Positions 1 to 64,000 of a DNA stretch of 64,000 nt are shown here, one piece after another (the stretch's first letter is position 1; each line of letters begins with the position of its first letter). Origin of the DNA: Gammaproteobacteria bacterium (GTDB lineage Bacteria; Pseudomonadota; Gammaproteobacteria; Steroidobacterales; XN24); contig JAHEFR010000010.1 of NCBI GenBank assembly GCA_024640085.1, forward strand, positions 1 through 64,000. The letters run 5' to 3'. Below the pieces are notes generated by a model. It had not been told where the DNA came from. It worked only from the letters and a program-made list of their open reading frames with translations, and made no database searches. Made by a program: the position numbers and the translations under genes.

Positions 1-56
1 AGAAATCCCGGGGAAAGACGTCCGCGGCCCGCAAGAAGAAGGCTGCCAGAACGTAG
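1..56 (+). CDS. 3' end of an unknown gene with a basic Lys/Ala-rich tail (partial)
   Basis: A reading frame entering at base 3 ends at the TAG at 54-56 and encodes a tail ending KSRGKTSAARKKKAART. Such Lys/Arg/Ala-rich C-termini occur on several nucleoid- or granule-associated proteins, but nothing in these 17 residues fixes a family. It is called because the composition is typical of a real protein tail and the nearest plus-strand gene begins some 280 bases later. The upstream part lies outside the window. Confidence 0.4.
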   Translation, partial: KSRGKTSAARKKKAART

Positions 57-338
57 CACCGGATGCCGTCGCAGGCCCCGAGTCTTACGGACCAGGCACG
101 CGACTAGGCCGCGTGTTCGTCACCGGGGCGGGGTTGCTCGAGGTCCTGGAAGACGGCGATCCCAGGCTCCTGGCCGGGATTAGGACGACAATCAGGAAGC
201 GCATCGAAAGCCCCTGTTGCCGGCGTTGCCGCTGGCGGTGCCTGGCACCGCGCGATTACCGCAGCGATTGCCACTCGGGCAGGTCCAGCAGCTACCATTG
301 CTTATCGAGCGGGGCAGGATGCACAAGCGGGGGGAGGG
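57..338. other. Intergenic region upstream of the SDR gene
   Basis: I find no convincing gene in this stretch. The open frames across it are short and lie opposite or out of frame with the SDR gene. It should hold the promoter of the SDR gene, but no clear -35/-10 pair is visible. A purine-rich Shine-Dalgarno sequence (GGGGGGAGGG) ends directly before the ATG at 339. Confidence 0.5.
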
Positions 339-1091
339 ATGAGCGATAGACTGGCAGTGGTGACGGGGACCAGTTCGGGGATCGGTGCGGCGCTTGCGAG
401 ACGTCTGCTTGAAGAAGACTGGACGGTGGTGGGTATCTCCCGAAGCAAGATCGAGCTGGACCATTCCGGTTACGAGCACCTGGTGCTGGACCTGGGCAAC
501 CTGCATGCGCTCCAGACCCTGGCCGAGAAGAGGCTGGCGGCCATGCTTGCCGATCACCGCTGGGCCCGTGTCGGGCTGGTGAACAACGCCGCCATGGGCG
601 GGACTCAGCGGGGCATCGAGGATACGGACCCGGAGGAACTGGCGTGGCTGCTGGCGATCAATACGGTCGCGCCCACCTATCTCATGGGCGTCGCAGCCCG
701 GGTGGTGCCGCCTGCGACGCCGCTGCGCATCGTCAATATCTCCTCCGGCGCGGCTCACCGGGGATTCCCGGGCCTGGGCGACTATTGCGCCAGCAAGGCA
801 GCTCTGCGCCTGGCCGGCATGTCCCTGGCCGAGGAACTCGATTCCGACGGCCGGCCCGGCGGCCGTCGGGACGATGCGAGGGTGTTCAGCTACGAACCCG
901 GGGTCGTGGATACGCCGATGCAGACCCGCGCGCGTTCGGCATCCGGCGGGGAATCGCCATGGGCAAAACCCTTCAGGGATTTCAAGGCGCAGGGCCTTCT
1001 GGAGAAGCCCGAGGTGGTGATCGGGCCGGTTGTGGAATTCCTGGAAAGCGACGACGGCCCGGCTTTCGAAGAGAGCCGTTTCGGGGCCTGA
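339..1091 (+). CDS. Short-chain dehydrogenase/reductase (SDR), benzil reductase-like
   Basis: A 250-residue cytosolic NAD(P)-dependent oxidoreductase of the classical SDR type. The cofactor motif TGTSSGIG lies near residue 9, an NNAA element near residue 86, and the catalytic Ser plus YxxxK are seen in NISSGAAHRG and YCASK. The length fits a single-domain SDR. It resembles the YueD/sepiapterin-reductase-like branch, for which the usual substrates are small carbonyl compounds; the real substrate is not evident. The gene stands alone and is convergent with the next one, leaving nine bases between them. The ATG at 339 follows a strong Shine-Dalgarno sequence. Confidence 0.85.
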   Translation: MSDRLAVVTGTSSGIGAALARRLLEEDWTVVGISRSKIELDHSGYEHLVLDLGNLHALQTLAEKRLAAMLADHRWARVGLVNNAAMGGTQRGIEDTDPEELAWLLAINTVAPTYLMGVAARVVPPATPLRIVNISSGAAHRGFPGLGDYCASKAALRLAGMSLAEELDSDGRPGGRRDDARVFSYEPGVVDTPMQTRARSASGGESPWAKPFRDFKAQGLLEKPEVVIGPVVEFLESDDGPAFEESRFGA

Positions 1092-1100
1092 CCCTCGTAC

Positions 1101-1763
1101 CTAAAGTGAATCCACCACTCGCTGGATGATCGGCGCCGTGTGCCGTTCGGTGAAGTCCGAGAACATCAGGTTGAAGCTCGCCGAGTAGCGGTCCTCGCTG
1201 CTGGGGTTGGGCGGTACGGCGTGCTCGAACCATGACATCCACAGCATCAGGTCGCCGTCCCGAACCGGCAGCGTGATCTTGCCGCTGTTGTGCTTGTTGA
1301 GTCTTTCCGGCTGCGGCATGACCAGCCCCATCTGGCTCCGTGGCTCCATGAACTGGATACCGGCCGCGCCTTCGGGGAGCCGGGCGTAATAGGTGCCGCT
1401 GAAGAAGTTGTTGGGGTGCCGGTGAGGCTTGTGGATCGCCCCGGGCCGGCCGATATTGACCCACAGGCCGGTAATCTCGATGGGATGCCTGCCGAGGGCG
1501 AGAAAGCTCAGGACCTCGTCGGCCGCCGCCTGGACCACCGAGGCGAGAACCTGCATGTCCGGATCCTGGTGGAGCTTCTGGTGGCTCTGCATGAACTTGG
1601 CCGGGCTGTCGTCCCGGAGGTGGCCCATGAGGGCGTCGGCCTTGCTCACCACCGCCTCGTTCATGGTCCGGGCCGTCTCCGGGTCCACCCGCAGCCGCCA
1701 GACCAGGGTCGGGAACAAAGGCACGATCTCGGAGGACTCGAATTTGATGCTGACGCCGCTCAC
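1101..1763 (-). CDS. Putative 2OG-Fe(II) oxygenase family protein (TIGR02466-like)
   Basis: A 220-residue protein resembling the TIGR02466 group of putative 2-oxoglutarate/Fe(II)-dependent oxygenases. Indicators are an HRHPNNFFSGTYY segment in the middle (metal-ligand region), a following strand ending in MEPR, and a distal HAVPPN segment before a SASFN strand, the order seen in double-stranded beta-helix enzymes. The GTG at 1763 is preferred because GGGAG stands six bases upstream; the longer frame back to 1826 adds a low-complexity leader. The substrate is unknown. It is transcribed toward the SDR gene. Confidence 0.7.
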   Translation of the reverse strand: MSGVSIKFESSEIVPLFPTLVWRLRVDPETARTMNEAVVSKADALMGHLRDDSPAKFMQSHQKLHQDPDMQVLASVVQAAADEVLSFLALGRHPIEITGLWVNIGRPGAIHKPHRHPNNFFSGTYYARLPEGAAGIQFMEPRSQMGLVMPQPERLNKHNSGKITLPVRDGDLMLWMSWFEHAVPPNPSSEDRYSASFNLMFSDFTERHTAPIIQRVVDSL

Positions 1764-1868
1764 CGCTGGCTCCCATTGGGCAGACTTGCCGGGGCTAATG
1801 ATGCCAGCCCGGCCCGGACCACGCATCGCTCGCCGTCAGAAGGCATGAAACCTGGGCCGTCGTGCCCG

Positions 1869-1874
1869 TATAAT
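1869..1874 (+). promoter_or_regulatory. Possible -10 element (TATAAT) for the FKBP gene
   Basis: A consensus TATAAT lies 35 bases before the chosen start at 1909. No good -35 is visible at the expected distance (only an ATGAAA-like hexamer), so the promoter call rests on the -10 alone. Confidence 0.35.
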
Positions 1875-1908
1875 GCGCCGCCATCTCCCTACCAACCCGA
1901 GGACCAAC

Positions 1909-2679
1909 ATGTCCAATGCAAAGCTAATTGGCGGATTTCTTATCGGTGCCGTCGTCGGCGCCGTGGTCGCGACTCAGGTCGCCGACAAGCCTTCCGTCGT
2001 CATTGAATCGGTGTCCGAGTCCGGACAGGCCGCTGTGGTACTGGATAGCCAGGGACAGAAGGCCAGCTACGTGATCGGCGCCAATATCGGCGGCCAGCTT
2101 GGCGGCGAAGGCATCGACATCGACCAGCCGGCGCTCTTGGCCGGCGTCGCGGACGCCCTCAACGGCGCGGAGCCGCGCCTCAGCGAGGAAGACAGCCACG
2201 CGGCCATCCAGGCACTGATGGCAGATCAGCAGGCCCGGGCCCAGGAGAGGCAGGCGGCGCAAGAGGTCGAGAGGGCGGCCCTGTCCGAGAAGAACAAGGC
2301 GGAAGGCGCCGCGTTCCTGGCCGCGAACCAGGCCAAGGAAGGCGTCGTCACCACCGATAGCGGGCTGCAGTACAAGGTCATCGTCGAAGGCACGGGCGAG
2401 AGTCCCACCGCCGAGGACGTTGTGCAGGTCCAGTATCGCGGCACGCTGATCGACGGGACTGAATTCGACAGTTCTTATGCTCGCGGCGAGCCCGCTGAAT
2501 TCCCGGTCACCGGCGTGATCCCGGGCTGGACCGAGGCGTTGCAGCTGATGAAGGAAGGGGCCAAGTGGGAGATCTACATCCCGGCCGACCTGGCCTACGG
2601 TCCACGCGGCGCCGGCTCGGCCATCGGCCCGGACGCAGTGCTGATCTTCGAGGTAGAGCTGCTCAAGGCGAAAACCTGA
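1909..2679 (+). CDS. FKBP-type peptidyl-prolyl cis-trans isomerase, membrane-anchored
   Basis: A 256-residue envelope foldase. Residues 5-25 form a hydrophobic, Gly/Val-rich segment (GGFLIGAVVGAVVA) that acts as signal or anchor. Next come an FkpA-like N-terminal dimerisation region and a Gln/Glu-rich helix (about residues 105-140, with DQQARAQERQ). The C-terminal FKBP domain (about 145-256) carries the typical VQVQYRGTLIDGTEFDSS and IPADLAYGPRG elements. It should speed proline isomerisation in periplasmic proteins. The ATG at 1909 is chosen over one 36 bases upstream because GAGGACC stands just before it and the anchor then begins the protein. Confidence 0.9.
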   Translation: MSNAKLIGGFLIGAVVGAVVATQVADKPSVVIESVSESGQAAVVLDSQGQKASYVIGANIGGQLGGEGIDIDQPALLAGVADALNGAEPRLSEEDSHAAIQALMADQQARAQERQAAQEVERAALSEKNKAEGAAFLAANQAKEGVVTTDSGLQYKVIVEGTGESPTAEDVVQVQYRGTLIDGTEFDSSYARGEPAEFPVTGVIPGWTEALQLMKEGAKWEIYIPADLAYGPRGAGSAIGPDAVLIFEVELLKAKT

Positions 2680-2710
2680 GCCCGGCGGCGCACCGATTCC
2701 AATGACGGGC

Positions 2711-2740
2711 GGGCGGCAGCCTGTGCCGCCCGTGTCTTCT
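2711..2740 (+). terminator. Rho-independent-like terminator after the FKBP gene
   Basis: GGGCGGCA at 2711-2718 pairs perfectly with TGCCGCCC at 2724-2731 around a five-base loop, followed by the T-rich GTGTCTTCT. It lies 31 bases after the FKBP stop. The T-tract is interrupted, so efficiency is uncertain. The remaining 310 bases to the mscS gene hold no evident gene. Confidence 0.6.
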
Positions 2741-3051
2741 CGGCATCCACTCCTGGCGACTCCCATGATCGGGGGACGCGGGCAGAACGCTTGCCGCAGT
2801 GGAGCCGTTGGCCTGTTGCCATCTCCGGAGACACCGGGCCGCGGGCGGCTGCAGCGGCCCTGCTGCATCCAGACGCCCGCGTCAGTCGAAATCGGCGGTA
2901 CTGGCCAGGGGACACCAGGTCCTGCGGGGTGTTGGCGTAACCGCCGGACCCGCGAGGCCCACGGGCGTCCCGGGTGGCGTCCGGGGCGTCACATGTGACA
3001 GGATCATCGGCTCCATCCGGGACGAACGACGACGAACAAGAGGGGGCTCAA

Positions 3052-3912
3052 ATGAATTTCGAGGATCTGTTGCCGAAGCTGGTTGACTACGGCATCCAAT
3101 ACGGTCTGGTCTTCCTCAAGGCCATCGCGATCTTCATCTTCGGTCGTATCGCCGCGGGGCTGATCACCAACATACTGAATCGCGTGATGAAGCGATCGGG
3201 CATGGACGAGATGCTGCGGAAGTTCCTCCGCAATATCGCCTATGCCGCCCTGATGATCTTCGTGGTGATCGCCACTATCAGTTCGCTCGGCATCCAGACG
3301 GCCTCCCTGGTGGCCATCCTCGGCGCCGCCGGCCTGGCCGTCGGCCTGGCGCTGCAGGGGTCCCTCGCCAATTTCGCCTCCGGCGTGCTGATGATCATCT
3401 TCCGCCCCTACAAGCTGGGTGACCTGGTCGAGGTAGCGAGCACTACCGGCTTCGTCGAGGAAGTGGACGTGCTGACGACCACCCTGCGCATGCCGGACCG
3501 GACCAAGATCGTCATCCCCAACGGCCAGGTGATGGATGGCAAGATCATCAATTACATGGACTCCGAGGTCCGTCGCATGGAACTGGAAATCGGCATCGCC
3601 TATGACGACGATATCGACAAGGCCCGGGAGGTGGTGCTGAAGGCCGTCAAGGAGAGCGAATACGTCCTTGAAGATCCCGCCCCGGCAGTCACCGTCGCCA
3701 GCCTGGGAGACAGCAGCGTCAACCTGGCTGTGCGGCCCTGGGTGAAGTCCGCGGACTACGCGCCGGCCTCCCACGAACTGACCGAGCGGGTCAAGAAGGC
3801 GCTGGACGCCAACGACATCACCATCCCGTTCCCCCAGCGCGACGTACACATGTATCACCACGACGACGGGGACTGGCCCGGGGAGACGATCCCGACGGCA
3901 TCCCGGAGCTGA
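3052..3912 (+). CDS. mscS: Small-conductance mechanosensitive channel (MscS family)
   Basis: A 286-residue inner-membrane channel that opens under membrane tension and protects against osmotic downshock. Three transmembrane segments are seen (about residues 18-40, 60-80 and 85-110). The third is the pore-lining helix with the AILGAAGLAVGLALQGSLANFASG signature, quoted here only by its key Gly/Ala pattern. The cytoplasmic beta domain follows, with FRPYKLGDLVEV and VIPNGQVMDGKIINY. Length matches E. coli MscS. The ATG at 3052 follows AGAGGGGGCTCAA. It appears to be a single-gene unit. Confidence 0.93.
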   Translation: MNFEDLLPKLVDYGIQYGLVFLKAIAIFIFGRIAAGLITNILNRVMKRSGMDEMLRKFLRNIAYAALMIFVVIATISSLGIQTASLVAILGAAGLAVGLALQGSLANFASGVLMIIFRPYKLGDLVEVASTTGFVEEVDVLTTTLRMPDRTKIVIPNGQVMDGKIINYMDSEVRRMELEIGIAYDDDIDKAREVVLKAVKESEYVLEDPAPAVTVASLGDSSVNLAVRPWVKSADYAPASHELTERVKKALDANDITIPFPQRDVHMYHHDDGDWPGETIPTASRS

Positions 3913-4265
3913 TTTCCTCCAAGACGACACGCGAGACGGTGCCCGCAGCACAATCCGGCCGCGTTGTGCATCAGTTCCCGCCTGGCCGGGGCTACGTCGC
4001 CAGGAGACCGGGACCGGCTCGATCCGGAGACAGCTGATCACCGTCCAGATCGAAGTTGCGGAGTCGGTCGGACAGGTCCGGATGGATCTCCATTCCGCGC
4101 AAGGGAGCCCTGATCGAAGGCGCTCCTGATCACTTTGAGAGGCCGCCGCCCAACCTGCACCGGCCGGTGCGGGATAAGTACTTGTCACCGTTACCCGGAC
4201 TCCCGCCAGCGCCTAGGCTTGTGGCAGGAAGCCCTTGAAATTGCCGGAGCCGGCGGGGGTGGATC
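3913..4265. other. Intergenic region between mscS and the DUF4382 lipoprotein gene
   Basis: About 350 bases with no convincing gene. A 60-codon frame at 4056-4238 is Pro/Arg-rich, shows no family features and has no ribosome binding site, so it is not called. An 11-base string GATAAGTACTT at 4173 recurs upstream of cooF but has no known meaning here. Confidence 0.5.
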
Positions 4266-5177
4266 ATGGACAGTCGTTTTCTCAAGGCGTTGGTATTCGG
4301 TTCGGCCGCCGTCCTGGTGGGATCCTGCGGTGGGGGCGGCGGAGTCTGGGGGCCGGAGGGTTATGGCGAACTGGTCGTACGTGTCGCGGATGCGCCGGTG
4401 GACGAGTCCCTGGCGGTGGTCATCCAGTTCGACGCGGTCGACGCCAAGGTATCCGATGCGCTCAATCCTACCTACGAGTACAGCCGCTTCAAGATCAAGC
4501 CGGCGAAGCAGATCGACATGCTGACTCTGTCCGGCGGTAACAGCCAGGTGCTGATCGATGAACCTTCGCAGCCCGCAACACGCTGGAACTGGATCCGCCT
4601 GGTGATCAGTGCAGGCAACCAGGCCACCGATTCCTGGATCGACACGTCCACCGGCCGTCATGTGCTGTATCTGCCTGACAGCAACGAGGGTCAACTGGCG
4701 ATTCATCAGCCCTTCGACATTCCGATCGACGGTACGGCCGATCTGACCATCGACTTCGATCTCCGGCAGTCGATTATCCCGCCGGAATCTCCCGGCGGCG
4801 CTTACATTCTCGATCCGGTGCTGCGGATAGTGGATACCGCGCAGGCCGGCAGCATCGAGGGCGCGGTGGATCCGTCACTGGCGACAAGTGAAGGATGCGT
4901 GCCGGTGGTGTATGGATTCACAGGGGCCGGCGTGGCGCCGGACGATATCGACAGGGTGGCGCCGGAGCCGGTTACCGAGGGGGCGGTCGCACTGGACAAC
5001 GCATCGGGGGAATTCCGCTGGTCCCTGGACTGGTTGCCGGCGGGTGCCTACACCGTGGCGCTGAGCTGCCAGGGGGACCTGGACCGACCCGATCGTGACG
5101 ACACGCCGGAGCTCGGCTTCCAGGTCGCCAGGAATGCCACCGTCGTTGCCGGGCAGGCGACCCACGTCGATTTGTAG
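4266..5177 (+). CDS. DUF4382 domain lipoprotein
   Basis: A 303-residue exported lipoprotein. The N-terminus has a lipobox (LVGSC, Cys near residue 21) followed by a run of glycines, so it is probably anchored in the outer membrane. The body starts with GELVVRVADAPVDESLAVVIQF, the conserved opening strand of DUF4382, then a beta-rich domain (residues 33-195). A second beta-sandwich of carboxypeptidase-regulatory-like type follows (195-303), with FRWSLDWLPAGAYTVAL. Its function is not established. It is convergent with the CO dehydrogenase operon. Confidence 0.8.
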   Translation: MDSRFLKALVFGSAAVLVGSCGGGGGVWGPEGYGELVVRVADAPVDESLAVVIQFDAVDAKVSDALNPTYEYSRFKIKPAKQIDMLTLSGGNSQVLIDEPSQPATRWNWIRLVISAGNQATDSWIDTSTGRHVLYLPDSNEGQLAIHQPFDIPIDGTADLTIDFDLRQSIIPPESPGGAYILDPVLRIVDTAQAGSIEGAVDPSLATSEGCVPVVYGFTGAGVAPDDIDRVAPEPVTEGAVALDNASGEFRWSLDWLPAGAYTVALSCQGDLDRPDRDDTPELGFQVARNATVVAGQATHVDL

Positions 5178-5249
5178 GTGGGGACGACCCGGCGACCGCC
5201 GGTATGTCTGGGGGCGGTCACCGGGGAATGTCACAGTAGGGGAACCGGA

Positions 5250-6470
5250 TCAGGCTGCCAGGCGCCCCAACCCGAAGTTGCTGTCGAGAAGCTCGGCCTC
5301 GAACGGCCGGACGTCCACCTTGCGCACCATCAGGGATCGGAATGCGCCCGCGGCGCGCAGGTCGCCAGCCAATCGGAATCCCACGATGCGGTCGTGGTCG
5401 AGGATGATCTTCCTGAGGACACCGTGGTGGCTGACCCGGAGTTCCCGGTCGCCCTGTACGGCGCCGGCCGCGATCAGGGGCAGTCCCAGGTGCTTCAGGC
5501 TGTTCATGATCTCGGCGCCCTGATACTCCACCTGGTAGCCCAGGATCCGCTCGGCCACTACCTTGCCCTGGGCGACGGCATTGGGCCAGATGGCGTGCAC
5601 GAAGCGCTCGCCGGTGATCCGGTCGTTGGTCTCGGCCACATCCCCCGCGGCCCACACGTCCGGCAGGGTGGTTGCGAGAGTTTTGTCCACGGGCACCCCC
5701 CATCCGGGAATCAGGCCACTGCTTGCCAGGAACTCCACGTTCGGCTTGATGCCGGTGGCGGCGATGTAGACGCTCGCCTTGAGCATGTCGCCGTTTTCCA
5801 GCACCACGCCGATAGCGCGCCCTTCCAGTTCGGAAAAGGACAGCGCGGTGGTGTGCAGCCGCACCTCGATGCCCCGGGCCACCAGGGCCCTGCGGACGAT
5901 CTCGGCCGTTTCCCCGTCCAGCATCCGGGGCATGATGGTGTGCTGCTCGATCAGCGTCACGTCCATGCCCAGTTCGTTGAGCAGCAGGGCCACCTCGACG
6001 CCGATGAACCCCGCGCCTACCACCACGGCGCTGGTCACCTGGCCGAGTTCGGCCTGCTCCACCAGCCGTTCGGCCGCGGACAGGGACTTGAAGTTGTAGA
6101 CCCCGTCCAGGTCGTTGCCGGGCAGGGGCGTCCATGGGCGGCTGCCGGTGGCGATCACCAGCCGGTCGTATTCCATGCGGCTACCGTCGGCGAAGCTGAC
6201 GGCATGGCCCTTCGGATCCAGGGATTCAGCGGTCAGTCCCGGGTGGTAGTGGACCCGCAGCCGGTCGCAGACGTCCTCACCCTTCCAGAACAGGCGGGAC
6301 CGCTCTCCGGTAAGGAAGTGGTCCGCCATGGCAGGGGGCGAGTAGGGCGGGTGGGGTTCGGCCGAGACCATGGTGATCTCGATCGGAGTGTGGCGTTCTG
6401 TCCCGAGCTGGCGCAGCCGCTCGGCGACGGTCAGGCCGGCGGGGCCGGCGCCCAGGATCAGGACACGCAT
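5250..6470 (-). CDS. FAD/NAD(P)H-dependent oxidoreductase of the CODH operon (FNOR type)
   Basis: A 406-residue pyridine nucleotide-disulfide reductase-fold flavoprotein. It shows a FAD-binding GxGxxG at residues 7-12 (LGAGPAGL), a second dinucleotide fold near 150 (VVVGAGFIGVEVA), and the GDVAE element that binds FAD ribityl near 280. No CxxxxC redox pair is seen, so it is of the NADH oxidase/rubredoxin reductase type. Its start at 6470 overlaps the end of cooC by 13 bases, indicating translational coupling. Family knowledge of cooF-cooS-FNOR clusters suggests it passes CO-derived electrons from CooF to NAD(P)+. The upstream extension to 6641 runs through cooC and is rejected. Confidence 0.88.
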   Translation of the reverse strand: MRVLILGAGPAGLTVAERLRQLGTERHTPIEITMVSAEPHPPYSPPAMADHFLTGERSRLFWKGEDVCDRLRVHYHPGLTAESLDPKGHAVSFADGSRMEYDRLVIATGSRPWTPLPGNDLDGVYNFKSLSAAERLVEQAELGQVTSAVVVGAGFIGVEVALLLNELGMDVTLIEQHTIMPRMLDGETAEIVRRALVARGIEVRLHTTALSFSELEGRAIGVVLENGDMLKASVYIAATGIKPNVEFLASSGLIPGWGVPVDKTLATTLPDVWAAGDVAETNDRITGERFVHAIWPNAVAQGKVVAERILGYQVEYQGAEIMNSLKHLGLPLIAAGAVQGDRELRVSHHGVLRKIILDHDRIVGFRLAGDLRAAGAFRSLMVRKVDVRPFEAELLDSNFGLGRLAA

Positions 6471-7423
6471 GGCAGTCTGTCCTCCCATTCCTCTGCGATA
6501 TGCCGGATCACGGGATCGAAGTTGTGACCGGTCTCCGGGATCACCCTGTCTTCGCCGGTCAGCGTGGCCAGGAGCCCCGCCAGGGACCGCATCAACGGCG
6601 AAGAAACATCGTCCAGCAGCGGTGCCACCGATGGTTCGCATCGGCGCAGGCGCTCGTCGTAGGGTAGCCGGTGGCGGCTGGCGAAAGGAAAGTCTCCCTC
6701 GTCCTCCAGGCGCTCCATGACCAGGTCGAAGTCACGGCTATCCCGCACGCTGTTGACGACCAGATGGACCGCGCCGATGTCCAGGTCCCGGGCCAGCCGT
6801 GCCGCATGCAGGGCGGCCTGGATGCCGTTGAACGACGGATCGGTGATCACCAGGGCGTGAAGGAAGCCGCGGGCAAGCGCGCGCCCGAAGTGCTCGAAGC
6901 CAGCCTGGGTGTCCATGAGGATGGCCTCGTTGTCCCTGAGGGTGATGGCGTTGACCACCGCCGCCAGCAGGGCATTCTCCGGGCACAGGCAGCCCGCGGC
7001 TGGCTGCACGGTGTTGCCCATGACGAGCAGACGCACCGCGTCCGGCGCCATGACCCCGAACCGCTCGACCACGTCGTCCACGTCGGGGTTGAGGCGGAAG
7101 AATAATCCCCAGCCTTGCCCCGGACGGGCGCCGGTCTTCTCCTCCACGTAGTCCGCGTTTTTGCTCAGGGGCAGGAGCGCGCGGGCCTGCTCGGCGGGGA
7201 TGCCGAGGGCATAGGGGAGGTTCATCTGCGGATCGGCATCCAGCGCCAGTACCCGCCAGGACTGGCGGGCCAGCATCCGTGCCAGCAGGGCGGCGACGCT
7301 GGTCTTGCCGACGCCGCCCTTGCCGCTGATCACCACCCGGAAATCTTCCGGGCGGGCGTTTTCCACGAGGTCCGGGCCGTGATGATGGCCATGATCCCCG
7401 TGGTCGTGAGGTGAGTCACACAT
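6458..7423 (-). CDS. cooC: CO dehydrogenase maturation ATPase CooC with a His-rich N-terminus
   Basis: A 321-residue SIMIBI-class ATPase that helps insert nickel into the CooS C-cluster. The deviant Walker A motif GKGGVGKTS lies at residues 34-42, LDADPQMN at 61-68, and the CxC pair expected for dimer-bridging metal at C145/C147 (GCLCPEN). The first 15 residues hold six histidines (H6, H8, H11, H13-H15) interspersed with Asp and Gly, a likely nickel-binding stretch reminiscent of CooJ or HypB; I see no separate cooJ. It follows cooS by nine bases and overlaps the oxidoreductase gene. Confidence 0.93.
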   Translation of the reverse strand: MCDSPHDHGDHGHHHGPDLVENARPEDFRVVISGKGGVGKTSVAALLARMLARQSWRVLALDADPQMNLPYALGIPAEQARALLPLSKNADYVEEKTGARPGQGWGLFFRLNPDVDDVVERFGVMAPDAVRLLVMGNTVQPAAGCLCPENALLAAVVNAITLRDNEAILMDTQAGFEHFGRALARGFLHALVITDPSFNGIQAALHAARLARDLDIGAVHLVVNSVRDSRDFDLVMERLEDEGDFPFASRHRLPYDERLRRCEPSVAPLLDDVSSPLMRSLAGLLATLTGEDRVIPETGHNFDPVIRHIAEEWEDRLPCVS

Positions 7424-7432
7424 CTTGTTTCC

Positions 7433-9349
7433 TCAGGCAGCTTCCGCCTGCAGGCTGTCGGGCTCCAGGAAGGGCAGCCCCAGGCCTTGACGCTTGCTCT
7501 CGATGTGCCTGCGGATCAGCAGGGCCGCCTTCTCGGGGTCAGGCTCCACGGCGAACCGGGCGCCGACCACGTCGTCCAGTCCCTCCGCCAGCAGCTTGAC
7601 CACGTTGGGGCTGCCGAAGATGGCGGGCTGGACGCCGAGCACTGTGTAGATACCGCTTGCCACAACGTAGGTGCCGATGGCTACCGCCTTCTCCGAGTAC
7701 CACTCGGGGGCGGCCCCGGCCAGCGGGAGCTGGTCGATATCGGTGCCAATGTACTTGGCCAGGGCGGCGGCCAGGGTCAGGATGCGGGTGTTGTCCACGC
7801 ATGAGCCCATGTGCAGCACCGGCGGGATGCCGAGGGCCTTGCAGACCTCACGCAGGCCCGGCCCGGCCATTTCGGCGGCATCGGGCATCATCAGCCCGGC
7901 CTTGCCGTTGGCCACCGCGGAGCACCCGGTCACGAGCACCAGGATGTCATTCTCGATCAGCCGCCTGGTGAGGGTCACGTGGCCCGTGTCCTGTTTCACC
8001 TTCGGGTTGTTGCAGCCGACCACGCCGACGGCGCCTCTGATCTTGCCTGCCTTGATGGCTTCCACCAGGGGTTCCGGCGTGCCGCCAAGTGCGCCGAGAA
8101 TGGCTTCGACGGAGAATCCGGCCATCATCTCGACCGTGCCCTCGGGGATGCGCACCCGGTCCGGGTTGCGGTTGCCGTAGGCCTCGATGCCCTTCCTGAC
8201 GATTTCCTTGCCGATCTCCAGTCCCCGGTGCGGATCGAAGGAGATATGGGTCGCGCCGGTGAATTTCGCCTTGTCGGCAGTGGAGATCACGGCGGTGTGG
8301 AAGCACTTGGCCACGTCGGTGACCGCCGGCATGATGCACTGGTAGTCGACCACCATGGCATCCAGGGCGCCGGTGAGGATCACCAGTTCCTGCATCAGGT
8401 GGTTGCCCGCCATGGGGATGCCCTTGCGCATCTGCAGTTCGTTGCCGGTGCAGCACAGGCCGACCAGGTTGATGCCCTCCGCGCCCTTCGACATGGCCAG
8501 CGCCACCAGTTCGGCATCCTGGGCCGCCTGCACGATGACGTCGGAAAGCAACGGATTGTGGCCGTGCAGGGCGATGTTGACGCACTCCGCCTTCAGCGCG
8601 CCCAGGTTGACGGTGGAGACTACCGGTTTGGGCGTGCCGAACATGACGTCGGACAGCTCGGTGGCGACCATGGATCCACCCCAACCGTCGGACAGGCTGG
8701 TACGCAGACCGTGGAGCAGGGTGTTGACATAGTCGTTGTCCACGCCCATGTGGGTGCGGTGGAGCATCTCAACGTTCTCGCGGTCGATGCCGCGGGGCAT
8801 GATGCCGAGCTTCGCCCACAGGTCGAGGCGCTTCTCGGGCAGGCGATCGGAGAATCCCAGCCGGGACTTGCGGGACCCGAAATCCTCCATCATGGCGTCG
8901 GCCAGCTCGCGCGCGATCTCGGCCAGCTCGCGGCCATCGGCCTCGATGCCCCATTCGGTGGCGAGCGCCCGGAGCTTGGTCTCGTCCCGGAGTTCGTAGC
9001 CGGAGGTCGTACCCTCGGCAAGTTCGCCGAAGACTTCGAGGATGTCGCGACCGTGGTCCGAGTGGGCCGCGGCGCCGGCGGCGATCGTACGTCCCAGGTT
9101 GCGGGCTACGATCACGTCGGCATCGGCCCCGCAGACGCCTTTCTGGGGGCCCTCGCCAAAGGGATCGACCCGGCAGGGGCCCATGGCGCAATTGCGGCAG
9201 CTGACGCCGAGGGCGCAGTAGCCGCACTGGGGTTCCTGAGCGGCGAGCCGGTCCCATACGGTCTCGATACCTTCTTCCCGGGCCCGGACGATCATCGCCC
9301 GCGCGTCGTTACAGCTCGAAAACTGGCTGATGTTGTCAGTGCCGGCCAT
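7433..9349 (-). CDS. cooS: Anaerobic (Ni,Fe) carbon monoxide dehydrogenase catalytic subunit CooS
   Basis: A 638-residue enzyme oxidising CO with water to CO2, two protons and two electrons. Near the N-terminus, C51, C54, C59 and C73 fit the B-cluster. C-cluster ligands are all present: H264 (GHNP), C300 (GLCCTGNE), C338 (QCIMP), C446 (GCNNPK), C476 (GCSAVA), C517 (MGSC), and the catalytic Lys at 554. The D-cluster motif is C42-x2-C45, with Ser50 where the R. rubrum/Carboxydothermus enzymes carry the second Cys of CX7C. Full length for the family. Its ATG overlaps the end of cooF by 14 bases. Confidence 0.97.
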   Translation of the reverse strand: MAGTDNISQFSSCNDARAMIVRAREEGIETVWDRLAAQEPQCGYCALGVSCRNCAMGPCRVDPFGEGPQKGVCGADADVIVARNLGRTIAAGAAAHSDHGRDILEVFGELAEGTTSGYELRDETKLRALATEWGIEADGRELAEIARELADAMMEDFGSRKSRLGFSDRLPEKRLDLWAKLGIMPRGIDRENVEMLHRTHMGVDNDYVNTLLHGLRTSLSDGWGGSMVATELSDVMFGTPKPVVSTVNLGALKAECVNIALHGHNPLLSDVIVQAAQDAELVALAMSKGAEGINLVGLCCTGNELQMRKGIPMAGNHLMQELVILTGALDAMVVDYQCIMPAVTDVAKCFHTAVISTADKAKFTGATHISFDPHRGLEIGKEIVRKGIEAYGNRNPDRVRIPEGTVEMMAGFSVEAILGALGGTPEPLVEAIKAGKIRGAVGVVGCNNPKVKQDTGHVTLTRRLIENDILVLVTGCSAVANGKAGLMMPDAAEMAGPGLREVCKALGIPPVLHMGSCVDNTRILTLAAALAKYIGTDIDQLPLAGAAPEWYSEKAVAIGTYVVASGIYTVLGVQPAIFGSPNVVKLLAEGLDDVVGARFAVEPDPEKAALLIRRHIESKRQGLGLPFLEPDSLQAEAA

Positions 9350-9971
9350 GATGCACCCCCATGTTCAGTTCGACGGCCGCCAGGCCCCACGCCCGCCAGC
9401 CGGCGACGTTCGCAGGCGGTCGGGTGGAAAGAGCCTGGCTGTGGGCGGCGGACGACAGCAGGGCGCTGCCCTCGCTGGCGCGGCCCGCCGCGATCAATTC
9501 GTTCAGTTCCCCGAAGACCAGGGCGCCGGTCTTGCACGTCTCGGCGCAGGCCGGGATGCGCCCTGCCCGGACCCGCTCCACACAGCCGTCGCACTTGAGG
9601 GCGGCGACCTTGCTGGGCATGCCGTTACCCTGCTCGTGGAAGGTGATGGCGTCGAACGGACAGACCATCGCGCACATGGCGCAGGCGATGCATTTTTCGG
9701 CGTCCATCAACACCAGGTCGTGGTCGGCGTCCCGGAAGATGGCGCCGGTCGGACAGACCTGATGGCACGGCGCGGGATCGCAGTGCCTGCAGCGATTGGG
9801 AAAGGACGTGTTGTAAGCACGTCCGGGCGTGACGTGGATCCTCGGACGGGGCAGGGGCCGCTCGAGCATCGCCTGGGCCGGTTGCCGGCTGTGGGAATGC
9901 TCGACCGCACAGGCGAACTCGCACTGGCGGCAGCCGATGCACCGCTCGGGGTTCACGAAGACAGTCTTCAT
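9336..9971 (-). CDS. cooF: CO dehydrogenase-associated ferredoxin-like Fe-S protein CooF
   Basis: A 211-residue electron carrier with four Cys groups expected to bind four [4Fe-4S] clusters: CIGCRQCEFAC near residue 11, CRHCDPAPCHQVCP near 60, CIACAMCAMVCP near 94, and CDGC with CAETC near 128-146. It takes electrons from CooS. The start at 9971 is chosen because MKTVFVNPERC is the normal beginning of CooF/HycB-like proteins and GGGGGTG stands just upstream; the longer frame to 10031 lacks support. First gene of the cooFSC-oxidoreductase operon, divergent from prkB. Confidence 0.95.
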   Translation of the reverse strand: MKTVFVNPERCIGCRQCEFACAVEHSHSRQPAQAMLERPLPRPRIHVTPGRAYNTSFPNRCRHCDPAPCHQVCPTGAIFRDADHDLVLMDAEKCIACAMCAMVCPFDAITFHEQGNGMPSKVAALKCDGCVERVRAGRIPACAETCKTGALVFGELNELIAAGRASEGSALLSSAAHSQALSTRPPANVAGWRAWGLAAVELNMGVHHGRH

Positions 9972-10187
9972 TGGACACCCCCGAGTCAGTCGGGGCGATT
10001 TCCGCCCCCGCAATGCCATGCCTCCGGCCACCGGCCGAAGGCCCTACCTCAAGACTGGTCCAGACCCGGGGGATTGCCATCGTGATAAGTACTTACGGTA
10101 GTGCCGGGGGCATCCCGTCTATGTTTGTGTTGGCCGGACAGACAATTCCGCTACCCCGGGCCGGCGAGGCAGCCCCGGGGGGCTTTC

Positions 10188-10240
10188 CATAAGGGAAACT
10201 TATGCAATCAATAAGAAATATTGACTCGACTTTATTTAAG
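10188..10240. promoter_or_regulatory. Probable CbbR operator region between cooF and prkB
   Basis: CATAAGGGAAACTTATG at 10188-10204 is an inverted repeat (CATAAG-N5-CTTATG) containing TNA-N7-TNA, the CbbR/LysR half-site pattern. A second TNA-N7-TNA lies at 10212-10224, 22 bases further on. The whole 53-base stretch aligns without gaps to 12181-12233 upstream of cbbL (about 32 identical positions). A TTGACT at 10221 with GCTAAT about 19 bases later may be the prkB promoter. It could serve prkB, cooF or both. CbbR binding is inferred, not shown. Confidence 0.65.
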
Positions 10241-10352
10241 ACCTCGCTAATTTGTTGGCTTCGATGATCGAAGGCGCAGGACGACGCCGGGTCATACGGC
10301 CGGACCGCAATAGGGCCGGTCACGGGGCTATCACAGAGAGGGAGATCTCTTC

Positions 10353-11258
10353 ATGTCAGCATTGCACCCGGTCGTGGTGGTGACCGGCTCCTCGGGAGCC
10401 GGCACGACCACAGTCAAGACCGCTTTCGAGCACATCTGCCGCCGGCTCGGTCTGACTGCAGCCGTCATCGAGGGCGACAGCTTCCACAAATACGACAGGA
10501 CCCAGATGCGCACGGCCGTCAAGGAGGCCGAGGCGACGGGCAAGCAGATCAGTCATTTCGGTCCCCAGGCCAACCTGTTGAAGGATCTGCAGAACCTGTT
10601 CGAGACCTATGGCCGCACCGGCACGGGCAAGCGCCGGTTCTACATCCACGACGTGGCGGAGGGAGCCAGGTGGGAGCAGGAGGCCGGCACCTTTACGCCC
10701 TGGGAGGATCTTCCCGCCCACACGGACCTTCTGTTTTACGAGGGACTGCACGGGGCCATGGTCAATGACGACGTGGACATCGCCGCCCACGCGGATCTCA
10801 AGATCGGTGTGGTCCCGGTGGTGAACCTGGAGTGGATCCAGAAGATCCACCGGGACACGTCTCACCGCGGGTACTGTGATCGGGACGTGACCAGCACCAT
10901 CCTGCGCCGGATGCCGGACTACGTGGAATATATCGCGCCTCAGTTCTCCCGCACGGACATCAATTTCCAGCGCGTGCCGACCGTGGACACCTCCAATCCT
11001 TTCGTCGCCCGGGACATACCGACCCCCGACGAGAGCTTTGCCGTGATCCGCTTCAGCGACCCGAAGAAGTTCAATATCAACTTCCCCTACCTGTTGTCGA
11101 TGCTCAACGGCTCGTTCATGTCCCGGCGCAACACCATAGTCGTGCCCGGGGGCAAGATGGGGCTGGCGATCGAGATTATCGTCATGCCGATCCTGGAGCG
11201 GCTGATGTCCAGGCGTCTGGAACTGTCGCGAGGGCAGGAGGCGCCAACCGCGGCCTGA
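10353..11258 (+). CDS. prkB: Phosphoribulokinase
   Basis: A 301-residue enzyme that phosphorylates ribulose-5-phosphate to ribulose-1,5-bisphosphate, the RuBisCO substrate. The P-loop variant GSSGAGTTT lies at residues 12-20, typical of bacterial class I PRK, with VIEGDSFHKYDR and the LLFYEGLHGAMV Walker B region. Length matches the proteobacterial hexa/octameric form. GAGAGGGAGA precedes the ATG. The gene is divergent from cooF and convergent with cbbR (nine bases between stops), and its leader carries the probable CbbR sites. Confidence 0.96.
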   Translation: MSALHPVVVVTGSSGAGTTTVKTAFEHICRRLGLTAAVIEGDSFHKYDRTQMRTAVKEAEATGKQISHFGPQANLLKDLQNLFETYGRTGTGKRRFYIHDVAEGARWEQEAGTFTPWEDLPAHTDLLFYEGLHGAMVNDDVDIAAHADLKIGVVPVVNLEWIQKIHRDTSHRGYCDRDVTSTILRRMPDYVEYIAPQFSRTDINFQRVPTVDTSNPFVARDIPTPDESFAVIRFSDPKKFNINFPYLLSMLNGSFMSRRNTIVVPGGKMGLAIEIIVMPILERLMSRRLELSRGQEAPTAA

Positions 11259-11267
11259 GGACCGATG

Positions 11268-12161
11268 TCAGAATTCGACTTCGCCGGCCAGGATGAAGTC
11301 CGAGAAGGCGCGGGCAGCGGCCGAGTAACGCTTGTTCGTCGGTCGCACGATGAACCATTGCCTGACCAGGGGGAAGCCACGGACCGGCAGCTCGCACAGC
11401 CGCCCGGCCTTCAGTTCCAGGGCGATCGTGTGCCGGGAGACGATGGCCAGCCCGAGGCCTGCCTCGACGCCATGCTTGATCGCTTCATTGCCGGACATGA
11501 AGAGGGTCGTGGCGAGCGCCACGCCCTTGTGTCTCAGGAACCGCTCGATGGCCTGACGCGTACCGGAGCCCGGCTCTCTCAGGAGGAAGGTTTCACCGGC
11601 GACCTCGGCCAGGTTGATCGCCTTGCGTTTCGCCAGCCGGTGGCCCGGGGCGGCGATCACCACCAGCGGGTTGTCCATGAACGGCTCCGCCACCACCTGG
11701 CGCTTCTTCGGCGGGAAGCCCATCAGGACGATATCTGCTGCGTTGGTATCGAGCTGACTCAACAGCGACTTGCGGTTGGTGACGTCGAGGCTCACCCGGA
11801 TGCCGGGATTGCGCTTGTGGAAACCGGCGACGGCCTGGATGGCGTACTGGCTCACGGTGGTGGCGACGGCGATGGACAGGGAGCCCCGTTTCAGCCCCCT
11901 GATCTCGTCCATGACCTCGCCGATCTCATCCACCTTTGCGGTGATCTCGCGGCTGTAGCGCTCCAGTTCCCGACCCGCCTCGGTGAGCCGCAGACCCTTG
12001 CCCACGCGGTCGAACAGGGGCATGCCCACGGCCTCTTCCAGTTGCTTGATCTGCATGGAAACGGCGGGTTGGCTGAGGTGCAGGTCCTCGCCGGCGCGGG
12101 TGAGGCTGGAGTGGTGGGCGGCCCTGGCGAAGATCTTCAGTTGTCGGAGGGTCAGATGCAC
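11268..12161 (-). CDS. cbbR: LysR-type regulator of Calvin cycle genes, CbbR
   Basis: A 297-residue LysR-family activator. The N-terminal winged HTH (residues 1-60) has TLRQLKIFARAAHHSSLTRA and LSQPAVSMQIKQLEE; the C-terminal effector-binding region follows (90-290). It sits immediately upstream of and divergent from cbbL, the classical cbbR arrangement. CbbR proteins bind T-N11-A/TNA-N7-TNA sites and sense Calvin cycle metabolites or NADPH. Matching sites lie in its own upstream region and in the cooF-prkB region. Confidence 0.93.
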   Translation of the reverse strand: MHLTLRQLKIFARAAHHSSLTRAGEDLHLSQPAVSMQIKQLEEAVGMPLFDRVGKGLRLTEAGRELERYSREITAKVDEIGEVMDEIRGLKRGSLSIAVATTVSQYAIQAVAGFHKRNPGIRVSLDVTNRKSLLSQLDTNAADIVLMGFPPKKRQVVAEPFMDNPLVVIAAPGHRLAKRKAINLAEVAGETFLLREPGSGTRQAIERFLRHKGVALATTLFMSGNEAIKHGVEAGLGLAIVSRHTIALELKAGRLCELPVRGFPLVRQWFIVRPTNKRYSAAARAFSDFILAGEVEF

Positions 12162-12180
12162 AGGGTCACGGCCCCATAAA

Positions 12181-12233
12181 CATAAGTTACATTAATGATA
12201 CGTATAAGAAGTTATTAGTTCCACTTATATAAG
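12181..12233. promoter_or_regulatory. Probable CbbR operator and cbbL promoter region
   Basis: An AT-rich patch in otherwise GC-rich DNA. TNA-N7-TNA motifs lie at 12183-12195, 12205-12217 and 12215-12227; the first two are 22 bases apart, as in the cooF-prkB region. A TATAGT at 12242-12247 is a good -10 for cbbL but no -35 consensus is visible at the right distance, as expected for an activator-dependent promoter. It is placed between the divergent cbbR and cbbL starts. Confidence 0.7.
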
Positions 12234-12282
12234 AAGAACTCTATAGTCATTCCGTATCGAGACACGACGCGAGGGTTAAGAG

Positions 12283-13698
12283 ATGAGCACCAGGACTTAC
12301 GAAGCAGGCGTCAAGGAATATCGGGAGACGTACTGGGAGCCCCACTATGCACCCAAGGACACCGACATCCTCGCCTGTTTCAAGGTAACGCCCCAGGCAG
12401 GTGTGCCGCGGGAAGAGGCCGCCGCGGCCGTGGCCGCCGAATCGTCCACCGGCACCTGGACCACGGTGTGGACCGACCTGCTGACCGACCTGGATTACTA
12501 CAAGGGCCGCGCCTACCGGATCGAGGACGTGCCCGGCGACGCCGAGTGCTTCTACGCCTTCATCGCCTATCCCATCGACCTGTTCGAGGAGGGCTCGGTG
12601 GTGAACGTCCTGACGTCACTGGCGGGCAACGTGTTCGGATTCAAGGCCATCCGCACCCTGCGGCTGGAAGATATCCGCTTCCCGCTGGCGTACGTCATGA
12701 CCTGTGGCGGCCCGCCCAATGGCATCCAGATGGAGCGCGACCGGCTGAACAAGTACGGGCGCCCGCTGCTCGGCTGCACCATCAAGCCCAAGCTGGGGCT
12801 GTCGGCAAAGAACTACGGGCGGGCGGTGTACGAGTGCCTGAGGGGCGGCCTGGACTTCACCAAGGATGACGAGAACATCAACTCCCAGCCGTTCATGCGC
12901 TGGCGCCACCGCTTCGAGTTCGTCATGGAAGCGGTCCAGAAGGCCGAGGCCGAGACCGGCGAACGCAAGGGCCATTACCTGAACGTCACTGCTCCCACAC
13001 CAGAGGAGATGTACAAGCGGGCCGAGTTCGCCAGGTCCCTGGGATCGAGGATCGTCATGCACGACTTCCTCACCGGCGGTTTCTGCGCCAACACGGGGCT
13101 GGCCAACTGGTGTCGGGAAAACGGCATGCTGCTGCACATCCATCGCGCCCTTCACGCGGTGCTCGACCGGCACCCGCGCCACGGCATCCATTTCCGGGTC
13201 CTGCTCAAGTGCCTGCGCCTGTCAGGTGGCGACCACCTGCACACCGGCACCGTGGTGGGCAAGCTGGAAGGCGACCGCGAGGCGACCCTGGGCTGGATCG
13301 ACTTGCTGCGTGAGCCGTTCATCAAGGAGAACCGCGCCCGCGGCATCTTCTTCGACCAGGACTGGGGCGCCATGCCCGGGGCGCTGGCCGTGGCCTCGGG
13401 CGGGATCCACGTCTGGCACATGCCGGCGCTGGTGACCATCTTCGGCGACGAGGCGGTCATGCAGTTCGGCGGCGGCACCCTGGGGCATCCCTGGGGCAAC
13501 GCGGCCGGCGCCACCGCCAACCGCGTGGCCCTGGAGGCCTGCGTGGAGGCGCGCAACCAGGGACGGCAGCTCGAGCGCGAGGGCAAGGAGATCCTGACCG
13601 CCGCCGCGGCCCACAGCCCGGAACTCAAGATCGCCATGGAGACCTGGAAAGAGATCAAGTTCGAGTTCGACACCGTCGACAAGCTCGACGTGGCCTGA
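12283..13698 (+). CDS. cbbL: RuBisCO large subunit, form IA
   Basis: A 471-residue catalytic subunit fixing CO2 onto ribulose-1,5-bisphosphate. Catalytic residues are in place: K168 and K170 in TIKPKLG, the carbamylated K194 with D196/E197 in DFTKDDEN, H287 in HIHRALHA, and loop 6 GTVVGKLEG with K327. N-terminal wording such as [15 protein letters not shown] and the length mark a form IA (green-like) enzyme rather than the longer form IC. A clear ribosome binding site (GAGGGTTAAGAG) precedes the ATG. cbbS follows after 30 bases. Confidence 0.98.
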
Positions 13699-13728
13699 AT
13701 CGCTCGACCCGGAACAGAGGAAAACGAC

Positions 13729-14079
13729 ATGTCCAACATCAGTGAATTTCCGGCCAAACGGGACAGCCTGAAGGGCCGCAAGTACGAGACCTTCTCCTAT
13801 CTGCCGCCCATGGACGCGGCGCGAATCCGCAAGCAGGTGCAGTACGTGATCGACCGGGGCTGGAACCCGGCCGTGGAACACAGCGAGCCGGAGCAGGCAG
13901 ACAGCGACTTCTGGTACCTGTGGAAGCTGCCGCTGTTCGGCGAGAAGAGCGTGGACACGGTACTGGCGGAACTGGAGGCCTGTCACAAGGCATTCCCGAA
14001 CCACCACGTCCGACTGATCGGCTATGACAACCTGCGCCAGACCCAGGGGTCGGCCATGGTGATCTTTCGCGCTGCCTGA
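13729..14079 (+). CDS. cbbS: RuBisCO small subunit, form I
   Basis: A 116-residue small subunit, partner of CbbL in the L8S8 enzyme. [22 protein letters not shown] near residue 20 and the aromatic [11 protein letters not shown] stretch are characteristic; the short betaA-betaB loop fits bacterial form IA. AGAGGAAAACGAC precedes the ATG. No cbbQ, cbbO or carboxysome shell gene follows, so activase and CO2-concentrating genes are either elsewhere or absent. Confidence 0.97.
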
Positions 14080-14407
14080 GTGCCCCGGGCAGCCGGCGCG
14101 GCGGGCGTCCGATGACGGGCGTCCGCTCTGCGCTGCCACATCGCCGAAGACGGGGCCCGCACTTCGTAGCCTTCCCACTGAAGATATCGAAGACCACCGG
14201 GCCGTTCCGTTCCTTTCCCGATACGGCGCACCTGAATTTGACGCGGACCGCACCCGGCCTGCGTCTGCTCCCGACCGGTTAACCTGATCACGGGAAGAGC
14301 ACCGTTCTTGGGTGCCCGGGACGCCGCGCCACGGTCATGGCAAACTCTTCCATCGGGGGCGCGACGACCCGCTTACGTCTCCCGAGGGTCTCGCCAGGAG
14401 AACAACC
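14080..14407. other. Intergenic region between cbbS and the alkylsulfatase gene
   Basis: About 330 bases with no convincing gene. GGGCGTCCG is repeated directly at 14103-14111 and 14117-14125; it is not an inverted repeat and cannot form a terminator. No standard terminator for cbbLS is visible. Confidence 0.5.
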
Positions 14408-16405
14408 ATGATCAGCCGCATTCCTTCCATCCGCTCGTGGCTCGCCGTGCTCTGGGCCGCCATCTTAATGGTGAACGCGGCTCTTGCCGCGGACGATCCC
14501 GGGCCTGCGAGCCCGTCCACCCGGGCCGTCAATGCCGCCGTCGAGCAGGCATTGCCGTTCTCGAACATGACCGACTTTGAACTGTCCCGGCGCGGACTGA
14601 TCAAGCGGCCTGACAGCCTCGTAATCAGGAACGCCGCCGGTCGGGTGGTTTGGGACCTGGACAGCTATGCGTTCCTGACGGATGGGTCGCCCAGGCCGGA
14701 TACGGTCAATCCCAGTCACTGGCGCCAGTCGCAGCTCAACATGACTTACGGACTTTTCGAGGTGGTACCCGGAATCTACCAGGTGCGCGGCTACGATCTC
14801 GCCAACATCACTTTCGTCAAGGGCGAGACCGGATGGATCGTGATCGATCCCCTCACGACCATGGAGACCTCGGCGGCGGCCCTGGCGCTGATTACCGGGG
14901 AACTGGGGGAACGGCCCATCAAGGCGGTGATCTACAGTCATACCCACGCCGATCACTGGGGCGGCGTGAAAGGCGTCATCTCCGCCGAGGACGTGGCCTC
15001 CGGGCGGGTCCAGGTGATCGCGCCGGAAGGTTTCATGGAACATGCCGTGGCCGAGAACCTGCTGGCGGGTTCCGCCATGACACGGCGGGTCACCTACCAG
15101 TACGGTTCCGCCCTGGCCAAGGGCCCGCGGGGGCAGATGGATGCCGCTATCGGCAAGGGCGTGTCGACCGGCACAGTGACGCTGATCGCGCCCACCCTGA
15201 CCATCGGCAAGACGCCGACAACATTGAATATCGACGGCGTCGAGATGGTGTTCCAGTACACCCCGGGAACGGAAGCGCCGGCGGAGATGAACACCTTCTT
15301 CCCCCAGTTCGACGCCCTCTGGATGGCCGAAAATACGGTCCACACCCTGCACAACATCTACACGCTCCGCGGCGCCGAGGTCCGCGATGCCAAGATGTGG
15401 TCCCAGTACATCAACGAAGCCATTGAGTTGTTCTCCGCCGATGCCGACGTCGTGTTCGCCAGCCACACCTGGCCGATCTGGGGCAATGCGGAGCTGGTGA
15501 CTTTCCTGAAGAAGCAGCGTGACCTCTACGGCTACCTCCACGACCAGACCCTGAGGCTGGCCAACCAGGGCTACACCATGGTCGAGATCGCCGAGATGAT
15601 GGAGATCCCGTCGGCCCTGTCACAGGAGTGGTATAACCGCGGTTACCACGGTACTTACAACCATGACATCAAGGCCGTGTACCAGAAGTACCTGGGCTGG
15701 TACGACAGCAACCCCGCCAATCTGAATCCGCTGCCGCCCGAAGACGCGGCGAGGAAATACGTGGAATACATGGGCGGTGCGGAAGCCGTATTGGAGCGTG
15801 CGAAGCAGGCCTATGAGGACGGGGATTACCGCTGGGTGGCGATGGTGGTCAATCACGTGGTGTTCGCCGATCCGGCCAACAAGGACGCGCGGGCGCTGCA
15901 AGCCGACGCCCTGGAGCAACTGGGCTACCAGGCCGAGGGCGCCGGATGGCGAAACTCCTACCTGGCGGCGGCCTACGAACTGCGTCATGGCGCGCCAGCC
16001 GCCGAGGTGACCCAGTCGGTCAATCCCGACACCGTGGCCGGCATGAGCGTGGAGGATGTCTTCGATTTCCTCGGCGTCCGGCTCGACGGCCCGAGGGCAG
16101 CCGGCGCCCAGATCGTGCTCAACTTCGAGTTCCCCGACCTGGACGAAGCCTATGCTCTGACTCTGGAGAACTCCCATATCAGCTACGTGCGCGGCAAACA
16201 GGATCCCGACGCGGATGCGACTTTCGTACTACCGAGGAGCGTGCTGGACAGGGTACTGTTGCGGCGGACGACACTGGCCGAGGCGGCTCAGGCGGGGCAG
16301 GCGCGGATATCCGGAAATCCGCAGAAGTTCGCCGAACTGATGTCGCTGATGGACCCGCTGGTGCCCCAGGGCAAGGCTTTCTGGTTCAACATCGTCGAAC
16401 CATAA
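14408..16405 (+). CDS. Secreted alkyl sulfatase, SdsA/YjcS type
   Basis: A 665-residue periplasmic metallo-beta-lactamase-fold sulfatase that hydrolyses primary alkyl sulfates such as SDS. A signal peptide ends after AALA near residue 27. The dizinc motif HTHADHWGG is at 178-186, with a further ligand region around NTFFPQFDALWMAEN. An alkylsulfatase dimerisation helical region (about 430-560) and an SCP2-like C-terminal domain (560-665) follow. The ATG at 14408 has AGGAG seven bases upstream; the frame extends to 14312 but would bury the signal peptide. Confidence 0.92.
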   Translation: MISRIPSIRSWLAVLWAAILMVNAALAADDPGPASPSTRAVNAAVEQALPFSNMTDFELSRRGLIKRPDSLVIRNAAGRVVWDLDSYAFLTDGSPRPDTVNPSHWRQSQLNMTYGLFEVVPGIYQVRGYDLANITFVKGETGWIVIDPLTTMETSAAALALITGELGERPIKAVIYSHTHADHWGGVKGVISAEDVASGRVQVIAPEGFMEHAVAENLLAGSAMTRRVTYQYGSALAKGPRGQMDAAIGKGVSTGTVTLIAPTLTIGKTPTTLNIDGVEMVFQYTPGTEAPAEMNTFFPQFDALWMAENTVHTLHNIYTLRGAEVRDAKMWSQYINEAIELFSADADVVFASHTWPIWGNAELVTFLKKQRDLYGYLHDQTLRLANQGYTMVEIAEMMEIPSALSQEWYNRGYHGTYNHDIKAVYQKYLGWYDSNPANLNPLPPEDAARKYVEYMGGAEAVLERAKQAYEDGDYRWVAMVVNHVVFADPANKDARALQADALEQLGYQAEGAGWRNSYLAAAYELRHGAPAAEVTQSVNPDTVAGMSVEDVFDFLGVRLDGPRAAGAQIVLNFEFPDLDEAYALTLENSHISYVRGKQDPDADATFVLPRSVLDRVLLRRTTLAEAAQAGQARISGNPQKFAELMSLMDPLVPQGKAFWFNIVEP

Positions 16406-16470
16406 AGGGGAGGGCCGGCCCGGCCCCCGTCGACTGTCGGCTGAGAAAACGAGGCCGCTTGCGGGGCCGC

Positions 16471-17337
16471 CTACTGCTCTGCCGGTTTACGGAATTTCAG
16501 CAGGAACCGGTCGGACTCGCCGATCGCCAGGTACTTGTCGCGGTCGGTGTCACCTAGGGCAAGGGTCGGGGGTAGGGTCCACACGCCCTGTGGATGATCG
16601 TGGGTATCTTTCGGATTGGCGAGCATGTCGGACTCGTCCACAAGTTCGAAGCCGGCCGATTCAGCCAGGGCGATGGTCAGTTCCTTCGAGATGTAGCCGC
16701 TAGCGTGTTCCGGGTCCTCGGTGTCCGGGTCGGGCCAGCGGTGATCGACGATGCCGAAGACGCCACCCGGCTTCAACGCGTCGAAGACCGCGTTAAACGC
16801 CACATCGGCGAACCGTCCGCCGCCGTAATTGCGTCCTACCCAGTTGTGGACGTTCCGGAAGGTCACCACCATGTCCGCCGATCCATGGGGCGCGATCTCG
16901 AGCTGGTAGGGCAGGGACAGGTGGGTGACGATGACCTGTCGATAGAGTTTCGGCATCTCCCCCAGCATGGTCAGAAAGGTCCCAAAGTAGCGCCGCTGGT
17001 AGCCAAACTGCGGATTGACGCTGTATTGGGCGGCGTAGAAGGTGCCCTGGTCCTTGAGGGCCGGCGCCAGGATCTTGGTATACCAGCCGCCGCCGGGCCA
17101 GATTTCCACCACCGTCATGTCGGAGCGGAAGCCGAGGAAATCGAGCACTTCCTTTGGCTTGCGATACACGTCCCGGGCCTTGTCCTCGGCTGGCCGGTGG
17201 TCGCCGCTGATGGCTGCGTCCACCGCGGCCTCCGTGGCGGCGTCGAAGGCCTGTGCGGGAATCGACAAGGCCAGCAGCAGCGCCATCCCGATGTGTGACG
17301 CGAATCCGTGAGCGGAATGTTGAGGGCGTTGAGTCAT
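16471..17337 (-). CDS. Exported class I SAM-dependent methyltransferase-like protein
   Basis: A 288-residue protein with an N-terminal signal peptide (ALLLALSIPAQA, cleavage near residue 30). The Rossmann motif I is VVEIWPGGGWYTKILAPAL at about residues 83-101. Small secreted members of this methyltransferase-like family are widespread in Proteobacteria; substrate and even activity are unproven. GGAGG stands six bases before the ATG at 17337. It is convergent with the alkylsulfatase gene. Confidence 0.8.
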   Translation of the reverse strand: MTQRPQHSAHGFASHIGMALLLALSIPAQAFDAATEAAVDAAISGDHRPAEDKARDVYRKPKEVLDFLGFRSDMTVVEIWPGGGWYTKILAPALKDQGTFYAAQYSVNPQFGYQRRYFGTFLTMLGEMPKLYRQVIVTHLSLPYQLEIAPHGSADMVVTFRNVHNWVGRNYGGGRFADVAFNAVFDALKPGGVFGIVDHRWPDPDTEDPEHASGYISKELTIALAESAGFELVDESDMLANPKDTHDHPQGVWTLPPTLALGDTDRDKYLAIGESDRFLLKFRKPAEQ

Positions 17338-17614
17338 GACAGTGCCTCCGTCAGGCGCATGGCCGCGAGACCACTTCGGCGAATAGCATGGTGCCTGATT
17401 GTACAGTCGTGGGGTATCGATGTTGTGGCGCACTGCCGCATGATTGCCCCGCGCGGCGGTCACGCGCCGACAATTCCGCGAGGGTAGACGGGCCATTGCC
17501 CTCGGACGCGCCGGACGCGTTCACGGCACTGAACCAGGCAGGCTCCGCGGATTCCGGGTGTCGATTCCTGCCTTGTGCTTAAATCCAGAAATCCTTTCGC
17601 AGCGAGACCATCCC

Positions 17615-18655
17615 ATGGGCGCAAACTTCCGCAGCGACAACGAGGCGCCGGTGGCGCCGGAAATCATGGCGGCCCTGGCCGAGGCCAATCGCGGACCGGC
17701 CCATTCCTATGGGGACGACGGGCTCACCGCCCGGTTAAAGGATCTGTTCCGGGACGTCTTCGAGACTGACCTGGCGGTTTTTCCCCTTGTCTCCGGGACC
17801 GCGGCCAATGCCCTGGCGGTGGCCCAGGCAACGCCTTCGTATGGCGCGGTCATCTGCCACCAGGACTCCCACATGCATACGGAAGAGTGTGGGGCCCCGG
17901 AGTTCTACAGCGGTGGGAGCAAGTTGTTCGCCCTGGGGGGGAAGGACGGCAAGCTCGACGCTGTCGGTGTCCGCGAAAGGATTGCCAGCGCCGGCCAGGT
18001 CGGCGACCACGCCAGCAAGCCGACGCTGCTGAGCCTCACTCAGGCCACGGAGTTCGGCACGGTCTACAGCCTGGAGGAGATACGCGACCTGGCCAAGGCG
18101 GCCCACGAGGCCGGGATGCGCATCCATATGGACGGGGCGCGGTTAGCCAACGCTGCGTCAAGCCTGGGATGCTCTCCGGCGGAGATGACCTGGCGGGCCG
18201 GCGTGGACATGGTTTCTTTCGGCGCCACGAAGAACGGGGCCATGATGGCAGAGGCGTTGCTCGTATTCGACCCCGGGCTGGCGAACGAACTCGGACGCCG
18301 CAGGAAGCAGGCCGGGCACCTGATCAGCAAGATGCGATTCGTATCGGCCCAGCTGGAAGCCTATCTGGCCGACGATCTGTGGTTGCGGCTGGCCTCCCAT
18401 GCCAACCTGATGGCGCGGCGGATGTGCGAGGGTCTCGAGGAGATCGGCGGCGTGGACCTCCTGTATCCGGTGCAGTCAAACGAGATCTTTGTCCGCATGG
18501 ACAGGGTCCTGTGCGACGGGCTCAGGGCGGCGGGATTCGAGTTCCATGGCTGGCCCGACCGGTCGGGTGTCTATCGGCTGGTGACGAGTTTCTGCACGGA
18601 GGAAGAGGAGGTTGAGTCGATCCTCAAGGCGCTGGCCGTGCTGGATGCTGCCTAG
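17615..18655 (+). CDS. ltaE: Low-specificity L-threonine aldolase (PLP-dependent)
   Basis: A 346-residue fold-type I PLP enzyme that splits L-threonine/allo-threonine into glycine and acetaldehyde. Family features are NFRSDNEAPVAPEIM at the start, the HMDGARLANA stretch that binds the PLP pyridine, and the Schiff-base Lys in SFGATKNGAMMAEAL. The start at 17615 fits the family; the long upstream extension reads as intergenic DNA. Its stop TAG shares one base with the GTG of the next gene. Confidence 0.9.
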   Translation: MGANFRSDNEAPVAPEIMAALAEANRGPAHSYGDDGLTARLKDLFRDVFETDLAVFPLVSGTAANALAVAQATPSYGAVICHQDSHMHTEECGAPEFYSGGSKLFALGGKDGKLDAVGVRERIASAGQVGDHASKPTLLSLTQATEFGTVYSLEEIRDLAKAAHEAGMRIHMDGARLANAASSLGCSPAEMTWRAGVDMVSFGATKNGAMMAEALLVFDPGLANELGRRRKQAGHLISKMRFVSAQLEAYLADDLWLRLASHANLMARRMCEGLEEIGGVDLLYPVQSNEIFVRMDRVLCDGLRAAGFEFHGWPDRSGVYRLVTSFCTEEEEVESILKALAVLDAA

Positions 18656-18915
18656 TGAATCCCGCTGACCGTGTCTCCGCCGTGTTCTGCCCGTCCTGTC
18701 GGGCTCCGCTGGGTGAAGGGACCCTGGAGGCCTCGGGCGGAGAGCGATCCCCATGGGGCGATGATTATTGCGATGAACTGCATCGGTGCGGCAACTGTGG
18801 CGTCTGGGCAGTTGTCACGGTGGTAGATCGTTTCTGCGGGCCCGAGGAGATGCTGGTCCACGGCCCGATATCCGCGGAAGAGGCGGCGGAGCGCCGGACG
18901 GAGATGAAGCGCTAG
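18655..18915 (+). CDS. Small zinc-ribbon protein of unknown function
   Basis: An 86-residue protein with two Cys pairs, CPSC at residues 12-15 and CGNC near 45-48, spaced as in a zinc ribbon, plus two further Cys between and after them. The GTG start overlaps the threonine aldolase stop (TAGTG), which supports co-translation. No family was recognised. It may act with the aldolase or the downstream DsbA-like protein, but nothing shows this. Confidence 0.6.
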   Translation: MNPADRVSAVFCPSCRAPLGEGTLEASGGERSPWGDDYCDELHRCGNCGVWAVVTVVDRFCGPEEMLVHGPISAEEAAERRTEMKR

Positions 18916-18943
18916 GTCGCCCGGGCCAGGGAGCCAAGTACGG

Positions 18944-19561
18944 ATGCCGACCCTGATCTACGTCCACGATCCCATGTGCAGCTGGTGCTGGGGATTCGCG
19001 CCGGTCCTCGACCGGCTGGTAGCGGCGCTGCCGGAGGACGTGGTCGTGGGCAGGCTCCTCGGCGGGCTGGCGCCGGATTCCGATCTCCCCATGCCGGATA
19101 CGACCCGGGAATATGTGCAGCGCCAGTGGCGCCGCATCCAGGCGGAGATCCCGGGCACGAAATTCAACTTCGACTTCTGGACCCACTGTGCGCCGAGACG
19201 GTCCACTTATCCCGCCTGCCGGGCAGTGATCGCGGCCCGTCGCCAGGGAGCGGAGTTCGATCACCGGATGACCCGGGCCATCCAGCGGGCCTACTACCTG
19301 GAGGCGCGCAACCCCTCCGACCCGGAGACCCTCGTCGCGCTCGCTCGGGGGATGGGCATCGATGCCGACATGTTCGCCCGCGACCTGGTGTCGCGGGAGG
19401 TGGACCAGGCGATGGGTGAAGAAATCGCCGCGGCCCGGGCTATGGGTGTCGGGGGCTTTCCGAGCCTGGTTCTGGAGGCCGGCGCGATGCGTTGTGCGAT
19501 CCCGGTCGATTACACGGATCATCGGCCAATGCTCGCGGAGATCGCCAGGCTGTGTGATTGA
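18944..19561 (+). CDS. DsbA-family thioredoxin-fold oxidoreductase
   Basis: A 205-residue protein beginning LIYVHDPMCSWCWGFAPVLD, with the CxxC active site CSWC at about residues 12-15 and the cis-Pro region VGGFPSLVLEAG near 170. It lacks a signal peptide, so it resembles cytosolic FrnE/HCCA isomerase-like DsbA relatives rather than periplasmic DsbA. It lies 28 bases after the zinc-ribbon gene, so aldolase, ribbon protein and DsbA-like protein may be one operon. Confidence 0.85.
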   Translation: MPTLIYVHDPMCSWCWGFAPVLDRLVAALPEDVVVGRLLGGLAPDSDLPMPDTTREYVQRQWRRIQAEIPGTKFNFDFWTHCAPRRSTYPACRAVIAARRQGAEFDHRMTRAIQRAYYLEARNPSDPETLVALARGMGIDADMFARDLVSREVDQAMGEEIAAARAMGVGGFPSLVLEAGAMRCAIPVDYTDHRPMLAEIARLCD

Positions 19562-19585
19562 TTCCCGCCCCGGAAGGGGCACTAT

Positions 19586-21172
19586 CTACTGGAGCGTGTC
19601 GAGGAACGCCTGGTAGCGGGGATCCTGCCGGATCTTCTCAAGGTCCGGGTCGTTCTCCGCCCAGCTCCGGGACGTGATCGAGTCCCGCAGGCAGTCAAAC
19701 GCCTTGTCGATCTCGCCGGCCTTGGCATAGAAGCAGCCCATGTTGTAGCGGATGGACGGGTCCGAAGGATCGATGGCCAGCGCCTTCTCGGCCCATTCGA
19801 ACGCCCTTTCCCGTTCGCCCAGATCCAGCAAGGCGCCGGCGCCGAGATAATAGGCCCGGTGATTCAGGGGGTAGTCGGCCAACCACCGCTCGGCCCGCGC
19901 GATCCCCTCCCGGGCGGATTTCTCGAAGGCTTCCTGATTGCCCATGGCCTTGTGGATGGGTGCGGCCAGCAGCGGCCCCTGGTAGTCGTTGGCATTGGCG
20001 GCCGCCGCCTTCTCCAGCAGCAAAACAGCCTGGTCCATCTGTCCCTGGTGGATCCTGGCGCGCCCATAGTTGTAGTACGCTTCCCACAGGGTAGGATCCA
20101 GCTCGATGGCGCGCTCGAATTCGCCGGCCGCCGCGTCGTAGTCTCCGCTCGCGAGATGGGCGACGCCCCTGGACAGATGGGCCTCGCCCCAGTCCGGCGC
20201 CAGCTCCACCGCGCGCTCGCTGGCGGCGTGGGCGGCCTTGCGTTCCGCGTCGCTGCCCTCGAAATAGATCACCTGCAGGGCGTAGGTCTCGGCCAGGTCG
20301 TTCCAAGCCAGGACAAAATCCGGGTCTCTCTCCACCGCCTCGGCGAACAGCCTGACGGCGTGAGCCAGATCATTCAGCGACCCTGAGATGAAGTACCCGC
20401 GGCCGCGCAGGTAGGAGGCGTAAGCCTGGTGGTCGGCGGTTCTCGCGTGGCGCGACGCGCCCGGGTGCAGGAGCTTGTCTACCTTGTCCCCCACGTGCCA
20501 GATCATGTCGTCCATGATGGCGAAGAGCTCTTCCATCGACTGGTCGTAGGTCTCCGACCACACCTCCTGGCCCGCCGGGGCTGCCAGCAGACGGGCCGTG
20601 ATCCCCAACCGCTCGCCGGCCTGGCTCACGCTGCCCTCGATGATGTAGCCGACATGCAGCTTTTCGCTGAGGGCGGCGTAATCGAGATGCCTGCCCTTGA
20701 CCGCGAAGCAGGCGAGCTGGGGCGCCACGGTCACGTCTTCAGCAGTGGACAGGAGGTCTGACAGCTCGGCGGTGAATCCGTCGGCGAACGGTCCGCCATC
20801 GTGATCCGGGGTGTCGTCCGCGAATGGCAGCACCGCGAAGGACGGCGGTGCCTGGGGGACGTCGTCGACTGTTTCAGTCGTTGTCTCCGTCGACTGGACC
20901 GACACCGGCGTTTCGGGGTCGCTCTTGGTCTGGGTCGGTCCGACGGATGGAGCAGCGTGTCCCGGGGCGCCGCGTGTCCAGACGAGGTAGATGGTGAGCG
21001 GCAGACCCAGGATGGCGAGGGCCTGGACCACTCGCACAGTCCAGAGAGGCAGCCCGGACGCGACGAATGCCGCCTCCAGGCCGAACGCCATGATCCAGGC
21101 AAGGATCGCGTAGGCGGCTGCCCTCGACATCACCCGGCGGCGTCTCAGTTCCTTGAAGAATTGCGAAGCCAT
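19586..21172 (-). CDS. Membrane protein with TolB_N-like domain and TPR repeats
   Basis: A 528-residue protein. Two hydrophobic segments near the N-terminus (about residues 18-40 and 45-67) put the C-terminal part in one compartment, probably the periplasm. A domain starting PSFAVLPFADDTPDHDGGPFADGF follows (about 110-240), as in TolB_N/FlgO-like modules often attached to adenylate cyclases. Then come several TPRs (about 265-528; for instance AIELDPTLWEAYYNYGRARI). No cyclase or HTH domain is seen, so its signalling output is unclear. A paralogue of similar layout lies at 25254-27548. Confidence 0.8.
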   Translation of the reverse strand: MASQFFKELRRRRVMSRAAAYAILAWIMAFGLEAAFVASGLPLWTVRVVQALAILGLPLTIYLVWTRGAPGHAAPSVGPTQTKSDPETPVSVQSTETTTETVDDVPQAPPSFAVLPFADDTPDHDGGPFADGFTAELSDLLSTAEDVTVAPQLACFAVKGRHLDYAALSEKLHVGYIIEGSVSQAGERLGITARLLAAPAGQEVWSETYDQSMEELFAIMDDMIWHVGDKVDKLLHPGASRHARTADHQAYASYLRGRGYFISGSLNDLAHAVRLFAEAVERDPDFVLAWNDLAETYALQVIYFEGSDAERKAAHAASERAVELAPDWGEAHLSRGVAHLASGDYDAAAGEFERAIELDPTLWEAYYNYGRARIHQGQMDQAVLLLEKAAAANANDYQGPLLAAPIHKAMGNQEAFEKSAREGIARAERWLADYPLNHRAYYLGAGALLDLGERERAFEWAEKALAIDPSDPSIRYNMGCFYAKAGEIDKAFDCLRDSITSRSWAENDPDLEKIRQDPRYQAFLDTLQ

Positions 21173-21443
21173 CGATCTCTGATTGGTGTTCGTGGTGGCG
21201 GAATCGGGCCAAGTGCCTGAAAGTCTAGCACCCTGTGACCGTAGAGCCAGACTCCCGACCCCAGACCTTTGGAGGGGGTGACGCCTGTTTCCAGAGATAG
21301 ACCTTCGCCAGTGCAGGCGGTCCGGTTGTCATCGAGCTGATGGATTCGCGGAACGCTCTGTCTATCGCCGGGATGTGCTCCGGCGTGAGCGGTGGGGCAT
21401 CAGGTAGCCCGGGATCCCGCCACCGTCGACAGCGAAGATCGCC

Positions 21444-22910
21444 TCAGCCGGGGCGGCCGGCAAGGAAGGCGGCCAGCCGCACCAGGGCGAGGGTGTCGCA
21501 GGCGCAATACCGGAGGAGATCGGCGCGGATCTCGTCCCGGCGTCCGGGATCGGTGTCGCGGTCCATCAGTTCCACGAAGGCGTCCGATGCCGCGGCGCCC
21601 TCCTGGATTGTGCCGAGGCCGCCGTAATCCATGCCGGCGGCCACCGTGGGTAGTACGGCCTTGATGGACCAGGAGCCGAGCATGTCCGGATGATAGTAAC
21701 TGGCCTTCGTCAGCGGGTGCAGGTCGAACAGGCGGCCCCGGATACCTTCCAGCGCCGGCGCCAGATCCGGGAACATGGCGGCGAGATCCTTCAGCCGCCC
21801 GGCCTCGTAGCCGGTGTAGACGAAGATCGGCCCTGTGTCGCCCAACGCCTCGATAAGGGTCTCGCCACACTCGCGCATGGGGGGTCCGTCACTGGTGCCG
21901 AGCCACTCCCGGTGCACGAGAGTCCCGTCCCGGGTCTGCACATGACAGGACCACTGGAAGGGCAGGGCCTGATAGGGGCGGGTGCCCGCCCAGACGGGCA
22001 CCGGGAATGCGACCGTTTCGAAGTCGAAGTAGTAGCGGGGCCACGGGAGATCGGCCAGGGCTGCCGCGGCCGAGGCATTCAGATCCGGCCGGCCGTCGAT
22101 GGTGACTCGACGGACCCACTGCTGGACCTCGCTGGTCAGGCGGTCGGCCGGGATATCCCGGATGTCATGGATACCGGCAGCCAACAGGTCCCAGACCACC
22201 TTTTTGCCACCCGGCAGCGCGGACACCGGGTAATCCGGTTGCGGCGGCGTGCAGAACGGCAGGAACGCGCACTCGTAGGGATCGCGGCAGTGGGGGCCGA
22301 TGTCGATAGCCGGCATGGGGCCTGCGAGCATTTCCCGGTTTGTCGTCACCCACGCCGGTACGTGTTCGAGCATGGGTGCGATGCGGTCGGTGATGTCAAC
22401 GAAGGTCAGCAGGCCGAGATAGTCATCGTCGCCGGGGTAGACGAACTGGTTGTTGACGTGGGCCAGTTCCACGGTCGTCGGGTGCAACCCCGCGCCGGCG
22501 AGGACCCAGGCCTGGACGGCGCAGTCGATGTAGTTGACCGGCTTGACGCTGGTCGATGCCTTGACCTCGACAAGACGGATTCGGTCCAGTTCGTCGCGTA
22601 TCAGCACGTCGGTGCGCACCAGTACGCCCTCGTGGCGCAACGTGGCCTCGAACAGGGTCAACGGCCCCGGCTCGGCCAGCCTCGTACGGGTCTCCTCGAG
22701 CGCATCATCGAGGGAATCGTCGTGGCCGATCAGGTGGCCGTCGGGGAACAGGTGCCGGGCCACGTCGCCCACCCGGTGCCCCACCTGGAAGGCGCGCTCG
22801 GTGGCAGCCGAGACTTCCGCCTTGTCCGGATCGTGGATCTCCAGCCACAGCCGTTTCTGGCACTGCCAGCCGGACAGGATCTTGCTCTTTGACAGGTAAT
22901 GGCCTGGCAT
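21444..22910 (-). CDS. DUF2779 protein: Cas4-like nuclease fused to DnaQ-like exonuclease
   Basis: A 488-residue protein. The N-terminal half carries PD-(D/E)xK features: RTDVLIRD followed by RLVEVKAS. Cys residues placed as in Cas4/RecB Fe-S nucleases are one near residue 18 (GWQCQKR) and a later group (HCRDPYECAFLPFC near 209-222). The C-terminal half (DUF2779) begins with RYYFDFETVAFPVPVW, a DEDD exonuclease motif I, and ends with a CACDTLALVRLA motif III-like segment. Such proteins are inferred to be DNA or RNA nucleases. Its target is unknown and no CRISPR or phage gene is nearby. Confidence 0.8.
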   Translation of the reverse strand: MPGHYLSKSKILSGWQCQKRLWLEIHDPDKAEVSAATERAFQVGHRVGDVARHLFPDGHLIGHDDSLDDALEETRTRLAEPGPLTLFEATLRHEGVLVRTDVLIRDELDRIRLVEVKASTSVKPVNYIDCAVQAWVLAGAGLHPTTVELAHVNNQFVYPGDDDYLGLLTFVDITDRIAPMLEHVPAWVTTNREMLAGPMPAIDIGPHCRDPYECAFLPFCTPPQPDYPVSALPGGKKVVWDLLAAGIHDIRDIPADRLTSEVQQWVRRVTIDGRPDLNASAAAALADLPWPRYYFDFETVAFPVPVWAGTRPYQALPFQWSCHVQTRDGTLVHREWLGTSDGPPMRECGETLIEALGDTGPIFVYTGYEAGRLKDLAAMFPDLAPALEGIRGRLFDLHPLTKASYYHPDMLGSWSIKAVLPTVAAGMDYGGLGTIQEGAAASDAFVELMDRDTDPGRRDEIRADLLRYCACDTLALVRLAAFLAGRPG

Positions 22911-22997
22911 GGTCGAAGATTACCCCATCGGCAGGCTCATCACCTGCGCCACCCGGGGACGTCGGCCACCGGTCGCGTCCGTGCTCCGCCGTGGCCG

Positions 22998-23003
22998 TAT
23001 AAT
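22998..23003 (+). promoter_or_regulatory. Possible -10 element (TATAAT) for the HEMGH peptidase gene
   Basis: TATAAT lies 57 bases before the ATG at 23060 in the short divergent intergenic region. No -35 consensus is visible at 16-18 bases upstream. Confidence 0.35.
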
Positions 23004-23059
23004 TCGCTGATCGGCCGGGTATCTGTCGATACCCGCTCACCCATCTGCAGGTGATAACC

Positions 23060-25165
23060 ATGAGATGCCTCCGCCACCCCGGCCATGCGATCATTGCAGC
23101 GTTCCTCGCCAGCGTTTTCGTAATGCCCCCGTCATATGCCACCAAGCCCACCCCATCGGTGGAAGACTGGATGCCCGCCGCGGTGGAGTCCGCACAGGCC
23201 GAACTCATCGGCCGCTACGGCGACGGTCAGGCGGAGCGAATCTCCCGGGGGCTATCCCAGGTGGCGCAGTTCTGGCGTTCCGGTGACGGCGCCCGGTCGG
23301 TGTTCGAGGCGTTCGTCACGACCAACTTCGCGGGCGATCAGGCGACCCTGGATGCGGTGTTCGCCCGCTTCGACTTTCTGCTCGAAAACCTGGATGGTTA
23401 TGCCAACGAGATGCGGCTGGCCATGCGCTGGCAGACGGACCTGGCCCTCGGACCCATCCTGCCCATGGATCGGGTCAGCGCCGGCTACGACGTCGGCGAC
23501 CACTTCGACGAGGACCTGTTCACCAACAAGCTGGCATTCGTCGTCCTGCTCAACTTTCCGTTGACGACACTTGAACAGCGCCTGGCCGAGGGTGAGGGCT
23601 GGAGTCCGCGGCAATGGGCCGAGGCGCGCCTCGCGCTCAGGTACGGGCAACGGGTCCCCGCCGAGGTGTCCCAGGCGGTGTCCTTGGCCAACACCCGGGC
23701 CGATCAGTACATCGCCGACTACAACATCCACATGCACAACCTGGTGGACACGGATGGCAAACGGCTGTTCCCGCCGGGCCTCCGCCTGTTGAGCCACTGG
23801 AATCTCAGGGACGAGATCCGCGCCGATTACACCGACCCGGGGAACGGACTGGCCAAGCAGCGCATGATCGCGAAAGTGATGGAGCGGATCGTGGACCAGA
23901 GCATCCCGGCCGCCGTCGTCGACAATCCCCACGTAGACTGGAATCCCTACACCAACGAGGTGATGCCGTCGACCGTGCAGGACACGACAAAACCGGCAGC
24001 GGCGGACCCCGCGCCGAGCGCCGCGCCCGAGCCGGATACTCGTTACCGGATCTGGCTGCACAATTTCCACGCCCAGCAATTGCTGGACCGGTATTCGCCG
24101 ACGGCGCCCACGCATATCGCCCGTGTCTTCGACCAACAGCGAGAGATCCCGGAGGCCGACGTGGAGGCCATGCTGCTGCAGATCATTTCCGCGCCGCTGG
24201 CGAAACAGGTGGGCGAACTGGTCAGCCAGCGTCTCGGCCGCCCCCTGGAGCCGTTCGATATCTGGTACGCGGGATTCCGGCCGCGGGGGGCGTACACCGA
24301 GGCGGCACTGGATGCGGTGACCGAAGCTCGCTACCCGACCCCGCAGGCCTACGAGGCCGACATCCCGCGGATGCTGGTCGAACTCGGCTTCCCCGAGGAC
24401 CGGGCCCGCGAGATCGCCGCCCAGATCACGGTGGACCCGGCCCGCGGCTCCGGCCATGCATGGCGTCTGGGCATGCGCGGTGCCAAGTCCCATCTGCGGA
24501 CCCGTGTCGGACCCGACGGCATGGACTTCAAGGGCTACAACATCGCCGTCCACGAGATGGGCCACAACGTGGAGCAGGTGATTTCCATGGAGGAGGTCGA
24601 TTACTACCCGCTAACGGGCGTCCCCAACACCGCGTTCACCGAGGCCCTGGCGTTCGTGTTCCAGGACCGGGACCTGGACCTGCTGGGTCTGGCCAGCCCG
24701 GACGAGACCAGCCTGGCTTACATGGCCCTCGACACCTACTGGAGCTCGGTGGAGATCGCCGCGGTATCTCTCGTGGACATGCGCGCCTGGCGCTGGATGT
24801 ACAAGAACCCGGACGCGACGCCGGCCGAGTTCAAGCAGGCCGTGCTGCAGATCGCGAAGGACGTATGGAACATGTCCTTCGGGCCGGTGATCGGCGTCAA
24901 CGACGTCACCCTGCTGGCGGTCTATTCTCACCTGATCAGTAACCTTCTGTATCTGCCCAACTACGCCATCGGCTCGATGATCCAGGCACAGATCGAGCGA
25001 CAGATTGCGGAATCGGAAGCCCTGGGCCTCGAGTTCGAGCGCATGTGCCGGACCGGCAAGGTGACGCCGGACCTGTGGATGAAAAACGCGACAGGTGAGC
25101 CGGTGGGTCCGGCGGTGCTGCTGGATTCGACGGCAAAGGCGCTGGAGGTGGTTGGCGCCAGATAG
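23060..25165 (+). CDS. Secreted M3-like zinc metallopeptidase (HEMGH), otherwise unrecognised
   Basis: A 701-residue exported protein. A signal peptide ends near residue 27 (FVMPPSYA). HEMGH lies at residues 498-502, with a downstream glutamate in TAFTEALAF about 26 residues later, the gluzincin spacing seen in M3 oligopeptidases. The long N-terminal part is helical by composition, and a Pro/Ala-rich linker (about 310-330) splits it from the C-terminal half. I recognise no specific family. ATG 23060 is preferred over the GTG nine bases upstream because AGGTGAT stands before it. Substrate unknown. Confidence 0.75.
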   Translation: MRCLRHPGHAIIAAFLASVFVMPPSYATKPTPSVEDWMPAAVESAQAELIGRYGDGQAERISRGLSQVAQFWRSGDGARSVFEAFVTTNFAGDQATLDAVFARFDFLLENLDGYANEMRLAMRWQTDLALGPILPMDRVSAGYDVGDHFDEDLFTNKLAFVVLLNFPLTTLEQRLAEGEGWSPRQWAEARLALRYGQRVPAEVSQAVSLANTRADQYIADYNIHMHNLVDTDGKRLFPPGLRLLSHWNLRDEIRADYTDPGNGLAKQRMIAKVMERIVDQSIPAAVVDNPHVDWNPYTNEVMPSTVQDTTKPAAADPAPSAAPEPDTRYRIWLHNFHAQQLLDRYSPTAPTHIARVFDQQREIPEADVEAMLLQIISAPLAKQVGELVSQRLGRPLEPFDIWYAGFRPRGAYTEAALDAVTEARYPTPQAYEADIPRMLVELGFPEDRAREIAAQITVDPARGSGHAWRLGMRGAKSHLRTRVGPDGMDFKGYNIAVHEMGHNVEQVISMEEVDYYPLTGVPNTAFTEALAFVFQDRDLDLLGLASPDETSLAYMALDTYWSSVEIAAVSLVDMRAWRWMYKNPDATPAEFKQAVLQIAKDVWNMSFGPVIGVNDVTLLAVYSHLISNLLYLPNYAIGSMIQAQIERQIAESEALGLEFERMCRTGKVTPDLWMKNATGEPVGPAVLLDSTAKALEVVGAR

Positions 25166-25253
25166 AGTCCCCCACGAGGCGCACATGGGAAGACTGGACC
25201 TGTGTCTCTCCTTGCGGTAATCCTGCGGCTGACGCGATCGACAGCGCGTGGGA

Positions 25254-27548
25254 TCAGTGCGGTTCCGGCTCGTCGCCGGACGCCCGGAACCGGGCCAGTT
25301 GCTGTTTTCTCTCTGTTGCGATTCCGTCCACGAGAGCCTGCCATTCCGCCGTCTCCCGGATAGAATCCAGATTAGGGTTGATCTGCCAGACAATGAGATC
25401 CCACTGCGGGTCCCGCTCGTGGGCCGACCGGCAGGCGCTCACAGCTTCTGCGGCTCGCTCGAGCATGGCGTTTGCGTAGCAACGCACGTAGTCTGCCGTG
25501 CCGCGCTGAAGGGCAGGCGTGGCGTCGGCGTCGATCCATTCCAGCACCTTCTCCGCATACTGGCGGCCCGCCTCGGATCCATCCCGGGCCGCCACGATGG
25601 AAGGCGCAAATGCGACATCGGAAGATTCCGAAGGGGTCAACTGTGCTCCTTTCTCGGGTGCCGCCGGCAATCCTTCCTTGCCGTACCGAGCGGCGATTGC
25701 CCGATCGAAGTCTCCGTCGGCCACGTATTGACGGTACAGAATGAGGCTGGCAAAGCCCGGAGCGGCGGAGCCCTCCGGCATCAGGGCGAGGGCGCGCTCA
25801 GAGGTGGCGACGGCATCGATCTCGTCGCCCTGGATGAAACTGATCATCGCGCTGAACGCCAGCAAGGATTCCTTGCGGCCCGGCATCGTTTCGGCGACAG
25901 CCTGCCATTGTGCGGCCCTCTCGGCATCGCCCAGCTCCAGGTAATCAGCCGCGATCAACTGGCGGCTGAACGTGTCCGCGGGATCTCGCCTGATGACTTC
26001 CTGCTGCCACTTGATGGCCTTGTCGAAACGGCCCATCTTGCGCTCGATGGTGGCGATCCCGTCCGGCCCGCGTGGATGATCCGGAACCAGTTCCATGGCC
26101 GATTGAAAGCGCTGGCGAGCGGCTTCGTATCGGTCAAGGGAGATCAATACTCCGCCAAGGCTCATCTGGAGATCTGCGGATAGCGGGTCCCGCGCAAGCC
26201 CGCGCTCCAGGGCGACCGCAGCCTCTTCTGGCCGATCGGCCGCCTGCAGGGCTCCGGCGTAATAGCCGAGGATGGTGACGTTGTCCGGGTCCCTGGCCAG
26301 AGCCTCTTCGAGGAACTGCAGCGTCTGAGGGTCGTCGCGGCCGATCGGGGCCGAGACCTGTACTGCCAGGGCCTTGGCAGTCAGCGCCATGGGCAATTCC
26401 GGGTCAAGGGCCATGGCCTTATCCGCCGCCGCCCTGATGGGCGCCGCGGCTTCCTCCCGACCGATGTTGCCCCAATTCTCCTGTCTCGCCCAGGCCTGGG
26501 CGATCCCTGCGTACGCCTCGGCGAACTGGGGATCCAGCGACGCCGCCTCCTCGAAGGCAACCACCGCCTGCTGAAATCCGGCCACGCCGCCGGCATTGAT
26601 TTGTTGCTGCCCCCGGAGGTAGGCGAGATAGGCTTCCATGCTCTCGGTGGGTTTCTCGGCTGAGGCGTCGTCAGCAGTCATCAGGGCGACTCGCAGAGCG
26701 CCGGCCACCTTGCGTGAAATCTCGTCCTGGACGGCAAAGACGTCATCAAGCTGGCGGTCGAAGGTTTCGCTCCAGAGGTGGTAGCCGTTGGTGGCGTCGA
26801 TGAGCTGGGCGGTGATCCGTACCCGCTCCCCGGCCTTGCGGACGCTGCCCTCCAGGACGTTCCGAACGCGCAGTTGCCGCGCGATATCTGCCACGTCGCC
26901 TGTATGCCCCTTGAAATAAAACGACGAAGTGCGGGCGGCAACGAAAAGGCCCTTGATGCCGGCCAGGGCGTTGAGCAATTCCTCGGACAGGCCGTCGGAG
27001 AAATACTCGTTCTGGGGATCGCCGCTCATATTGACAAAGGGCAGTACGGCGACCGATTGCTCGGGAGCGGTATTCAGGAACTTGCCGGCGGCGATATCGG
27101 CGGGTTCGGCCGGCGCCGCCGGCTCTGCGGAGTCCCCAGACGCCACGGCTGGCGCCTGCTGTGACGATACGACCGTCCCCGGCCCATCGGATCCCTGGCG
27201 AGAGGACGGCACCAGCCGATCGATCGCCACCACCGCGATGGCGACGATGAGCAGCACGACGATGAGGACGTTGATCTTCTGGCCGGTGACCGGGGTAATG
27301 GATTGGGTCCGGGCGATATCCTTCTCGCGCTTTAGCCCCTCCGGCGTCAGTTCGTAGATCCAGGAGAAGATCAGCACCAGGGGGAAACCGAGGATCAGGA
27401 CGCCAAGGATGAGGTTGATGCCCCCGTCCGGCACCCCCAGGGCCGGGAACAGGACGTCAGCGACCTGCAATATGACCCAGCTCGCCACGAGATAGAGGAC
27501 CGCGACGCGGAAGACGTTTCGCCGCTTCAGTTCTCCGATCAAAGACAT
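25254..27548 (-). CDS. Large membrane TolB_N/TPR protein
   Basis: A 764-residue protein. It starts MSLIGELKRRNVFRVAVLYL, the usual opening of a gammaproteobacterial family with two N-terminal membrane helices (about 15-70). A third helix lies at about 95-115. The TolB_N-like domain follows (about 165-300, with SVAVLPFVNMSGDPQNEYFSDG), then many TPRs. It lacks a cyclase domain, yet the adjacent divergent gene encodes one, so the two may cooperate. The start at 27548 fits the family; an upstream extension would run into the neighbour's promoter. Confidence 0.82.
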   Translation of the reverse strand: MSLIGELKRRNVFRVAVLYLVASWVILQVADVLFPALGVPDGGINLILGVLILGFPLVLIFSWIYELTPEGLKREKDIARTQSITPVTGQKINVLIVVLLIVAIAVVAIDRLVPSSRQGSDGPGTVVSSQQAPAVASGDSAEPAAPAEPADIAAGKFLNTAPEQSVAVLPFVNMSGDPQNEYFSDGLSEELLNALAGIKGLFVAARTSSFYFKGHTGDVADIARQLRVRNVLEGSVRKAGERVRITAQLIDATNGYHLWSETFDRQLDDVFAVQDEISRKVAGALRVALMTADDASAEKPTESMEAYLAYLRGQQQINAGGVAGFQQAVVAFEEAASLDPQFAEAYAGIAQAWARQENWGNIGREEAAAPIRAAADKAMALDPELPMALTAKALAVQVSAPIGRDDPQTLQFLEEALARDPDNVTILGYYAGALQAADRPEEAAVALERGLARDPLSADLQMSLGGVLISLDRYEAARQRFQSAMELVPDHPRGPDGIATIERKMGRFDKAIKWQQEVIRRDPADTFSRQLIAADYLELGDAERAAQWQAVAETMPGRKESLLAFSAMISFIQGDEIDAVATSERALALMPEGSAAPGFASLILYRQYVADGDFDRAIAARYGKEGLPAAPEKGAQLTPSESSDVAFAPSIVAARDGSEAGRQYAEKVLEWIDADATPALQRGTADYVRCYANAMLERAAEAVSACRSAHERDPQWDLIVWQINPNLDSIRETAEWQALVDGIATERKQQLARFRASGDEPEPH

Positions 27549-27681
27549 GCAGGGTCCCTCGCTACCCGGGGCGCTAGCATATCGGACGCCGGTGGCCGTG
27601 AATACACGTGCCCCGTGTAAGTTCCTGACACGGAGATTGATCGGTCCATGGGATACACTTGGCGGTGGGCACGGAAGGGCC

Positions 27682-30600
27682 GTGGGACGATCCGTGAACA
27701 GGACGCCGGGAAACAAGGGAAAACACGCCGGTGCGCTATCGGCGGCCTCGCTTGGACAATGTCCCGCGTGCGGCTTCGGCAATCCTCCCGATGGGCGCTT
27801 CTGCGGGGGCTGCGGGCGGCCCCTGGACGGCGGGTCACGCTGTCCTGACTGCGGCGCCGAATGTCTTCCCGGGAGTCGTTTCTGCAACCACTGCGGCCGG
27901 CGACTGACGCCCACCATCGGTCCGGTGGGCGAGGCGCCACGCCCCTATACGCCGCGCCACCTCGCTGAAAAGATTCTCACCTCGCGATCGGCGCTGGAGG
28001 GCGAGCGCAAACAGGTCACCGTGCTGTTCGTGGACATCCAGGGGTCAATGGACCTGGCGGCCAGCGTCGATGCGGAGGAATGGCACGGAATCCTGGATCG
28101 TTTTTTCCAGATCCTCGCCGACGGCGTGCACCGCTTCGAGGGCACCATCAACCAGTTCACGGGCGACGGCATCATGGCCCTGTTCGGAGCGCCAGTAGCC
28201 CATGAGGATCACGCTCAGCGAGCCTGTTTTGCGGCGCTGTATCTCCGCGATCGATTGCGGGGGTACGCCAACGAACTGCGGTTGCAGCGAGGGCTGGATT
28301 TCGCTGTCCGCCTCGGTCTTAACTCCGGCGAAGTCGTCGTGGGACGAATCGGCGACGACCTGCGCATGGACTACACCGCCCAGGGGCCGGTAGTGGGCCT
28401 GGCCCAGCGCATGGAGAATATCGCCGAGCCAGGGACGGTGTACATCACTGGTGCCACGGCACGGTTGGCGGAGGGCTTCTTCGAACTGGAATACCTGGGT
28501 CCGGTGAAGGTCAGGGGTGTGGAGAGTCCCGTCCCCGTGTACCGCCTGATAACGACGGTGCCCATGCGGACACGGCTGGACATTGCGCGCGCCCGTGGCC
28601 TGTCCGCCTTCGTCGGCCGGCGCGCCGAGATGGCTGCTCTCGATAAAGCATTCGAACGCGCCCGGCGCGGTCACGGGACGGTGGCCGGAATCGTAGGCGC
28701 CCCCGGGACCGGCAAGAGCCGCCTGGCGTACGAATTCGTCAACAGGTGTCATTCGCGGGGGCTGCGGGTCCTGGAGGTCTATGGGGTCCCGCATGGGTTC
28801 CGGGTGCCGCTTTGGCCTCTCGTGCGCCTGTTCCGCCGGTTCTTCGACATCGAGGCAGGCGATGATCCGTCGAATGTCAGGCAGAAGATCACCGCGCGGG
28901 TCACGGCCCTCGATCGCAGCCTGCTGGCCAGCCTTCCCATGGTCTTCGACTTCCTCGGCGTCGCCACCGATGGAGCGGAGCCGTCCCGCATCGATCCCGA
29001 GGTGCTGCAGCGGCGATTGTTCGAAGCCCTGCGGAGGATGATCGTCATCGATGCCCGGACCACGCCCCTGGTGATCGTGATCGAGGACCTGCACTGGATC
29101 GACCCGGGCAGTGACGAGTTCCTCCATCGACTGGCGGAAGCGATGCGCAGGTCCCGGCTGTTGCTGGTGGTTACCTTCCGCACGGAATACGTTGCTACCT
29201 GGCCAGCCCGCACCCGCTACCGGGAGGTGGCCTTGTCCCCGCTGGCCGAGTCGGAAGTGGACGCCATGCTCGGCGATCTGATGGGTGAGGACGAGAGTCT
29301 GACCGGGTTGAAGCGACTCGTCCGGGAACGTGCCGACGGCAACCCGCTCTACGTGGAGGAGATGATCCGCGCTCTCGCGGACGACGGCACGATCGCAGGT
29401 GCGCGCGGCCGGTACCGGCTGATTGGGGCGCCCGGCTCGATCGGCGTTCCGGACACCGTACAGGCGTTGATCGAATCCCGTATCGATCGTCTCAACGATC
29501 GCGACAAGCAGGTGCTGATGCTGGCAGCCGTAATCGGCAAGCAATTCTCCGCGGAGGTGCTTGAACGGGTCTCGTCCCTGTCGCCTTCGGAGGTCGCTGA
29601 TGCGCTGCGTTCGCTGACCGATGCGGAATACCTGTTCCCTATCTCCCTCTATCCCCGACAGAAATACGTTTTTGCCCACCCCCTGACCCAGGAGGTCGCC
29701 TATGCGGCACAGCTTGCAGAGCAGCGTCGGTCCGTGCACGCGGCGGTGGCGGCGGCCATCGAGCAGACTGCGGGGAGAAATCCAGACCGCAAGGCGGCGG
29801 TGATTGCACACCACTACGAGCACGGGGGCGCCGAACTGTTAGCGGCCCGCTGGTACCGGCGGGCGGCCCGTTGGGCCGGAAGGAACGATCTCCCGGCCGC
29901 CTACGAATACTGGTCGAAGGTCCTGAGCCTGCTGGAGGGAGAGGCCGAGTCGAAGGAAGTCGAGGGGCTGGGCCTGGCCGCCCGCTGGCGGATGCTTAAT
30001 CTCGGATGGCGGATCGGCATGGACGAGACCATGGGGAGGCGGCTTTTCGAGGAAGGCCGGGATCTCGCCAGACGGCTGGGTGACCATGCAGGAGAAATCG
30101 GCATGCTGCTGTTCTTCGGCATCACCCGGATGATGGCAGGCGCCATCGAGGAGGCCCTGCGGCTATTCGCCGAGGCCCGTCGGCTGGCCGAATCGGGCGA
30201 CGATCCCGCCCTGGTGCTGGCGACTCTGGGCCCCCCCATCCACGCCTACATATCGGCTGGGCGGCTGGATCAGGCTTTGCACGACGCCGAGGAAGGTATC
30301 GCAGCGCTGCGCGACCGGCCGGAGGCGGGCAGGGAGTTGTTCGGTCTGACACCGAGCCTGTACCTGCGTTGCTGCCGCGGGGAAATCCTCCTGCTACAGG
30401 GTCACGACGAGCAAGGTCAGCAGGCGCTCGAGGCGGTAGCGGTGGACGCGCGCAAGACGGAGGATTTCGAAATCCTCGGCTGGTCATTGGGCAGCTTGGC
30501 ACGGACGGCAGCTCTGGACGGCGACACGGTCACGGCCATGGCGCGGATGAGCGAGTGCGTGGACCTCGCAGAGCAAGCTGGCGCATTGTCGTCCCGCGTC

Positions 30601-31014
30601 CGCGCGGCCCTCAACATGAGTCTGGTACACATAGCCCGGGGCGCCTATGGCGACGCGGTGCAGTCCATAGTGGCCATCCTGCCCATGGCCCGCGAGCGAC
30701 GCATCGGCCTGGATCACGAGCCATTCCTGCTGGCCTGCCAGGCGGAGGCGCTGGCGCTGAATGGCAGACCCGGGGAGGCCTTGCCTGTTGCGAAAGAGGC
30801 GCTCGCGCGGGCCCGTGAGTACGGGACGCGGCTCTGGGAGATCCCCGCCCGGCTCAGCCTCGCCCGGTCCCTCGTCTTGGCGGAGAGCGGCGATGACCGC
30901 GCTCCGGAGGTTGAGCTGGAGGCCGCACGCGGGCTGATCGAGCAAACTGGAGCGCGGGTTTTTGAGGACTGGTGGGAGGACGTCGCGGCCGAGTCGAAGC
31001 TGGTCGCCGTCTGA
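27682..31014 (+). CDS. Class III nucleotide cyclase-AAA ATPase-TPR signalling protein with zinc ribbons
   Basis: About 1110 residues. Two tandem double-Cys zinc ribbons lie at the N-terminus (CPACGF...CGGCGRP and CPDCGA...CNHCGRR). A class III cyclase domain follows (about 110-285) with VLFVDIQGSMDLA and GDGIMALFGAP carrying the metal Asp residues. An AAA ATPase with P-loop GAPGTGKS near 345 and EDLHWIDPGSDEFLH Walker B comes next, then a long TPR region. The architecture matches bacterial proteins annotated as adenylate cyclase; cAMP production is inferred. The start is uncertain: GTG 27682 has GGAAGGG upstream, GTG 27694 is an alternative, and an open frame extends back to 27547. Confidence 0.85.
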   Translation: MGRSVNRTPGNKGKHAGALSAASLGQCPACGFGNPPDGRFCGGCGRPLDGGSRCPDCGAECLPGSRFCNHCGRRLTPTIGPVGEAPRPYTPRHLAEKILTSRSALEGERKQVTVLFVDIQGSMDLAASVDAEEWHGILDRFFQILADGVHRFEGTINQFTGDGIMALFGAPVAHEDHAQRACFAALYLRDRLRGYANELRLQRGLDFAVRLGLNSGEVVVGRIGDDLRMDYTAQGPVVGLAQRMENIAEPGTVYITGATARLAEGFFELEYLGPVKVRGVESPVPVYRLITTVPMRTRLDIARARGLSAFVGRRAEMAALDKAFERARRGHGTVAGIVGAPGTGKSRLAYEFVNRCHSRGLRVLEVYGVPHGFRVPLWPLVRLFRRFFDIEAGDDPSNVRQKITARVTALDRSLLASLPMVFDFLGVATDGAEPSRIDPEVLQRRLFEALRRMIVIDARTTPLVIVIEDLHWIDPGSDEFLHRLAEAMRRSRLLLVVTFRTEYVATWPARTRYREVALSPLAESEVDAMLGDLMGEDESLTGLKRLVRERADGNPLYVEEMIRALADDGTIAGARGRYRLIGAPGSIGVPDTVQALIESRIDRLNDRDKQVLMLAAVIGKQFSAEVLERVSSLSPSEVADALRSLTDAEYLFPISLYPRQKYVFAHPLTQEVAYAAQLAEQRRSVHAAVAAAIEQTAGRNPDRKAAVIAHHYEHGGAELLAARWYRRAARWAGRNDLPAAYEYWSKVLSLLEGEAESKEVEGLGLAARWRMLNLGWRIGMDETMGRRLFEEGRDLARRLGDHAGEIGMLLFFGITRMMAGAIEEALRLFAEARRLAESGDDPALVLATLGPPIHAYISAGRLDQALHDAEEGIAALRDRPEAGRELFGLTPSLYLRCCRGEILLLQGHDEQGQQALEAVAVDARKTEDFEILGWSLGSLARTAALDGDTVTAMARMSECVDLAEQAGALSSRVRAALNMSLVHIARGAYGDAVQSIVAILPMARERRIGLDHEPFLLACQAEALALNGRPGEALPVAKEALARAREYGTRLWEIPARLSLARSLVLAESGDDRAPEVELEAARGLIEQTGARVFEDWWEDVAAESKLVAV

Positions 31015-31191
31015 GCGAGAGGGCCAGGCCTTCTCCTGTTGAATGTAGCCTGTTCCCTGGCCCGGCAGTTTGACAACCTCGGTCTGACGTAGCAGATGAT
31101 CCACCGGATAGTGACGGTGTTACCTTACGGTCTCCCAGGCCGGCGTCGTCGACTGGATGATCGCCGGAGGAGGATGTAACGGGAGCGTCGG

Positions 31192-32820
31192 ATGGCAGAG
31201 TACGACTACGACTGGGTGATCGTCGGATCCGGATTCGGCGGCAGCGTCGCAGCCATGCGGCTTGCAGAAAAAGGCTACTCGGTGGCTGTGCTGGAAAGCG
31301 GCCGTCGTTTCCAGGACGAGGACTTCGCCGTTTCCACCTGGCAGCTGAACCGGTTCCTCTGGGCGCCCCTGTTCGGACTGCGCGGCATCTTCCGGCTCAC
31401 CGCGTTCCGCGACATCTTTATCGCCAGCGGCGCCGGTGTGGGTGGGGGCAGCATCGTCTACGCCAATACTCTCTACCGGGCGAAGCCGAGCTTCTACGCC
31501 AACGCCCAGTGGAAGGATCTGGGAGACTGGGAAGCGGAGTTGGCGCCCCATTACGCCACCGCCGAGCGCATGCTTGGGGTCAACGAGGTGCCATACGAGA
31601 GTCCCGCTGACGGTTTGCTGAGAGATATCGCCGTCCATGCGGGGGTCGGCGAGACCTTCCGGCGCACGCCCGTGGGCGTCTTTTTTGGCGAGCCCGACGT
31701 GACGGTCCCCGATCCTTATTTCGACGGAGAGGGTCCGCCCCGGACCGGCTGCATCCGCTGCGGGGCCTGCATGGTGGGATGCCGGGTCGGGGCCAAGAAC
31801 ACGCTGGTCAAGAACTACCTGTGGTTTGCCGAGAAGGCCGGTGCCGAGATCCACCCGGATTCACAGGTGGATGACATCCGCCCGGCGGGCGCCGAGGACG
31901 GCAGCGAGGGCTACCTGGTGTCCTGCAGCCGTCCGGGCTCCTGGCTCGGTGAGCGACGCCGGGAGTATCGCGCCCGGGCCGTGGTGGTGGCGGCGGGCGC
32001 ACTGGGCACCAACCGGTTGCTCGGGGCCTGCAAGCACAGGGGCTCCCTGGCGCGACTGAGTGACCGACTGGGGGAACTGGTCCGGACCAACAGCGAATCC
32101 ATCCTGGCGGTGACGCTGCCCGACGACTCGCTCAAGGCATGGAACACGGTGGCCATCAGCGCCAGCATCCATGTGGACGACGACACCCATATCGAGTTCG
32201 TCACCTACGGAGAACGCGGCGACGCCATGAACTCTCTGTTCACTCTGCTCACGGGCCAAGGCACCCGCCTGAGCCGACCGCTGCTCCTGCTGGCGAATCT
32301 GATCCGCCACCCGATCCGGTTTCTGAAATCCCTTTGGCCTTTCGGGTGGTCGCGGAAGACGCTGATCCTGCTCGTGATGCAGACACTGGACAACGCCATC
32401 GCGTTCAGGACCCGGCCCCGACGGATCGGCGCGGGTACCCGGATGGTCACCGAGCAGGATCCCGAGAAACCCAATCCGACCTATATCGACGCCGGCAACC
32501 GGGCGGCGGCCTGGCTGGCCGAGCAGTGCGGGGGCATCGCCCAGTCCACGATCCTGGAAGCCACGGCCAACATCCCCATGACGGCGCACATCCTGGGTGG
32601 CGCCGTCGTCGGGGGCGACAGGGAGTCCGGCGTGGTGGATGCCGAGCACCGGGTCTTCGGATACCACAACCTGCTGATCTGCGACGGATCCACGGTACCG
32701 GCGAACCCGGGTGTGAATCCATCGCTCACGATCACCGCCATGGCGGAGCGGGCCATGAGCCACGTGCCGGCCAAGATCCGGCCCGCGGTAGCCGGGGAGT
32801 CGGGTGCCGCCCCGGAATGA
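31192..32820 (+). CDS. GMC-family oxidoreductase, cholesterol oxidase-like
   Basis: A 542-residue FAD enzyme. It shows the FAD motif VIVGSGFGGSVAAMRLAEKG at residues 9-28, an ASGAGVGGGSIVYAN stretch near 81, and a C-terminal GMC signature with CDGSTVPANPGVNPSLTI. A Cys-rich insert, CIRCGACMVGCRVGAKN, is usual in this bacterial branch. Members oxidise sterols or other alcohols; the substrate is not determined here. A thioredoxin gene lies convergent downstream. Confidence 0.87.
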   Translation: MAEYDYDWVIVGSGFGGSVAAMRLAEKGYSVAVLESGRRFQDEDFAVSTWQLNRFLWAPLFGLRGIFRLTAFRDIFIASGAGVGGGSIVYANTLYRAKPSFYANAQWKDLGDWEAELAPHYATAERMLGVNEVPYESPADGLLRDIAVHAGVGETFRRTPVGVFFGEPDVTVPDPYFDGEGPPRTGCIRCGACMVGCRVGAKNTLVKNYLWFAEKAGAEIHPDSQVDDIRPAGAEDGSEGYLVSCSRPGSWLGERRREYRARAVVVAAGALGTNRLLGACKHRGSLARLSDRLGELVRTNSESILAVTLPDDSLKAWNTVAISASIHVDDDTHIEFVTYGERGDAMNSLFTLLTGQGTRLSRPLLLLANLIRHPIRFLKSLWPFGWSRKTLILLVMQTLDNAIAFRTRPRRIGAGTRMVTEQDPEKPNPTYIDAGNRAAAWLAEQCGGIAQSTILEATANIPMTAHILGGAVVGGDRESGVVDAEHRVFGYHNLLICDGSTVPANPGVNPSLTITAMAERAMSHVPAKIRPAVAGESGAAPE

Positions 32821-32850
32821 GGCGACTTCCCTGACCAGCGCGGCAGGTGC

Positions 32851-33177
32851 TCAGAGGTGCCGGGCCAGCAGGTTCGTCACCTGGCTCTTGGCGACCGCGC
32901 CCACCAGGATTTCCTGGGGACTGCCGTCCTTGAAGACCATCAACGTAGGGATGCTGCGCACGCCGAATCGCGCGGCGATCCGCGGCATGTTGTCCAGGTC
33001 TGCCTTGCGGATCTCGATCCGCCCTGAAAACTCGTCGGCGATCTCCTCGACGATCGGCTCGATCATGCGGCACGGAGCGCACCAGTCGGCATAGAAGTCC
33101 ACCAGCACCGGAACCTTGGAGTCCAGCACCTCGGCCTGGAAAGTCTGTTCCGTCACCGTCTGCAATCGGTCGGACAT
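32851..33177 (-). CDS. Thioredoxin with CAPC active site
   Basis: A 108-residue cytosolic thioredoxin. The active site reads WCAPC rather than the usual WCGPC, with FYADWCAPCRMIEP near residue 28-41 and the cis-Pro in SIPTLMVF near 76. CAPC occurs in some thioredoxin variants and may shift redox potential. It is a single gene convergent with the GMC oxidoreductase. Confidence 0.92.
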   Translation of the reverse strand: MSDRLQTVTEQTFQAEVLDSKVPVLVDFYADWCAPCRMIEPIVEEIADEFSGRIEIRKADLDNMPRIAARFGVRSIPTLMVFKDGSPQEILVGAVAKSQVTNLLARHL

Positions 33178-33502
33178 CGTCGATCCTCCGGGTTCGTCAT
33201 GTCAGGTTGCGACCGGGCCTCCCCAGGGCCTGTCAATGTCTACCGGGTCGATGGAGAATGGGGTGCCGGCCGGCCGCTATCCTCTAACAGACCGGCCCGG
33301 TCCGGAAAGATTCCCTCGACTCCGCAGTTGGGGGCGGGCCGGTGTCAGGGCCCGAACACTGGCTGTTGTGGCCTTTCGTCACATGCGTATCGGAATGACG
33401 TTTGTCATGGCGCGGCGATACGTCGCTGGCACCCTGGCATCATGGCCCGCCTGCCGGCGCCATGGGCTAAGCTAGGTAGCGGAAATGCAAGGAGAGAGGG
33501 GC
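33178..33502. other. Divergent intergenic region between thioredoxin and nnrU
   Basis: About 325 bases without a gene. It should carry the promoters of both neighbours. The only marked element is a 14-base palindrome at 33395-33408, listed separately. Confidence 0.5.
33395..33408. promoter_or_regulatory. 14-bp palindrome, possible CRP/FNR-family operator
   Basis: ATGAC-N4-GTCAT is a perfect inverted repeat 95 bases before the nnrU start. It agrees with four of five bases per half of the FNR/DNR-type pattern TTGAY-N4-RTCAA. That fits a gene linked by family to nitric oxide metabolism, but the outermost base of each half deviates. Confidence 0.4.
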
Positions 33503-34069
33503 ATGATCCTACTGGTCATCGGCGTCGTCATGTGGGCTGTGTTGCACCTGTTCCCGGCAGTCGCAGTGGGGCCTCGCGCGCGACTGGTCGAGAGGTTGGG
33601 CAGGGGCCGATACCGGGCGCTGTTTTCGCTTTGTATCGTGGCCTCTGTCCTGTTGATGGTATTCGGCTGGAAAGCGACGACACCGACCGTTGTCTATATC
33701 CCCCCGTCGCTGGGGCCGCCGCTCACCGGCATGATCATGCTCATCGCCCTGGTCCTGTTCTTCGCGGCACGAGCCAGGACCAACATCAAGCGTATGGTGC
33801 GGCATCCCCAGTTGACCGGGGTGCTGGTGTGGGCCCTGGCGCACCTGATCGCCAACGGCGATTCACGCTCGCTGGTGCTATTCGGCGGCATCGGCGCCTG
33901 GTCAGTGATCCAGATGGTGGCCACCAACCACCGGGACGGCCCGTGGATCAAACCGGATCCGCTGCCCTTGAAGATGGACCTGGTGCCGGTGGTCGTCGGC
34001 GCCGTCGCCTACGGAGTCCTGTTGTGGGCCCATCCCTGGCTGTTCGGAGTTCCGGCCGCGCAGTTCTGA
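33503..34069 (+). CDS. NnrU family membrane protein
   Basis: A 188-residue inner-membrane protein with about five transmembrane segments. It matches the NnrU pattern: a short first helix, the central MVRHPQLTGVLVWALAHLIANGD segment (conserved His residues) and a closing helix. NnrU proteins were linked to nitric oxide reductase expression in denitrifiers and are related to isoprenoid isomerase/methyltransferase membrane families; the exact reaction is unsettled. The ATG at 33503 follows GGAGAGAGGGGC. No nir or nor genes are nearby. Confidence 0.85.
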   Translation: MILLVIGVVMWAVLHLFPAVAVGPRARLVERLGRGRYRALFSLCIVASVLLMVFGWKATTPTVVYIPPSLGPPLTGMIMLIALVLFFAARARTNIKRMVRHPQLTGVLVWALAHLIANGDSRSLVLFGGIGAWSVIQMVATNHRDGPWIKPDPLPLKMDLVPVVVGAVAYGVLLWAHPWLFGVPAAQF

Positions 34070-34116
34070 TCCGGATCATGGAAGTACCCGGGGCTCCGGC
34101 AGACAGCACATTTCCG

Positions 34117-34611
34117 TCACTGCGATCGCGATCTTGCTTGCAGGGCCGTTCGTCGCTCCAGGCTCTCCTGGGGCCATTGTTCCGCCGTCTTGTAGTACTC
34201 GGGAAAGGCCGGCGTGTCGGGTGGCAGGATCACCCAGGGCTGTTTCGACGCCGTGAAGATGTGGACGTCCGGCGGGAAACGGTCTGGGTCATCGAGGGTG
34301 CCCACCCGCACGAAGCACACCAGGTCGCCCGCACCGGCGTAATGGCTCCAGACCGCCACGTGGCATTTCGGACACCGGGCGATCTTCTGGCCCTTGCCGC
34401 TATTGGACGGCGTATCCACAAGCTCCACCTCGCCCTGGAGCAGGTTCACGCGCTCGGCCTCGATCATGGCGTTCAAGGCGAAGGAGGCGCCGGTCTCGCG
34501 CTGGCACCAGCGGCAGTGGCAGCAGTGCACGAATAGCGGTTTCGACGACACGCGGTAGCGCACGAACCGGCAAGTGCAGCCGCCGTCGAATGTGGGGGAC
34601 TCGGCGTTCAT
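34117..34611 (-). CDS. GFA-fold zinc protein (glutathione-dependent formaldehyde-activating enzyme-like)
   Basis: A 164-residue protein with the GFA domain zinc ligands: GGCTCRFVRY near residue 10, HCCHCRWCQRETG near 29, and CPKCHVAVWSHY near 79. Single-domain GFA proteins are common and mostly uncharacterised; formaldehyde activation by this copy is not shown. It lies 21 bases downstream of the small membrane protein gene on the same strand. Confidence 0.85.
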   Translation of the reverse strand: MNAESPTFDGGCTCRFVRYRVSSKPLFVHCCHCRWCQRETGASFALNAMIEAERVNLLQGEVELVDTPSNSGKGQKIARCPKCHVAVWSHYAGAGDLVCFVRVGTLDDPDRFPPDVHIFTASKQPWVILPPDTPAFPEYYKTAEQWPQESLERRTALQARSRSQ

Positions 34612-34632
34612 CGTCGCGAGGCTCCGTATTTC

Positions 34633-34836
34633 TCAGAATCTGTAATAGTACGGTACGACGATCAGTACGACGCCTGCCAGGACGAGCGGCCAGGTACCCG
34701 GGATGAAGTACGGCAGGATCATCAGGGCCACGCCGCAGATCAGCGGGACGATGGCTTTCTGCCGCCTGCCATAGACGAAGAACCCGAGTCCGATCGCGCC
34801 GAATAACAACGCCAGGATCAGTCGGTACTCGTTCAC
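34633..34836 (-). CDS. Small two-helix membrane protein
   Basis: A 67-residue hydrophobic protein with two predicted transmembrane segments (about residues 5-22 and 32-63, the latter possibly two short helices) and a positively charged YGRRQK loop. Similar short proteins are often annotated as amino acid transport proteins without evidence. The ATG at 34836 and the tight spacing to the GFA gene support a real gene. Confidence 0.6.
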   Translation of the reverse strand: MNEYRLILALLFGAIGLGFFVYGRRQKAIVPLICGVALMILPYFIPGTWPLVLAGVVLIVVPYYYRF

Positions 34837-34876
34837 TCCACTCGCACCTGTCGCCAGTCATATTTGTCCGGGCCCG

Positions 34877-35302
34877 TCACCTCCCAGCCGAGACCCTGGC
34901 CCGCGAGACCGGCAGGTCGACAACCGCCTCGATGCGGTGGCCGTCGGGATCGACGATGAACGCGGCATAATAGTGCTCACCGTATCCCGGCCTCGGTCCC
35001 GGTTTGCCGTTGTCCCGACCGCCATGGCGTAACGCCGCTTCGTGAAATCGATGCACGGCGTCGCCGGTCGGCGCAGCAAATGCCACGTGGAATCCGCACC
35101 CGGAAACAGGGTCAGCGCCGCCCCCTTGCTTGATCGCAAGCTTGTCGCCGCCGCCCGGCGATCCATACCCGACCGCCTGACCCGGCTCTCCCGGCCGCAG
35201 ATCCTCCCATACGCGGACGTAGCCAAGAGTTCCGAGGGCCGCATCGTAGAAGCGCGCGGATCTCTCGATGTCGGATACGCCGAGGGAGATGTGATGGAGC
35301 AT
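34877..35302 (-). CDS. VOC (glyoxalase/bleomycin resistance) family protein
   Basis: A 141-residue single-domain VOC protein. MLHHISLGVSDIERSARFYDAAL opens the first beta-alpha-beta unit (key residues HHISLGVSD), and the second unit ends FIVDPDGHRIEAVVDLP with the metal-ligand Glu. Such proteins act as lyases, dioxygenases or resistance proteins; the substrate is unknown. The start at 35302 fits the domain boundary, and GGAGA-like sequence lies upstream. Confidence 0.85.
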   Translation of the reverse strand: MLHHISLGVSDIERSARFYDAALGTLGYVRVWEDLRPGEPGQAVGYGSPGGGDKLAIKQGGGADPVSGCGFHVAFAAPTGDAVHRFHEAALRHGGRDNGKPGPRPGYGEHYYAAFIVDPDGHRIEAVVDLPVSRARVSAGR

Positions 35303-35373
35303 GTTCACGGGGTCTCCATGGATCTTCGGGACTTGTGATCGCGAGGCTCGGCCCCGCATCCTCCGGGCCGCCG

Positions 35374-35841
35374 TCATGGCGGGGGTACCTGGTCGAAGGT
35401 TTGCTGCACAATCCGCCGGTCTTCATCGTCCGCGATGGCGCCTAACGCTAGCAGCGCCTTGCTGTGCGAATCCCGATGTATCGCAATATCCCCGGCGACG
35501 CAGGCGGCATGGGCATGGATAGCGTGGGTGAAGGCGATCTCCCAGTCCGGGGTGTCGTGCTCGAGGAAGTAGCTCCGCATTTGCTCCGCATAAGCCGTCG
35601 CGGATTCCGCGAGTCCGAGGAGCGCATGGACCTCGGCCAGCAGCATCATCGCCCGCATCCGGTTTAGCTCGGTGCCGATCGCATTCCAGTGGAGCGCGGA
35701 CGCATGGGCCGCGTCCAGCATCTCCAGGTCCTCTCCGGCGGTCCGTGCCCGCACGGAGAGGTCCCACGCCCTGTTGTTGTATTCCATCGCGAAGTAGCGA
35801 TGCCAGCTCTCGGGATCGTTGGTTTCCGGCATGTCGGGCAT
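35374..35841 (-). CDS. Hypothetical helical protein
   Basis: A 155-residue protein of unrecognised family, wholly helical by composition and TPR-like in places (LAEVHALLGLAESATAYAEQMRSYF). It has many His and Ala residues in HAIHAHAACVAGDIAIHRD. The start is uncertain: ATG codons at 35841 and 35832 and an upstream frame to 35907 are all possible, with no strong ribosome binding site. Confidence 0.6.
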   Translation of the reverse strand: MPDMPETNDPESWHRYFAMEYNNRAWDLSVRARTAGEDLEMLDAAHASALHWNAIGTELNRMRAMMLLAEVHALLGLAESATAYAEQMRSYFLEHDTPDWEIAFTHAIHAHAACVAGDIAIHRDSHSKALLALGAIADDEDRRIVQQTFDQVPPP

Positions 35842-35944
35842 GACGATATTTAATATCACGCCGGGATCCCGAATGCGACCGTACGTCCTGGTCACAGCCG
35901 GCACCACGGTGGGCCGGGTCCTGGGTGAGTGCGCCGACGATTAG

Positions 35945-36103
35945 CAGATCGTGGTCGTCGGGACCGACGCCGAGATTTCCTGGTTCCGTGACATGTCCGT
36001 GTCCGGCTTCGCCACCATCGTGATCAGCCTCGGCATCCTGGGCGAGTACGTGGCCAGGATCTACGATGAGATCAAGCGCCGGTCGGCCTATCTGGTGCAG
36101 TAA
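35945..36103 (+). pseudogene. C-terminal remnant of a GtrB/DPM1-type family 2 glycosyltransferase
   Basis: The plus-strand frame ending with the TAA at 36101-36103 encodes VSGFATIVISLGILGEYVA followed by RIYDEIKRRSAYLVQ. This is the characteristic last membrane helix and tail of polyprenyl-phosphate glycosyltransferases (LGxLGEYxGRIYDExKxRPxYLV). The frame is stopped by a TAG at 35942-35944, and the catalytic GT-A domain is absent, so this is a fragment of about 50 codons. It lies between the hypothetical gene and the MFS-spermidine synthase gene and suggests a past deletion or rearrangement here. Confidence 0.7.
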
Positions 36104-36188
36104 GCCGTCGGCGTCCCTGAGCAACCTGCATCGGGAAGAAAACAGTAAGCGGGCCTGACAGCCCGGCCCGGGAGGCCGGACGGGTCTT

Positions 36189-38897
36189 TCACGGCGTCCC
36201 GGGGATCTGGCGCCCGGGAGTGCCGGCCTGGTCATACAGGGCCCTGGCCCGCTGCATCAGGCGTTCCCTGTCCGAAGGATCGGACTGTATTGAAGCGAAA
36301 TGTGCGTACTGGACGTAGATCCGTGCCCTCAGACTGTCGTTCCACGGCGCGGCCGCGAGAACGCTATCGAACATCCGGAGCAGCTCCGGTAACGGAGCGC
36401 CGGTAAGATATCGCTGGAAGGCTTTCAGGTAACCGAACTCGGCGGCGAATGTCTGGCGGAGCCTGTCGGGGTCCTGTGTCCCCGCGGCGACGGTGGCGAA
36501 GAAGTCGGGGTAGGCCCTGCGCTTTAGCCTGATGATGAACGCCTGGTTGGCGATGACCTTGTCCACCCTCTCAGCGGCATACTCCCAGGGATGGTAGAAC
36601 TCGTACCGGGGGTGATCGAGGGTGTTCAGCGGGGCGTCCGCCACGGCGGCGCGGATGACACGCTCGTCAGCGATGTAATGGGGCAACAGCGCTTCTGCCG
36701 AGGTCAGACCATAGGGCACCAGACTGCGCAGCGCGTCCGTGTTGGTGGAGAACCGGACCCGTATTCTGTCGGCGTCGATCACGACGGGCTCGCGCGAGCC
36801 GACCAGGATCGAATTGAAAGGCCCGAGCCGGTGGGCGGGCAGAAAGTACCAGAGCTGGACGTGGGGAAAACTGTCGCTGAACGTCTTCAGGATCATCCGG
36901 TACTGCCGCGGCGGCAGCGTGGCGGGGACCCACTGGGCAACCAGTCCCCCGGGTGCCAGGTGCTTGAGCAGGAGCTGATAGTAGTCCCGTGAATAGGAGA
37001 ATCCGTTCGATGCGAATTCGTCAGCGGTCTTCTCATCGGCGGATATCACCTGGTATTGACGGTTCGTGGTGCGCAGGAAGTTGCCGATGTCGTCAGCCAC
37101 GATGGTCAGACGGGGGTCGGCGAGGATCGAGTGATTCTCCTCGCGGAAGAACTCAGCGCCCTGGATCACGCCGGGTTCGATTTCGACGACCGTGATCTCG
37201 CGGACACCGGAATGCAGCGCGCTCTCGCCGACGAGCATCCCTGATCCCAAGCCTACCGATAGTTCTTTGGCAGTGTCGTCGGACAGGAGGCGCGGCAGGT
37301 GGGCCAGGAGCAGTTGCTTGAACTCTGTGTTACCGGTCCCGCCGATGACGATCCCGTCGACGCTCATCTCCTTGTCGCCGGTCAACGGGTCGAGAAACAC
37401 CTTGGTCGTTGCCAGCGGCCCTTCGCGGTAGTAGAGCGTCCGGTCCCGGGGCCGCTCGCCCTGGGAGGGGAACTGAAACTGCAACGGGACCTGAGCGACC
37501 AGGAGGACGCACAGGACCGCAAGCGCCGGCAGGACCACTCGCCACGCCGGATGTGCCGGGCGGCGCAGCAGCCTGACCGCCAGAATCGCCAGGCCCAGCG
37601 CCAGGTTCAGGACCGCCATGGCCAGAATGCCTTTCTGGATGCCGAGCCAGGCCAGCAAAATCGCCCCCGGCAGCAGGGCACCGGCGACGTTTCCGGCGGT
37701 GTTGACCGCATAAACCTTGCCCACCGAGGCCCCGGTCTCGCTCAGGCGGCGGACGGCAAGGTGGCCGACGAGGGGGAAGGTGGCGCCGATCAGGGCTGCG
37801 GGCAGGAGCATCACCACGAAGGCGATGCCGAAACTACTCAACACCAACCCCAGCGCCTGGTCCGCGATGCCGTGCAGGGACCGGTTCATGGACATGGGTT
37901 CGTCAATTGCGAACAGCAAGGGCAGGGCCAGAGCCGAGAGACAACCCAGCATGACCTGCACCCAGCCGAAGATGGCGACGCGGTCCGGGCAGCGCGCGAT
38001 GACGAACCTGACCGCGTAACTGCCGAGGGCGATGCCCGTCAGGAACGCGGCCAGCATGGTGGTCAGGGCGTAGGTCGAATTGCCGAGGATGAATACCAGC
38101 GATCGGGTCCAGTAGATTTCGTAGGCGAACGACGTGAACCCGGAGAGCCCGAGGCCGATCAGCAGGAGATTAAGGGTGAGGCGATCCGCCTCCATGGCGC
38201 CGTCTCCGTCGACGGAGACGGCGGCCGGCGGCGCGGCACGGATCGCGGGTGCCGGTTGCGGGGACCGGCGGGCTATCCACCAGGCGACGATGCCAATCAG
38301 CAGGTTGCCCAGCACAGCCCCGTAGACCGGCACATGGATGCCGTATCTGCCGATCAGGACGAAGCCGGTCATAAGCACACCCGTTACCGCACCGAGGGTG
38401 TTTATCGAGTACAGCAACCCGAGCCGGGCTCCGACCTGTTGCCGACTGGTCACGGTGAATCGGCTCAGGACGGGAAGTGTCGCGCCCATCAGGATCGTGG
38501 GTCCCATAACGAGAAGGAAGGCGGACACGAACCGCAGCAGGGTCAGGGCCCCCTGGGAGCCGCCGCCCCAGTGATACAGGGCCAGGTAGGCGGCGTCCAT
38601 GCGGTCCAGGGCCAGGTGGGAAATCAGCGCTGCCAGGCCGATGCCAATCTCCAGCCATGCGTACAGTCGCAACCGGTCCGGCACGCGGTCGGCGAGCCGA
38701 CCCACATACCAGCTTCCTGCCGCCAGTCCAGCCATGAAGGCCGCGAGCACGGTGCCGACGGCCAGGGCGGTGGACCCGAAGATGTGGGTCATCATCCGGG
38801 ACCAGACCACCTGGTAGACGAGCCCCAGCGCGCCGGAGCAGAAAAACAGCGGCAGCACTAGCGCCAGGGACGGGTCTGCGGTCTGTTGCCGGCTCAT
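36189..38897 (-). CDS. Fused MFS-type membrane and spermidine synthase-like protein
   Basis: A 902-residue protein. The N-terminal half (about 10-490) has a dozen or more hydrophobic helices in two similar halves, with LGLVYQVVWSRMMTHIFGST and the related FAYEIYWTRSLVFILGNSTYAL opening each. The C-terminal half (about 500-800) is a spermidine synthase-like Rossmann domain with ELSVGLGSGMLVGESALHS and VVEIEPGVIQGA. The family is common and uncharacterised; aminopropyltransferase activity is not assured, since many members lack key residues. The last 100 residues are helical. Confidence 0.85.
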   Translation of the reverse strand: MSRQQTADPSLALVLPLFFCSGALGLVYQVVWSRMMTHIFGSTALAVGTVLAAFMAGLAAGSWYVGRLADRVPDRLRLYAWLEIGIGLAALISHLALDRMDAAYLALYHWGGGSQGALTLLRFVSAFLLVMGPTILMGATLPVLSRFTVTSRQQVGARLGLLYSINTLGAVTGVLMTGFVLIGRYGIHVPVYGAVLGNLLIGIVAWWIARRSPQPAPAIRAAPPAAVSVDGDGAMEADRLTLNLLLIGLGLSGFTSFAYEIYWTRSLVFILGNSTYALTTMLAAFLTGIALGSYAVRFVIARCPDRVAIFGWVQVMLGCLSALALPLLFAIDEPMSMNRSLHGIADQALGLVLSSFGIAFVVMLLPAALIGATFPLVGHLAVRRLSETGASVGKVYAVNTAGNVAGALLPGAILLAWLGIQKGILAMAVLNLALGLAILAVRLLRRPAHPAWRVVLPALAVLCVLLVAQVPLQFQFPSQGERPRDRTLYYREGPLATTKVFLDPLTGDKEMSVDGIVIGGTGNTEFKQLLLAHLPRLLSDDTAKELSVGLGSGMLVGESALHSGVREITVVEIEPGVIQGAEFFREENHSILADPRLTIVADDIGNFLRTTNRQYQVISADEKTADEFASNGFSYSRDYYQLLLKHLAPGGLVAQWVPATLPPRQYRMILKTFSDSFPHVQLWYFLPAHRLGPFNSILVGSREPVVIDADRIRVRFSTNTDALRSLVPYGLTSAEALLPHYIADERVIRAAVADAPLNTLDHPRYEFYHPWEYAAERVDKVIANQAFIIRLKRRAYPDFFATVAAGTQDPDRLRQTFAAEFGYLKAFQRYLTGAPLPELLRMFDSVLAAAPWNDSLRARIYVQYAHFASIQSDPSDRERLMQRARALYDQAGTPGRQIPGTP

Positions 38898-39039
38898 GGA
38901 GAGATGGTACCGAAATCGGTAGCCGATCCCACTGCAAGACGCGGACGGCGGGTCGAGTCAGCACCCCGGTTCCCGGGAACCCCGGCTCCTGATCGGCGCG
39001 AGCGGTCAGAGCCGACCACGAAGTCCCGGCTTGGGCGGG

Positions 39040-40611
39040 CTACGGGCTCTCCGTCCCTGAACCCTCGAAAGTGTCGCTCAACGCCTTGATCAGTGCCGCG
39101 TCCGCGCTATCTCCCGAGAGTTCCCAGGACATGACACCCCGCAGCCCCATATCCTCCACGTAGTCGGCCTTGACGCTCAGTGAGGTCGCGTCATCGAAGC
39201 TCCAGAACTCGCTGCCGTCGAAGGTCCACGCCGCCGAGCCGTCTATTTCGTGGAAAACCGGGTCGCCACTCCCGGCAAGGACCTCATAGTCTTCGGTACC
39301 CTTTTCATAGGTGCCGCGGGGGATGCCGCGTGCCGGCTGGCACAGGCCGTAGTCGACCGTCGCGACCCCGCGCCATCCATGACCGTAGAAGGGGACTCCA
39401 AGTACGAGTTTGTCGCCGGGGAAGCCGGCCGCCAGATAGTCTCTGACGGCCTTGTCGCCGTAATCGGCGGTGTCCTCGGGATCGCATGCGGAACGATAGA
39501 GCGGGGCGTGGTGATTCGCCGGCCCGGAAGTCTCCCACCCGCCGTGAATGTCGTATGCCATGATGTTGGCCCAGTCCAGCGACCCATGGATCCGGTCGAG
39601 TTCCAGTGCCTGATAGTAATATTGTCCCGCCGGCGCCGCGATGGAGAGCAGGTACTGCGGCCGGTGCCCCGTCGAGCTCTCGATGTCGGTCTCCAACTCG
39701 TCCAACGCCGCGCGGAATTCCTCCAGCAGTGCCGTGAAGTTCTGAGGGTCATCCTCACTGTAATCACACGTGGCACCGCAACGCCCCGGATATTCCCAAT
39801 CGATGTCGATGCCGTCGAAGACACCGCTGGCGTCCACGCCGTCGGCCACGTTTCCACGCATGAACATATCGACACAGGAACCGATAAAGGCAGCGCGGCT
39901 TTCCGATGTGGCGGCCATCCCGGAGAAGCGGTAGGACTCGGACCAACCGCCGATGCTGATCATCACGCGCAGCCTCGGGTACATGGTCTTGAGCTTCCGC
40001 AGCTGGTTGAAATTACCTTTGAGCGCCTGGGAAGACGCATCGGCGACTCCATCGACCGTCTCGCTGGCGTCGAAGGCCTTGTTGTAGTCGGCGAAGCTGT
40101 CGAGGATGGTGCAACGGAGGTTTTCGTCGATACCGGCGAAGGCGTAGTTGATGACATCGAGCCGTTCTGCCGCCCCGCTTGCGACGATGTCCCCCGGGTA
40201 ATAGGCGCGCCGGTAGACGCTCCAGCTGGTGTAATAGCTGATCAGCATGCCGTGGGTTGGCAGCGCCGGCCGTTCGGCGCCGTTGCCACCCCCGCCCCCG
40301 CCCGGATCGCCACCGTGTCCTTCCGCGACGAACACGGCCGTGATCTGCTGGTCGTCGGAGATTCGCAGGATCGTCGGATTGTCGTCACCCGACAGGTCAC
40401 CTTCCCAGTGGTCGAAGACGCTGCCCTCGCCGGCGGCGGCGGTCACATTGACGATGTTGTTGCGCTTGTAGGGCCCCGAAGGATCCAGGGTCACGGTTCC
40501 GTCACCCACCGTCGTGACATCGATCGTGAATGTCGGTGGACCGGCGTTCACAGATTGCGCAAGCGCCAGCATCAGCGATAGCAGGGCAATCCGGGTGGTG
40601 AGTGTCATCAT
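39040..40611 (-). CDS. Secreted GH18 chitinase with N-terminal InlB-like repeat domain
   Basis: A 523-residue exported enzyme. Signal peptide to about residue 23 (ALAQSVNA). Residues 27-96 form a beta domain of the InlB B-repeat type (DVTTVGDGTVTLDPSG ... FDHWEGDLSG). A Gly-rich linker follows (100-110), then a GH18 barrel (120-515). The catalytic motif DGIDIDWEYP sits at 266-275, with E273 as the acid, and SIGGWSESYRFS supplies the second conserved region. It should cleave chitin or chitooligosaccharides outside the cell. ATG 40611 has GAGGAGG upstream. Confidence 0.93.
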   Translation of the reverse strand: MMTLTTRIALLSLMLALAQSVNAGPPTFTIDVTTVGDGTVTLDPSGPYKRNNIVNVTAAAGEGSVFDHWEGDLSGDDNPTILRISDDQQITAVFVAEGHGGDPGGGGGGNGAERPALPTHGMLISYYTSWSVYRRAYYPGDIVASGAAERLDVINYAFAGIDENLRCTILDSFADYNKAFDASETVDGVADASSQALKGNFNQLRKLKTMYPRLRVMISIGGWSESYRFSGMAATSESRAAFIGSCVDMFMRGNVADGVDASGVFDGIDIDWEYPGRCGATCDYSEDDPQNFTALLEEFRAALDELETDIESSTGHRPQYLLSIAAPAGQYYYQALELDRIHGSLDWANIMAYDIHGGWETSGPANHHAPLYRSACDPEDTADYGDKAVRDYLAAGFPGDKLVLGVPFYGHGWRGVATVDYGLCQPARGIPRGTYEKGTEDYEVLAGSGDPVFHEIDGSAAWTFDGSEFWSFDDATSLSVKADYVEDMGLRGVMSWELSGDSADAALIKALSDTFEGSGTESP

Positions 40612-40853
40612 TTCCCGCCCCCTCCTCGTTGTCGTATCCGGGCAATGCAAGTCTAGAAAGGTCTGCCCCGTTTGCCACGCGCACCGTCGGCTGATGGGGG
40701 ATGTCCGTCTTTACACCAGGTGACTTGATGTATAAAAAATATTGTAAAGTTAATTACTTATACCTGTGATTTAATTTAACTTATTATATACACGTCTTAG
40801 GGCGGCGCTGTCTTCCAGCACCTCCAACTTCGGGCAGCCTGACGGGGCCCGGC
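40612..40853. other. AT-rich spacer upstream of the chitinase gene
   Basis: The stretch 40727-40795 is strikingly AT-rich for this genome and lies 120-190 bases before the chitinase start. It may hold an UP element or promoter for the chitinase gene, or serve as the end of the prsW unit. No hairpin with a T-tract is clear. Confidence 0.4.
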
Positions 40854-41867
40854 CTACTGTTCGCCAAGCATGTAGAGCTGCCACATGTCGCGCGAACTCA
40901 TGCGCAGGAACGGCTTGACCGCACGGTGGCCCGTGCGACCGATGCTTTGTTCCAGGTAGCGAAGCTCTTCCAGCATGGCCTTGACCTCTTCATCGGGCTC
41001 GACCTCGAAGCCGCTCTCCCTGAGCATCAGCATGCCGGTCGAGCGCATCGACAACTCGGTGTGGAGGCGCAGGTAGCACATCATGTCGAACAGCACTTCA
41101 GGCTTGAAGTGATCGCGGATGGATTCCAGGTAGCGGCCGACCTTCGAGTCGGAGAAATCGCCCGAGTTGATCAGTTCCAGCAGTTCGGTGTCGGCGTCGA
41201 AGTCGATGGCAAGCCATTTCCTGAGGGACGCCTCGCTGTGCTGGAAGACAAAGAGCAGCAAAGGGGGCAGCAGGATCAGGATGCCAAGAGTCGAGAGCAC
41301 CGGCGCGAAGAGGAAGTGGTTGAACGCCGAATGCACTGCCGAGGCGACGACGAAGCCCGGCAGGAGCACGGCGATACCCGTAGACTGCTTCTCCTCGGCT
41401 AGCGTGTGGGCCACGATGCCGAAGATAGCGGTGGCGCCGCCGTGCATGATGGCGGTGCCGAACCCTCGCACCACCCAAACGGCGATGTGCGATTCCCGCA
41501 TCACGCCCAGATAGTAAAGGTTCTCGATCATCGCAAAGCCTGTACCGGCGGCGAATCCGAATATGGCCGCGTCCACCGGGAACCCGATCCTGTTCTTCCG
41601 GATAAGGTAGACCAGGATGACGCCCTTCAACGCCTCCTCGATCAGTGGCGACACGTAGCGCGAATAACTGGTGACGGGCATGCCTGTCAGGCCCAGGGCC
41701 AGATCGTTCGCGAAGTAACTGGCCGCGGCGGACAGCCCCCCCGCCGCGATCGCGATCAGGACCGCGCGGAGACGGACCAGCTTGTAGCTGTCGAGATAGA
41801 CGAGCACGCCCAGGAATACCAGGACAGGGAGCAGACCGACCGAGCCCCTGAGCAGCAGCTCAACCAT
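40854..41867 (-). CDS. PrsW-family intramembrane protease
   Basis: A 337-residue polytopic membrane protein. PrsW motifs are present: EE at residues 77-78 in LIEEALKG, MIEN with E115, H142 in MHGGAT, and H179/H184 in VHSAFNH. About seven helices cover residues 5-215, then a soluble C-terminal tail (215-337) that is longer than in Bacillus PrsW. In Bacillus, PrsW makes the first cut in the anti-sigma factor RsiW. Here the gene is the last of nine co-directional genes that include an ECF sigma/anti-sigma pair, so the anti-sigma factor is a candidate substrate. It starts 36 bases after the preceding gene. Confidence 0.85.
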   Translation of the reverse strand: MVELLLRGSVGLLPVLVFLGVLVYLDSYKLVRLRAVLIAIAAGGLSAAASYFANDLALGLTGMPVTSYSRYVSPLIEEALKGVILVYLIRKNRIGFPVDAAIFGFAAGTGFAMIENLYYLGVMRESHIAVWVVRGFGTAIMHGGATAIFGIVAHTLAEEKQSTGIAVLLPGFVVASAVHSAFNHFLFAPVLSTLGILILLPPLLLFVFQHSEASLRKWLAIDFDADTELLELINSGDFSDSKVGRYLESIRDHFKPEVLFDMMCYLRLHTELSMRSTGMLMLRESGFEVEPDEEVKAMLEELRYLEQSIGRTGHRAVKPFLRMSSRDMWQLYMLGEQ

Positions 41868-41903
41868 GCTGGTGGTTCGTTGGCGGGGCGATCGTTGCGG
41901 GCC

Positions 41904-44858
41904 TCAGAGGATCTTGAGCGAGGCCATGAACTCGTCCCGCTCATAGCTGCTGGAGTCGAACCCTGCTGCATAGCCGACGGAGAACGTCATGTCCATGCGG
42001 GAGAGGATCGTGAAGCGAAAATCGACCTGGGTGCCGAGGCTGTAATAGGTGTCGCTCTCGTCGTCCGGGTTAGTCACCAGCGCTGCGGCGAAGATGGCCG
42101 GGCGCGCCCAGGAAAAGAAGAAATTGGGAGTGCCCGCGCGTTCGAAGCGCAGCGGCGGCAGATTCCACTCCAGCATGGAGCGGGCGAAGGTACGGCCATT
42201 CAGGTCGTCGATGCCGAATCCAGGCAACGAGAAGGGATCCCGGTAGCGTTGCACGGCCTGATGATCCACGTAGTTGTTGCCGTATCCACCGAAGTAGTAA
42301 TTCGAGAATTCCTCGTCCTTGTCGCCTACGGCGAAACCGCCGGCACTACGCAACCAGATCGACGAATGGTGCAGGGGCAGCGCCCACCCGTAATCGAACT
42401 TGCCGTAGCTGTATGGAGTGATGGATTCATTGGCATAATTGCTGCCGGCGATGGCTGACCACTTGTATCCCTTCTCGTCATCCACCGCGCCGAGGGACTT
42501 GCGGACAGAGCTGAAGTCCAGCCGGGCGCTGGCATTGGCGAAACTGTCGAAAGTGGTGTCGACATCCTGGGCATAGGGCAATTCGTCAAAATCGGCGAAA
42601 TAGCCACCTTTGACGGTCAGGTCCATCTTGCGCGGGTCATCAGAGATTATCGGACGCTTATAGGTGAGTTCGCCCGAGTAGCCTTTTCTGCTGACCTTCG
42701 TGGGCCCGAATATGTCGTAGAAATCCGCGTAGTTGTATTTCAGCTCGGTGGTCCAGGATCCGGGCAGAAGCTGGTCCAGCCGCTGGTACTGCTGCTTGAT
42801 GTAGAAGTGTGCTTGCTCGCTTGGCTGCTGGTTCGGCGTGACCGAGCCGGTCACGGTGATCCGGTTGAAGCCGATGTTGTCGCTGAACTTGGCATTCAGG
42901 CCGGCACCGATGGAACTTTTGTAACCCTCGACGACGGGGTAGATCGATTCGAGGCTCATGTTCTGCCAGGGCTTGTAGTCGCGGTCGGCGACGATCAGGG
43001 CGTCCAGGTCGACGTCCCCCGGCGAACCGACTTTCCATTCGCGGACGGCTGGGTATTTGTCGGCGATCAGGGTACCCAGGAATGTGGTCGAGCTGACATC
43101 CTCGATCGGCGCCCCTTCGATGCGGGTGGGAACGAAACCCTGCCCGGTGTAACGGAACACGATCAGCGAGCCGTCCGCCAAGGGCACCGGGCGGAACAAG
43201 CCTACCTCGGCATTGCTGAGCGCCTCGATCTCACCCGTGTCGATCTGGTAGCGGAAAATATTCGACACCCCCGTGTAGTAGGAGCTACCGATCAGGTACC
43301 TGCCGTCGGTGGAGAATACGAACCCCTCGGGCATGGCCTGGCCGAAGTCGAACGATTTGTACGGGGTCACGTCATCGGCCAGCAGGGACTCGATCCTGTA
43401 GATGCGGCAGGATTGCTGGCCGTTGATCTCGCCGAAAGAGGTGGAGAGCAGCGTGCCGTCCGGCGAAATGTCCATGTCATAAAGGACCTGGCCATAGGGG
43501 AAGCTGTGGATCTGTTTCCAATCCGTGTACGGGTAGGGAATGTGGACGAGGGTAACGATGCCATTCAGGTGCCGCACTCCCCATAACGACCGGTCGGCGG
43601 GGTTGAATACGAGTTCGCCGATCCGGGCGTCTTTGAGCAGTGTATGGGTCTCTCCCGTCTGGACGTCCAGGGAGACCAGATCCCGGTAGTTGTAGTTATC
43701 CGTCGTGTAAAAGAGGGTCTTCTCCCTCGGATCGAAGGCGAGAGACGTCACCTTGTAGAGCATCGGGCCCTTGATGTCCTCGAGACGCCTCACTGAGCCG
43801 TCCTCGGTCGAAATGGCGGCGATGTGGGCCACGATCCCCGGATAGCGGATGCCCGCGTAGAGGTCGCCCGTGTCCGGGTCCAGGTAAGCCCGGGAAACGG
43901 ATCCCAGCGCCCTGGCGGTGACGTCCTGATTTGGCGTCACAGGGAACTGCCTGATCGCTGCCAGGTTCTTGTCCTGGAACTCGTGTTCCCAGGCGATCCA
44001 TTCCTGCCAGGCCTGGTCAAGTTCCTTGCCGTAGACCTGCTTGAACTGTCTGGAGTACATGCGCTCGCTGCCCTTCAGCCGCTGTACCCATTCGATTACC
44101 TTCTCCGGCGACTCCGTGTAGGCCATGTAACTCATGAACCGGGTGCCGTAAAGGTAGGCGTTGGCGCCGACCTGGAAATCGACTTTGATCCCTTCGGCCA
44201 CCAGGCCCAGGGGATCGTAGAAATGGGCGTCGTCCCTGACCATGCCCCGGAAGACCATCTCGTCATATCCGCCCTGCGCCCGGCCGAGGCCGCCGGCCAT
44301 CCAGGTTTCCACGAACACCGCGATGCCCTCCAGGTACCAGCGCGGACTCGTCTTCCGGGGTGTCGTCAGATACTGGTAGAGGATGGTCTCCGGATGATCG
44401 GGGACCGCGAGGACCTTGCCGCCGAACAGTTTCCTGTAAAACAGGTCGGGTGGTGCTGCCTGGTCCGTGGTGACGACGTGGACCATCTCGTGGTTCATGA
44501 TGGTAAACAGGCGCTCCGCCGGTGCCGAGGTCTCGAAGGTAAACGGCAGTGGCGCGATATCTACGAACAGGCTGTTGCGGGGCAGGGAGTTGGCGGCCGC
44601 GTTCCCGTAATCGGTGAAATCAGTCAGGAGGACCGTGGGCCGCTCGTACGGCGTGTAGTCGAAGATCTCCTTCTGCTTCCGGAACGAGTTCTCGAAACTC
44701 CTGGCCGCGTGAGGCACGATGTAGGTCTGCACCGGATCGAAGTAGATCAGCTGCATGTCCTCGGTTTCGAGCGACTTGAGTTCCGCGTGGCCTTGTGCGG
44801 CAACCACAGACGTCAGGATCAAGCTGGCGACAGCCCGCCACAGGATTGTTGAGCGCAT
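41904..44858 (-). CDS. Outer-membrane protein: zinc peptidase, beta-propeller and beta-barrel fusion
   Basis: A 984-residue protein. The signal peptide ends near residue 25. A peptidase MA-like domain carries HEMVH at 123-127 and a downstream WYLEG glutamate at 177. About 280-620 is a TolB/WD40-like beta-propeller (repeated LYAGIRYPG, LFYTTDNYNY, YLIGSSYYTG strands). About 650-984 is a beta-barrel of BamA/surface-antigen type, rich in aromatic strands and ending at a short MASLKIL strand. The enzyme would face the periplasm and the barrel sits in the outer membrane; the function is not known. It follows the nonapeptide-repeat gene after a hairpin. Confidence 0.8.
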   Translation of the reverse strand: MRSTILWRAVASLILTSVVAAQGHAELKSLETEDMQLIYFDPVQTYIVPHAARSFENSFRKQKEIFDYTPYERPTVLLTDFTDYGNAAANSLPRNSLFVDIAPLPFTFETSAPAERLFTIMNHEMVHVVTTDQAAPPDLFYRKLFGGKVLAVPDHPETILYQYLTTPRKTSPRWYLEGIAVFVETWMAGGLGRAQGGYDEMVFRGMVRDDAHFYDPLGLVAEGIKVDFQVGANAYLYGTRFMSYMAYTESPEKVIEWVQRLKGSERMYSRQFKQVYGKELDQAWQEWIAWEHEFQDKNLAAIRQFPVTPNQDVTARALGSVSRAYLDPDTGDLYAGIRYPGIVAHIAAISTEDGSVRRLEDIKGPMLYKVTSLAFDPREKTLFYTTDNYNYRDLVSLDVQTGETHTLLKDARIGELVFNPADRSLWGVRHLNGIVTLVHIPYPYTDWKQIHSFPYGQVLYDMDISPDGTLLSTSFGEINGQQSCRIYRIESLLADDVTPYKSFDFGQAMPEGFVFSTDGRYLIGSSYYTGVSNIFRYQIDTGEIEALSNAEVGLFRPVPLADGSLIVFRYTGQGFVPTRIEGAPIEDVSSTTFLGTLIADKYPAVREWKVGSPGDVDLDALIVADRDYKPWQNMSLESIYPVVEGYKSSIGAGLNAKFSDNIGFNRITVTGSVTPNQQPSEQAHFYIKQQYQRLDQLLPGSWTTELKYNYADFYDIFGPTKVSRKGYSGELTYKRPIISDDPRKMDLTVKGGYFADFDELPYAQDVDTTFDSFANASARLDFSSVRKSLGAVDDEKGYKWSAIAGSNYANESITPYSYGKFDYGWALPLHHSSIWLRSAGGFAVGDKDEEFSNYYFGGYGNNYVDHQAVQRYRDPFSLPGFGIDDLNGRTFARSMLEWNLPPLRFERAGTPNFFFSWARPAIFAAALVTNPDDESDTYYSLGTQVDFRFTILSRMDMTFSVGYAAGFDSSSYERDEFMASLKIL

Positions 44859-44891
44859 GATGTTTCTTCTTTTACCGACCCCCCCAATGAA

Positions 44892-44928
44892 GAAGAGGAT
44901 ACAACGGATTTCCCGTCGTATCCTCTTC
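44892..44928. terminator. Perfect hairpin between the repeat gene and the outer-membrane protein gene
   Basis: GAAGAGGATAC at 44892-44902 pairs exactly with GTATCCTCTTC at 44918-44928 around a 15-base loop. In the minus-strand transcript it lies about 100 bases after the repeat-gene stop and 34 bases before the next ATG. On that strand no U-tract follows, so it may be an mRNA-processing or attenuation structure rather than a simple terminator. Confidence 0.45.
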
Positions 44929-45028
44929 CCGTGTTTTCCACGTTGTCCCGGGTGCGTTCCCGATTCCCCTCACTGACTCTAGGTTGATAAGCCCTGGTCA
45001 GACCGGTGATCGCCCCCGGCGTGGATAT

Positions 45029-46477
45029 TTAACGCGTCCTCAACGCCTCGCTGCTCAGTGCCTCGCTGCGCAGATTCTCCCGGAAAGCTTCGCTGTTCAG
45101 CGCCTCGCGGAAGGCTTCGCTGCTCAGCGCCTCGCGGAAGGCTTCGCTGCTCATGGCCTCTCGCAGAGCCTCGCTCCGCAGTGCTTCGCGCAGGGCTTCG
45201 CTGTTCAGCGCCTCACGCAGGGCCTCGCTGTTGAAGGCTTCGCGGACGGCTTCGCTGTTCAGCGCCTCACGCAGGGCCTCGCTGTTGAAGGCTTCGCGAA
45301 CTGCTTCGCTCCGCAGGGCTTCGCGCAGGGCCTCGCTGTTCAGCGCCTCGCGGACCGCTTCGCTGCGCATGGCTTCGCGGACGGCCTCGCTCTTGAAGGC
45401 TTCGCGGACGGCCTCGCTGTTGAAGGCTTCGCGAACCGCTTCGCTGTTGAAGGCTTCGCGGACGGCCTCACTCTTGAAGGCTTCGCGGACGGCCTCACTC
45501 TTGAAGGCTTCGCGCACGGCTTCGCTGTTGAAGGCTTCCCGAACGGCTTCGCTGCGCATGGCTTCGCGCAGGGCTTCGCTGCTCAGGGCCTCCCGGACAG
45601 CTTCGCTCTTCAGCGCTTCGCGCATGGCTTCGCTGTTGAGGGCCTCGCGCAGCGCCTCATTGTTGAGGGCTTCGCGAGCTGCCTCGCTGCGCATCGCCTC
45701 ACGCATCTGCTCGCTGGCCAGGGCCTCGCGCACCGCTTCGCTCTTCAGGGCTTCGCGGACGGCTTCACTGTTGAAGGCCTCGCGGACGGCTTCGCTGTTG
45801 AAGGCCTCGCGGACGGCTTCGCTGTTGAGGGCCTCTTTCAGCGCCTCGTTATTGAAGGCCTCACGCACGGCCTCGCTGTTCAGCGCCTCGCGTGCGGCTT
45901 CGCTGTTCAGAGCTTCCCGAACGGCCTCACTGTTCAGCGCCTCGCGGACGGCCTCGCTACGCAGCGCTTCCTGGAGGGCCTCGGACCGGACCGCCTCGCG
46001 GACCGCTTCGCTGTTGAAGGCTTCCCGAACCGCTTCGCTGCGCATCGCCTCTCGCACGGCCTCGCTACGCATTGCTTCGCGGAGCTGCTCGCTGGCCAGG
46101 GCCTCGCGCAGGGCTTCGCTGTTCAATGCCTCGCGGAAGGCCTCGCTGTTCAGCGCCTCGCGGAAGGCTTCGTTGTTCAGCGCCTCGCGGAAGGCTTCGC
46201 TGCTCAGGGCCTCGCGAAGTGCCTCGTCTGTCGTCAGCTGGGTAAACAGGTCGGTCTGCATGAACTGCTGAACGGACTGGTCCCCTAGCTTGACGTCGTC
46301 GGACCCGATTTGTTCGGCCCGATAACGCGCGGCTGGAGCGATTGTGCCCGCAGCCTGCTCGTCCATCGGCGGGTAGTGGCTCGAGACGTAGCCGATCACG
46401 GCAACAACTGCCACCAGCACGGCGGCGATGCCCCAGGTCTTCTTGCTACTCGAGGGATTCTGTTGATGGCCTGCCAT
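45029..46477 (-). CDS. Membrane-anchored protein with 43 tandem nonapeptide repeats
   Basis: A 482-residue protein. The N-terminus is short and basic (SSSKKT), followed by one transmembrane helix (about residues 15-35, WGIAAVLVAVVAVIGYVSS). About 50 residues of linker precede 43 uninterrupted nine-residue repeats with consensus x-S-E-A-V/L/F-R-E-A-L/F/M. Glu3, Arg6, Glu7 and Ala8 are nearly invariant. A degenerate final unit closes the protein. Orientation by the positive-inside rule puts the repeats in the periplasm. The start at 46477 is preferred since GGGAG stands before it; an ATG 15 bases upstream is possible. It follows the anti-sigma gene. Family not recognised. Confidence 0.8.
   Translation of the reverse strand: MAGHQQNPSSSKKTWGIAAVLVAVVAVIGYVSSHYPPMDEQAAGTIAPAARYRAEQIGSDDVKLGDQSVQQFMQTDLFTQLTTDEALREALSSEAFREALNNEAFREALNSEAFREALNSEALREALASEQLREAMRSEAVREAMRSEAVREAFNSEAVREAVRSEALQEALRSEAVREALNSEAVREALNSEAAREALNSEAVREAFNNEALKEALNSEAVREAFNSEAVREAFNSEAVREALKSEAVREALASEQMREAMRSEAAREALNNEALREALNSEAMREALKSEAVREALSSEALREAMRSEAVREAFNSEAVREAFKSEAVREAFKSEAVREAFNSEAVREAFNSEAVREAFKSEAVREAMRSEAVREALNSEALREALRSEAVREAFNSEALREALNSEAVREAFNSEALREALNSEALREALRSEALREAMSSEAFREALSSEAFREALNSEAFRENLRSEALSSEALRTR
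45071..46231 (-). repeat. 27-bp tandem coding repeat, 43 units
   Basis: Exactly 1161 bases, or 43 units of 27 bases, each encoding one nonapeptide. Units differ by synonymous and conservative changes but never by length. The rare variant unit ASEQ(L/M)REAM occurs at units 6 and 20, and its DNA string CTGCTCGCTGGCCA recurs at 45707 and 46085, exactly 378 bases (14 units) apart, indicating a later segmental duplication. Confidence 0.95.
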
Positions 46478-46568
46478 CGCTCTCTCTCCCATTTACGCCC
46501 AGATCAATCGGGCTTTCGTGTTTACGTACTTACAATACCGGCATGGCACGAAAAAGTTGGTGCCGCCG

Positions 46569-47357
46569 TCAATTCCGGCCCTTCGCCGGTACTTCCAGAG
46601 CATCCTCGTGGATCAGCTTTCCGTCCGCGAGGAACTGGAATTCGATTGTGCCGTTCCCCTGTCCCGAGGGACTGAAGAACACCGCGTATCTATGTGCGTC
46701 CTGCTGGGTGAACCTGACCCGTCCCTGGTCGGCTTCGACGGAAGCGCTGGCCTCCTCGAACTGGGCAAAGCCGCTGAAGCTGAGTCCAGACTGGCCGTAA
46801 TCTGCAATTATTTCAACTGGTTCTGCCGCCGACAGGTTGAAATCGACGACCACGAGACCGTTCTGCACGGAGGTGCCGACCGACCCTGTAATGGCGGCCG
46901 TATCCAGTGCAATGCGCCCGGTGGCGGCACCCGGCGCCCGGTAGCTGGTCATGGTGCCGACGAGACTGCCCGGGTCTGCCGGGCCGTGGCTATCGAGGTC
47001 GCCGACCTTCAGGCCGACCGCGACGATGGCTGCGCCAAAGGCGGCGGCTGCGCCGTAACGGAGCAATGCCGGCGCCGGCCAGCCAGGGAGGATGGATGCC
47101 AGGATGCTGCGGCGCGGTTTCACGATACGCCGTGTGAATTGCGGGGCTGCAGCGGCGATGATTCTTGACCGCAATCCCGGCGGGGGATCCTCGGATTCGA
47201 CCCGGCCGAGCACATCGTGGAGCTTGCGCATGTCATCCCGCAGCGCCCCCAGCGAGGCATCGCTCTCCAGGCAGGCGTGCAGTTCTTGCTGGTCCTCGGC
47301 GGAGATCTCACCGTCGAGATCAGCGTGGATCAGTTCGATTGATCTTTCATGGTTCAT
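46569..47357 (-). CDS. Membrane anti-sigma factor
   Basis: A 262-residue protein. The N-terminal cytosolic region (1-45, SIELIHADLDGEISAEDQQELHACLESD) has the RseA/zinc-finger-like anti-sigma helix arrangement with His and Cys. One transmembrane segment lies at about 97-118 (LLRYGAAAAFGAAIVAVGL), and a beta-rich periplasmic domain at 130-262. It starts one base after the ECF sigma stop (TGA-A-ATG), so the two are co-translated. It should hold the sigma factor inactive until cleaved or displaced; PrsW at the end of the block is a candidate protease. Confidence 0.85.
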   Translation of the reverse strand: MNHERSIELIHADLDGEISAEDQQELHACLESDASLGALRDDMRKLHDVLGRVESEDPPPGLRSRIIAAAAPQFTRRIVKPRRSILASILPGWPAPALLRYGAAAAFGAAIVAVGLKVGDLDSHGPADPGSLVGTMTSYRAPGAATGRIALDTAAITGSVGTSVQNGLVVVDFNLSAAEPVEIIADYGQSGLSFSGFAQFEEASASVEADQGRVRFTQQDAHRYAVFFSPSGQGNGTIEFQFLADGKLIHEDALEVPAKGRN

Positions 47358-47358
47358 T

Positions 47359-47898
47359 TCAGAACAATCCCGTGTCTGCCAGCCGGTCCTTCAGGAGCTG
47401 GCGGGCGGTGAAAAGTCGCGACTTGACTGTCTTCTCGGGGATATCGAGGATGCTGCTGATCTCCCGGTACGTGCAATCCATGAAATGCTTGAGCACGATC
47501 ACCGTCCGATAATCCGCCGAGACTGTCATGAGAGCTTCCTGCATCGTGGCGCTGAGCTGGGATTGTCGGATGGCGCTTTCCGGCGTGTCCCAGGTCGGCA
47601 TACGACTCTCGTCGAGTTCCGTGGTCCGCTTCCGCCGGTTGAGCACGTCGATGGATTCATTGATCACGATCCGATAGATCCAGCTGTAAAACCTGTAATC
47701 CGGGTTGTATGTGTCCAGCCTCTCGAAAACCTTTAGGAAGGCTGTCTGAGTCACATCCGCCGCATCGTCCCTGTCTCCGAGCATCCTCAGCGCCGCGTTG
47801 AAGACCGGTTTCTCGTATTTTCCTACCAGGACTCCGAAGGCGTTCTCGTCGCCGTTTCGACAGTCCTCCACCAGTTTCGCGTCGGCGTCTATATGCAT
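47359..47898 (-). CDS. ECF-family RNA polymerase sigma factor (sigma-70, RpoE-like)
   Basis: A 179-residue sigma factor with region 2 (DDAADVTQTAFLKVFERLDTY, then FYSWIYRIVINESID) and region 4 (YREISSILDIPEKTVKSRLF). Length is normal for ECF sigmas. MHIDADAKL at 47898 is a better start than the extension to 47919. It is directly followed by its anti-sigma gene and preceded by STAS, kinase and phosphatase genes on the same strand, an arrangement that ties it to a partner switch. Target promoters are unknown. Confidence 0.93.
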   Translation of the reverse strand: MHIDADAKLVEDCRNGDENAFGVLVGKYEKPVFNAALRMLGDRDDAADVTQTAFLKVFERLDTYNPDYRFYSWIYRIVINESIDVLNRRKRTTELDESRMPTWDTPESAIRQSQLSATMQEALMTVSADYRTVIVLKHFMDCTYREISSILDIPEKTVKSRLFTARQLLKDRLADTGLF

Positions 47899-47963
47899 AA
47901 CTACCGCCGATCCGGGCAAAGGTTGGTGAAAACGGTGAAATTTGTCATCAGTCCGCGGGGCGC

Positions 47964-48260
47964 TTATCCGGTGGAGACCTCGACTTCGAAAATGTGATCG
48001 AACCCGGAGTACCTGAAAATGTTGTGGATATGAGGATTGACGTTGGTCAGCTTGAGCTTGCCGCCGCCGGACATCAGTCGCTTCTGAGTCCGCAGCAGCA
48101 CGCCCAGTCCTGCCGAGGAGATATATTCCAGGCCGCCGCAGTCCATCACCGCCAGGCCTTCTATGCTGTCCAGGAATGCCTGGGCCTTCTCCGTCTGCGC
48201 CGCGTCCAGGCGGCCGGCGATGATCACGATTCCCTGATCTCCGATCCCGATCTCGAACAT
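47964..48260 (-). CDS. STAS-domain anti-sigma factor antagonist (RsbV/SpoIIAA-like)
   Basis: A 98-residue single STAS domain. The phosphorylation loop reads LEYISSAGLGVLL; S49 aligns with the regulatory Ser of RsbV. When dephosphorylated, such proteins bind and sequester the RsbW-type kinase. It starts four bases after the kinase gene, and a PP2C phosphatase gene lies upstream, completing the three-protein switch. Confidence 0.92.
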   Translation of the reverse strand: MFEIGIGDQGIVIIAGRLDAAQTEKAQAFLDSIEGLAVMDCGGLEYISSAGLGVLLRTQKRLMSGGGKLKLTNVNPHIHNIFRYSGFDHIFEVEVSTG

Positions 48261-48264
48261 GGCC

Positions 48265-48666
48265 TTACCTCAGATTCTTGCTGAACTTGATGGTGGTGCA
48301 ACCGTCGACGTGCTGGTAATCGATTGAGTCGACGACTTTCTTGGTCAAATGGAGGCCGAGACCGCCTGGCTCGCGTTCCTCGATTGGGCGGTGAATGTCG
48401 ACCGGCGGACTGCGGGTGACGTCGAAGGGCTGTGCGTCGGAGTCGACCAGGCTGATCAGAAGACTGCCGTCCACCCGCTCGATCTGGAGCCGGATGTCCG
48501 ATTTGCCAGTGGAGTTGTACTTCACCATGTTAGTGAACAACTCCTCGACCGCGAAATTGACGTCGTGCCGATGTGCCGGGCCGACCGATTCGGCTTCGAA
48601 AAACGACTCTGTGAACGCGAAGATATCCGCCAATGAGTCGAATGATCTCTTGAAGCTTTTCTGCAT
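48265..48666 (-). CDS. RsbW-like serine kinase/anti-sigma regulatory factor
   Basis: A 133-residue HATPase_c_2 (GHKL) protein. The N-box is seen in FAVEELFTNMVKYNS, a G1-like VDSDAQPFD and a G2 GGLGLHLTKKVVD. It would phosphorylate the STAS protein and may bind a regulatory target. MQKSFKRSFDSLADI is the normal beginning of this family; a GTG at 48708 preceded by a strong GGGGGAGG is an alternative and open frame continues to 48843. Some 220 bases separate it from the phosphatase gene. Confidence 0.85.
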   Translation of the reverse strand: MQKSFKRSFDSLADIFAFTESFFEAESVGPAHRHDVNFAVEELFTNMVKYNSTGKSDIRLQIERVDGSLLISLVDSDAQPFDVTRSPPVDIHRPIEEREPGGLGLHLTKKVVDSIDYQHVDGCTTIKFSKNLR

Positions 48667-48884
48667 TCGACCGCCGGCCCGGACCGGGCCATCCCGTTTC
48701 GGGCTCACGCCTCCCCCTTTGGCGCCCCCGTGTTCCGTGTGCTGCAATGCGGCTCTACGGTCGCTGTTAGCACTACCGGCTGCGCGGGCACCGTGCCTGA
48801 CCAGTGAGCAGTATACGCGAGCAAGGCCCATGCGCCACGGCAAACGGGCCCTGTTGCACTGAAATGGTGCGCTAACTCCGGGTT

Positions 48885-50153
48885 CTAGTCAGGGAGCCTT
48901 CGGATAATGACGATAGTGATGTCGTCGGCCTGAACGACCTCGCCTCCGAACTCTCTGACGGACCTCAGCAGGATCTCCACGAGCTCGGTGGTCGGCTTGT
49001 CATGGTGCCCGCGGATAACGGCCGCCACGCCGTCTTCGCCAAACTGCTGGCCGGCGGCATTTTCGTACTCGTACACGCCATCGGAAATCAGCGCCAGGAC
49101 GTCGCCCGGGTCCATCTCGATCCGCTGGGCCGTCTTCAGGCTCCCCTGTTCCATAGCGCCCATGGGGAAGGTGGTGGCTCCGTACCAGATGCACTCGTCA
49201 TGGCTGGCCCGGAAGTGGAGCAAAGGTCCCTGCCCGCCGGCGTGGAAACGCACGTCGTTGGTACGAGCGTTCAGAATGCCGACAAAGGCGGTGACGAAGC
49301 GGTCATCCGGAAGATCCTCGACCAGCTGGTTGTTCGAGTGAGCATAGATTTCGTCGAGACTGGCGCCGAGCCTCAGCCCAAGCCGCATCATCGCCCGGAC
49401 CTGGGTGGCGCTGAGCGCCGGACCGATGCCATGACCGGTGGCGTCACCCATGAGCAGGAACAGGCGCTCGTCCTCCAGGCGGACGAAATCGAACAGGTCG
49501 CCGCCGGTTTCGTCGGCGGGCCTGAATTTCCCGGCGCCATCGTAGCCCTCGATATGGGGCATCCGCTTGGGCAACGCGCTCATCTGGATCTCACGGGCCA
49601 CGTTGATCTCTTGCTTGGTGCGTTCCCGGTTCATCAGCTCCTGGGTCAGCTTTACCCGGTGCAGGGCCACGGCGCATTGGGCGGCGAGGGCAGCGGCAAC
49701 GCGTTCATCGTTGTCGTCGAAAATTCCGCCTTTCTTGTTCAGCAGTTGCAGGACGCCGACCAGGGAGGCGTCGTAGCCGATCAACGGCAAGGTAAGCATG
49801 CAGCGGGTCTTGTAACCGGACTTCTTGTCAAATGACGGATCGAAGCGTTCGTCCGCGTAACAGTCAGGAACATTGATGATTGCGCGGGTCTGGGCGCATT
49901 GCCCGGCGATGCCGCGGGTCGCCGGGAAACGGATCGGTTCCATTCCGGTAGCAACTGTCAGCATCAACTCGTCCGTTTCCTCGTCGTAGAGGTACACCGT
50001 ACCCCTGTCCGCATGGAGCACGTTGCGACCCGCGTCGATCACCTCGGTCAGCATCCGGCTCAGATCGTATGGTGCTGCCAGCTTCTGGGTAACCTCGAGG
50101 ATCTGCTCGAGCGTCTCGGTCCGTAGCTGCTGCTTCTTCGCCGGTGCTTTCAT
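48885..50153 (-). CDS. GAF domain-SpoIIE-type PP2C serine phosphatase
   Basis: A 422-residue cytosolic protein. An N-terminal helix and GAF domain (about 20-175, with DRGTVYLYDEETDEL and GIAGQCAQT) leads into a linker helix (NREREKT-like) and a PP2C domain (about 200-420). Metal-ligand Asp residues appear in ETGGDLFDFV, LMGDATGHGIG, LISDGVYEYE and QADDITIV. It should dephosphorylate the STAS protein in response to a signal sensed by GAF, releasing the partner switch. Starts 15 bases after the cyclase-like gene. Confidence 0.92.
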   Translation of the reverse strand: MKAPAKKQQLRTETLEQILEVTQKLAAPYDLSRMLTEVIDAGRNVLHADRGTVYLYDEETDELMLTVATGMEPIRFPATRGIAGQCAQTRAIINVPDCYADERFDPSFDKKSGYKTRCMLTLPLIGYDASLVGVLQLLNKKGGIFDDNDERVAAALAAQCAVALHRVKLTQELMNRERTKQEINVAREIQMSALPKRMPHIEGYDGAGKFRPADETGGDLFDFVRLEDERLFLLMGDATGHGIGPALSATQVRAMMRLGLRLGASLDEIYAHSNNQLVEDLPDDRFVTAFVGILNARTNDVRFHAGGQGPLLHFRASHDECIWYGATTFPMGAMEQGSLKTAQRIEMDPGDVLALISDGVYEYENAAGQQFGEDGVAAVIRGHHDKPTTELVEILLRSVREFGGEVVQADDITIVIIRRLPD

Positions 50154-50168
50154 GGTCTTGTTCCCGGG

Positions 50169-50825
50169 TCAGCTATCGCGGATCGCCATGTCCAGGCATA
50201 CGAAGTCTATGTCGATACCGGATATGCGTTCGCGCCTCTTGTCCGCCTCGCGGTCAATCTGGCCGGTGACCTTCTCCATTGCCCGCTGGGTGATGAGGAT
50301 CTCGCTGCGGGCCGCCAGGTCCTCACCCAGTTTCGACGCCGTGTTTACGGGGTCCCCGAAATACTCGACTTCTCCAATCAGGAGAAGTTTGCCCCAATCG
50401 ATGCCGATGGATATGTATGCCCTGTCGGCGCTGTTGCGAGTCTCGTTCTGGCGGGATAGTTCCTGGTTGATCTCGATGGCCGCCGCGATCGCTCCGTCAA
50501 CGTCGGGGAAGAACGCGTAGCAATTGTCCGTCTCGGCCTTTAGCAGGATTCCGCCATGATCGCCCACCGCTCGAGCCACTACCGGTCGGACGCGATAGAT
50601 CAGGGCGAGGAAATGGCAGATTCCAAGGGCGCGGGTAGTGCGCGAGAACCCTGACATGTCGCTGATAAAGACAGCGCCCTCGGTGCCGAACTGCTGCCAG
50701 ATTTCGTCATCGATCCTGGCTCTGTCGGCCACGTCCTGGCTTGCGGAAAACCGGGCGAGGACAGCATCGAACTCCTCCTCGGAATCGGCATGCTGCGCGT
50801 CCGGGTTCGCTGGTTTCCTGGCCAC
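50169..50825 (-). CDS. Class III nucleotide cyclase-like protein
   Basis: A 218-residue protein with a single cyclase homology domain (about 48-200). The metal-binding Asp residues are in VFISDMSGFSR and AETDNCYAFF. VEYFGDPVNTASKLGEDL matches the substrate/transition-state helix, but the usual Arg of VNxAAR is Lys, so activity is doubtful. The GTG start at 50825 has AGGGGGACTC upstream. It is the first gene of the block that continues with the PP2C phosphatase 15 bases later, so it may feed a signal into the partner switch. Confidence 0.82.
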   Translation of the reverse strand: MARKPANPDAQHADSEEEFDAVLARFSASQDVADRARIDDEIWQQFGTEGAVFISDMSGFSRTTRALGICHFLALIYRVRPVVARAVGDHGGILLKAETDNCYAFFPDVDGAIAAAIEINQELSRQNETRNSADRAYISIGIDWGKLLLIGEVEYFGDPVNTASKLGEDLAARSEILITQRAMEKVTGQIDREADKRRERISGIDIDFVCLDMAIRDS

Positions 50826-51222
50826 GAGTCCCCCTGTCTCAACCCACTGTCGTGCGTCAAAATAGCACGGTCCGGATCATGATGCGCCCCCGGGCGGACG
50901 GGTTCCCCCCAAGGTGTCGAGGCCGCCCTCGCCGATCGGGCGCTGCCCATGATGGGGCTGTTCGGCGGTGCCCCCGTCGAATCGTCGGTTTCGTCCCATG
51001 CTGCGGCCGAGAACTGATCATGGCCAGCGACCTCGGGAGAACCGACACCGGCTTCGCCGGCGCCAGCCTCAACTGGTCGAGCGCGGGTGTCGGAAGCAGA
51101 CTTTGCACCCGCCGGGTCCGCCGTGACCGGTGAGAATGATCCTGGCGGGTGGGGGAGACGACGATTTCGGGTTAGGATCGTGGGCGTCAGCCAGTCCCGT
51201 CTCATCGCCGAGGAACAGGAAA
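50826..51222. other. Divergent intergenic region upstream of the partner-switch block
   Basis: About 400 bases with no convincing gene on either strand; short open frames have no family features. It should contain the promoter of the cyclase-like/PP2C unit and that of the small HTH gene, but no consensus promoter is clear by eye. Confidence 0.5.
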
Positions 51223-51504
51223 ATGACCGCAAGGGTGCGTCTAGAGAACGTCCAGAGAAACGCCTCCATCTTCCGATCGGTGCTGGATGGGGCCACCCTC
51301 GCTGCCACCGGCCGGGAATTCGGTATCAGCGGGCCGGCGGTGCGCCAGTTGATCGGTCGGATGGTCAATGATATCCGGGAGAATCTGGACGAAGACCGGC
51401 AACCGGGGCCCCATTCCCGGGGCGTGAAGGAACTGCGCAACCACAAAGCCGTGTGGCTCCAACTCCTGGAGGAGTGGGTCGCGCGGCATTCCGCTGACCG
51501 GTGA
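51223..51504 (+). CDS. Small helix-turn-helix protein
   Basis: A 93-residue basic protein. Residues 12-50 read like an HTH: SVLDGATLAATGREFGISG followed by PAVRQLIGRMVNDI, with the turn at the Gly before ISG. AGGAACAGGAAA precedes the ATG at 51223; an open frame upstream is low quality. It is divergent from the partner-switch block and may be a local regulator, but no target is known. Family not recognised. Confidence 0.6.
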   Translation: MTARVRLENVQRNASIFRSVLDGATLAATGREFGISGPAVRQLIGRMVNDIRENLDEDRQPGPHSRGVKELRNHKAVWLQLLEEWVARHSADR

Positions 51505-51637
51505 TGCGCCGCGCAACCGAGCCGGCCATATCGCCCCGGACCGCGACCTCCCATCGAATCCCCTCATCCGATTGGGACCCCGTCTCGAAACTAGATACCC
51601 TGGGGATTGACGACCGGTTTCAGCAGGTGCGAGCGAT

Positions 51638-53209
51638 ATGAGTATGCGGCGACATGGGGGATCTTCTCTAGGTTGGGCAACGGCCTTGCGTATTTGCCTT
51701 TTGGGGACGCTGCTCGGTTTGGTCGGCTGCGCGACCCCTTTTGAAAAGGGCGACTTCCCGAGCGCCTACGCCTTGCGGCCCGCCTCGGAGGCGCCGGTAT
51801 GGCAGGCGCTCGCCCACGCGACCCTCGGCAAGGGTCCGGACTGGTTTGTGCCGCTCAACCGCGGGCCGGACGCGCTGAAGATGCGCTTGGCCCTGATCGA
51901 CAGTGCGACCGAGTCTATCGATGCGAAGTACTTCATCTGGCACGAGGACCACACCGGCTCGCTGTTGCTGGAGAGGATCATCGCTGCCGCGGACCGGGGA
52001 GTACGGGTTCGCCTGCTCATCGACGATATCGAGCTGTCGAAAGCCACGGACGAATGGGTAGCGGCGGACGCCCATCCCAACGTTTCGGTGCGCATCTACA
52101 ATCCGTTCGCGGTGCGGGCGAAGGGCCCCGTGAGCCGGTTTCTGGACAACCTCAATGACTTTTCCCGGGTGAACCACCGGATGCATAACAAGGGGATCGT
52201 CTCGGACAACGTCGTGGCCATCATCGGCGGGCGAAACGTGGCTGACGAGTACCATGGCTTTGGCGAAATCGCGAACTTCAGGGATTTCGACCTGATGGTC
52301 GGCGGCGAGATCGTTCCCGCTATCTCCTCGACGTTCGATCACTTCTGGAACTCTGGCTGGGCCTATCCCGCGTACGCGGTGGAGCCGGACGACAGGCATG
52401 ACGAAACGGCGCTCGCCGTGCTGCGTGCTCACCTCGCGGACAGGGAAATCGTGATAGAGCCGTGGCTGGAGATGAATAACGCGGGTCAGCATGACTGGAC
52501 GCCCGAGCTGGTCCACTTCGCAAAAACCGCCTTCTCCGGATCTGCCCGGGTGCTCGTGGACCGGCCCGACGTGGACGACCCGGACCCTGCTGTTCAGGTC
52601 ACCTCCCAGCTGAGGAGAGTCTCGGGCGAGACACAGAATGAAATCATCGTCGTCACTCCGTATCTGATTCCCAGCCCTGGCACCATGGACGTTGTCTGGG
52701 AACTCGAGGATCGCCAGGTCGAGATCATCGTCCTCACCAATTCACTCAACACCAACAACCACGTAGCGGCGCACGTCGGGTATCGTCGGCATCGTGATGA
52801 TCTGGTCAATGCCGGCGTCGATCTCCACGAGTACCGCATCGACGCAGAATCCCGGAAGGAATACGAGGCTCGCGGATATCGGGCCGACCATTTCACCGTC
52901 CATGCCAAGGTGATTATTTTTGACCGGCGGCGGGTGTTCATCGGCACATTCAACGTAGATCCACGTTCCATGTACATCAACACCGAGCTTGGGTTGCTCA
53001 TCGACAGCCCGGGGTTGGCCGAACAGATCCGGCAAATGGTGGAGGTGGACTTCCATCCGGCCAACGCCTGGCACGTAGTACAGGACGACAAGGGTCACCT
53101 CCAGTGGACCGGCCACGACAAGACGCTGGACCGTGAACCTTCCGAGAGCAACTGGCGCCGGTTCCAGGCATGGCTGCTGGGGTTGTTTCCCATGGACAGC
53201 CAGCTCTAG
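51638..53209 (+). CDS. Phospholipase D superfamily lipoprotein, cardiolipin synthase C-like
   Basis: A 523-residue protein. The N-terminal lipobox LVGC (Cys near residue 31) makes it a lipoprotein. Two HKD motifs are present: HNKGIVSD near residue 183 and HAKVIIFD near 422, each followed by the Gly-Asn region (GGRN, GTFN). This matches the ClsC/YmdC group that makes cardiolipin from phosphatidylglycerol and phosphatidylethanolamine; another phosphodiesterase role is possible. It appears to be a single gene. Confidence 0.88.
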   Translation: MSMRRHGGSSLGWATALRICLLGTLLGLVGCATPFEKGDFPSAYALRPASEAPVWQALAHATLGKGPDWFVPLNRGPDALKMRLALIDSATESIDAKYFIWHEDHTGSLLLERIIAAADRGVRVRLLIDDIELSKATDEWVAADAHPNVSVRIYNPFAVRAKGPVSRFLDNLNDFSRVNHRMHNKGIVSDNVVAIIGGRNVADEYHGFGEIANFRDFDLMVGGEIVPAISSTFDHFWNSGWAYPAYAVEPDDRHDETALAVLRAHLADREIVIEPWLEMNNAGQHDWTPELVHFAKTAFSGSARVLVDRPDVDDPDPAVQVTSQLRRVSGETQNEIIVVTPYLIPSPGTMDVVWELEDRQVEIIVLTNSLNTNNHVAAHVGYRRHRDDLVNAGVDLHEYRIDAESRKEYEARGYRADHFTVHAKVIIFDRRRVFIGTFNVDPRSMYINTELGLLIDSPGLAEQIRQMVEVDFHPANAWHVVQDDKGHLQWTGHDKTLDREPSESNWRRFQAWLLGLFPMDSQL

Positions 53210-53407
53210 TCGGCGACCCGGGATCTGACCCATGACATCAACCATTGCCCGCCGGGAATTTCGAATCGGGGACGGAGACCCGGGCTGCACCCCACAGAAT
53301 GCGCCCGCGCCCGGCCACGGACTTATCGCCCGGCAAGGCCGCCGCGCTAAAATGGCGGCGAGAGTCACCGACAGCCGGGTAGCAAGGCAGCACACCGGGA
53401 GGATCTC

Positions 53408-53809
53408 GTGAACCAGCCCCAGGACACCCACAGCAAGGTCATCGGATATCTGCTCTGGATCTTCGGTTTCATGGGCGCCCACCGCTTCTACTATGGACGC
53501 CCGATCAGCGGCACCATCTGGTTTTTCACCCTGGGGCTCCTGTTTGTGGGCTGGATCATCGATCTGTTCCTGATACCCGGTATGGACGAGGATGCGGACT
53601 GGCGCTACGAGGAGGGTCCCGTCAGCTTCAATGTGACCTGGATCCTGCTAACCTTCCTCGGGATCTTTGGCGTGCACCGCTTTTATATGGGGAAGTGGGT
53701 GACGGGCCTGATCTGGCTGCTCACCGGCGGGCTGTTCCTGCTGGGCGTGCTCTATGATTACTGGACCCTCAATGACCAGATCAGTGAAGTCAACCGCTCG
53801 GAGGTCTGA
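53408..53809 (+). CDS. Tandem TM2 domain membrane protein
   Basis: A 133-residue inner-membrane protein with two TM2 units: residues 9-60 (GYLLWIFGFMGAHRFYYG) and 74-120 (LLTFLGIFGVHRFYMGKW). Each has the GxHRFYxG motif and an Asp in the following helix. The GTG start at 53408 is preceded by GGGAGGATCTC. TM2 proteins have no agreed bacterial function. Confidence 0.85.
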   Translation: MNQPQDTHSKVIGYLLWIFGFMGAHRFYYGRPISGTIWFFTLGLLFVGWIIDLFLIPGMDEDADWRYEEGPVSFNVTWILLTFLGIFGVHRFYMGKWVTGLIWLLTGGLFLLGVLYDYWTLNDQISEVNRSEV

Positions 53810-54013
53810 ACCCGGGTGACGCCTGCCCGGATCGGGCCGCCGGCTTACCGGGTATGCTGTGCTCCGGAGCGTCCCGCGGACAACGCGTATTGGCGTGATT
53901 CCAGCGATCAGTTACCCTACGCGCTCATCTGGAATCGACACGAGCAGCGTTCGTGTCCTTGCCGATCGGCGGCTGACGATTCGGGGATGGAAACAGGAAA
54001 GGGGTTTGGAGTT

Positions 54014-54403
54014 ATGAAGGATCGGTTCCGCGTTCTCTGGGCGGCGGCCCTGTCTGGCCTGTTTTTCTGCGCCGGGATCGCCGTCGCTGATGAGTTCCCG
54101 GAGGGATGTGTGTCCTGCCACGTCCAGAAGATCGGCGACGTCGATTTCCGGCTGAATACGCTGCTGGCCCAGATCGGGCATCGGAAAGTGGATCGCCTGA
54201 AGGTGATCCCCAGGGACTGCGGACGCTGTCATGCCAGTGACGATGGCGAGGACAGTTTCACGGTGATGATTCACCAGATCCATTTCGACGTCCCCAATAT
54301 CAACCTGTTCGTGCAACGGTACGGCGGCGCCTGCACCCACTGCCACGAGGTGAATACGGAGTCGGGCGAAGCTGGGCTCAAGAACGGGCCGAAAAACTGG
54401 TAG
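54014..54403 (+). CDS. Periplasmic triheme c-type cytochrome (paralogue 1)
   Basis: A 129-residue exported cytochrome. Signal peptide to about residue 26 (AGIAVADE). Heme-binding CxxCH sites lie at C32-H36 (CVSCH), C69-H73 (CGRCH) and C107-H111 (CTHCH). Three further His (H56, H87, H90) could act as distal ligands, giving bis-His hemes. The family was not recognised. ATG 54014 is chosen because GGAG precedes it and the signal peptide starts there. A paralogue follows after nine bases. Confidence 0.82.
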   Translation: MKDRFRVLWAAALSGLFFCAGIAVADEFPEGCVSCHVQKIGDVDFRLNTLLAQIGHRKVDRLKVIPRDCGRCHASDDGEDSFTVMIHQIHFDVPNINLFVQRYGGACTHCHEVNTESGEAGLKNGPKNW

Positions 54404-54412
54404 GGGGAAACG

Positions 54413-54880
54413 ATGATCACCAGAATATCTCGGAATCGTGACCGGGCGTTTTCCACCAGAAACGCGGTCCTGTTTCTCCTCGCGGCCCTGTCGATGGCCT
54501 GGACCGGCGCCTGCCTTGCGGACGACTATCCGGATGGCTGCGTGAGTTGTCACGTCGGCGACACACCGAAACCGAAATCCGCATACCGGTTGGATCTACA
54601 GCTCGCCGATCTCGGCCATGGCAAGGGCGGCGAGAGGACCAAGGAGATCCCTACCGGCTGTTTCCGTTGTCACGCTTCGACCGGGGATGGCGCGGCCGGC
54701 AAGCTGGGCCCTTACATCCACCTGATCCACTTCAGGGGAGAGAAGAACCCGTTTCTGAAGAAATACGGGGGCGACTGCAGCTCCTGTCACCAAATGGACC
54801 CGAACACCTGGCGAGCCGTGGCCAAGAGCGGGCCGCGAAACTGGGAGATGACGGTCGGCGACACCAAGATCCCGGACTAG
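54413..54880 (+). CDS. Periplasmic triheme c-type cytochrome (paralogue 2)
   Basis: A 155-residue cytochrome similar throughout to its upstream neighbour. Signal peptide to about residue 36 (ACLADD). Sites are C43-H47 (CVSCH), C83-H87 (CFRCH) and C122-H126 (CSSCH), and the candidate distal His H69, H103 and H106 keep the same relative positions, including the shared IHxIHF stretch. The pair arose by tandem duplication. Likely low-potential electron carriers; the electron donor is unknown. A strong terminator follows. Confidence 0.82.
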   Translation: MITRISRNRDRAFSTRNAVLFLLAALSMAWTGACLADDYPDGCVSCHVGDTPKPKSAYRLDLQLADLGHGKGGERTKEIPTGCFRCHASTGDGAAGKLGPYIHLIHFRGEKNPFLKKYGGDCSSCHQMDPNTWRAVAKSGPRNWEMTVGDTKIPD

Positions 54881-54921
54881 ACTTCCGCGCCCGGCGTGTC
54901 CTGCCGGGAAGCACGACAGGA

Positions 54922-54954
54922 GGGCCCGCCCATAATCGGGCCCTTTTCTTTTTC
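54922..54954 (+). terminator. Rho-independent terminator after the cytochrome pair
   Basis: GGGCCCG at 54922 pairs with CGGGCCC ending at 54943 around an eight-base loop, then TTTTCTTTTT. It lies 41 bases after the second cytochrome stop. The rest of the region to the phaB operator shows no gene. Confidence 0.85.
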
Positions 54955-55242
54955 GGCGGCCGCGCGGGTAGGCCGGGTAGCGGGACAAGCCCCGCAGGAC
55001 GCATTGATATGGAGTCGGTCAGGGGACGGGGGCGGTCGAGGGCGACCGGGATGCGCGGCCCGCACCCGGATCTGCCCGACTTCCGCGGGTAGATTTTGCT
55101 CGCGACCGCCCCCGGCATCCGGCCCACCCGCTTGGCGCGCAATCCCCTGGTTTCTATTGCATTGCGTGCGCTGCGCTGCCGCAAATTCCTGGAACTTACT
55201 GAAATTCAATGCTGGACAGGAGTGCCTTGCGCTCAGAAATCG

Positions 55243-55272
55243 TTTTGCGTCGCAAAAGTTTCCGGGTATGCT
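55243..55272 (+). promoter_or_regulatory. Probable PhaR operator overlapping the phaB1 promoter
   Basis: TTTTGC-GTC-GCAAAA at 55243-55257 is a perfect inverted repeat. It overlaps TTGCGT (55245-55250), a possible -35, with TATGCT at 55267-55272 as -10 after 16 bases. The same palindrome stands before the phasin gene. Repression by PhaR binding here is inferred. Confidence 0.65.
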
Positions 55273-55307
55273 CTGTGGCCGTCATACATCTGTAAGGGAG
55301 AGCCGTG

Positions 55308-56051
55308 ATGGCAGCACGCAACGCACTCGTGACGGGTGGTACGGGGGCCATTGGGCGGGAAATCTGCCAGACGCTGGCCGACGCCGGGTATCGAGTGGCG
55401 GCCAACTGCTATCCGACCGACGCCGATAATGCGCGGGTCTGGATCAAGGGCTTGAATGGCAGCGGGGAATCCATCCGCCTGGTGCCGTTCGATGCGGCTG
55501 ACTACCAAGACAGTGGCCGGGGCGTGGCCGAGGCGGAGGAGACCGTCGGTCCTATCGACGTACTGATCAACGCGGCCGGCATCACCCGGGACGCCGTCCT
55601 CGCCAAGCTGGAGCCGGAGAACTGGTCAGCCGTAATCCGCACCAATCTCGACAGTGTCTACAATGTGACCCGCCGGGTCATCAGCGGCATGGCGTCGCGG
55701 GGTTTCGGGCGGGTCGTGAACATCTCCTCGGTCAACGGCCAGCGTGGCCAGTTCGGCCAGGCCAACTACTCGGCCGCCAAGGCGGGAATCCACGGGTTTA
55801 CCATGGCCGTGGCGCGGGAAGTGGCGCGAAAGGGCGTGACCGTCAACACCGTTTCGCCCGGTTATATCGAGTCCCCGCTGGTCCTGCAGGTGCCGGAGCA
55901 GGTGCGGGAAAAGATCCGCGAGCAGATCCCCGTCGGGCGATTCGGAACACCCAGGGAAATTGCCCGGGCCGTGCTGTTCCTGATCGACGACGCCTCGGGC
56001 TTCATCACGGGAGAGGACCTGTCCGTAAACGGCGGGTTCCACATGGATTGA
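55308..56051 (+). CDS. phaB: Acetoacetyl-CoA reductase (PhaB type), copy 1
   Basis: A 247-residue SDR that reduces acetoacetyl-CoA to (R)-3-hydroxybutyryl-CoA, using NAD(P)H. TGGTGAIG near residue 9, NAAG near 88, the catalytic Ser in NISSVNGQRGQFG, and YSAAK are seen. The QFGQANYSAAKAGIHGF wording is typical of PhaB/FabG-like reductases. ATG 55308 has GGGAG upstream; a GTG stands one codon before. It leads the unit phaB1-phaR, with ten bases before phaR. A second copy lies at 60236-60961. Confidence 0.88.
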   Translation: MAARNALVTGGTGAIGREICQTLADAGYRVAANCYPTDADNARVWIKGLNGSGESIRLVPFDAADYQDSGRGVAEAEETVGPIDVLINAAGITRDAVLAKLEPENWSAVIRTNLDSVYNVTRRVISGMASRGFGRVVNISSVNGQRGQFGQANYSAAKAGIHGFTMAVAREVARKGVTVNTVSPGYIESPLVLQVPEQVREKIREQIPVGRFGTPREIARAVLFLIDDASGFITGEDLSVNGGFHMD

Positions 56052-56061
56052 TCCCGGGTAA

Positions 56062-56538
56062 ATGCCTGTGCCTGTCCGCGTCATCCGCAAGTATTCCAAC
56101 CGCCGTCTCTACGATCCGGAGACCAGCAGCCATATCACCCTGGACCAGGTCCGGGACCTGATCGTGGCCGGAGACCGGGTCCGTATCGAGGATGCCAAGA
56201 CCGGTGAGGACATCACCCGGAGCATCCTGCTGCAGATCATCGTCGAGCGGGAAGAGGCCGGGCGACCGCTGTTGAGCGCTGACCTCCTCGAGCAGTTGAT
56301 CCGTTTCTATGGCGGGGCCATGCAGGAGTTTTTCGGCAACTACCTCGAGCGCAGCGTCGGCGCCTTCGTGGAGCAGCAGGAGGATTTCCAGAAGCAGGTC
56401 CTGGACCTGGTCAAGAATAATCCCATGGCAGATCTCGCCAAGCGCAACCTGGCGCTCTGGAACGAGCTCCATGGTGTCTTCGGAAACACCTGGCGCAGCG
56501 CACCGCAAAAGAAAGACAGTGACGATGAAGAATCATAA
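56062..56538 (+). CDS. phaR: Polyhydroxyalkanoate synthesis repressor PhaR
   Basis: A 158-residue DNA- and granule-binding repressor. The N-terminal PHB/PHA accumulation regulator domain reads VIRKYSNRRLYDPETSSHITL, followed by an amphipathic C-terminal region (AMQEFFGNYLERSVGAFVEQQ) that associates with PHA granules. PhaR represses phasin and its own operon until granules titrate it. It lies just downstream of phaB1 and upstream of the phasin gene, whose control region carries the TTTTGC-N3-GCAAAA palindrome. Confidence 0.95.
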   Translation: MPVPVRVIRKYSNRRLYDPETSSHITLDQVRDLIVAGDRVRIEDAKTGEDITRSILLQIIVEREEAGRPLLSADLLEQLIRFYGGAMQEFFGNYLERSVGAFVEQQEDFQKQVLDLVKNNPMADLAKRNLALWNELHGVFGNTWRSAPQKKDSDDEES

Positions 56539-56581
56539 TATACTGTTTTAAAAAGATATTTAAAAATACTTTTATAAATTA

Positions 56582-56611
56582 TTTTGCAATGCAAAAAACT
56601 CATGCTAGAGT
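56582..56611 (+). promoter_or_regulatory. Probable PhaR operator and phasin promoter
   Basis: TTTTGC-AAT-GCAAAA at 56582-56596 matches the palindrome before phaB1. TTGCAA (56584) with TAGAGT 16 bases further on (56606-56611) is a plausible promoter of the same geometry. A markedly AT-rich stretch at 56540-56580 upstream may be an UP element. Confidence 0.65.
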
Positions 56612-56653
56612 TGTCCCCGGTGAGATTTGGTATTCAACACAGGGGAATGCGTC

Positions 56654-57034
56654 ATGAGCAACGAGATCTTTGATTTCTTCGAGAAGGGCCAGAAGGCCCT
56701 TGAGCCCTACGGCCAGCTGAGCGAGCTCGGCATGGATGCGGTAGAGAAGTTCGTGAATCTGGAAGCGGACATCGCCAGCGATATGATCGACCTTACCGTC
56801 GACCAGCTGCGGGTCCTGGGGACCGCTGAAGATGCGGCCGGTTTCACTCAGGAGCAGGGTCGCCTGTTCACCGAGTATGCCGGACGCGCCCAGCAGCGGG
56901 CCGCCGCCTGGCTCGAGACGGTGACCGGGGTGCAGAAGGCGTTCTTCGACGTGGCTAAGAACGGCTACGAGGAAGCTGCCGCTGCCGCCAAGGCCGCCGC
57001 GCCGGCCAAGGCGACGCGCAAGAAAGCGGCCTGA
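56654..57034 (+). CDS. phaP: Phasin, PHA granule-associated protein
   Basis: A 126-residue helical protein with amphipathic helices over residues 1-105 and an Ala/Lys-rich tail (AAAAAKAAAPAKATRKKAA), typical of phasins that coat PHA granules. EIFDFFEKGQKALEPYGQL opens the protein. The start at 56654 follows AGGGGAA. It is monocistronic, set between its own operator/promoter and a strong terminator. Confidence 0.88.
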   Translation: MSNEIFDFFEKGQKALEPYGQLSELGMDAVEKFVNLEADIASDMIDLTVDQLRVLGTAEDAAGFTQEQGRLFTEYAGRAQQRAAAWLETVTGVQKAFFDVAKNGYEEAAAAAKAAAPAKATRKKAA

Positions 57035-57048
57035 TTTCAGGCATCCGG

Positions 57049-57078
57049 AACGGCGGCCCTCGTGGCCGCCGTTTTTTT
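57049..57078 (+). terminator. Rho-independent terminator after the phasin gene
   Basis: AACGGCGGCC at 57049-57058 pairs perfectly with GGCCGCCGTT at 57064-57073 around a five-base loop, followed by seven consecutive T (57072-57078). It lies 15 bases after the stop. Confidence 0.92.
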
Positions 57079-57151
57079 GGCGGATCGTCTAATGGCGATA
57101 CAGTAAGGAAGCTGGCACTCTTAGAAGGATTTGCAGGAGGGAGATCGGGGC

Positions 57152-58339
57152 ATGTCTGACAAAAGAGAAATCGTCGTATTGAGTGCGGTCCGCACCGCTA
57201 TCGGAACTTACGGGGGCGCCCTGGCTGGCACACCGCCAACCGAGATGGCGGCGACCTGCGTCAAGGCAGCAGTCGAGCGAGCGGGGATCGAGCCGGCTGA
57301 CGTCGGCCACGTGGCGTTCGGCAACGTCATCCATACAGAAAAGAAGGACATGTACCTGTCCCGGGTAGCTGCCGTGAACGGTGGCCTGCCCCATGACACC
57401 CCGGCGGTCACGGTAAACCGCCTCTGCGGGAGCGGCCTGCAGGCGATCGTTTCCGCCGCCCAGCTCATCCTTCTGGGGGACGCCGACTGCGCCATCGGCG
57501 GTGGCGCCGAGTGTATGAGCCGCGCCCAGTACTGGGTGCCGGGACTGCGCTTCGGTCAACGCATGGGTGACGGCCAGGTGATCGACGCCATGGTGGGCGC
57601 CCTGACCGATCCTTTTGACGACTGCCACATGGGCATTACGGCCGAGAACGTGGCAGCGAAGTGGGGCGTAAGTCGAGAGGAACAGGATGCGCTCGCGGTC
57701 GAGAGTCAGACCCGGGCCGCCAAGGCCATCGCCGCCGGTTACTTCAAGGACCAGATCGTGCCCGTCGAGGTCCGCGTCAAGAGGGACATGGTGCCGTTCG
57801 ATACCGACGAGCATGTCCGCGCCCAGACCACTATGGAATCGCTTTCCAAGCTGCGCCCGGCGTTCCAGAAGGACGGGACCGTGACGGCGGGCAACGCCTC
57901 GGGCATCAACGATGCGGCCGCGTCCGTCGTCCTCATGGAGGCGGGGCTGGCAGAAAAGCGCGGCCTCAAGCCGATGGCCCGGCTGGTGGGATATGGGTTC
58001 GCGGGGGTGGATCCCAAGTACATGGGCATCGGCCCGGTGCCGGCTACCCGCAGCCTGCTGGACCGTATCGGCCTGTCGGTGGACGATATCGACGTGTTCG
58101 AGGTCAACGAGGCATTCGCCGCCCAGGCCCTGGCTGTCGCCAAGGACCTGGACCTGCCGAGAGACAAGACCAACCCCAACGGCAGCGGTATTTCTCTCGG
58201 TCACCCCATCGGGGCCACCGGCTGCATCATCACCGTCAAGGCGCTCTATGAACTGGAGCGGACCGGCGGCCGTTACGCCCTGGTCACCATGTGTATCGGC
58301 GGCGGTCAGGGGATCGCGGCCGTCTTTGAGCGTCTGTAA
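57152..58339 (+). CDS. phaA: Acetyl-CoA acetyltransferase (beta-ketothiolase)
   Basis: A 395-residue thiolase condensing two acetyl-CoA into acetoacetyl-CoA, the first step of PHB synthesis. The nucleophilic Cys is C92 in NRLCGSGLQAI; the base His lies in GHPIGATG and the second Cys in MCIGGGQGIA. Length is standard. GGAGGGAG precedes the ATG at 57152. phaC follows after 14 bases, so phaA-phaC is an operon. Confidence 0.93.
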   Translation: MSDKREIVVLSAVRTAIGTYGGALAGTPPTEMAATCVKAAVERAGIEPADVGHVAFGNVIHTEKKDMYLSRVAAVNGGLPHDTPAVTVNRLCGSGLQAIVSAAQLILLGDADCAIGGGAECMSRAQYWVPGLRFGQRMGDGQVIDAMVGALTDPFDDCHMGITAENVAAKWGVSREEQDALAVESQTRAAKAIAAGYFKDQIVPVEVRVKRDMVPFDTDEHVRAQTTMESLSKLRPAFQKDGTVTAGNASGINDAAASVVLMEAGLAEKRGLKPMARLVGYGFAGVDPKYMGIGPVPATRSLLDRIGLSVDDIDVFEVNEAFAAQALAVAKDLDLPRDKTNPNGSGISLGHPIGATGCIITVKALYELERTGGRYALVTMCIGGGQGIAAVFERL

Positions 58340-58353
58340 GAAGAGAGGTTGCC

Positions 58354-60147
58354 GTGCTGGACAAAGTGACACCGGAGAATCTCCGGTCCTATCTCGAAAA
58401 TAGCGAGGCCGCCGTGCTGGAAAAATTGAAGCCGGAGAACCTCCGGTCCCAATACGAGCTGAGCAGGCTATTGGCCGGCATGTCGGCGGACATGGCCAAG
58501 CTCTATCTCCGCTGGATGGTCAAGCTGGCGACGCACCCTGGGGCAACGATGAAGACCGGCGCCGGATTGGCCGCCGACTGTCTGAGTATCTCCGAGGAAG
58601 TCCTGCGCAGGGTCTCCGGTGAAGAAGTCGAGGAGCGCAAGCTGAATGGTGACCGGCGATTCGCGTCGGAAGCCTGGGAGCGGAACCCCCAGTTCCGGGT
58701 GTTGCGGCGGGTCTACGAGGCCTACGGTAAGGCCGTGCTGCGCCTGGCCGACGAGACGCCGGGCCTGGACCCGGAGGAACGCAGGAAGATTCGCTTTTTC
58801 ACGGCCCAGTTCCTCGATGCCGTCGCCCCGGCCAACTTCGCGATCAGCAATCCCGAGGTGCTCGAGGAAACCGTCCAGAGTCGCGGACGGAACTTCATGC
58901 ATGGGGTGCGCAACTTCTGGCATGACCTCGATCTCACCCAGGGCAAGCTGAATATCAGCATGTCGGATCTGGGCGCCTTCGAGGTAGGCAAGAACCTGGC
59001 GTCGACCCCCGGTGAAGTTGTCTACCGCAATGAACTGATGGAACTGATCCAGTACACGCCGACCACCAAGCAGGTGTCGCGGCGTCCGCTGCTGATCATC
59101 CCGCCCTGGTTCAACAAGTATTACGTGCTCGACATGCAGCCGGCCAATTCGGTGGTCAAGTATCTGATAGACCAGGGGCAGACCGTATTCCTGATCTCCT
59201 GGCGGAATCCGGACGAGGACACTCCGGACAAGTCCTTCGACGATTACATGCTCGAGGGTCCGCTGGAGGCCATGGATGTGATCGAGGAGATCACCGGGGA
59301 ATCCGATGTGAACGCCATGGGATACTGCCTGGGCGGCATCCTGCTGGCCTGCCTGCTCGCGTGGCTGGACGCCAAGGGCCGCAATCCGATCCGGTCGGCG
59401 ACCTATCTGACGACCCTGCTCGACTACTCGGAAGTCGGCGACGTCAAGGTCTTCGTGGACGAGAAGCAGTTGGACAGGCTGGAGCGGCTCGGCGAGGCGA
59501 AGGGTTATCTGCCGGGCGACAATGTCGCCTGGGGATTCCGACTCTTGCGGGCCCCGGACCTGATCTGGAGCTTCGTCATCAATCATTACATGCTCGGGCG
59601 GGACCGGGTGCCGTTCGATCTGCTTTTCTGGAACGAGGACACCACCAACATGCCCTTGTCCTGTCATATGTTCTTCATGCGGAACATGTACATAGACAAC
59701 AGGCTGAGGGAGCCCAACGCCATCGAACTGGCCGGCGAGCCCATCGATCTGACCAGGATCCAGACCCCGGCCTACATTCTCTCGACCCGCGACGATCACA
59801 TCGCGCCGTGGAAGACCACCTACGAGGCGACCCAGTTGTTCTCGGGCAAGTCCCGTTTTGTATTGGGGAACTCCGGGCACATCGCCGGTGTGATCAACCC
59901 GCCGACACGGGTGAAGTACGGATACCGGGTGGGCACGGGCAATCCGCCGGATGCCGAGGACTGGTTCAAGCGGGCCAAGGAGAAACCCGGCTCGTGGTGG
60001 CCGGACTGGGTCCAGTGGCTGAGGCGCTACTCGGGCGGCAAGGTCCTCGCGCGCAAGCCGGGCAGCAAGACCTATCCCGGTCTGGAGCCGGCACCCGGGA
60101 CTTACGTGCGCAAGATGATCCGACCGGAGAAGCGGCCGCTCTTTTAG
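58354..60147 (+). CDS. phaC: Class I poly(3-hydroxyalkanoate) synthase
   Basis: A 597-residue polymerase that builds PHA from 3-hydroxyacyl-CoA at the granule surface. The lipase-like box GYCLGG holds the catalytic C325, with D480 in STRDDHIAPW and H509 in GNSGHIAG completing the triad. The first 32 residues contain a 20-residue tandem duplication (VLDKVTPENLRS and VLEKLKPENLRS), each copy starting with a GTG preceded by a GAGG-like ribosome binding site, so translation could also begin at 58414 (577 residues). The GTG at 58354 is used here because AGAGAGG precedes it. Confidence 0.95.
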   Translation: MLDKVTPENLRSYLENSEAAVLEKLKPENLRSQYELSRLLAGMSADMAKLYLRWMVKLATHPGATMKTGAGLAADCLSISEEVLRRVSGEEVEERKLNGDRRFASEAWERNPQFRVLRRVYEAYGKAVLRLADETPGLDPEERRKIRFFTAQFLDAVAPANFAISNPEVLEETVQSRGRNFMHGVRNFWHDLDLTQGKLNISMSDLGAFEVGKNLASTPGEVVYRNELMELIQYTPTTKQVSRRPLLIIPPWFNKYYVLDMQPANSVVKYLIDQGQTVFLISWRNPDEDTPDKSFDDYMLEGPLEAMDVIEEITGESDVNAMGYCLGGILLACLLAWLDAKGRNPIRSATYLTTLLDYSEVGDVKVFVDEKQLDRLERLGEAKGYLPGDNVAWGFRLLRAPDLIWSFVINHYMLGRDRVPFDLLFWNEDTTNMPLSCHMFFMRNMYIDNRLREPNAIELAGEPIDLTRIQTPAYILSTRDDHIAPWKTTYEATQLFSGKSRFVLGNSGHIAGVINPPTRVKYGYRVGTGNPPDAEDWFKRAKEKPGSWWPDWVQWLRRYSGGKVLARKPGSKTYPGLEPAPGTYVRKMIRPEKRPLF

Positions 60148-60166
60148 CGCAGGTCCGGGCGGGCAA

Positions 60167-60202
60167 CAGAAAACGGCGATCGCTAGCGATCGCCGTTTTC
60201 TG
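60167..60202. terminator. Bidirectional terminator: 36-bp perfect palindrome
   Basis: An 18-base arm beginning CAGAAAACGGCGATCGC pairs perfectly with its mirror around the central CTAG. The arms start with A-rich and end with T-rich sequence (GTTTTCTG), so the hairpin works as a terminator in both directions between convergent phaC and phaB2. Confidence 0.88.
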
Positions 60203-60235
60203 TGGCTGGGAGTGCCCGGATGTCTGCGGCAGGCC

Positions 60236-60961
60236 TCAATACATATGCTGGCCGCCGTTCACCGACAGCGTGGACCCGGTGATGAAATCGGCCTCGTCCG
60301 AGACAAGGAACAGCACGGCGCGCACGATGTCCCGCGTCTCTCCGAGCCTACCCACAGGGATCCGCTCGATGATTTTTTCCAGCACCCGTTCGGGCACGGC
60401 CTGCACCATCTCTGTGTTGACGTAACCAGGGGCGACGGCATTGACAGTGATGCCAGCCTTGGCGCCTTCCTGGGCCAGCGCCTTGGTGAATCCATGGATT
60501 CCGGATTTTGCGGCGGCGTAGTTCACCTGACCGTACTGTCCCGCCTGGCCGTTGACAGAGCCAATGTTCACGATGCGCCCGAACTGCTTCTCGCGCATGC
60601 TCTCGATGACGGCCCTGCAGAGGTTGAAACACGACGTCAGGTTAGTCCGAATGACGTCGTCCCATTGCTCGAACGACATCTTGTGGAGGGTCCCGTCACG
60701 GGTGATGCCGGCGTTGTTCACCAGAATCTCCACTGGGCCGAGCCGCTCGGTCACGGCTGCTACCCCTTCCTGCACCGCGGCGAAGTCGCCGACGTCGAAC
60801 TTGAACGTGGGGACGCCGGTGGCCCGCTCGAATGATTTCGCCCGCTCCTCGTTCCCGCCGTAGTTGGCGGCGACCTTGAACCCGGCCAGGTGCAATGCCT
60901 CCGAGATCGCTCCACCGATGCCTCGGGTCCCGCCCGTGACAAGCGCAACACGCCCAACCAT
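60236..60961 (-). CDS. phaB: Acetoacetyl-CoA reductase (PhaB), copy 2
   Basis: A 241-residue SDR reducing acetoacetyl-CoA. TGGTRGIGG near residue 8, NNAGITRDGTLHKM near 82, GSVNGQAGQYGQVNYAAAK with the catalytic Tyr/Lys, and a PGYVNTEMVQAVP stretch typical of true PhaB enzymes. It resembles characterised PhaB more closely than copy 1 does. The ATG at 60961 has GGAGG five bases upstream; an earlier ATG at 60973 overlaps that ribosome binding site. Convergent with phaC. Confidence 0.93.
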   Translation of the reverse strand: MVGRVALVTGGTRGIGGAISEALHLAGFKVAANYGGNEERAKSFERATGVPTFKFDVGDFAAVQEGVAAVTERLGPVEILVNNAGITRDGTLHKMSFEQWDDVIRTNLTSCFNLCRAVIESMREKQFGRIVNIGSVNGQAGQYGQVNYAAAKSGIHGFTKALAQEGAKAGITVNAVAPGYVNTEMVQAVPERVLEKIIERIPVGRLGETRDIVRAVLFLVSDEADFITGSTLSVNGGQHMY

Positions 60962-61184
60962 GTTTTCCTCCATTGCGAGACCTTCCCGCGTCCTTGGCCA
61001 ACCGATCCAACATCATCGTACTACTGGCGGCCGGTTCCAATTGGCAATTGGTCTAAGCTTACTGTCCTCGGGGGCACGGACGCGCCTTGTCGCACAAGCG
61101 GAGCGCTCTACCGCGGGCATGGTGGATCTCGGTGTCTGCGCATTTATGATCAACGCCTGACGGCGGACGGCGGAGGAGCGCATC

Positions 61185-61643
61185 GTGGACCTGGAGATCA
61201 ACGGCAAGACCTACGAATACGATGGGGATCCCGAGCAGCCTCTTCTCTGGGTCCTGCGGGACTCGATCGGACTGACCGGCACGAAGTATGGCTGTGGCAT
61301 CGGCCAGTGCGGCGCCTGCACCGTCCATGTAGACGGCGTTGCCCGTCGGTCCTGCATGACGCCGGTGGGGAAAGTCGCGGGCCGCTCGGTGACCACGATC
61401 GAAGGCCTGTCCGAGGACGGCGGCCACCCGGTACAGCGGGCGTGGCTCGATGAGGACGTGGTCCAGTGCGGGTACTGTCAGGGCGGACAGATCATGGCAG
61501 TCGCGTCGTTGCTTGCCCAGGTGCCGTCCCCCACCGACGAGCAGATCGACGAACTCCATACCAACCTCTGTCGTTGCGGCACCTATTACCGGATACGGCG
61601 AGCCATCCACCTCGCCGCCGAATATATGAAGGAGAAGAGCTGA
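61185..61643 (+). CDS. Molybdenum hydroxylase small [2Fe-2S] subunit (IorA-like)
   Basis: A 152-residue iron-sulfur subunit. The plant-type [2Fe-2S] motif lies near residues 37-57 ([15 protein letters not shown] ... CMTPV), and the second cluster motif CGYCQGGQ ... CRCGTY at about 99-133. The layout matches the small subunit of isoquinoline 1-oxidoreductase/aldehyde oxidase-type enzymes. The GTG start follows CGGAGGAGC. The catalytic subunit gene begins one base after its stop. Confidence 0.9.
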
Positions 61644-61644
61644 C

Positions 61645-63867
61645 ATGGTCAGGCTCAAGCTCTCCCGAAGGGAATTCCTGACCGTCTCGGTCACCGCGGT
61701 CGGCGGTGTCATGTTCGGCATGGGTCCGGCATGGCTGAGAGCGGCCGAGGATGCCAGCGAGCTGAACGTCTTCGTGACGGTCGAACCAGACGGCGCCACT
61801 GTCATCGGCGTGTCCCAGCCGGACATGGGCCAGGGAATGTATACGACTATGAGCATGCTGGTGGCCGAGGAGCTGGACGCGGACTGGACTCGGGTCACCA
61901 CGAAACAGTTGCCGTTGATGCTGAAGCGGGACCCGGAAGGCAAGCTGGCCTGGGCATGGGTGGGGCAGGGGGCCGGCGGAAGCACCAGCGTGGTCGAACT
62001 CTTCGGCCCGCTGCGAGAATTCGGCGCCCGGGCCAGGCGGCAGCTCCTGCTTGCCGCCGCCGATTCGTGGGACGTCCCTGTTGACGAGCTCGGCACCGAA
62101 CCCGGTGTCGTCATCCACACCGCGACGGGTCGACGGGCCCCGTTCGGGGACCTGGCCTCCCGCGCGGCCGTGGTTCCTGCCCCGGAGGAGGCGCCGCCGC
62201 TGAAATCCCCTGAGGATTTCCGGCTGATCGGCAAGGATTTCGAACCGAAGGCGACCCACGAAGTCGTGACCGGTGCCGCCGGATACGGCGTAGATGTGCG
62301 GCAGGCGGGGATGCGGTATGCCGTCATCGCCCGCTGTCCCTGGTTCGACGGACGGCTCATCGGTTTCGACGATACCGAGACAAGGAAGGTGGACGGAGTC
62401 CTGGATGTGGTGGAGATCCCGGGTCCGCCCCCTGGCGAGCCCTACAGCACCATGGCGCCCGGCGTGGCGGTGGTCGCATCTTCCACCTGGGCGGCCATGA
62501 AGGGGCGGGATGCCCTTAGCATCCAGTGGGACGAGGGGCCGTTCCGAAACGAAACCACGGCCTCCTTCGATGCCGCCTGCCAGTCGGCCCTGGACGCCGG
62601 CGACGGGCAGGTTGTCCAGGAGGTCGGCGATTTCGATGCTGCCATGGCCGCGGCGGCGACGACGCTGACGGCCCGTTACCGGCAGCCGTATGTGCACCAC
62701 GCCACACTGGAACCACAAAATTGCTTCGCCCATGTACAGGAAGACCGATGCCTGGTGATCGGGCCTTTGCAGATGCCGGCCAGCGCATCGCGCCTGGTCG
62801 CCACGCTCACCGGCCTGGACCGTCTCGCCATCGAGGTCCGGATGACCCGGCTGGGTGGCGGTTTCGGGAGGCGGTTGACTTCGGATTACGTCGCGGAGGC
62901 GGTCCTGGTGTCGAAGGCCACCGGTCTGCCGATCCTCGTCCAGTGGACCCGCGAGGACGATATGGCACACGACTTCCTGAGGCCTGGCGGCTGGCACGAG
63001 ATTACCGCCGGGCTGGACGACAGGGGCAGGATAAGCGCTTGGAGGCACCGGGTGGCAAGCCCGTCCAAGTACTACCGCCGCCCGGACGAGGAGCACTGGC
63101 AGTCGGAGATCTATACGGACGACGCGCCGGTGGGATTGGTGGACAATGTCAGGTACGAGTATTTCGACATGGGTTCCGGTGCCTGGCGGGGCAGCTGGCG
63201 GGCGCCGGCGCACACAGCCAATGCCTTCGCCATGGAGAGCCTCCTCGACGAGCTGGCACACGAGATCGGACAGGATCCCCTCCAGCTGCGCCTGGCGCTG
63301 CTAGGGGAGCCTCGGGTGCTACCGTATTCCAACCATGGCGGCCCGAATTGGAACCCCGGCCGTTTGGCGAAGGTGCTGCAGGTCGCGGCAGAGAAGGCGG
63401 GCTGGGGCCGCAAGCTGCCCGAGGGGGAAGGGATGGGGATCGCCGGGCACTTCACCTTCGGCGGTTACGTGGCCTGGGTCGCCCACGTGTCGGTGTCGCC
63501 TGGCGGAGAACTCCGGGTGAGGCGTCTGGTCGGAGCCGCCGACTGCGGGCTCGCTGTCAACCCGAAGGGCGTCCGCGACCAGATGGAAGGAGGTGCCTGT
63601 GACGCGCTCAGCACGGCGCTGGGACAGGAACTGAGCATCGACGGGGGCCGGCACCGGGAGACCAATTTCCACGAGTACCGGATGATGCGAATCGTCGATG
63701 CGCCACCCGAAATCGAGGTGCACATCGTGCAGGGGGCGGACGAGCCCTCGGGCATGGGCGAACCGCCCGTTCCACCCCTGGCGCCGGCTGTCTGCAATGC
63801 GATCTTCGCGGCTACCGGGCGTCGCATACGCCACCTGCCGGTCGGCGATTCGCTAGCCCGGAAATGA
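61645..63867 (+). CDS. Molybdenum hydroxylase catalytic (molybdopterin-binding) subunit, Tat-exported
   Basis: A 740-residue subunit. The N-terminus carries a twin-arginine signal (SRREFL, then a hydrophobic stretch ending near AWLRAA), so the complex is probably periplasmic, with the small subunit co-exported. Molybdopterin contacts are in QPDMGQGMYTTMSM, GQGAGGSTSV and LGGGFGRRL, and the catalytic Glu lies in GMGEPPVPPLAP near the C-terminus. It resembles isoquinoline 1-oxidoreductase beta. No FAD subunit gene is adjacent, so electrons likely pass to a cytochrome. The substrate is unknown. Confidence 0.88.
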   Translation: MVRLKLSRREFLTVSVTAVGGVMFGMGPAWLRAAEDASELNVFVTVEPDGATVIGVSQPDMGQGMYTTMSMLVAEELDADWTRVTTKQLPLMLKRDPEGKLAWAWVGQGAGGSTSVVELFGPLREFGARARRQLLLAAADSWDVPVDELGTEPGVVIHTATGRRAPFGDLASRAAVVPAPEEAPPLKSPEDFRLIGKDFEPKATHEVVTGAAGYGVDVRQAGMRYAVIARCPWFDGRLIGFDDTETRKVDGVLDVVEIPGPPPGEPYSTMAPGVAVVASSTWAAMKGRDALSIQWDEGPFRNETTASFDAACQSALDAGDGQVVQEVGDFDAAMAAAATTLTARYRQPYVHHATLEPQNCFAHVQEDRCLVIGPLQMPASASRLVATLTGLDRLAIEVRMTRLGGGFGRRLTSDYVAEAVLVSKATGLPILVQWTREDDMAHDFLRPGGWHEITAGLDDRGRISAWRHRVASPSKYYRRPDEEHWQSEIYTDDAPVGLVDNVRYEYFDMGSGAWRGSWRAPAHTANAFAMESLLDELAHEIGQDPLQLRLALLGEPRVLPYSNHGGPNWNPGRLAKVLQVAAEKAGWGRKLPEGEGMGIAGHFTFGGYVAWVAHVSVSPGGELRVRRLVGAADCGLAVNPKGVRDQMEGGACDALSTALGQELSIDGGRHRETNFHEYRMMRIVDAPPEIEVHIVQGADEPSGMGEPPVPPLAPAVCNAIFAATGRRIRHLPVGDSLARK

Positions 63868-64000
63868 TCAGGCGTCAATAGGTACAACTGACCGCGAAAA
63901 TCCCCCTGCCCGGAACCAGACTCCTACCAGGAGAAAGCGGCGGCGCCATTGCGCACCGTGGTATTGGTGTGACGCCGTCTTCAAGGTGGCTCAAACCCAT
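63868..64000 (+). other. Downstream intergenic sequence at the window edge
   Basis: The last 133 bases show no gene start, and the region after the hydroxylase stop has no clear terminator. Any partner gene for the hydroxylase would lie beyond the window. Confidence 0.4.

Follow-up and report, generated by a model that had tools for sequence, protein, structure and literature searches.

The window, the whole 64,000-nt stretch of DNA that was analysed, contains on its minus strand (40854–50825) a nine-gene block combining regulatory, protease and envelope genes, which raises the question of whether these genes form one functional unit and what it might sense. The original prediction placed nine consecutive minus-strand genes at these positions, and the sequence bears this out, with gaps of 15, 218, 4, 65, 1, 91, 170 and 36 nt when ATG starts at 48666, 47898 and 46477 are assumed. 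The title given to the block in that prediction omits the leading cyclase. The features discussed below are:

50169–50825, minus strand: class III nucleotidyl-cyclase-like protein, 218 aa (PDB matches, alignment of 13 rows)
48885–50153, minus strand: GAF and SpoIIE-type PP2C phosphatase (Pfam GAF 3.2e-17, PP2C 1.9e-38)
48265–48666, minus strand: RsbW-like HATPase kinase, 133 aa from ATG (HATPase_c_2 8.5e-18)
47964–48260, minus strand: STAS anti-anti-sigma-like protein, LEYISSAGLG (Pfam STAS 1.2e-11; TIGR00377 over cut-off)
47902–47926, minus strand: putative ECF-type promoter P1, CCAACCTTTGCCCGGATCGGCGGTA, 3 nt before the sigma ATG
47359–47898, minus strand: ECF sigma factor, SigW/RpoE/SigH-like, 179 aa (Pfam r2 4.6e-16, r4_2 2.4e-13)
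46569–47357, minus strand: membrane anti-sigma factor, RsiW-like N-terminus, one TM segment (profile match, hydropathy scan)
46947–46964, minus strand: juxtamembrane tag LVGTMT in the anti-sigma factor (alignment of 26 rows)
46536–46560, minus strand: putative ECF-type promoter P2, CCAACTTTTTCGTGCCATGCCGGTA, upstream of the repeat gene
45029–46477, minus strand: repeat ("tether") protein with N-in TM segment, tag and nine-residue repeats, SEAVREALN-like (hydropathy; start at 46492 in the ORF list)
46322–46351, minus strand: juxtamembrane tag AGTIAPAARY in the repeat protein (alignment of 19 rows)
45068–46231, minus strand: nine-residue repeat region (period 8–10, sequence unrelated between loci)
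41904–44858, minus strand: outer-membrane protein with signal peptide (assigned by eye), HExxH peptidase-like domain, TolB-like propeller and Omp85/BamA-like barrel (Pfam, Foldseek, PDB)
44478–44492, minus strand: HEMVH zinc-peptidase motif in the barrel protein, invariant in A1
40854–41867, minus strand: PrsW-family intramembrane protease with conserved C-terminal domain (PF13367 7.6e-20)

The order PP2C–RsbW–STAS–ECF sigma–anti-sigma–repeat protein–barrel is shared by 24 distinct loci of related genomes, at protein identities of 25–69%. PrsW comes next in 19 of these, and a class III cyclase leads the block in 14 of 26 loci. Since identical order recurs so often, chance adjacency can be rejected and, judged from sequence, the block is real; the arrangement named in advance as counter-evidence, separate loci with no shared order, is not what related genomes contain. 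Locus L043 is the same as L021 and was dropped from most counts; the 24 do not include L061, whose gene set comes with a divergent PP2C and an extra STAS gene. In searches with three genes flanking the block (GH18-like, spermidine-synthase-like and PLD-like), none of the 56 loci gave a match. Among 296 genomes of the order, the anti-sigma factor occurs in 44, the barrel in 46 (one spurious 40-residue match excluded) and both in 40. A bipartition chosen on the PP2C tree, its clade excluding the f11 loci, was recovered in all seven gene trees with support of 0.86–1.0; with f10 added to the clade it was recovered in six, the barrel tree being the exception. Gene order, co-occurrence and congruent trees thus support the earlier claim that the genes belong together. 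The terminator scan listed no minus-strand site between block genes; its single minus-strand site falls within the barrel gene, and the five sites on both strands compare with 7.5 expected by chance.

In the genus-mate G001 the two halves of the block lie about 158 kb apart, with breaks inside the anti-sigma and repeat genes; both halves end at 100-N scaffold gaps, so this genome was not accepted as evidence against linkage. Three f11 loci (L037, L063, L065) carry the sigma, anti-sigma, barrel and PrsW genes without partner-switch genes, and the switch is therefore not needed for the rest of the module. At L036 the 1.5 kb 3′ of the barrel contains no PrsW, and its genome (G056, 82% complete) has no PrsW match. 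Upstream of the tag-bearing repeat–barrel genes at L022 and L024, neither a sigma nor an anti-sigma gene lies within 2.0 and 5.6 kb, respectively, and neither locus has a promoter match. We see an even chance that the block is a co-inherited envelope-response module.

At its centre stands a sigma factor with regions r2 and r4 only, adjacent to a single-TM anti-sigma factor, as in ECF/RsiW-type pairs. By profile, the best PDB match of the anti-sigma factor is RsiW (5wuq_C, 1e-6), and the NCBIfam anti-sigma model gives 1.7e-8, below that model's cut-off. The ZAS domain motif is Hx3Cx2C; it occurs in none of 27 other rows, the window protein has one Cys, and the zf-HC2 match (E = 0.077) is below cut-off. 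In sequence, the anti-sigma factor resembles RsiW, a known PrsW substrate, and its joint presence with PrsW points to regulated proteolysis, as originally proposed. The block PrsW is the sole PrsW match in its genome; E77, E78, E115, H142 and H179 are invariant in 25 rows, and these Glu-Glu, Glu and His residues we take to be catalytic. It scores 31 of the 225 bits demanded by the Bacillus-type equivalog NF033739. PrsW is the site-1 protease of RsiW in the available text of PMC3482391.

A putative ECF-type promoter, CCAACTTTT-N13-GTA, precedes the sigma gene in 30 of 30 loci sampled, usually 3 nt from the start codon, and the repeat gene in 16 of 30. When sites were selected by CAAC[CT]T, GTA followed at the fixed distance in 29 of 30 before sigma. 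The sampled regions upstream of the cyclase, PP2C (0/24), RsbW (0/26), STAS (0/29), anti-sigma and PrsW genes contain no such promoter, and those of the barrel gene one weak match in 52. The strict pattern gave 28 matches in 18 module genomes, 22 of them before a sigma or repeat gene, and none in six genomes without the barrel; its reversed control gave five across all 24 genomes. This placement makes it most likely that sigma drives its own gene, and likely that the repeat protein, barrel and PrsW are its output. Of the two roles the original prediction left to the envelope proteins, output or sensor, the promoter favours output (for the repeat protein, and probably for the barrel and PrsW), and the tag described below suggests feedback. 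A broad regulon was rejected, as matches outside the locus are few; the window's own genome has two further ones against a reversed-control count of three. A GAF protein lies under the promoter in G021 and G275, but its close homologues in G261 and G037 lack it. Shine–Dalgarno-like letters occur at 4 of 30 sigma starts, but also at just 3 of 45 PrsW starts; these counts were not accepted as proof of a leaderless sigma mRNA, an idea that comes from promoter position.

The repeat protein appears to be a fast-evolving inner-membrane protein. Its repeats of about nine residues (periods counted by eye) differ completely between loci and lengths range from 194 to 521 aa among the longer proteins, while the tag [VA]GT[IVM]APAxRY is kept, with G49, T50, A54 and R56 invariant in 19 rows. 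An AlphaFold2 model (pLDDT 39, one short helix per repeat) was not used as evidence. In the anti-sigma ectodomain, G134 is the sole invariant column (26/26) and T135 (25/26) has the highest information. The tag lies 8–19 residues past the TM segment in both proteins. The strict form follows this segment in 18 of 28 anti-sigma factors and 26 of 30 repeat proteins versus 3 of 789 other TM segments (TM cut-off 1.4 for module proteins, 1.6 for background), and all three background matches are module genes: two anti-sigma factors missed by the filter and the window's own repeat protein. A looser form, [VATI]GT[IVML][AST], is found in 25 of 28, 28 of 30 and 8 of 789, respectively. The two tag profiles match with P of about 1e-4 (probability 58); truncated repeat proteins were excluded from both the counts and this comparison. 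In f11, small lipoproteins in the repeat-protein slot carry the tag and precede barrels. Taken together, the common tag suggests that anti-sigma factor and repeat protein compete for one partner, although it could instead be a shared binding or export signal.

Which protein might read the tag? The C-terminal part of the barrel protein matches Omp85_2 (2.9e-5, 24 bits against a cut-off of 23.1), Foldseek with a model of mean pLDDT 50 returns BamA/TamA and TolB, and the best PDB match by sequence is a propeller (2ojh, 1.2e-4). A candidate Glu ligand of its zinc peptidase lies in YLEGIAVF, about 50 residues past HEMVH. Both barrels that lack HExxH have no tag protein upstream, one of them (L068) on just 1.4 kb of upstream sequence. 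The underlying table excludes L020, L043, L071 and L073; L053 and L054 appear in it without HExxH owing to an incomplete N-terminus, and L026, L030, L045 and L059 without a tag owing to a missing repeat-gene start. The regular expression missed the L069 tag (GTIVQTKR), seen in the survey of upstream proteins, and at L023 no tag was found in 0.9 kb upstream. That the tag simply tracks neighbouring PrsW genes was not upheld: tag proteins precede barrels without adjacent PrsW (twice at L064, and at L069), with one PrsW elsewhere in those genomes. All six checked f11 genomes with a barrel have one PrsW each, and PrsW therefore remains a candidate reader. In the anti-sigma factor and the repeat protein the tag adjoins a TM segment, whereas the f11 lipoproteins carry it close to a lipid that is presumably in the outer membrane; how a single protease would reach all of them is not obvious.

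In the cytoplasmic arm, the kinase motifs, STAS serine and PP2C metal sites expected of a partner switch are kept: EE[LI]FxN and GG[LM]G in 26 of 26 kinase rows, and S[AS]GL in the window protein and all 28 other STAS rows. Two f11 loci (L060, L061) have a PP2C of a different, membrane-linked type. Class III cyclases use two metal-binding Asp, Lys, Asn and Arg. The first gene product, without a Pfam match, matches such cyclases in the PDB (3mr7 and Ma1120; 1.2e-8) and keeps what we take to be the Lys, both metal Asp and the Asn, while the usual Arg is Lys (VNTASKL) in 13 of 13 aligned rows. In the PP2C protein, the GAF domain carries NKx4Fx3DE (also written NKxnFx3DE), a signature typical of cyclic-nucleotide GAFs, and its best PDB matches are 1ykd (adenylate cyclase, 1.3e-32) and PDE2A (2.4e-24); by signature and similarity to cyclase and phosphodiesterase GAFs it is predicted to be of this type. 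All 14 loci with the cyclase retain the signature, whereas 10 of the 12 that lack the cyclase have lost it. A strict link was rejected, as cyclase presence amounts to one tree change and two f10 loci have NK without cyclase. L057 and L074 lie on contigs that break off immediately before PP2C; searching the corresponding genomes, G177 and G231, at E 1e-5 turned up no cyclase.

The model we favour, weighing it about equally for and against, is a SigW/RsiW/PrsW-like system in a Gram-negative cell, equipped with an outer-membrane peptidase-barrel and a decoy that shares the tag. Sigma would be held by the RsiW-like anti-sigma factor, whose tag (VGTMA), matching AGTIAPAxRY of the repeat protein, would be read by a module protease, either the barrel's zinc-peptidase domain or PrsW. 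While the repeat protein (in f11, the tag lipoproteins) occupies this protease, the anti-sigma factor would be spared; an envelope change or a shortage of repeat protein would lead to its cleavage, and PrsW and a site-2 protease would then complete degradation. Freed sigma would produce more repeat protein, barrel and PrsW in a homeostatic loop. The cyclase product may be sensed by the GAF domain, with PP2C dephosphorylating STAS and thereby switching RsbW; this branch would probably modulate the same response. As for the convergence on one ECF sigma proposed originally, the Ser-phosphorylation switch would be its conjectural half: the partner-switch genes lack the sigma promoter and are absent from the three f11 loci. 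We further speculate, while thinking it rather improbable, that this is a new sensing principle: the anti-sigma factor and a plentiful membrane protein or lipoprotein induced by sigma compete through the same proteolytic tag for one protease (the Omp85-barrel zinc peptidase, handing on to PrsW), so that sigma reads decoy amount, the gain is set by a Ser phosphorylation switch gated by cyclic nucleotides, and the repeats act as a spacer selected for period and length, not sequence.

The RsiW-like anti-sigma factor, SigW-like sigma, invariant PrsW residues and promoter before the repeat gene would also suit a plain SigW-type system, where stress sensing and anti-sigma cleavage are both the work of PrsW alone, the repeat protein and barrel are mere envelope-repair products of the regulon, and the tag is coincidental or a generic membrane-exit feature. 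We regard this as fairly unlikely: the tag is much rarer after other TM segments, it is conserved in both ectodomains and retained even in the f11 lipoproteins, and it is absent upstream of the two barrels without HExxH. That last observation also favours cleavage over a reading in which tag proteins are bound, not cut, the tag being a docking site for the barrel propeller or an export or anchoring step, and the repeat protein relaying periplasm width or the state of the outer membrane mechanically, with the barrel as reporter. TolB-like propellers do bind peptides, tag proteins consistently have the barrel beside them, and repeats varying in sequence and length in a retained slot are expected of a spacer; the confidence of the repeat-protein model is too low to call a rod, and we judge this reading quite unlikely.

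A more serious contender, though still a minority possibility in our estimate, is that two independent modules lie side by side, with the cyclase, PP2C, RsbW and STAS controlling another target (an enzyme or another sigma) and the sigma-to-PrsW unit adjacent by joint inheritance. P1 stands between the two, the f11 loci carry the sigma half without the switch, and classical RsbW binds non-ECF sigmas. In the available text of PMC3999984, RsbW-type switches can have other targets, and the Rhodobacter capsulatus RsbW homologue made no two-hybrid contact with the tested sigmas, which included two ECF sigmas. Against this, the STAS-then-sigma order is fixed in 24 loci and the trees are congruent, although joint descent alone would yield congruence too.

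Returning to the favoured tag-sharing model, it shares with E. coli sigmaE–RseA–DegS the relay of envelope state by proteolysis of a membrane anti-sigma factor; unlike that system, the block has no DegS or RseB gene, the candidate proteases being PrsW and the barrel peptidase, and promoter matches outside the locus are few. The ECF sigma, single-TM RsiW-like anti-sigma factor and PrsW-family protease recall Bacillus subtilis SigW–RsiW–PrsW, yet the module is Gram-negative and linked to a peptidase-barrel, a tag-sharing repeat protein and a partner switch, and its PrsW differs from the Bacillus protein in the low equivalog score and a C-terminal domain. PP2C, HATPase kinase and STAS with conserved Ser are as in RsbU/RsbW/RsbV-type switches, SiaA-type phosphatases and RbaVWY of Rhodobacter; here the switch lies beside an ECF sigma that has a membrane anti-sigma factor of its own, is often cyclase-led and has a GAF input of cyclic-nucleotide type, whereas RbaVW has no sigma gene nearby in the available text of PMC3999984. 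Partner-switch control of an ECF sigma is also a trait of the alphaproteobacterial EcfG/PhyR/NepR general stress response (as excerpted from the review PMC8999054), which uses a response-regulator sigma mimic in place of a kinase/STAS set and membrane anti-sigma factor. The available text of PMC4104836 describes TolB-like propellers fused to Omp85 barrels (WD40-Omp85) and an Omp85-metalloprotease group with domain PF00149; it does not describe an HExxH domain and propeller before one barrel. The module barrel has no Pfam match to PF00149 and, unlike both groups, is linked to an anti-sigma module.

A literature search among open-licence papers found no description of this gene combination, in agreement with the original prediction. 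The sigma promoter class, the shared tag, the lack of tag proteins upstream of two barrels that lost HExxH and the pairing of an RsiW-like anti-sigma factor with the genome's sole PrsW appear to be new. If the model is true, a PrsW/RsiW-type pathway would operate in Gram-negative cells, where an outer-membrane peptidase is the candidate envelope reader, and two classic sigma-release routes, membrane proteolysis and a Ser-phosphorylation partner switch, would be combined within a single inherited module. Point mutations in the shared tag offer a direct test of a decoy or competition mechanism, and promoter motif and tag are precise handles for finding more members. Distant barrel relatives (22–28% identity) occur in 23 of 274 genomes of the class sample; none of the 13 fetched adjoins a sigma or PrsW gene, and one has a weak sigma match about 8 kb off.

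The nine consecutive minus-strand genes of the original prediction, with their gap lengths, were confirmed from gene calls and sequence:

40854–50825, minus strand: nine genes, in transcription order a class III cyclase-like protein, a GAF-PP2C protein, an RsbW-like kinase, a STAS protein, an ECF sigma factor, a membrane anti-sigma factor, a repeat protein, a peptidase-propeller-barrel protein and PrsW
40857–41250: C-terminal part of PrsW; past the Pfam domain, PrsW of this group has a further conserved domain, about 130 residues long
39040–40650: directly downstream of the block, a protein identified by eye as a putative GH18 chitinase, whose N-terminal domain is repeat-like

The first gene is assigned by a PDB match (3mr7, 1.2e-8), a Pfam search of its product giving no match. 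The anti-sigma profile has its best solved-structure match in RsiW (5wuq_C, 1e-6), and the sigma factor matches SigH, SigW and RpoE. PrsW is the only match to its family in the window's own genome (3.19 Mb in 73 contigs, 95.8% complete; the window lies on contig C34). The GH18-like protein had no match in the 56 module loci.

The association of these genes is firm. Barrel homologues occur in 46 of 296 genomes of the order (47 with one spurious 40-residue match), and neighbourhoods fetched around homologues (56 loci) were searched with the window proteins. As the original prediction had proposed to check, gene order is kept: 24 distinct related loci carry PP2C-RsbW-STAS-sigma-(anti-sigma)-repeat-barrel, 25–69% identical (L043, a copy of locus L021, is left out). 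PrsW is also present in 19 of them; four of the other five end inside or near the barrel, and the fifth (L036) lacks PrsW in 1.5 kb beyond the barrel, its genome likewise giving no match. The anti-sigma genes of L055 and L072, overlooked by single-sequence search, were recovered by profile. The anti-sigma family is found in 44 of the 296 genomes, 40 of which also hold the barrel (four match only the former, six only the latter). Genus-mate G001 was rejected as a split module, both edges being 100-N scaffold gaps. No description of this combination was found in open-licence papers, in agreement with the earlier statement that it was not known as a described pathway.

A bipartition picked on the PP2C tree (families f16, f5 and part of f7 versus the rest; f11 left out) is present in all seven gene trees with support of 0.86–1.0, indicating that the module is inherited, and has perhaps moved, as a unit. 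Within family f7 the whole module exists in two diverged versions (L055–L057, L070 and L074 versus L034, L036 and L072), one of which groups with other families in all seven trees; this suggests that the entire block was transferred or anciently duplicated. Genome G279 holds pieces of both (L041, L056) and, with 6% contamination, is possibly a mixture.

Variant arrangements occur among the 12 loci of f11. Three (L037, L063, L065) lack the partner switch and hold sigma, anti-sigma and barrel-PrsW, L060 and L061 carry another type of PP2C together with two STAS genes, and barrels of L038, L064 and L069 have no adjoining PrsW; L067 has barrel-PrsW with no sigma match, and L068 stops at a contig edge. 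Two MAGs, Proteobacteria bacterium SZAS-9 (L022) and SZAS-34 (L024), carry repeat and barrel genes, the former also PrsW, with no sigma in 2.0 and 5.6 kb upstream, respectively. In the loci that remain after these, upstream genes are absent because the contig ends, several times within the repeat gene. In a class sample the barrel matched in 27 of 274 genomes: the window's own, two of its order, G300 of another order (54% identical, PrsW adjoining) and 23 with relatives of 22–28%, neither sigma nor PrsW adjoining in the 13 of these fetched. Among 398 genomes of a phylum sample, the repeat-protein N-terminal profile matched one, that of the window itself.

Where the N-terminus is intact, repeat proteins start with a short cytoplasmic tail, followed by one transmembrane segment, a tag of the form [VAT]GT[IVL]xxAxRY and then repeats of 8–10 residues, mostly nine, whose sequence differs wholly between loci (SEAVREALN, DGRFAELMA, DQNFQAALG, NADFARALG, GGNKGLDGQ). 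In the anti-sigma ectodomain, just after the transmembrane segment, G134 is the sole invariant column (26/26) and T135 (25/26) has the highest information. The strict tag [VATI]GT[IVML][AS][PED] within 30 residues after a transmembrane segment occurs in 18 of 28 anti-sigma factors, 26 of 30 repeat proteins and 3 of 789 other segments, all three from module genes that slipped through the filter. This tag-sharing link is fairly well supported and new to us; profile comparison of the two proteins (P about 1e-4, probability 58) is suggestive of homology, not proof.

In seven of the 12 f11 loci the repeat-protein slot holds one to several small Ala-rich lipoproteins with the tag about 10–15 residues past the lipobox Cys, and L060 and L061 have transmembrane forms. 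Tandem arrays of at least three similar tag lipoproteins precede the barrel in L064 (5330–7330) and L065 (8350–9150, both oriented). No tag protein was found in L038, L066 (0.4 kb upstream) or L068. We infer that tag proteins could act as decoys, competing with the anti-sigma factor for one module protease, PrsW or the barrel peptidase. The two barrels that lost HExxH (L038, L068; n = 2) are both among the loci without a tag protein found. Tag proteins also adjoin barrels without neighbouring PrsW (L064 twice, L069); PrsW may still read the tag, and is kept as a candidate because all six f11 barrel genomes checked hold exactly one PrsW somewhere.

The barrel protein comprises a signal peptide, HExxH with downstream EG.AxF, a propeller and a probable Omp85-type barrel; its AF2 model is weak (pLDDT 50), and a Foldseek search gave separate matches to BamA/TamA/FhaC barrels and to TolB. 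PMC4104836 describes WD40-Omp85 proteins as well as an Omp85 group named metalloprotease (PF00149); unlike the groups in the cited part of that paper, HExxH domain, propeller and barrel are here fused in one protein.

The PP2C GAF domain resembles cyclic-nucleotide GAFs (1ykd, 1.3e-32; PDE2A, 2.4e-24). All 14 cyclase-bearing loci have its NKx4Fx3DE signature, and NK is gone in 10 of 12 loci without the cyclase (kept in two f10 loci), loss in the long-branch L027 being separate from that in the other clade. This association is statistically weak because one change on the PP2C tree accounts for cyclase presence. PP2C metal sites, the STAS Ser and kinase boxes are all conserved; together with the GAF resemblance and signature, this makes a chain cyclase-cNMP-GAF-PP2C-STAS-RsbW plausible. 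The partner switch may have a role in the module; for a similar switch in Rhodobacter capsulatus, the cited part of PMC3999984 reports no sigma partner found.

By dyad counting, CAAC-N16-TGTA precedes sigma in 13 of 30 loci; before the repeat gene, two related dyads, CCAA-N18-GTAC and AACT-N15-GGTA, occur in eight of 30 each (shuffled maximum 4). When sites before sigma are chosen solely by CAAC[CT]T, GTA follows at a fixed distance in 29 of 30 and ATA in the other one, giving the consensus CCAACTTTT-N13-GTA. Since GTA stands 3 nt ahead of the chosen start codon (25 of 30 rows, plus the window), the sigma message probably starts at or just after AUG. The matrix matched before 16 of 30 repeat genes, one of 52 barrels (weakly) and no cyclase (13), PP2C (24), RsbW (26), STAS (29), anti-sigma (27) or PrsW (45) gene. 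Autoregulation of the sigma factor is thus a prediction with good comparative support.

The strict pattern gave 28 matches over 18 module genomes (22 ahead of sigma or the repeat gene, one just after PrsW, five elsewhere) and none in six genomes that lack the barrel; the reversed control gave five over all 24. Targets outside the module include a sigma54-activator-like protein in G039. A GAF protein stands under the promoter in G021 and G275 (L102, L121), which may connect it to the GAF-PP2C signal; the promoter is absent from close homologues in G261 and G037. With so few matches outside the locus and this link absent in homologues, the sigma factor seems devoted mostly to this locus. A looser pattern matched four times in the window's own genome, twice at this locus (reversed control 3). 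In genome G000 a match to the promoter pattern lies 34 nt before a gene for a 140-aa small membrane protein without a Pfam match, followed by a similar 144-aa protein (contig C51, 889–1367; L136), possibly an extra sigma target or a chance occurrence.
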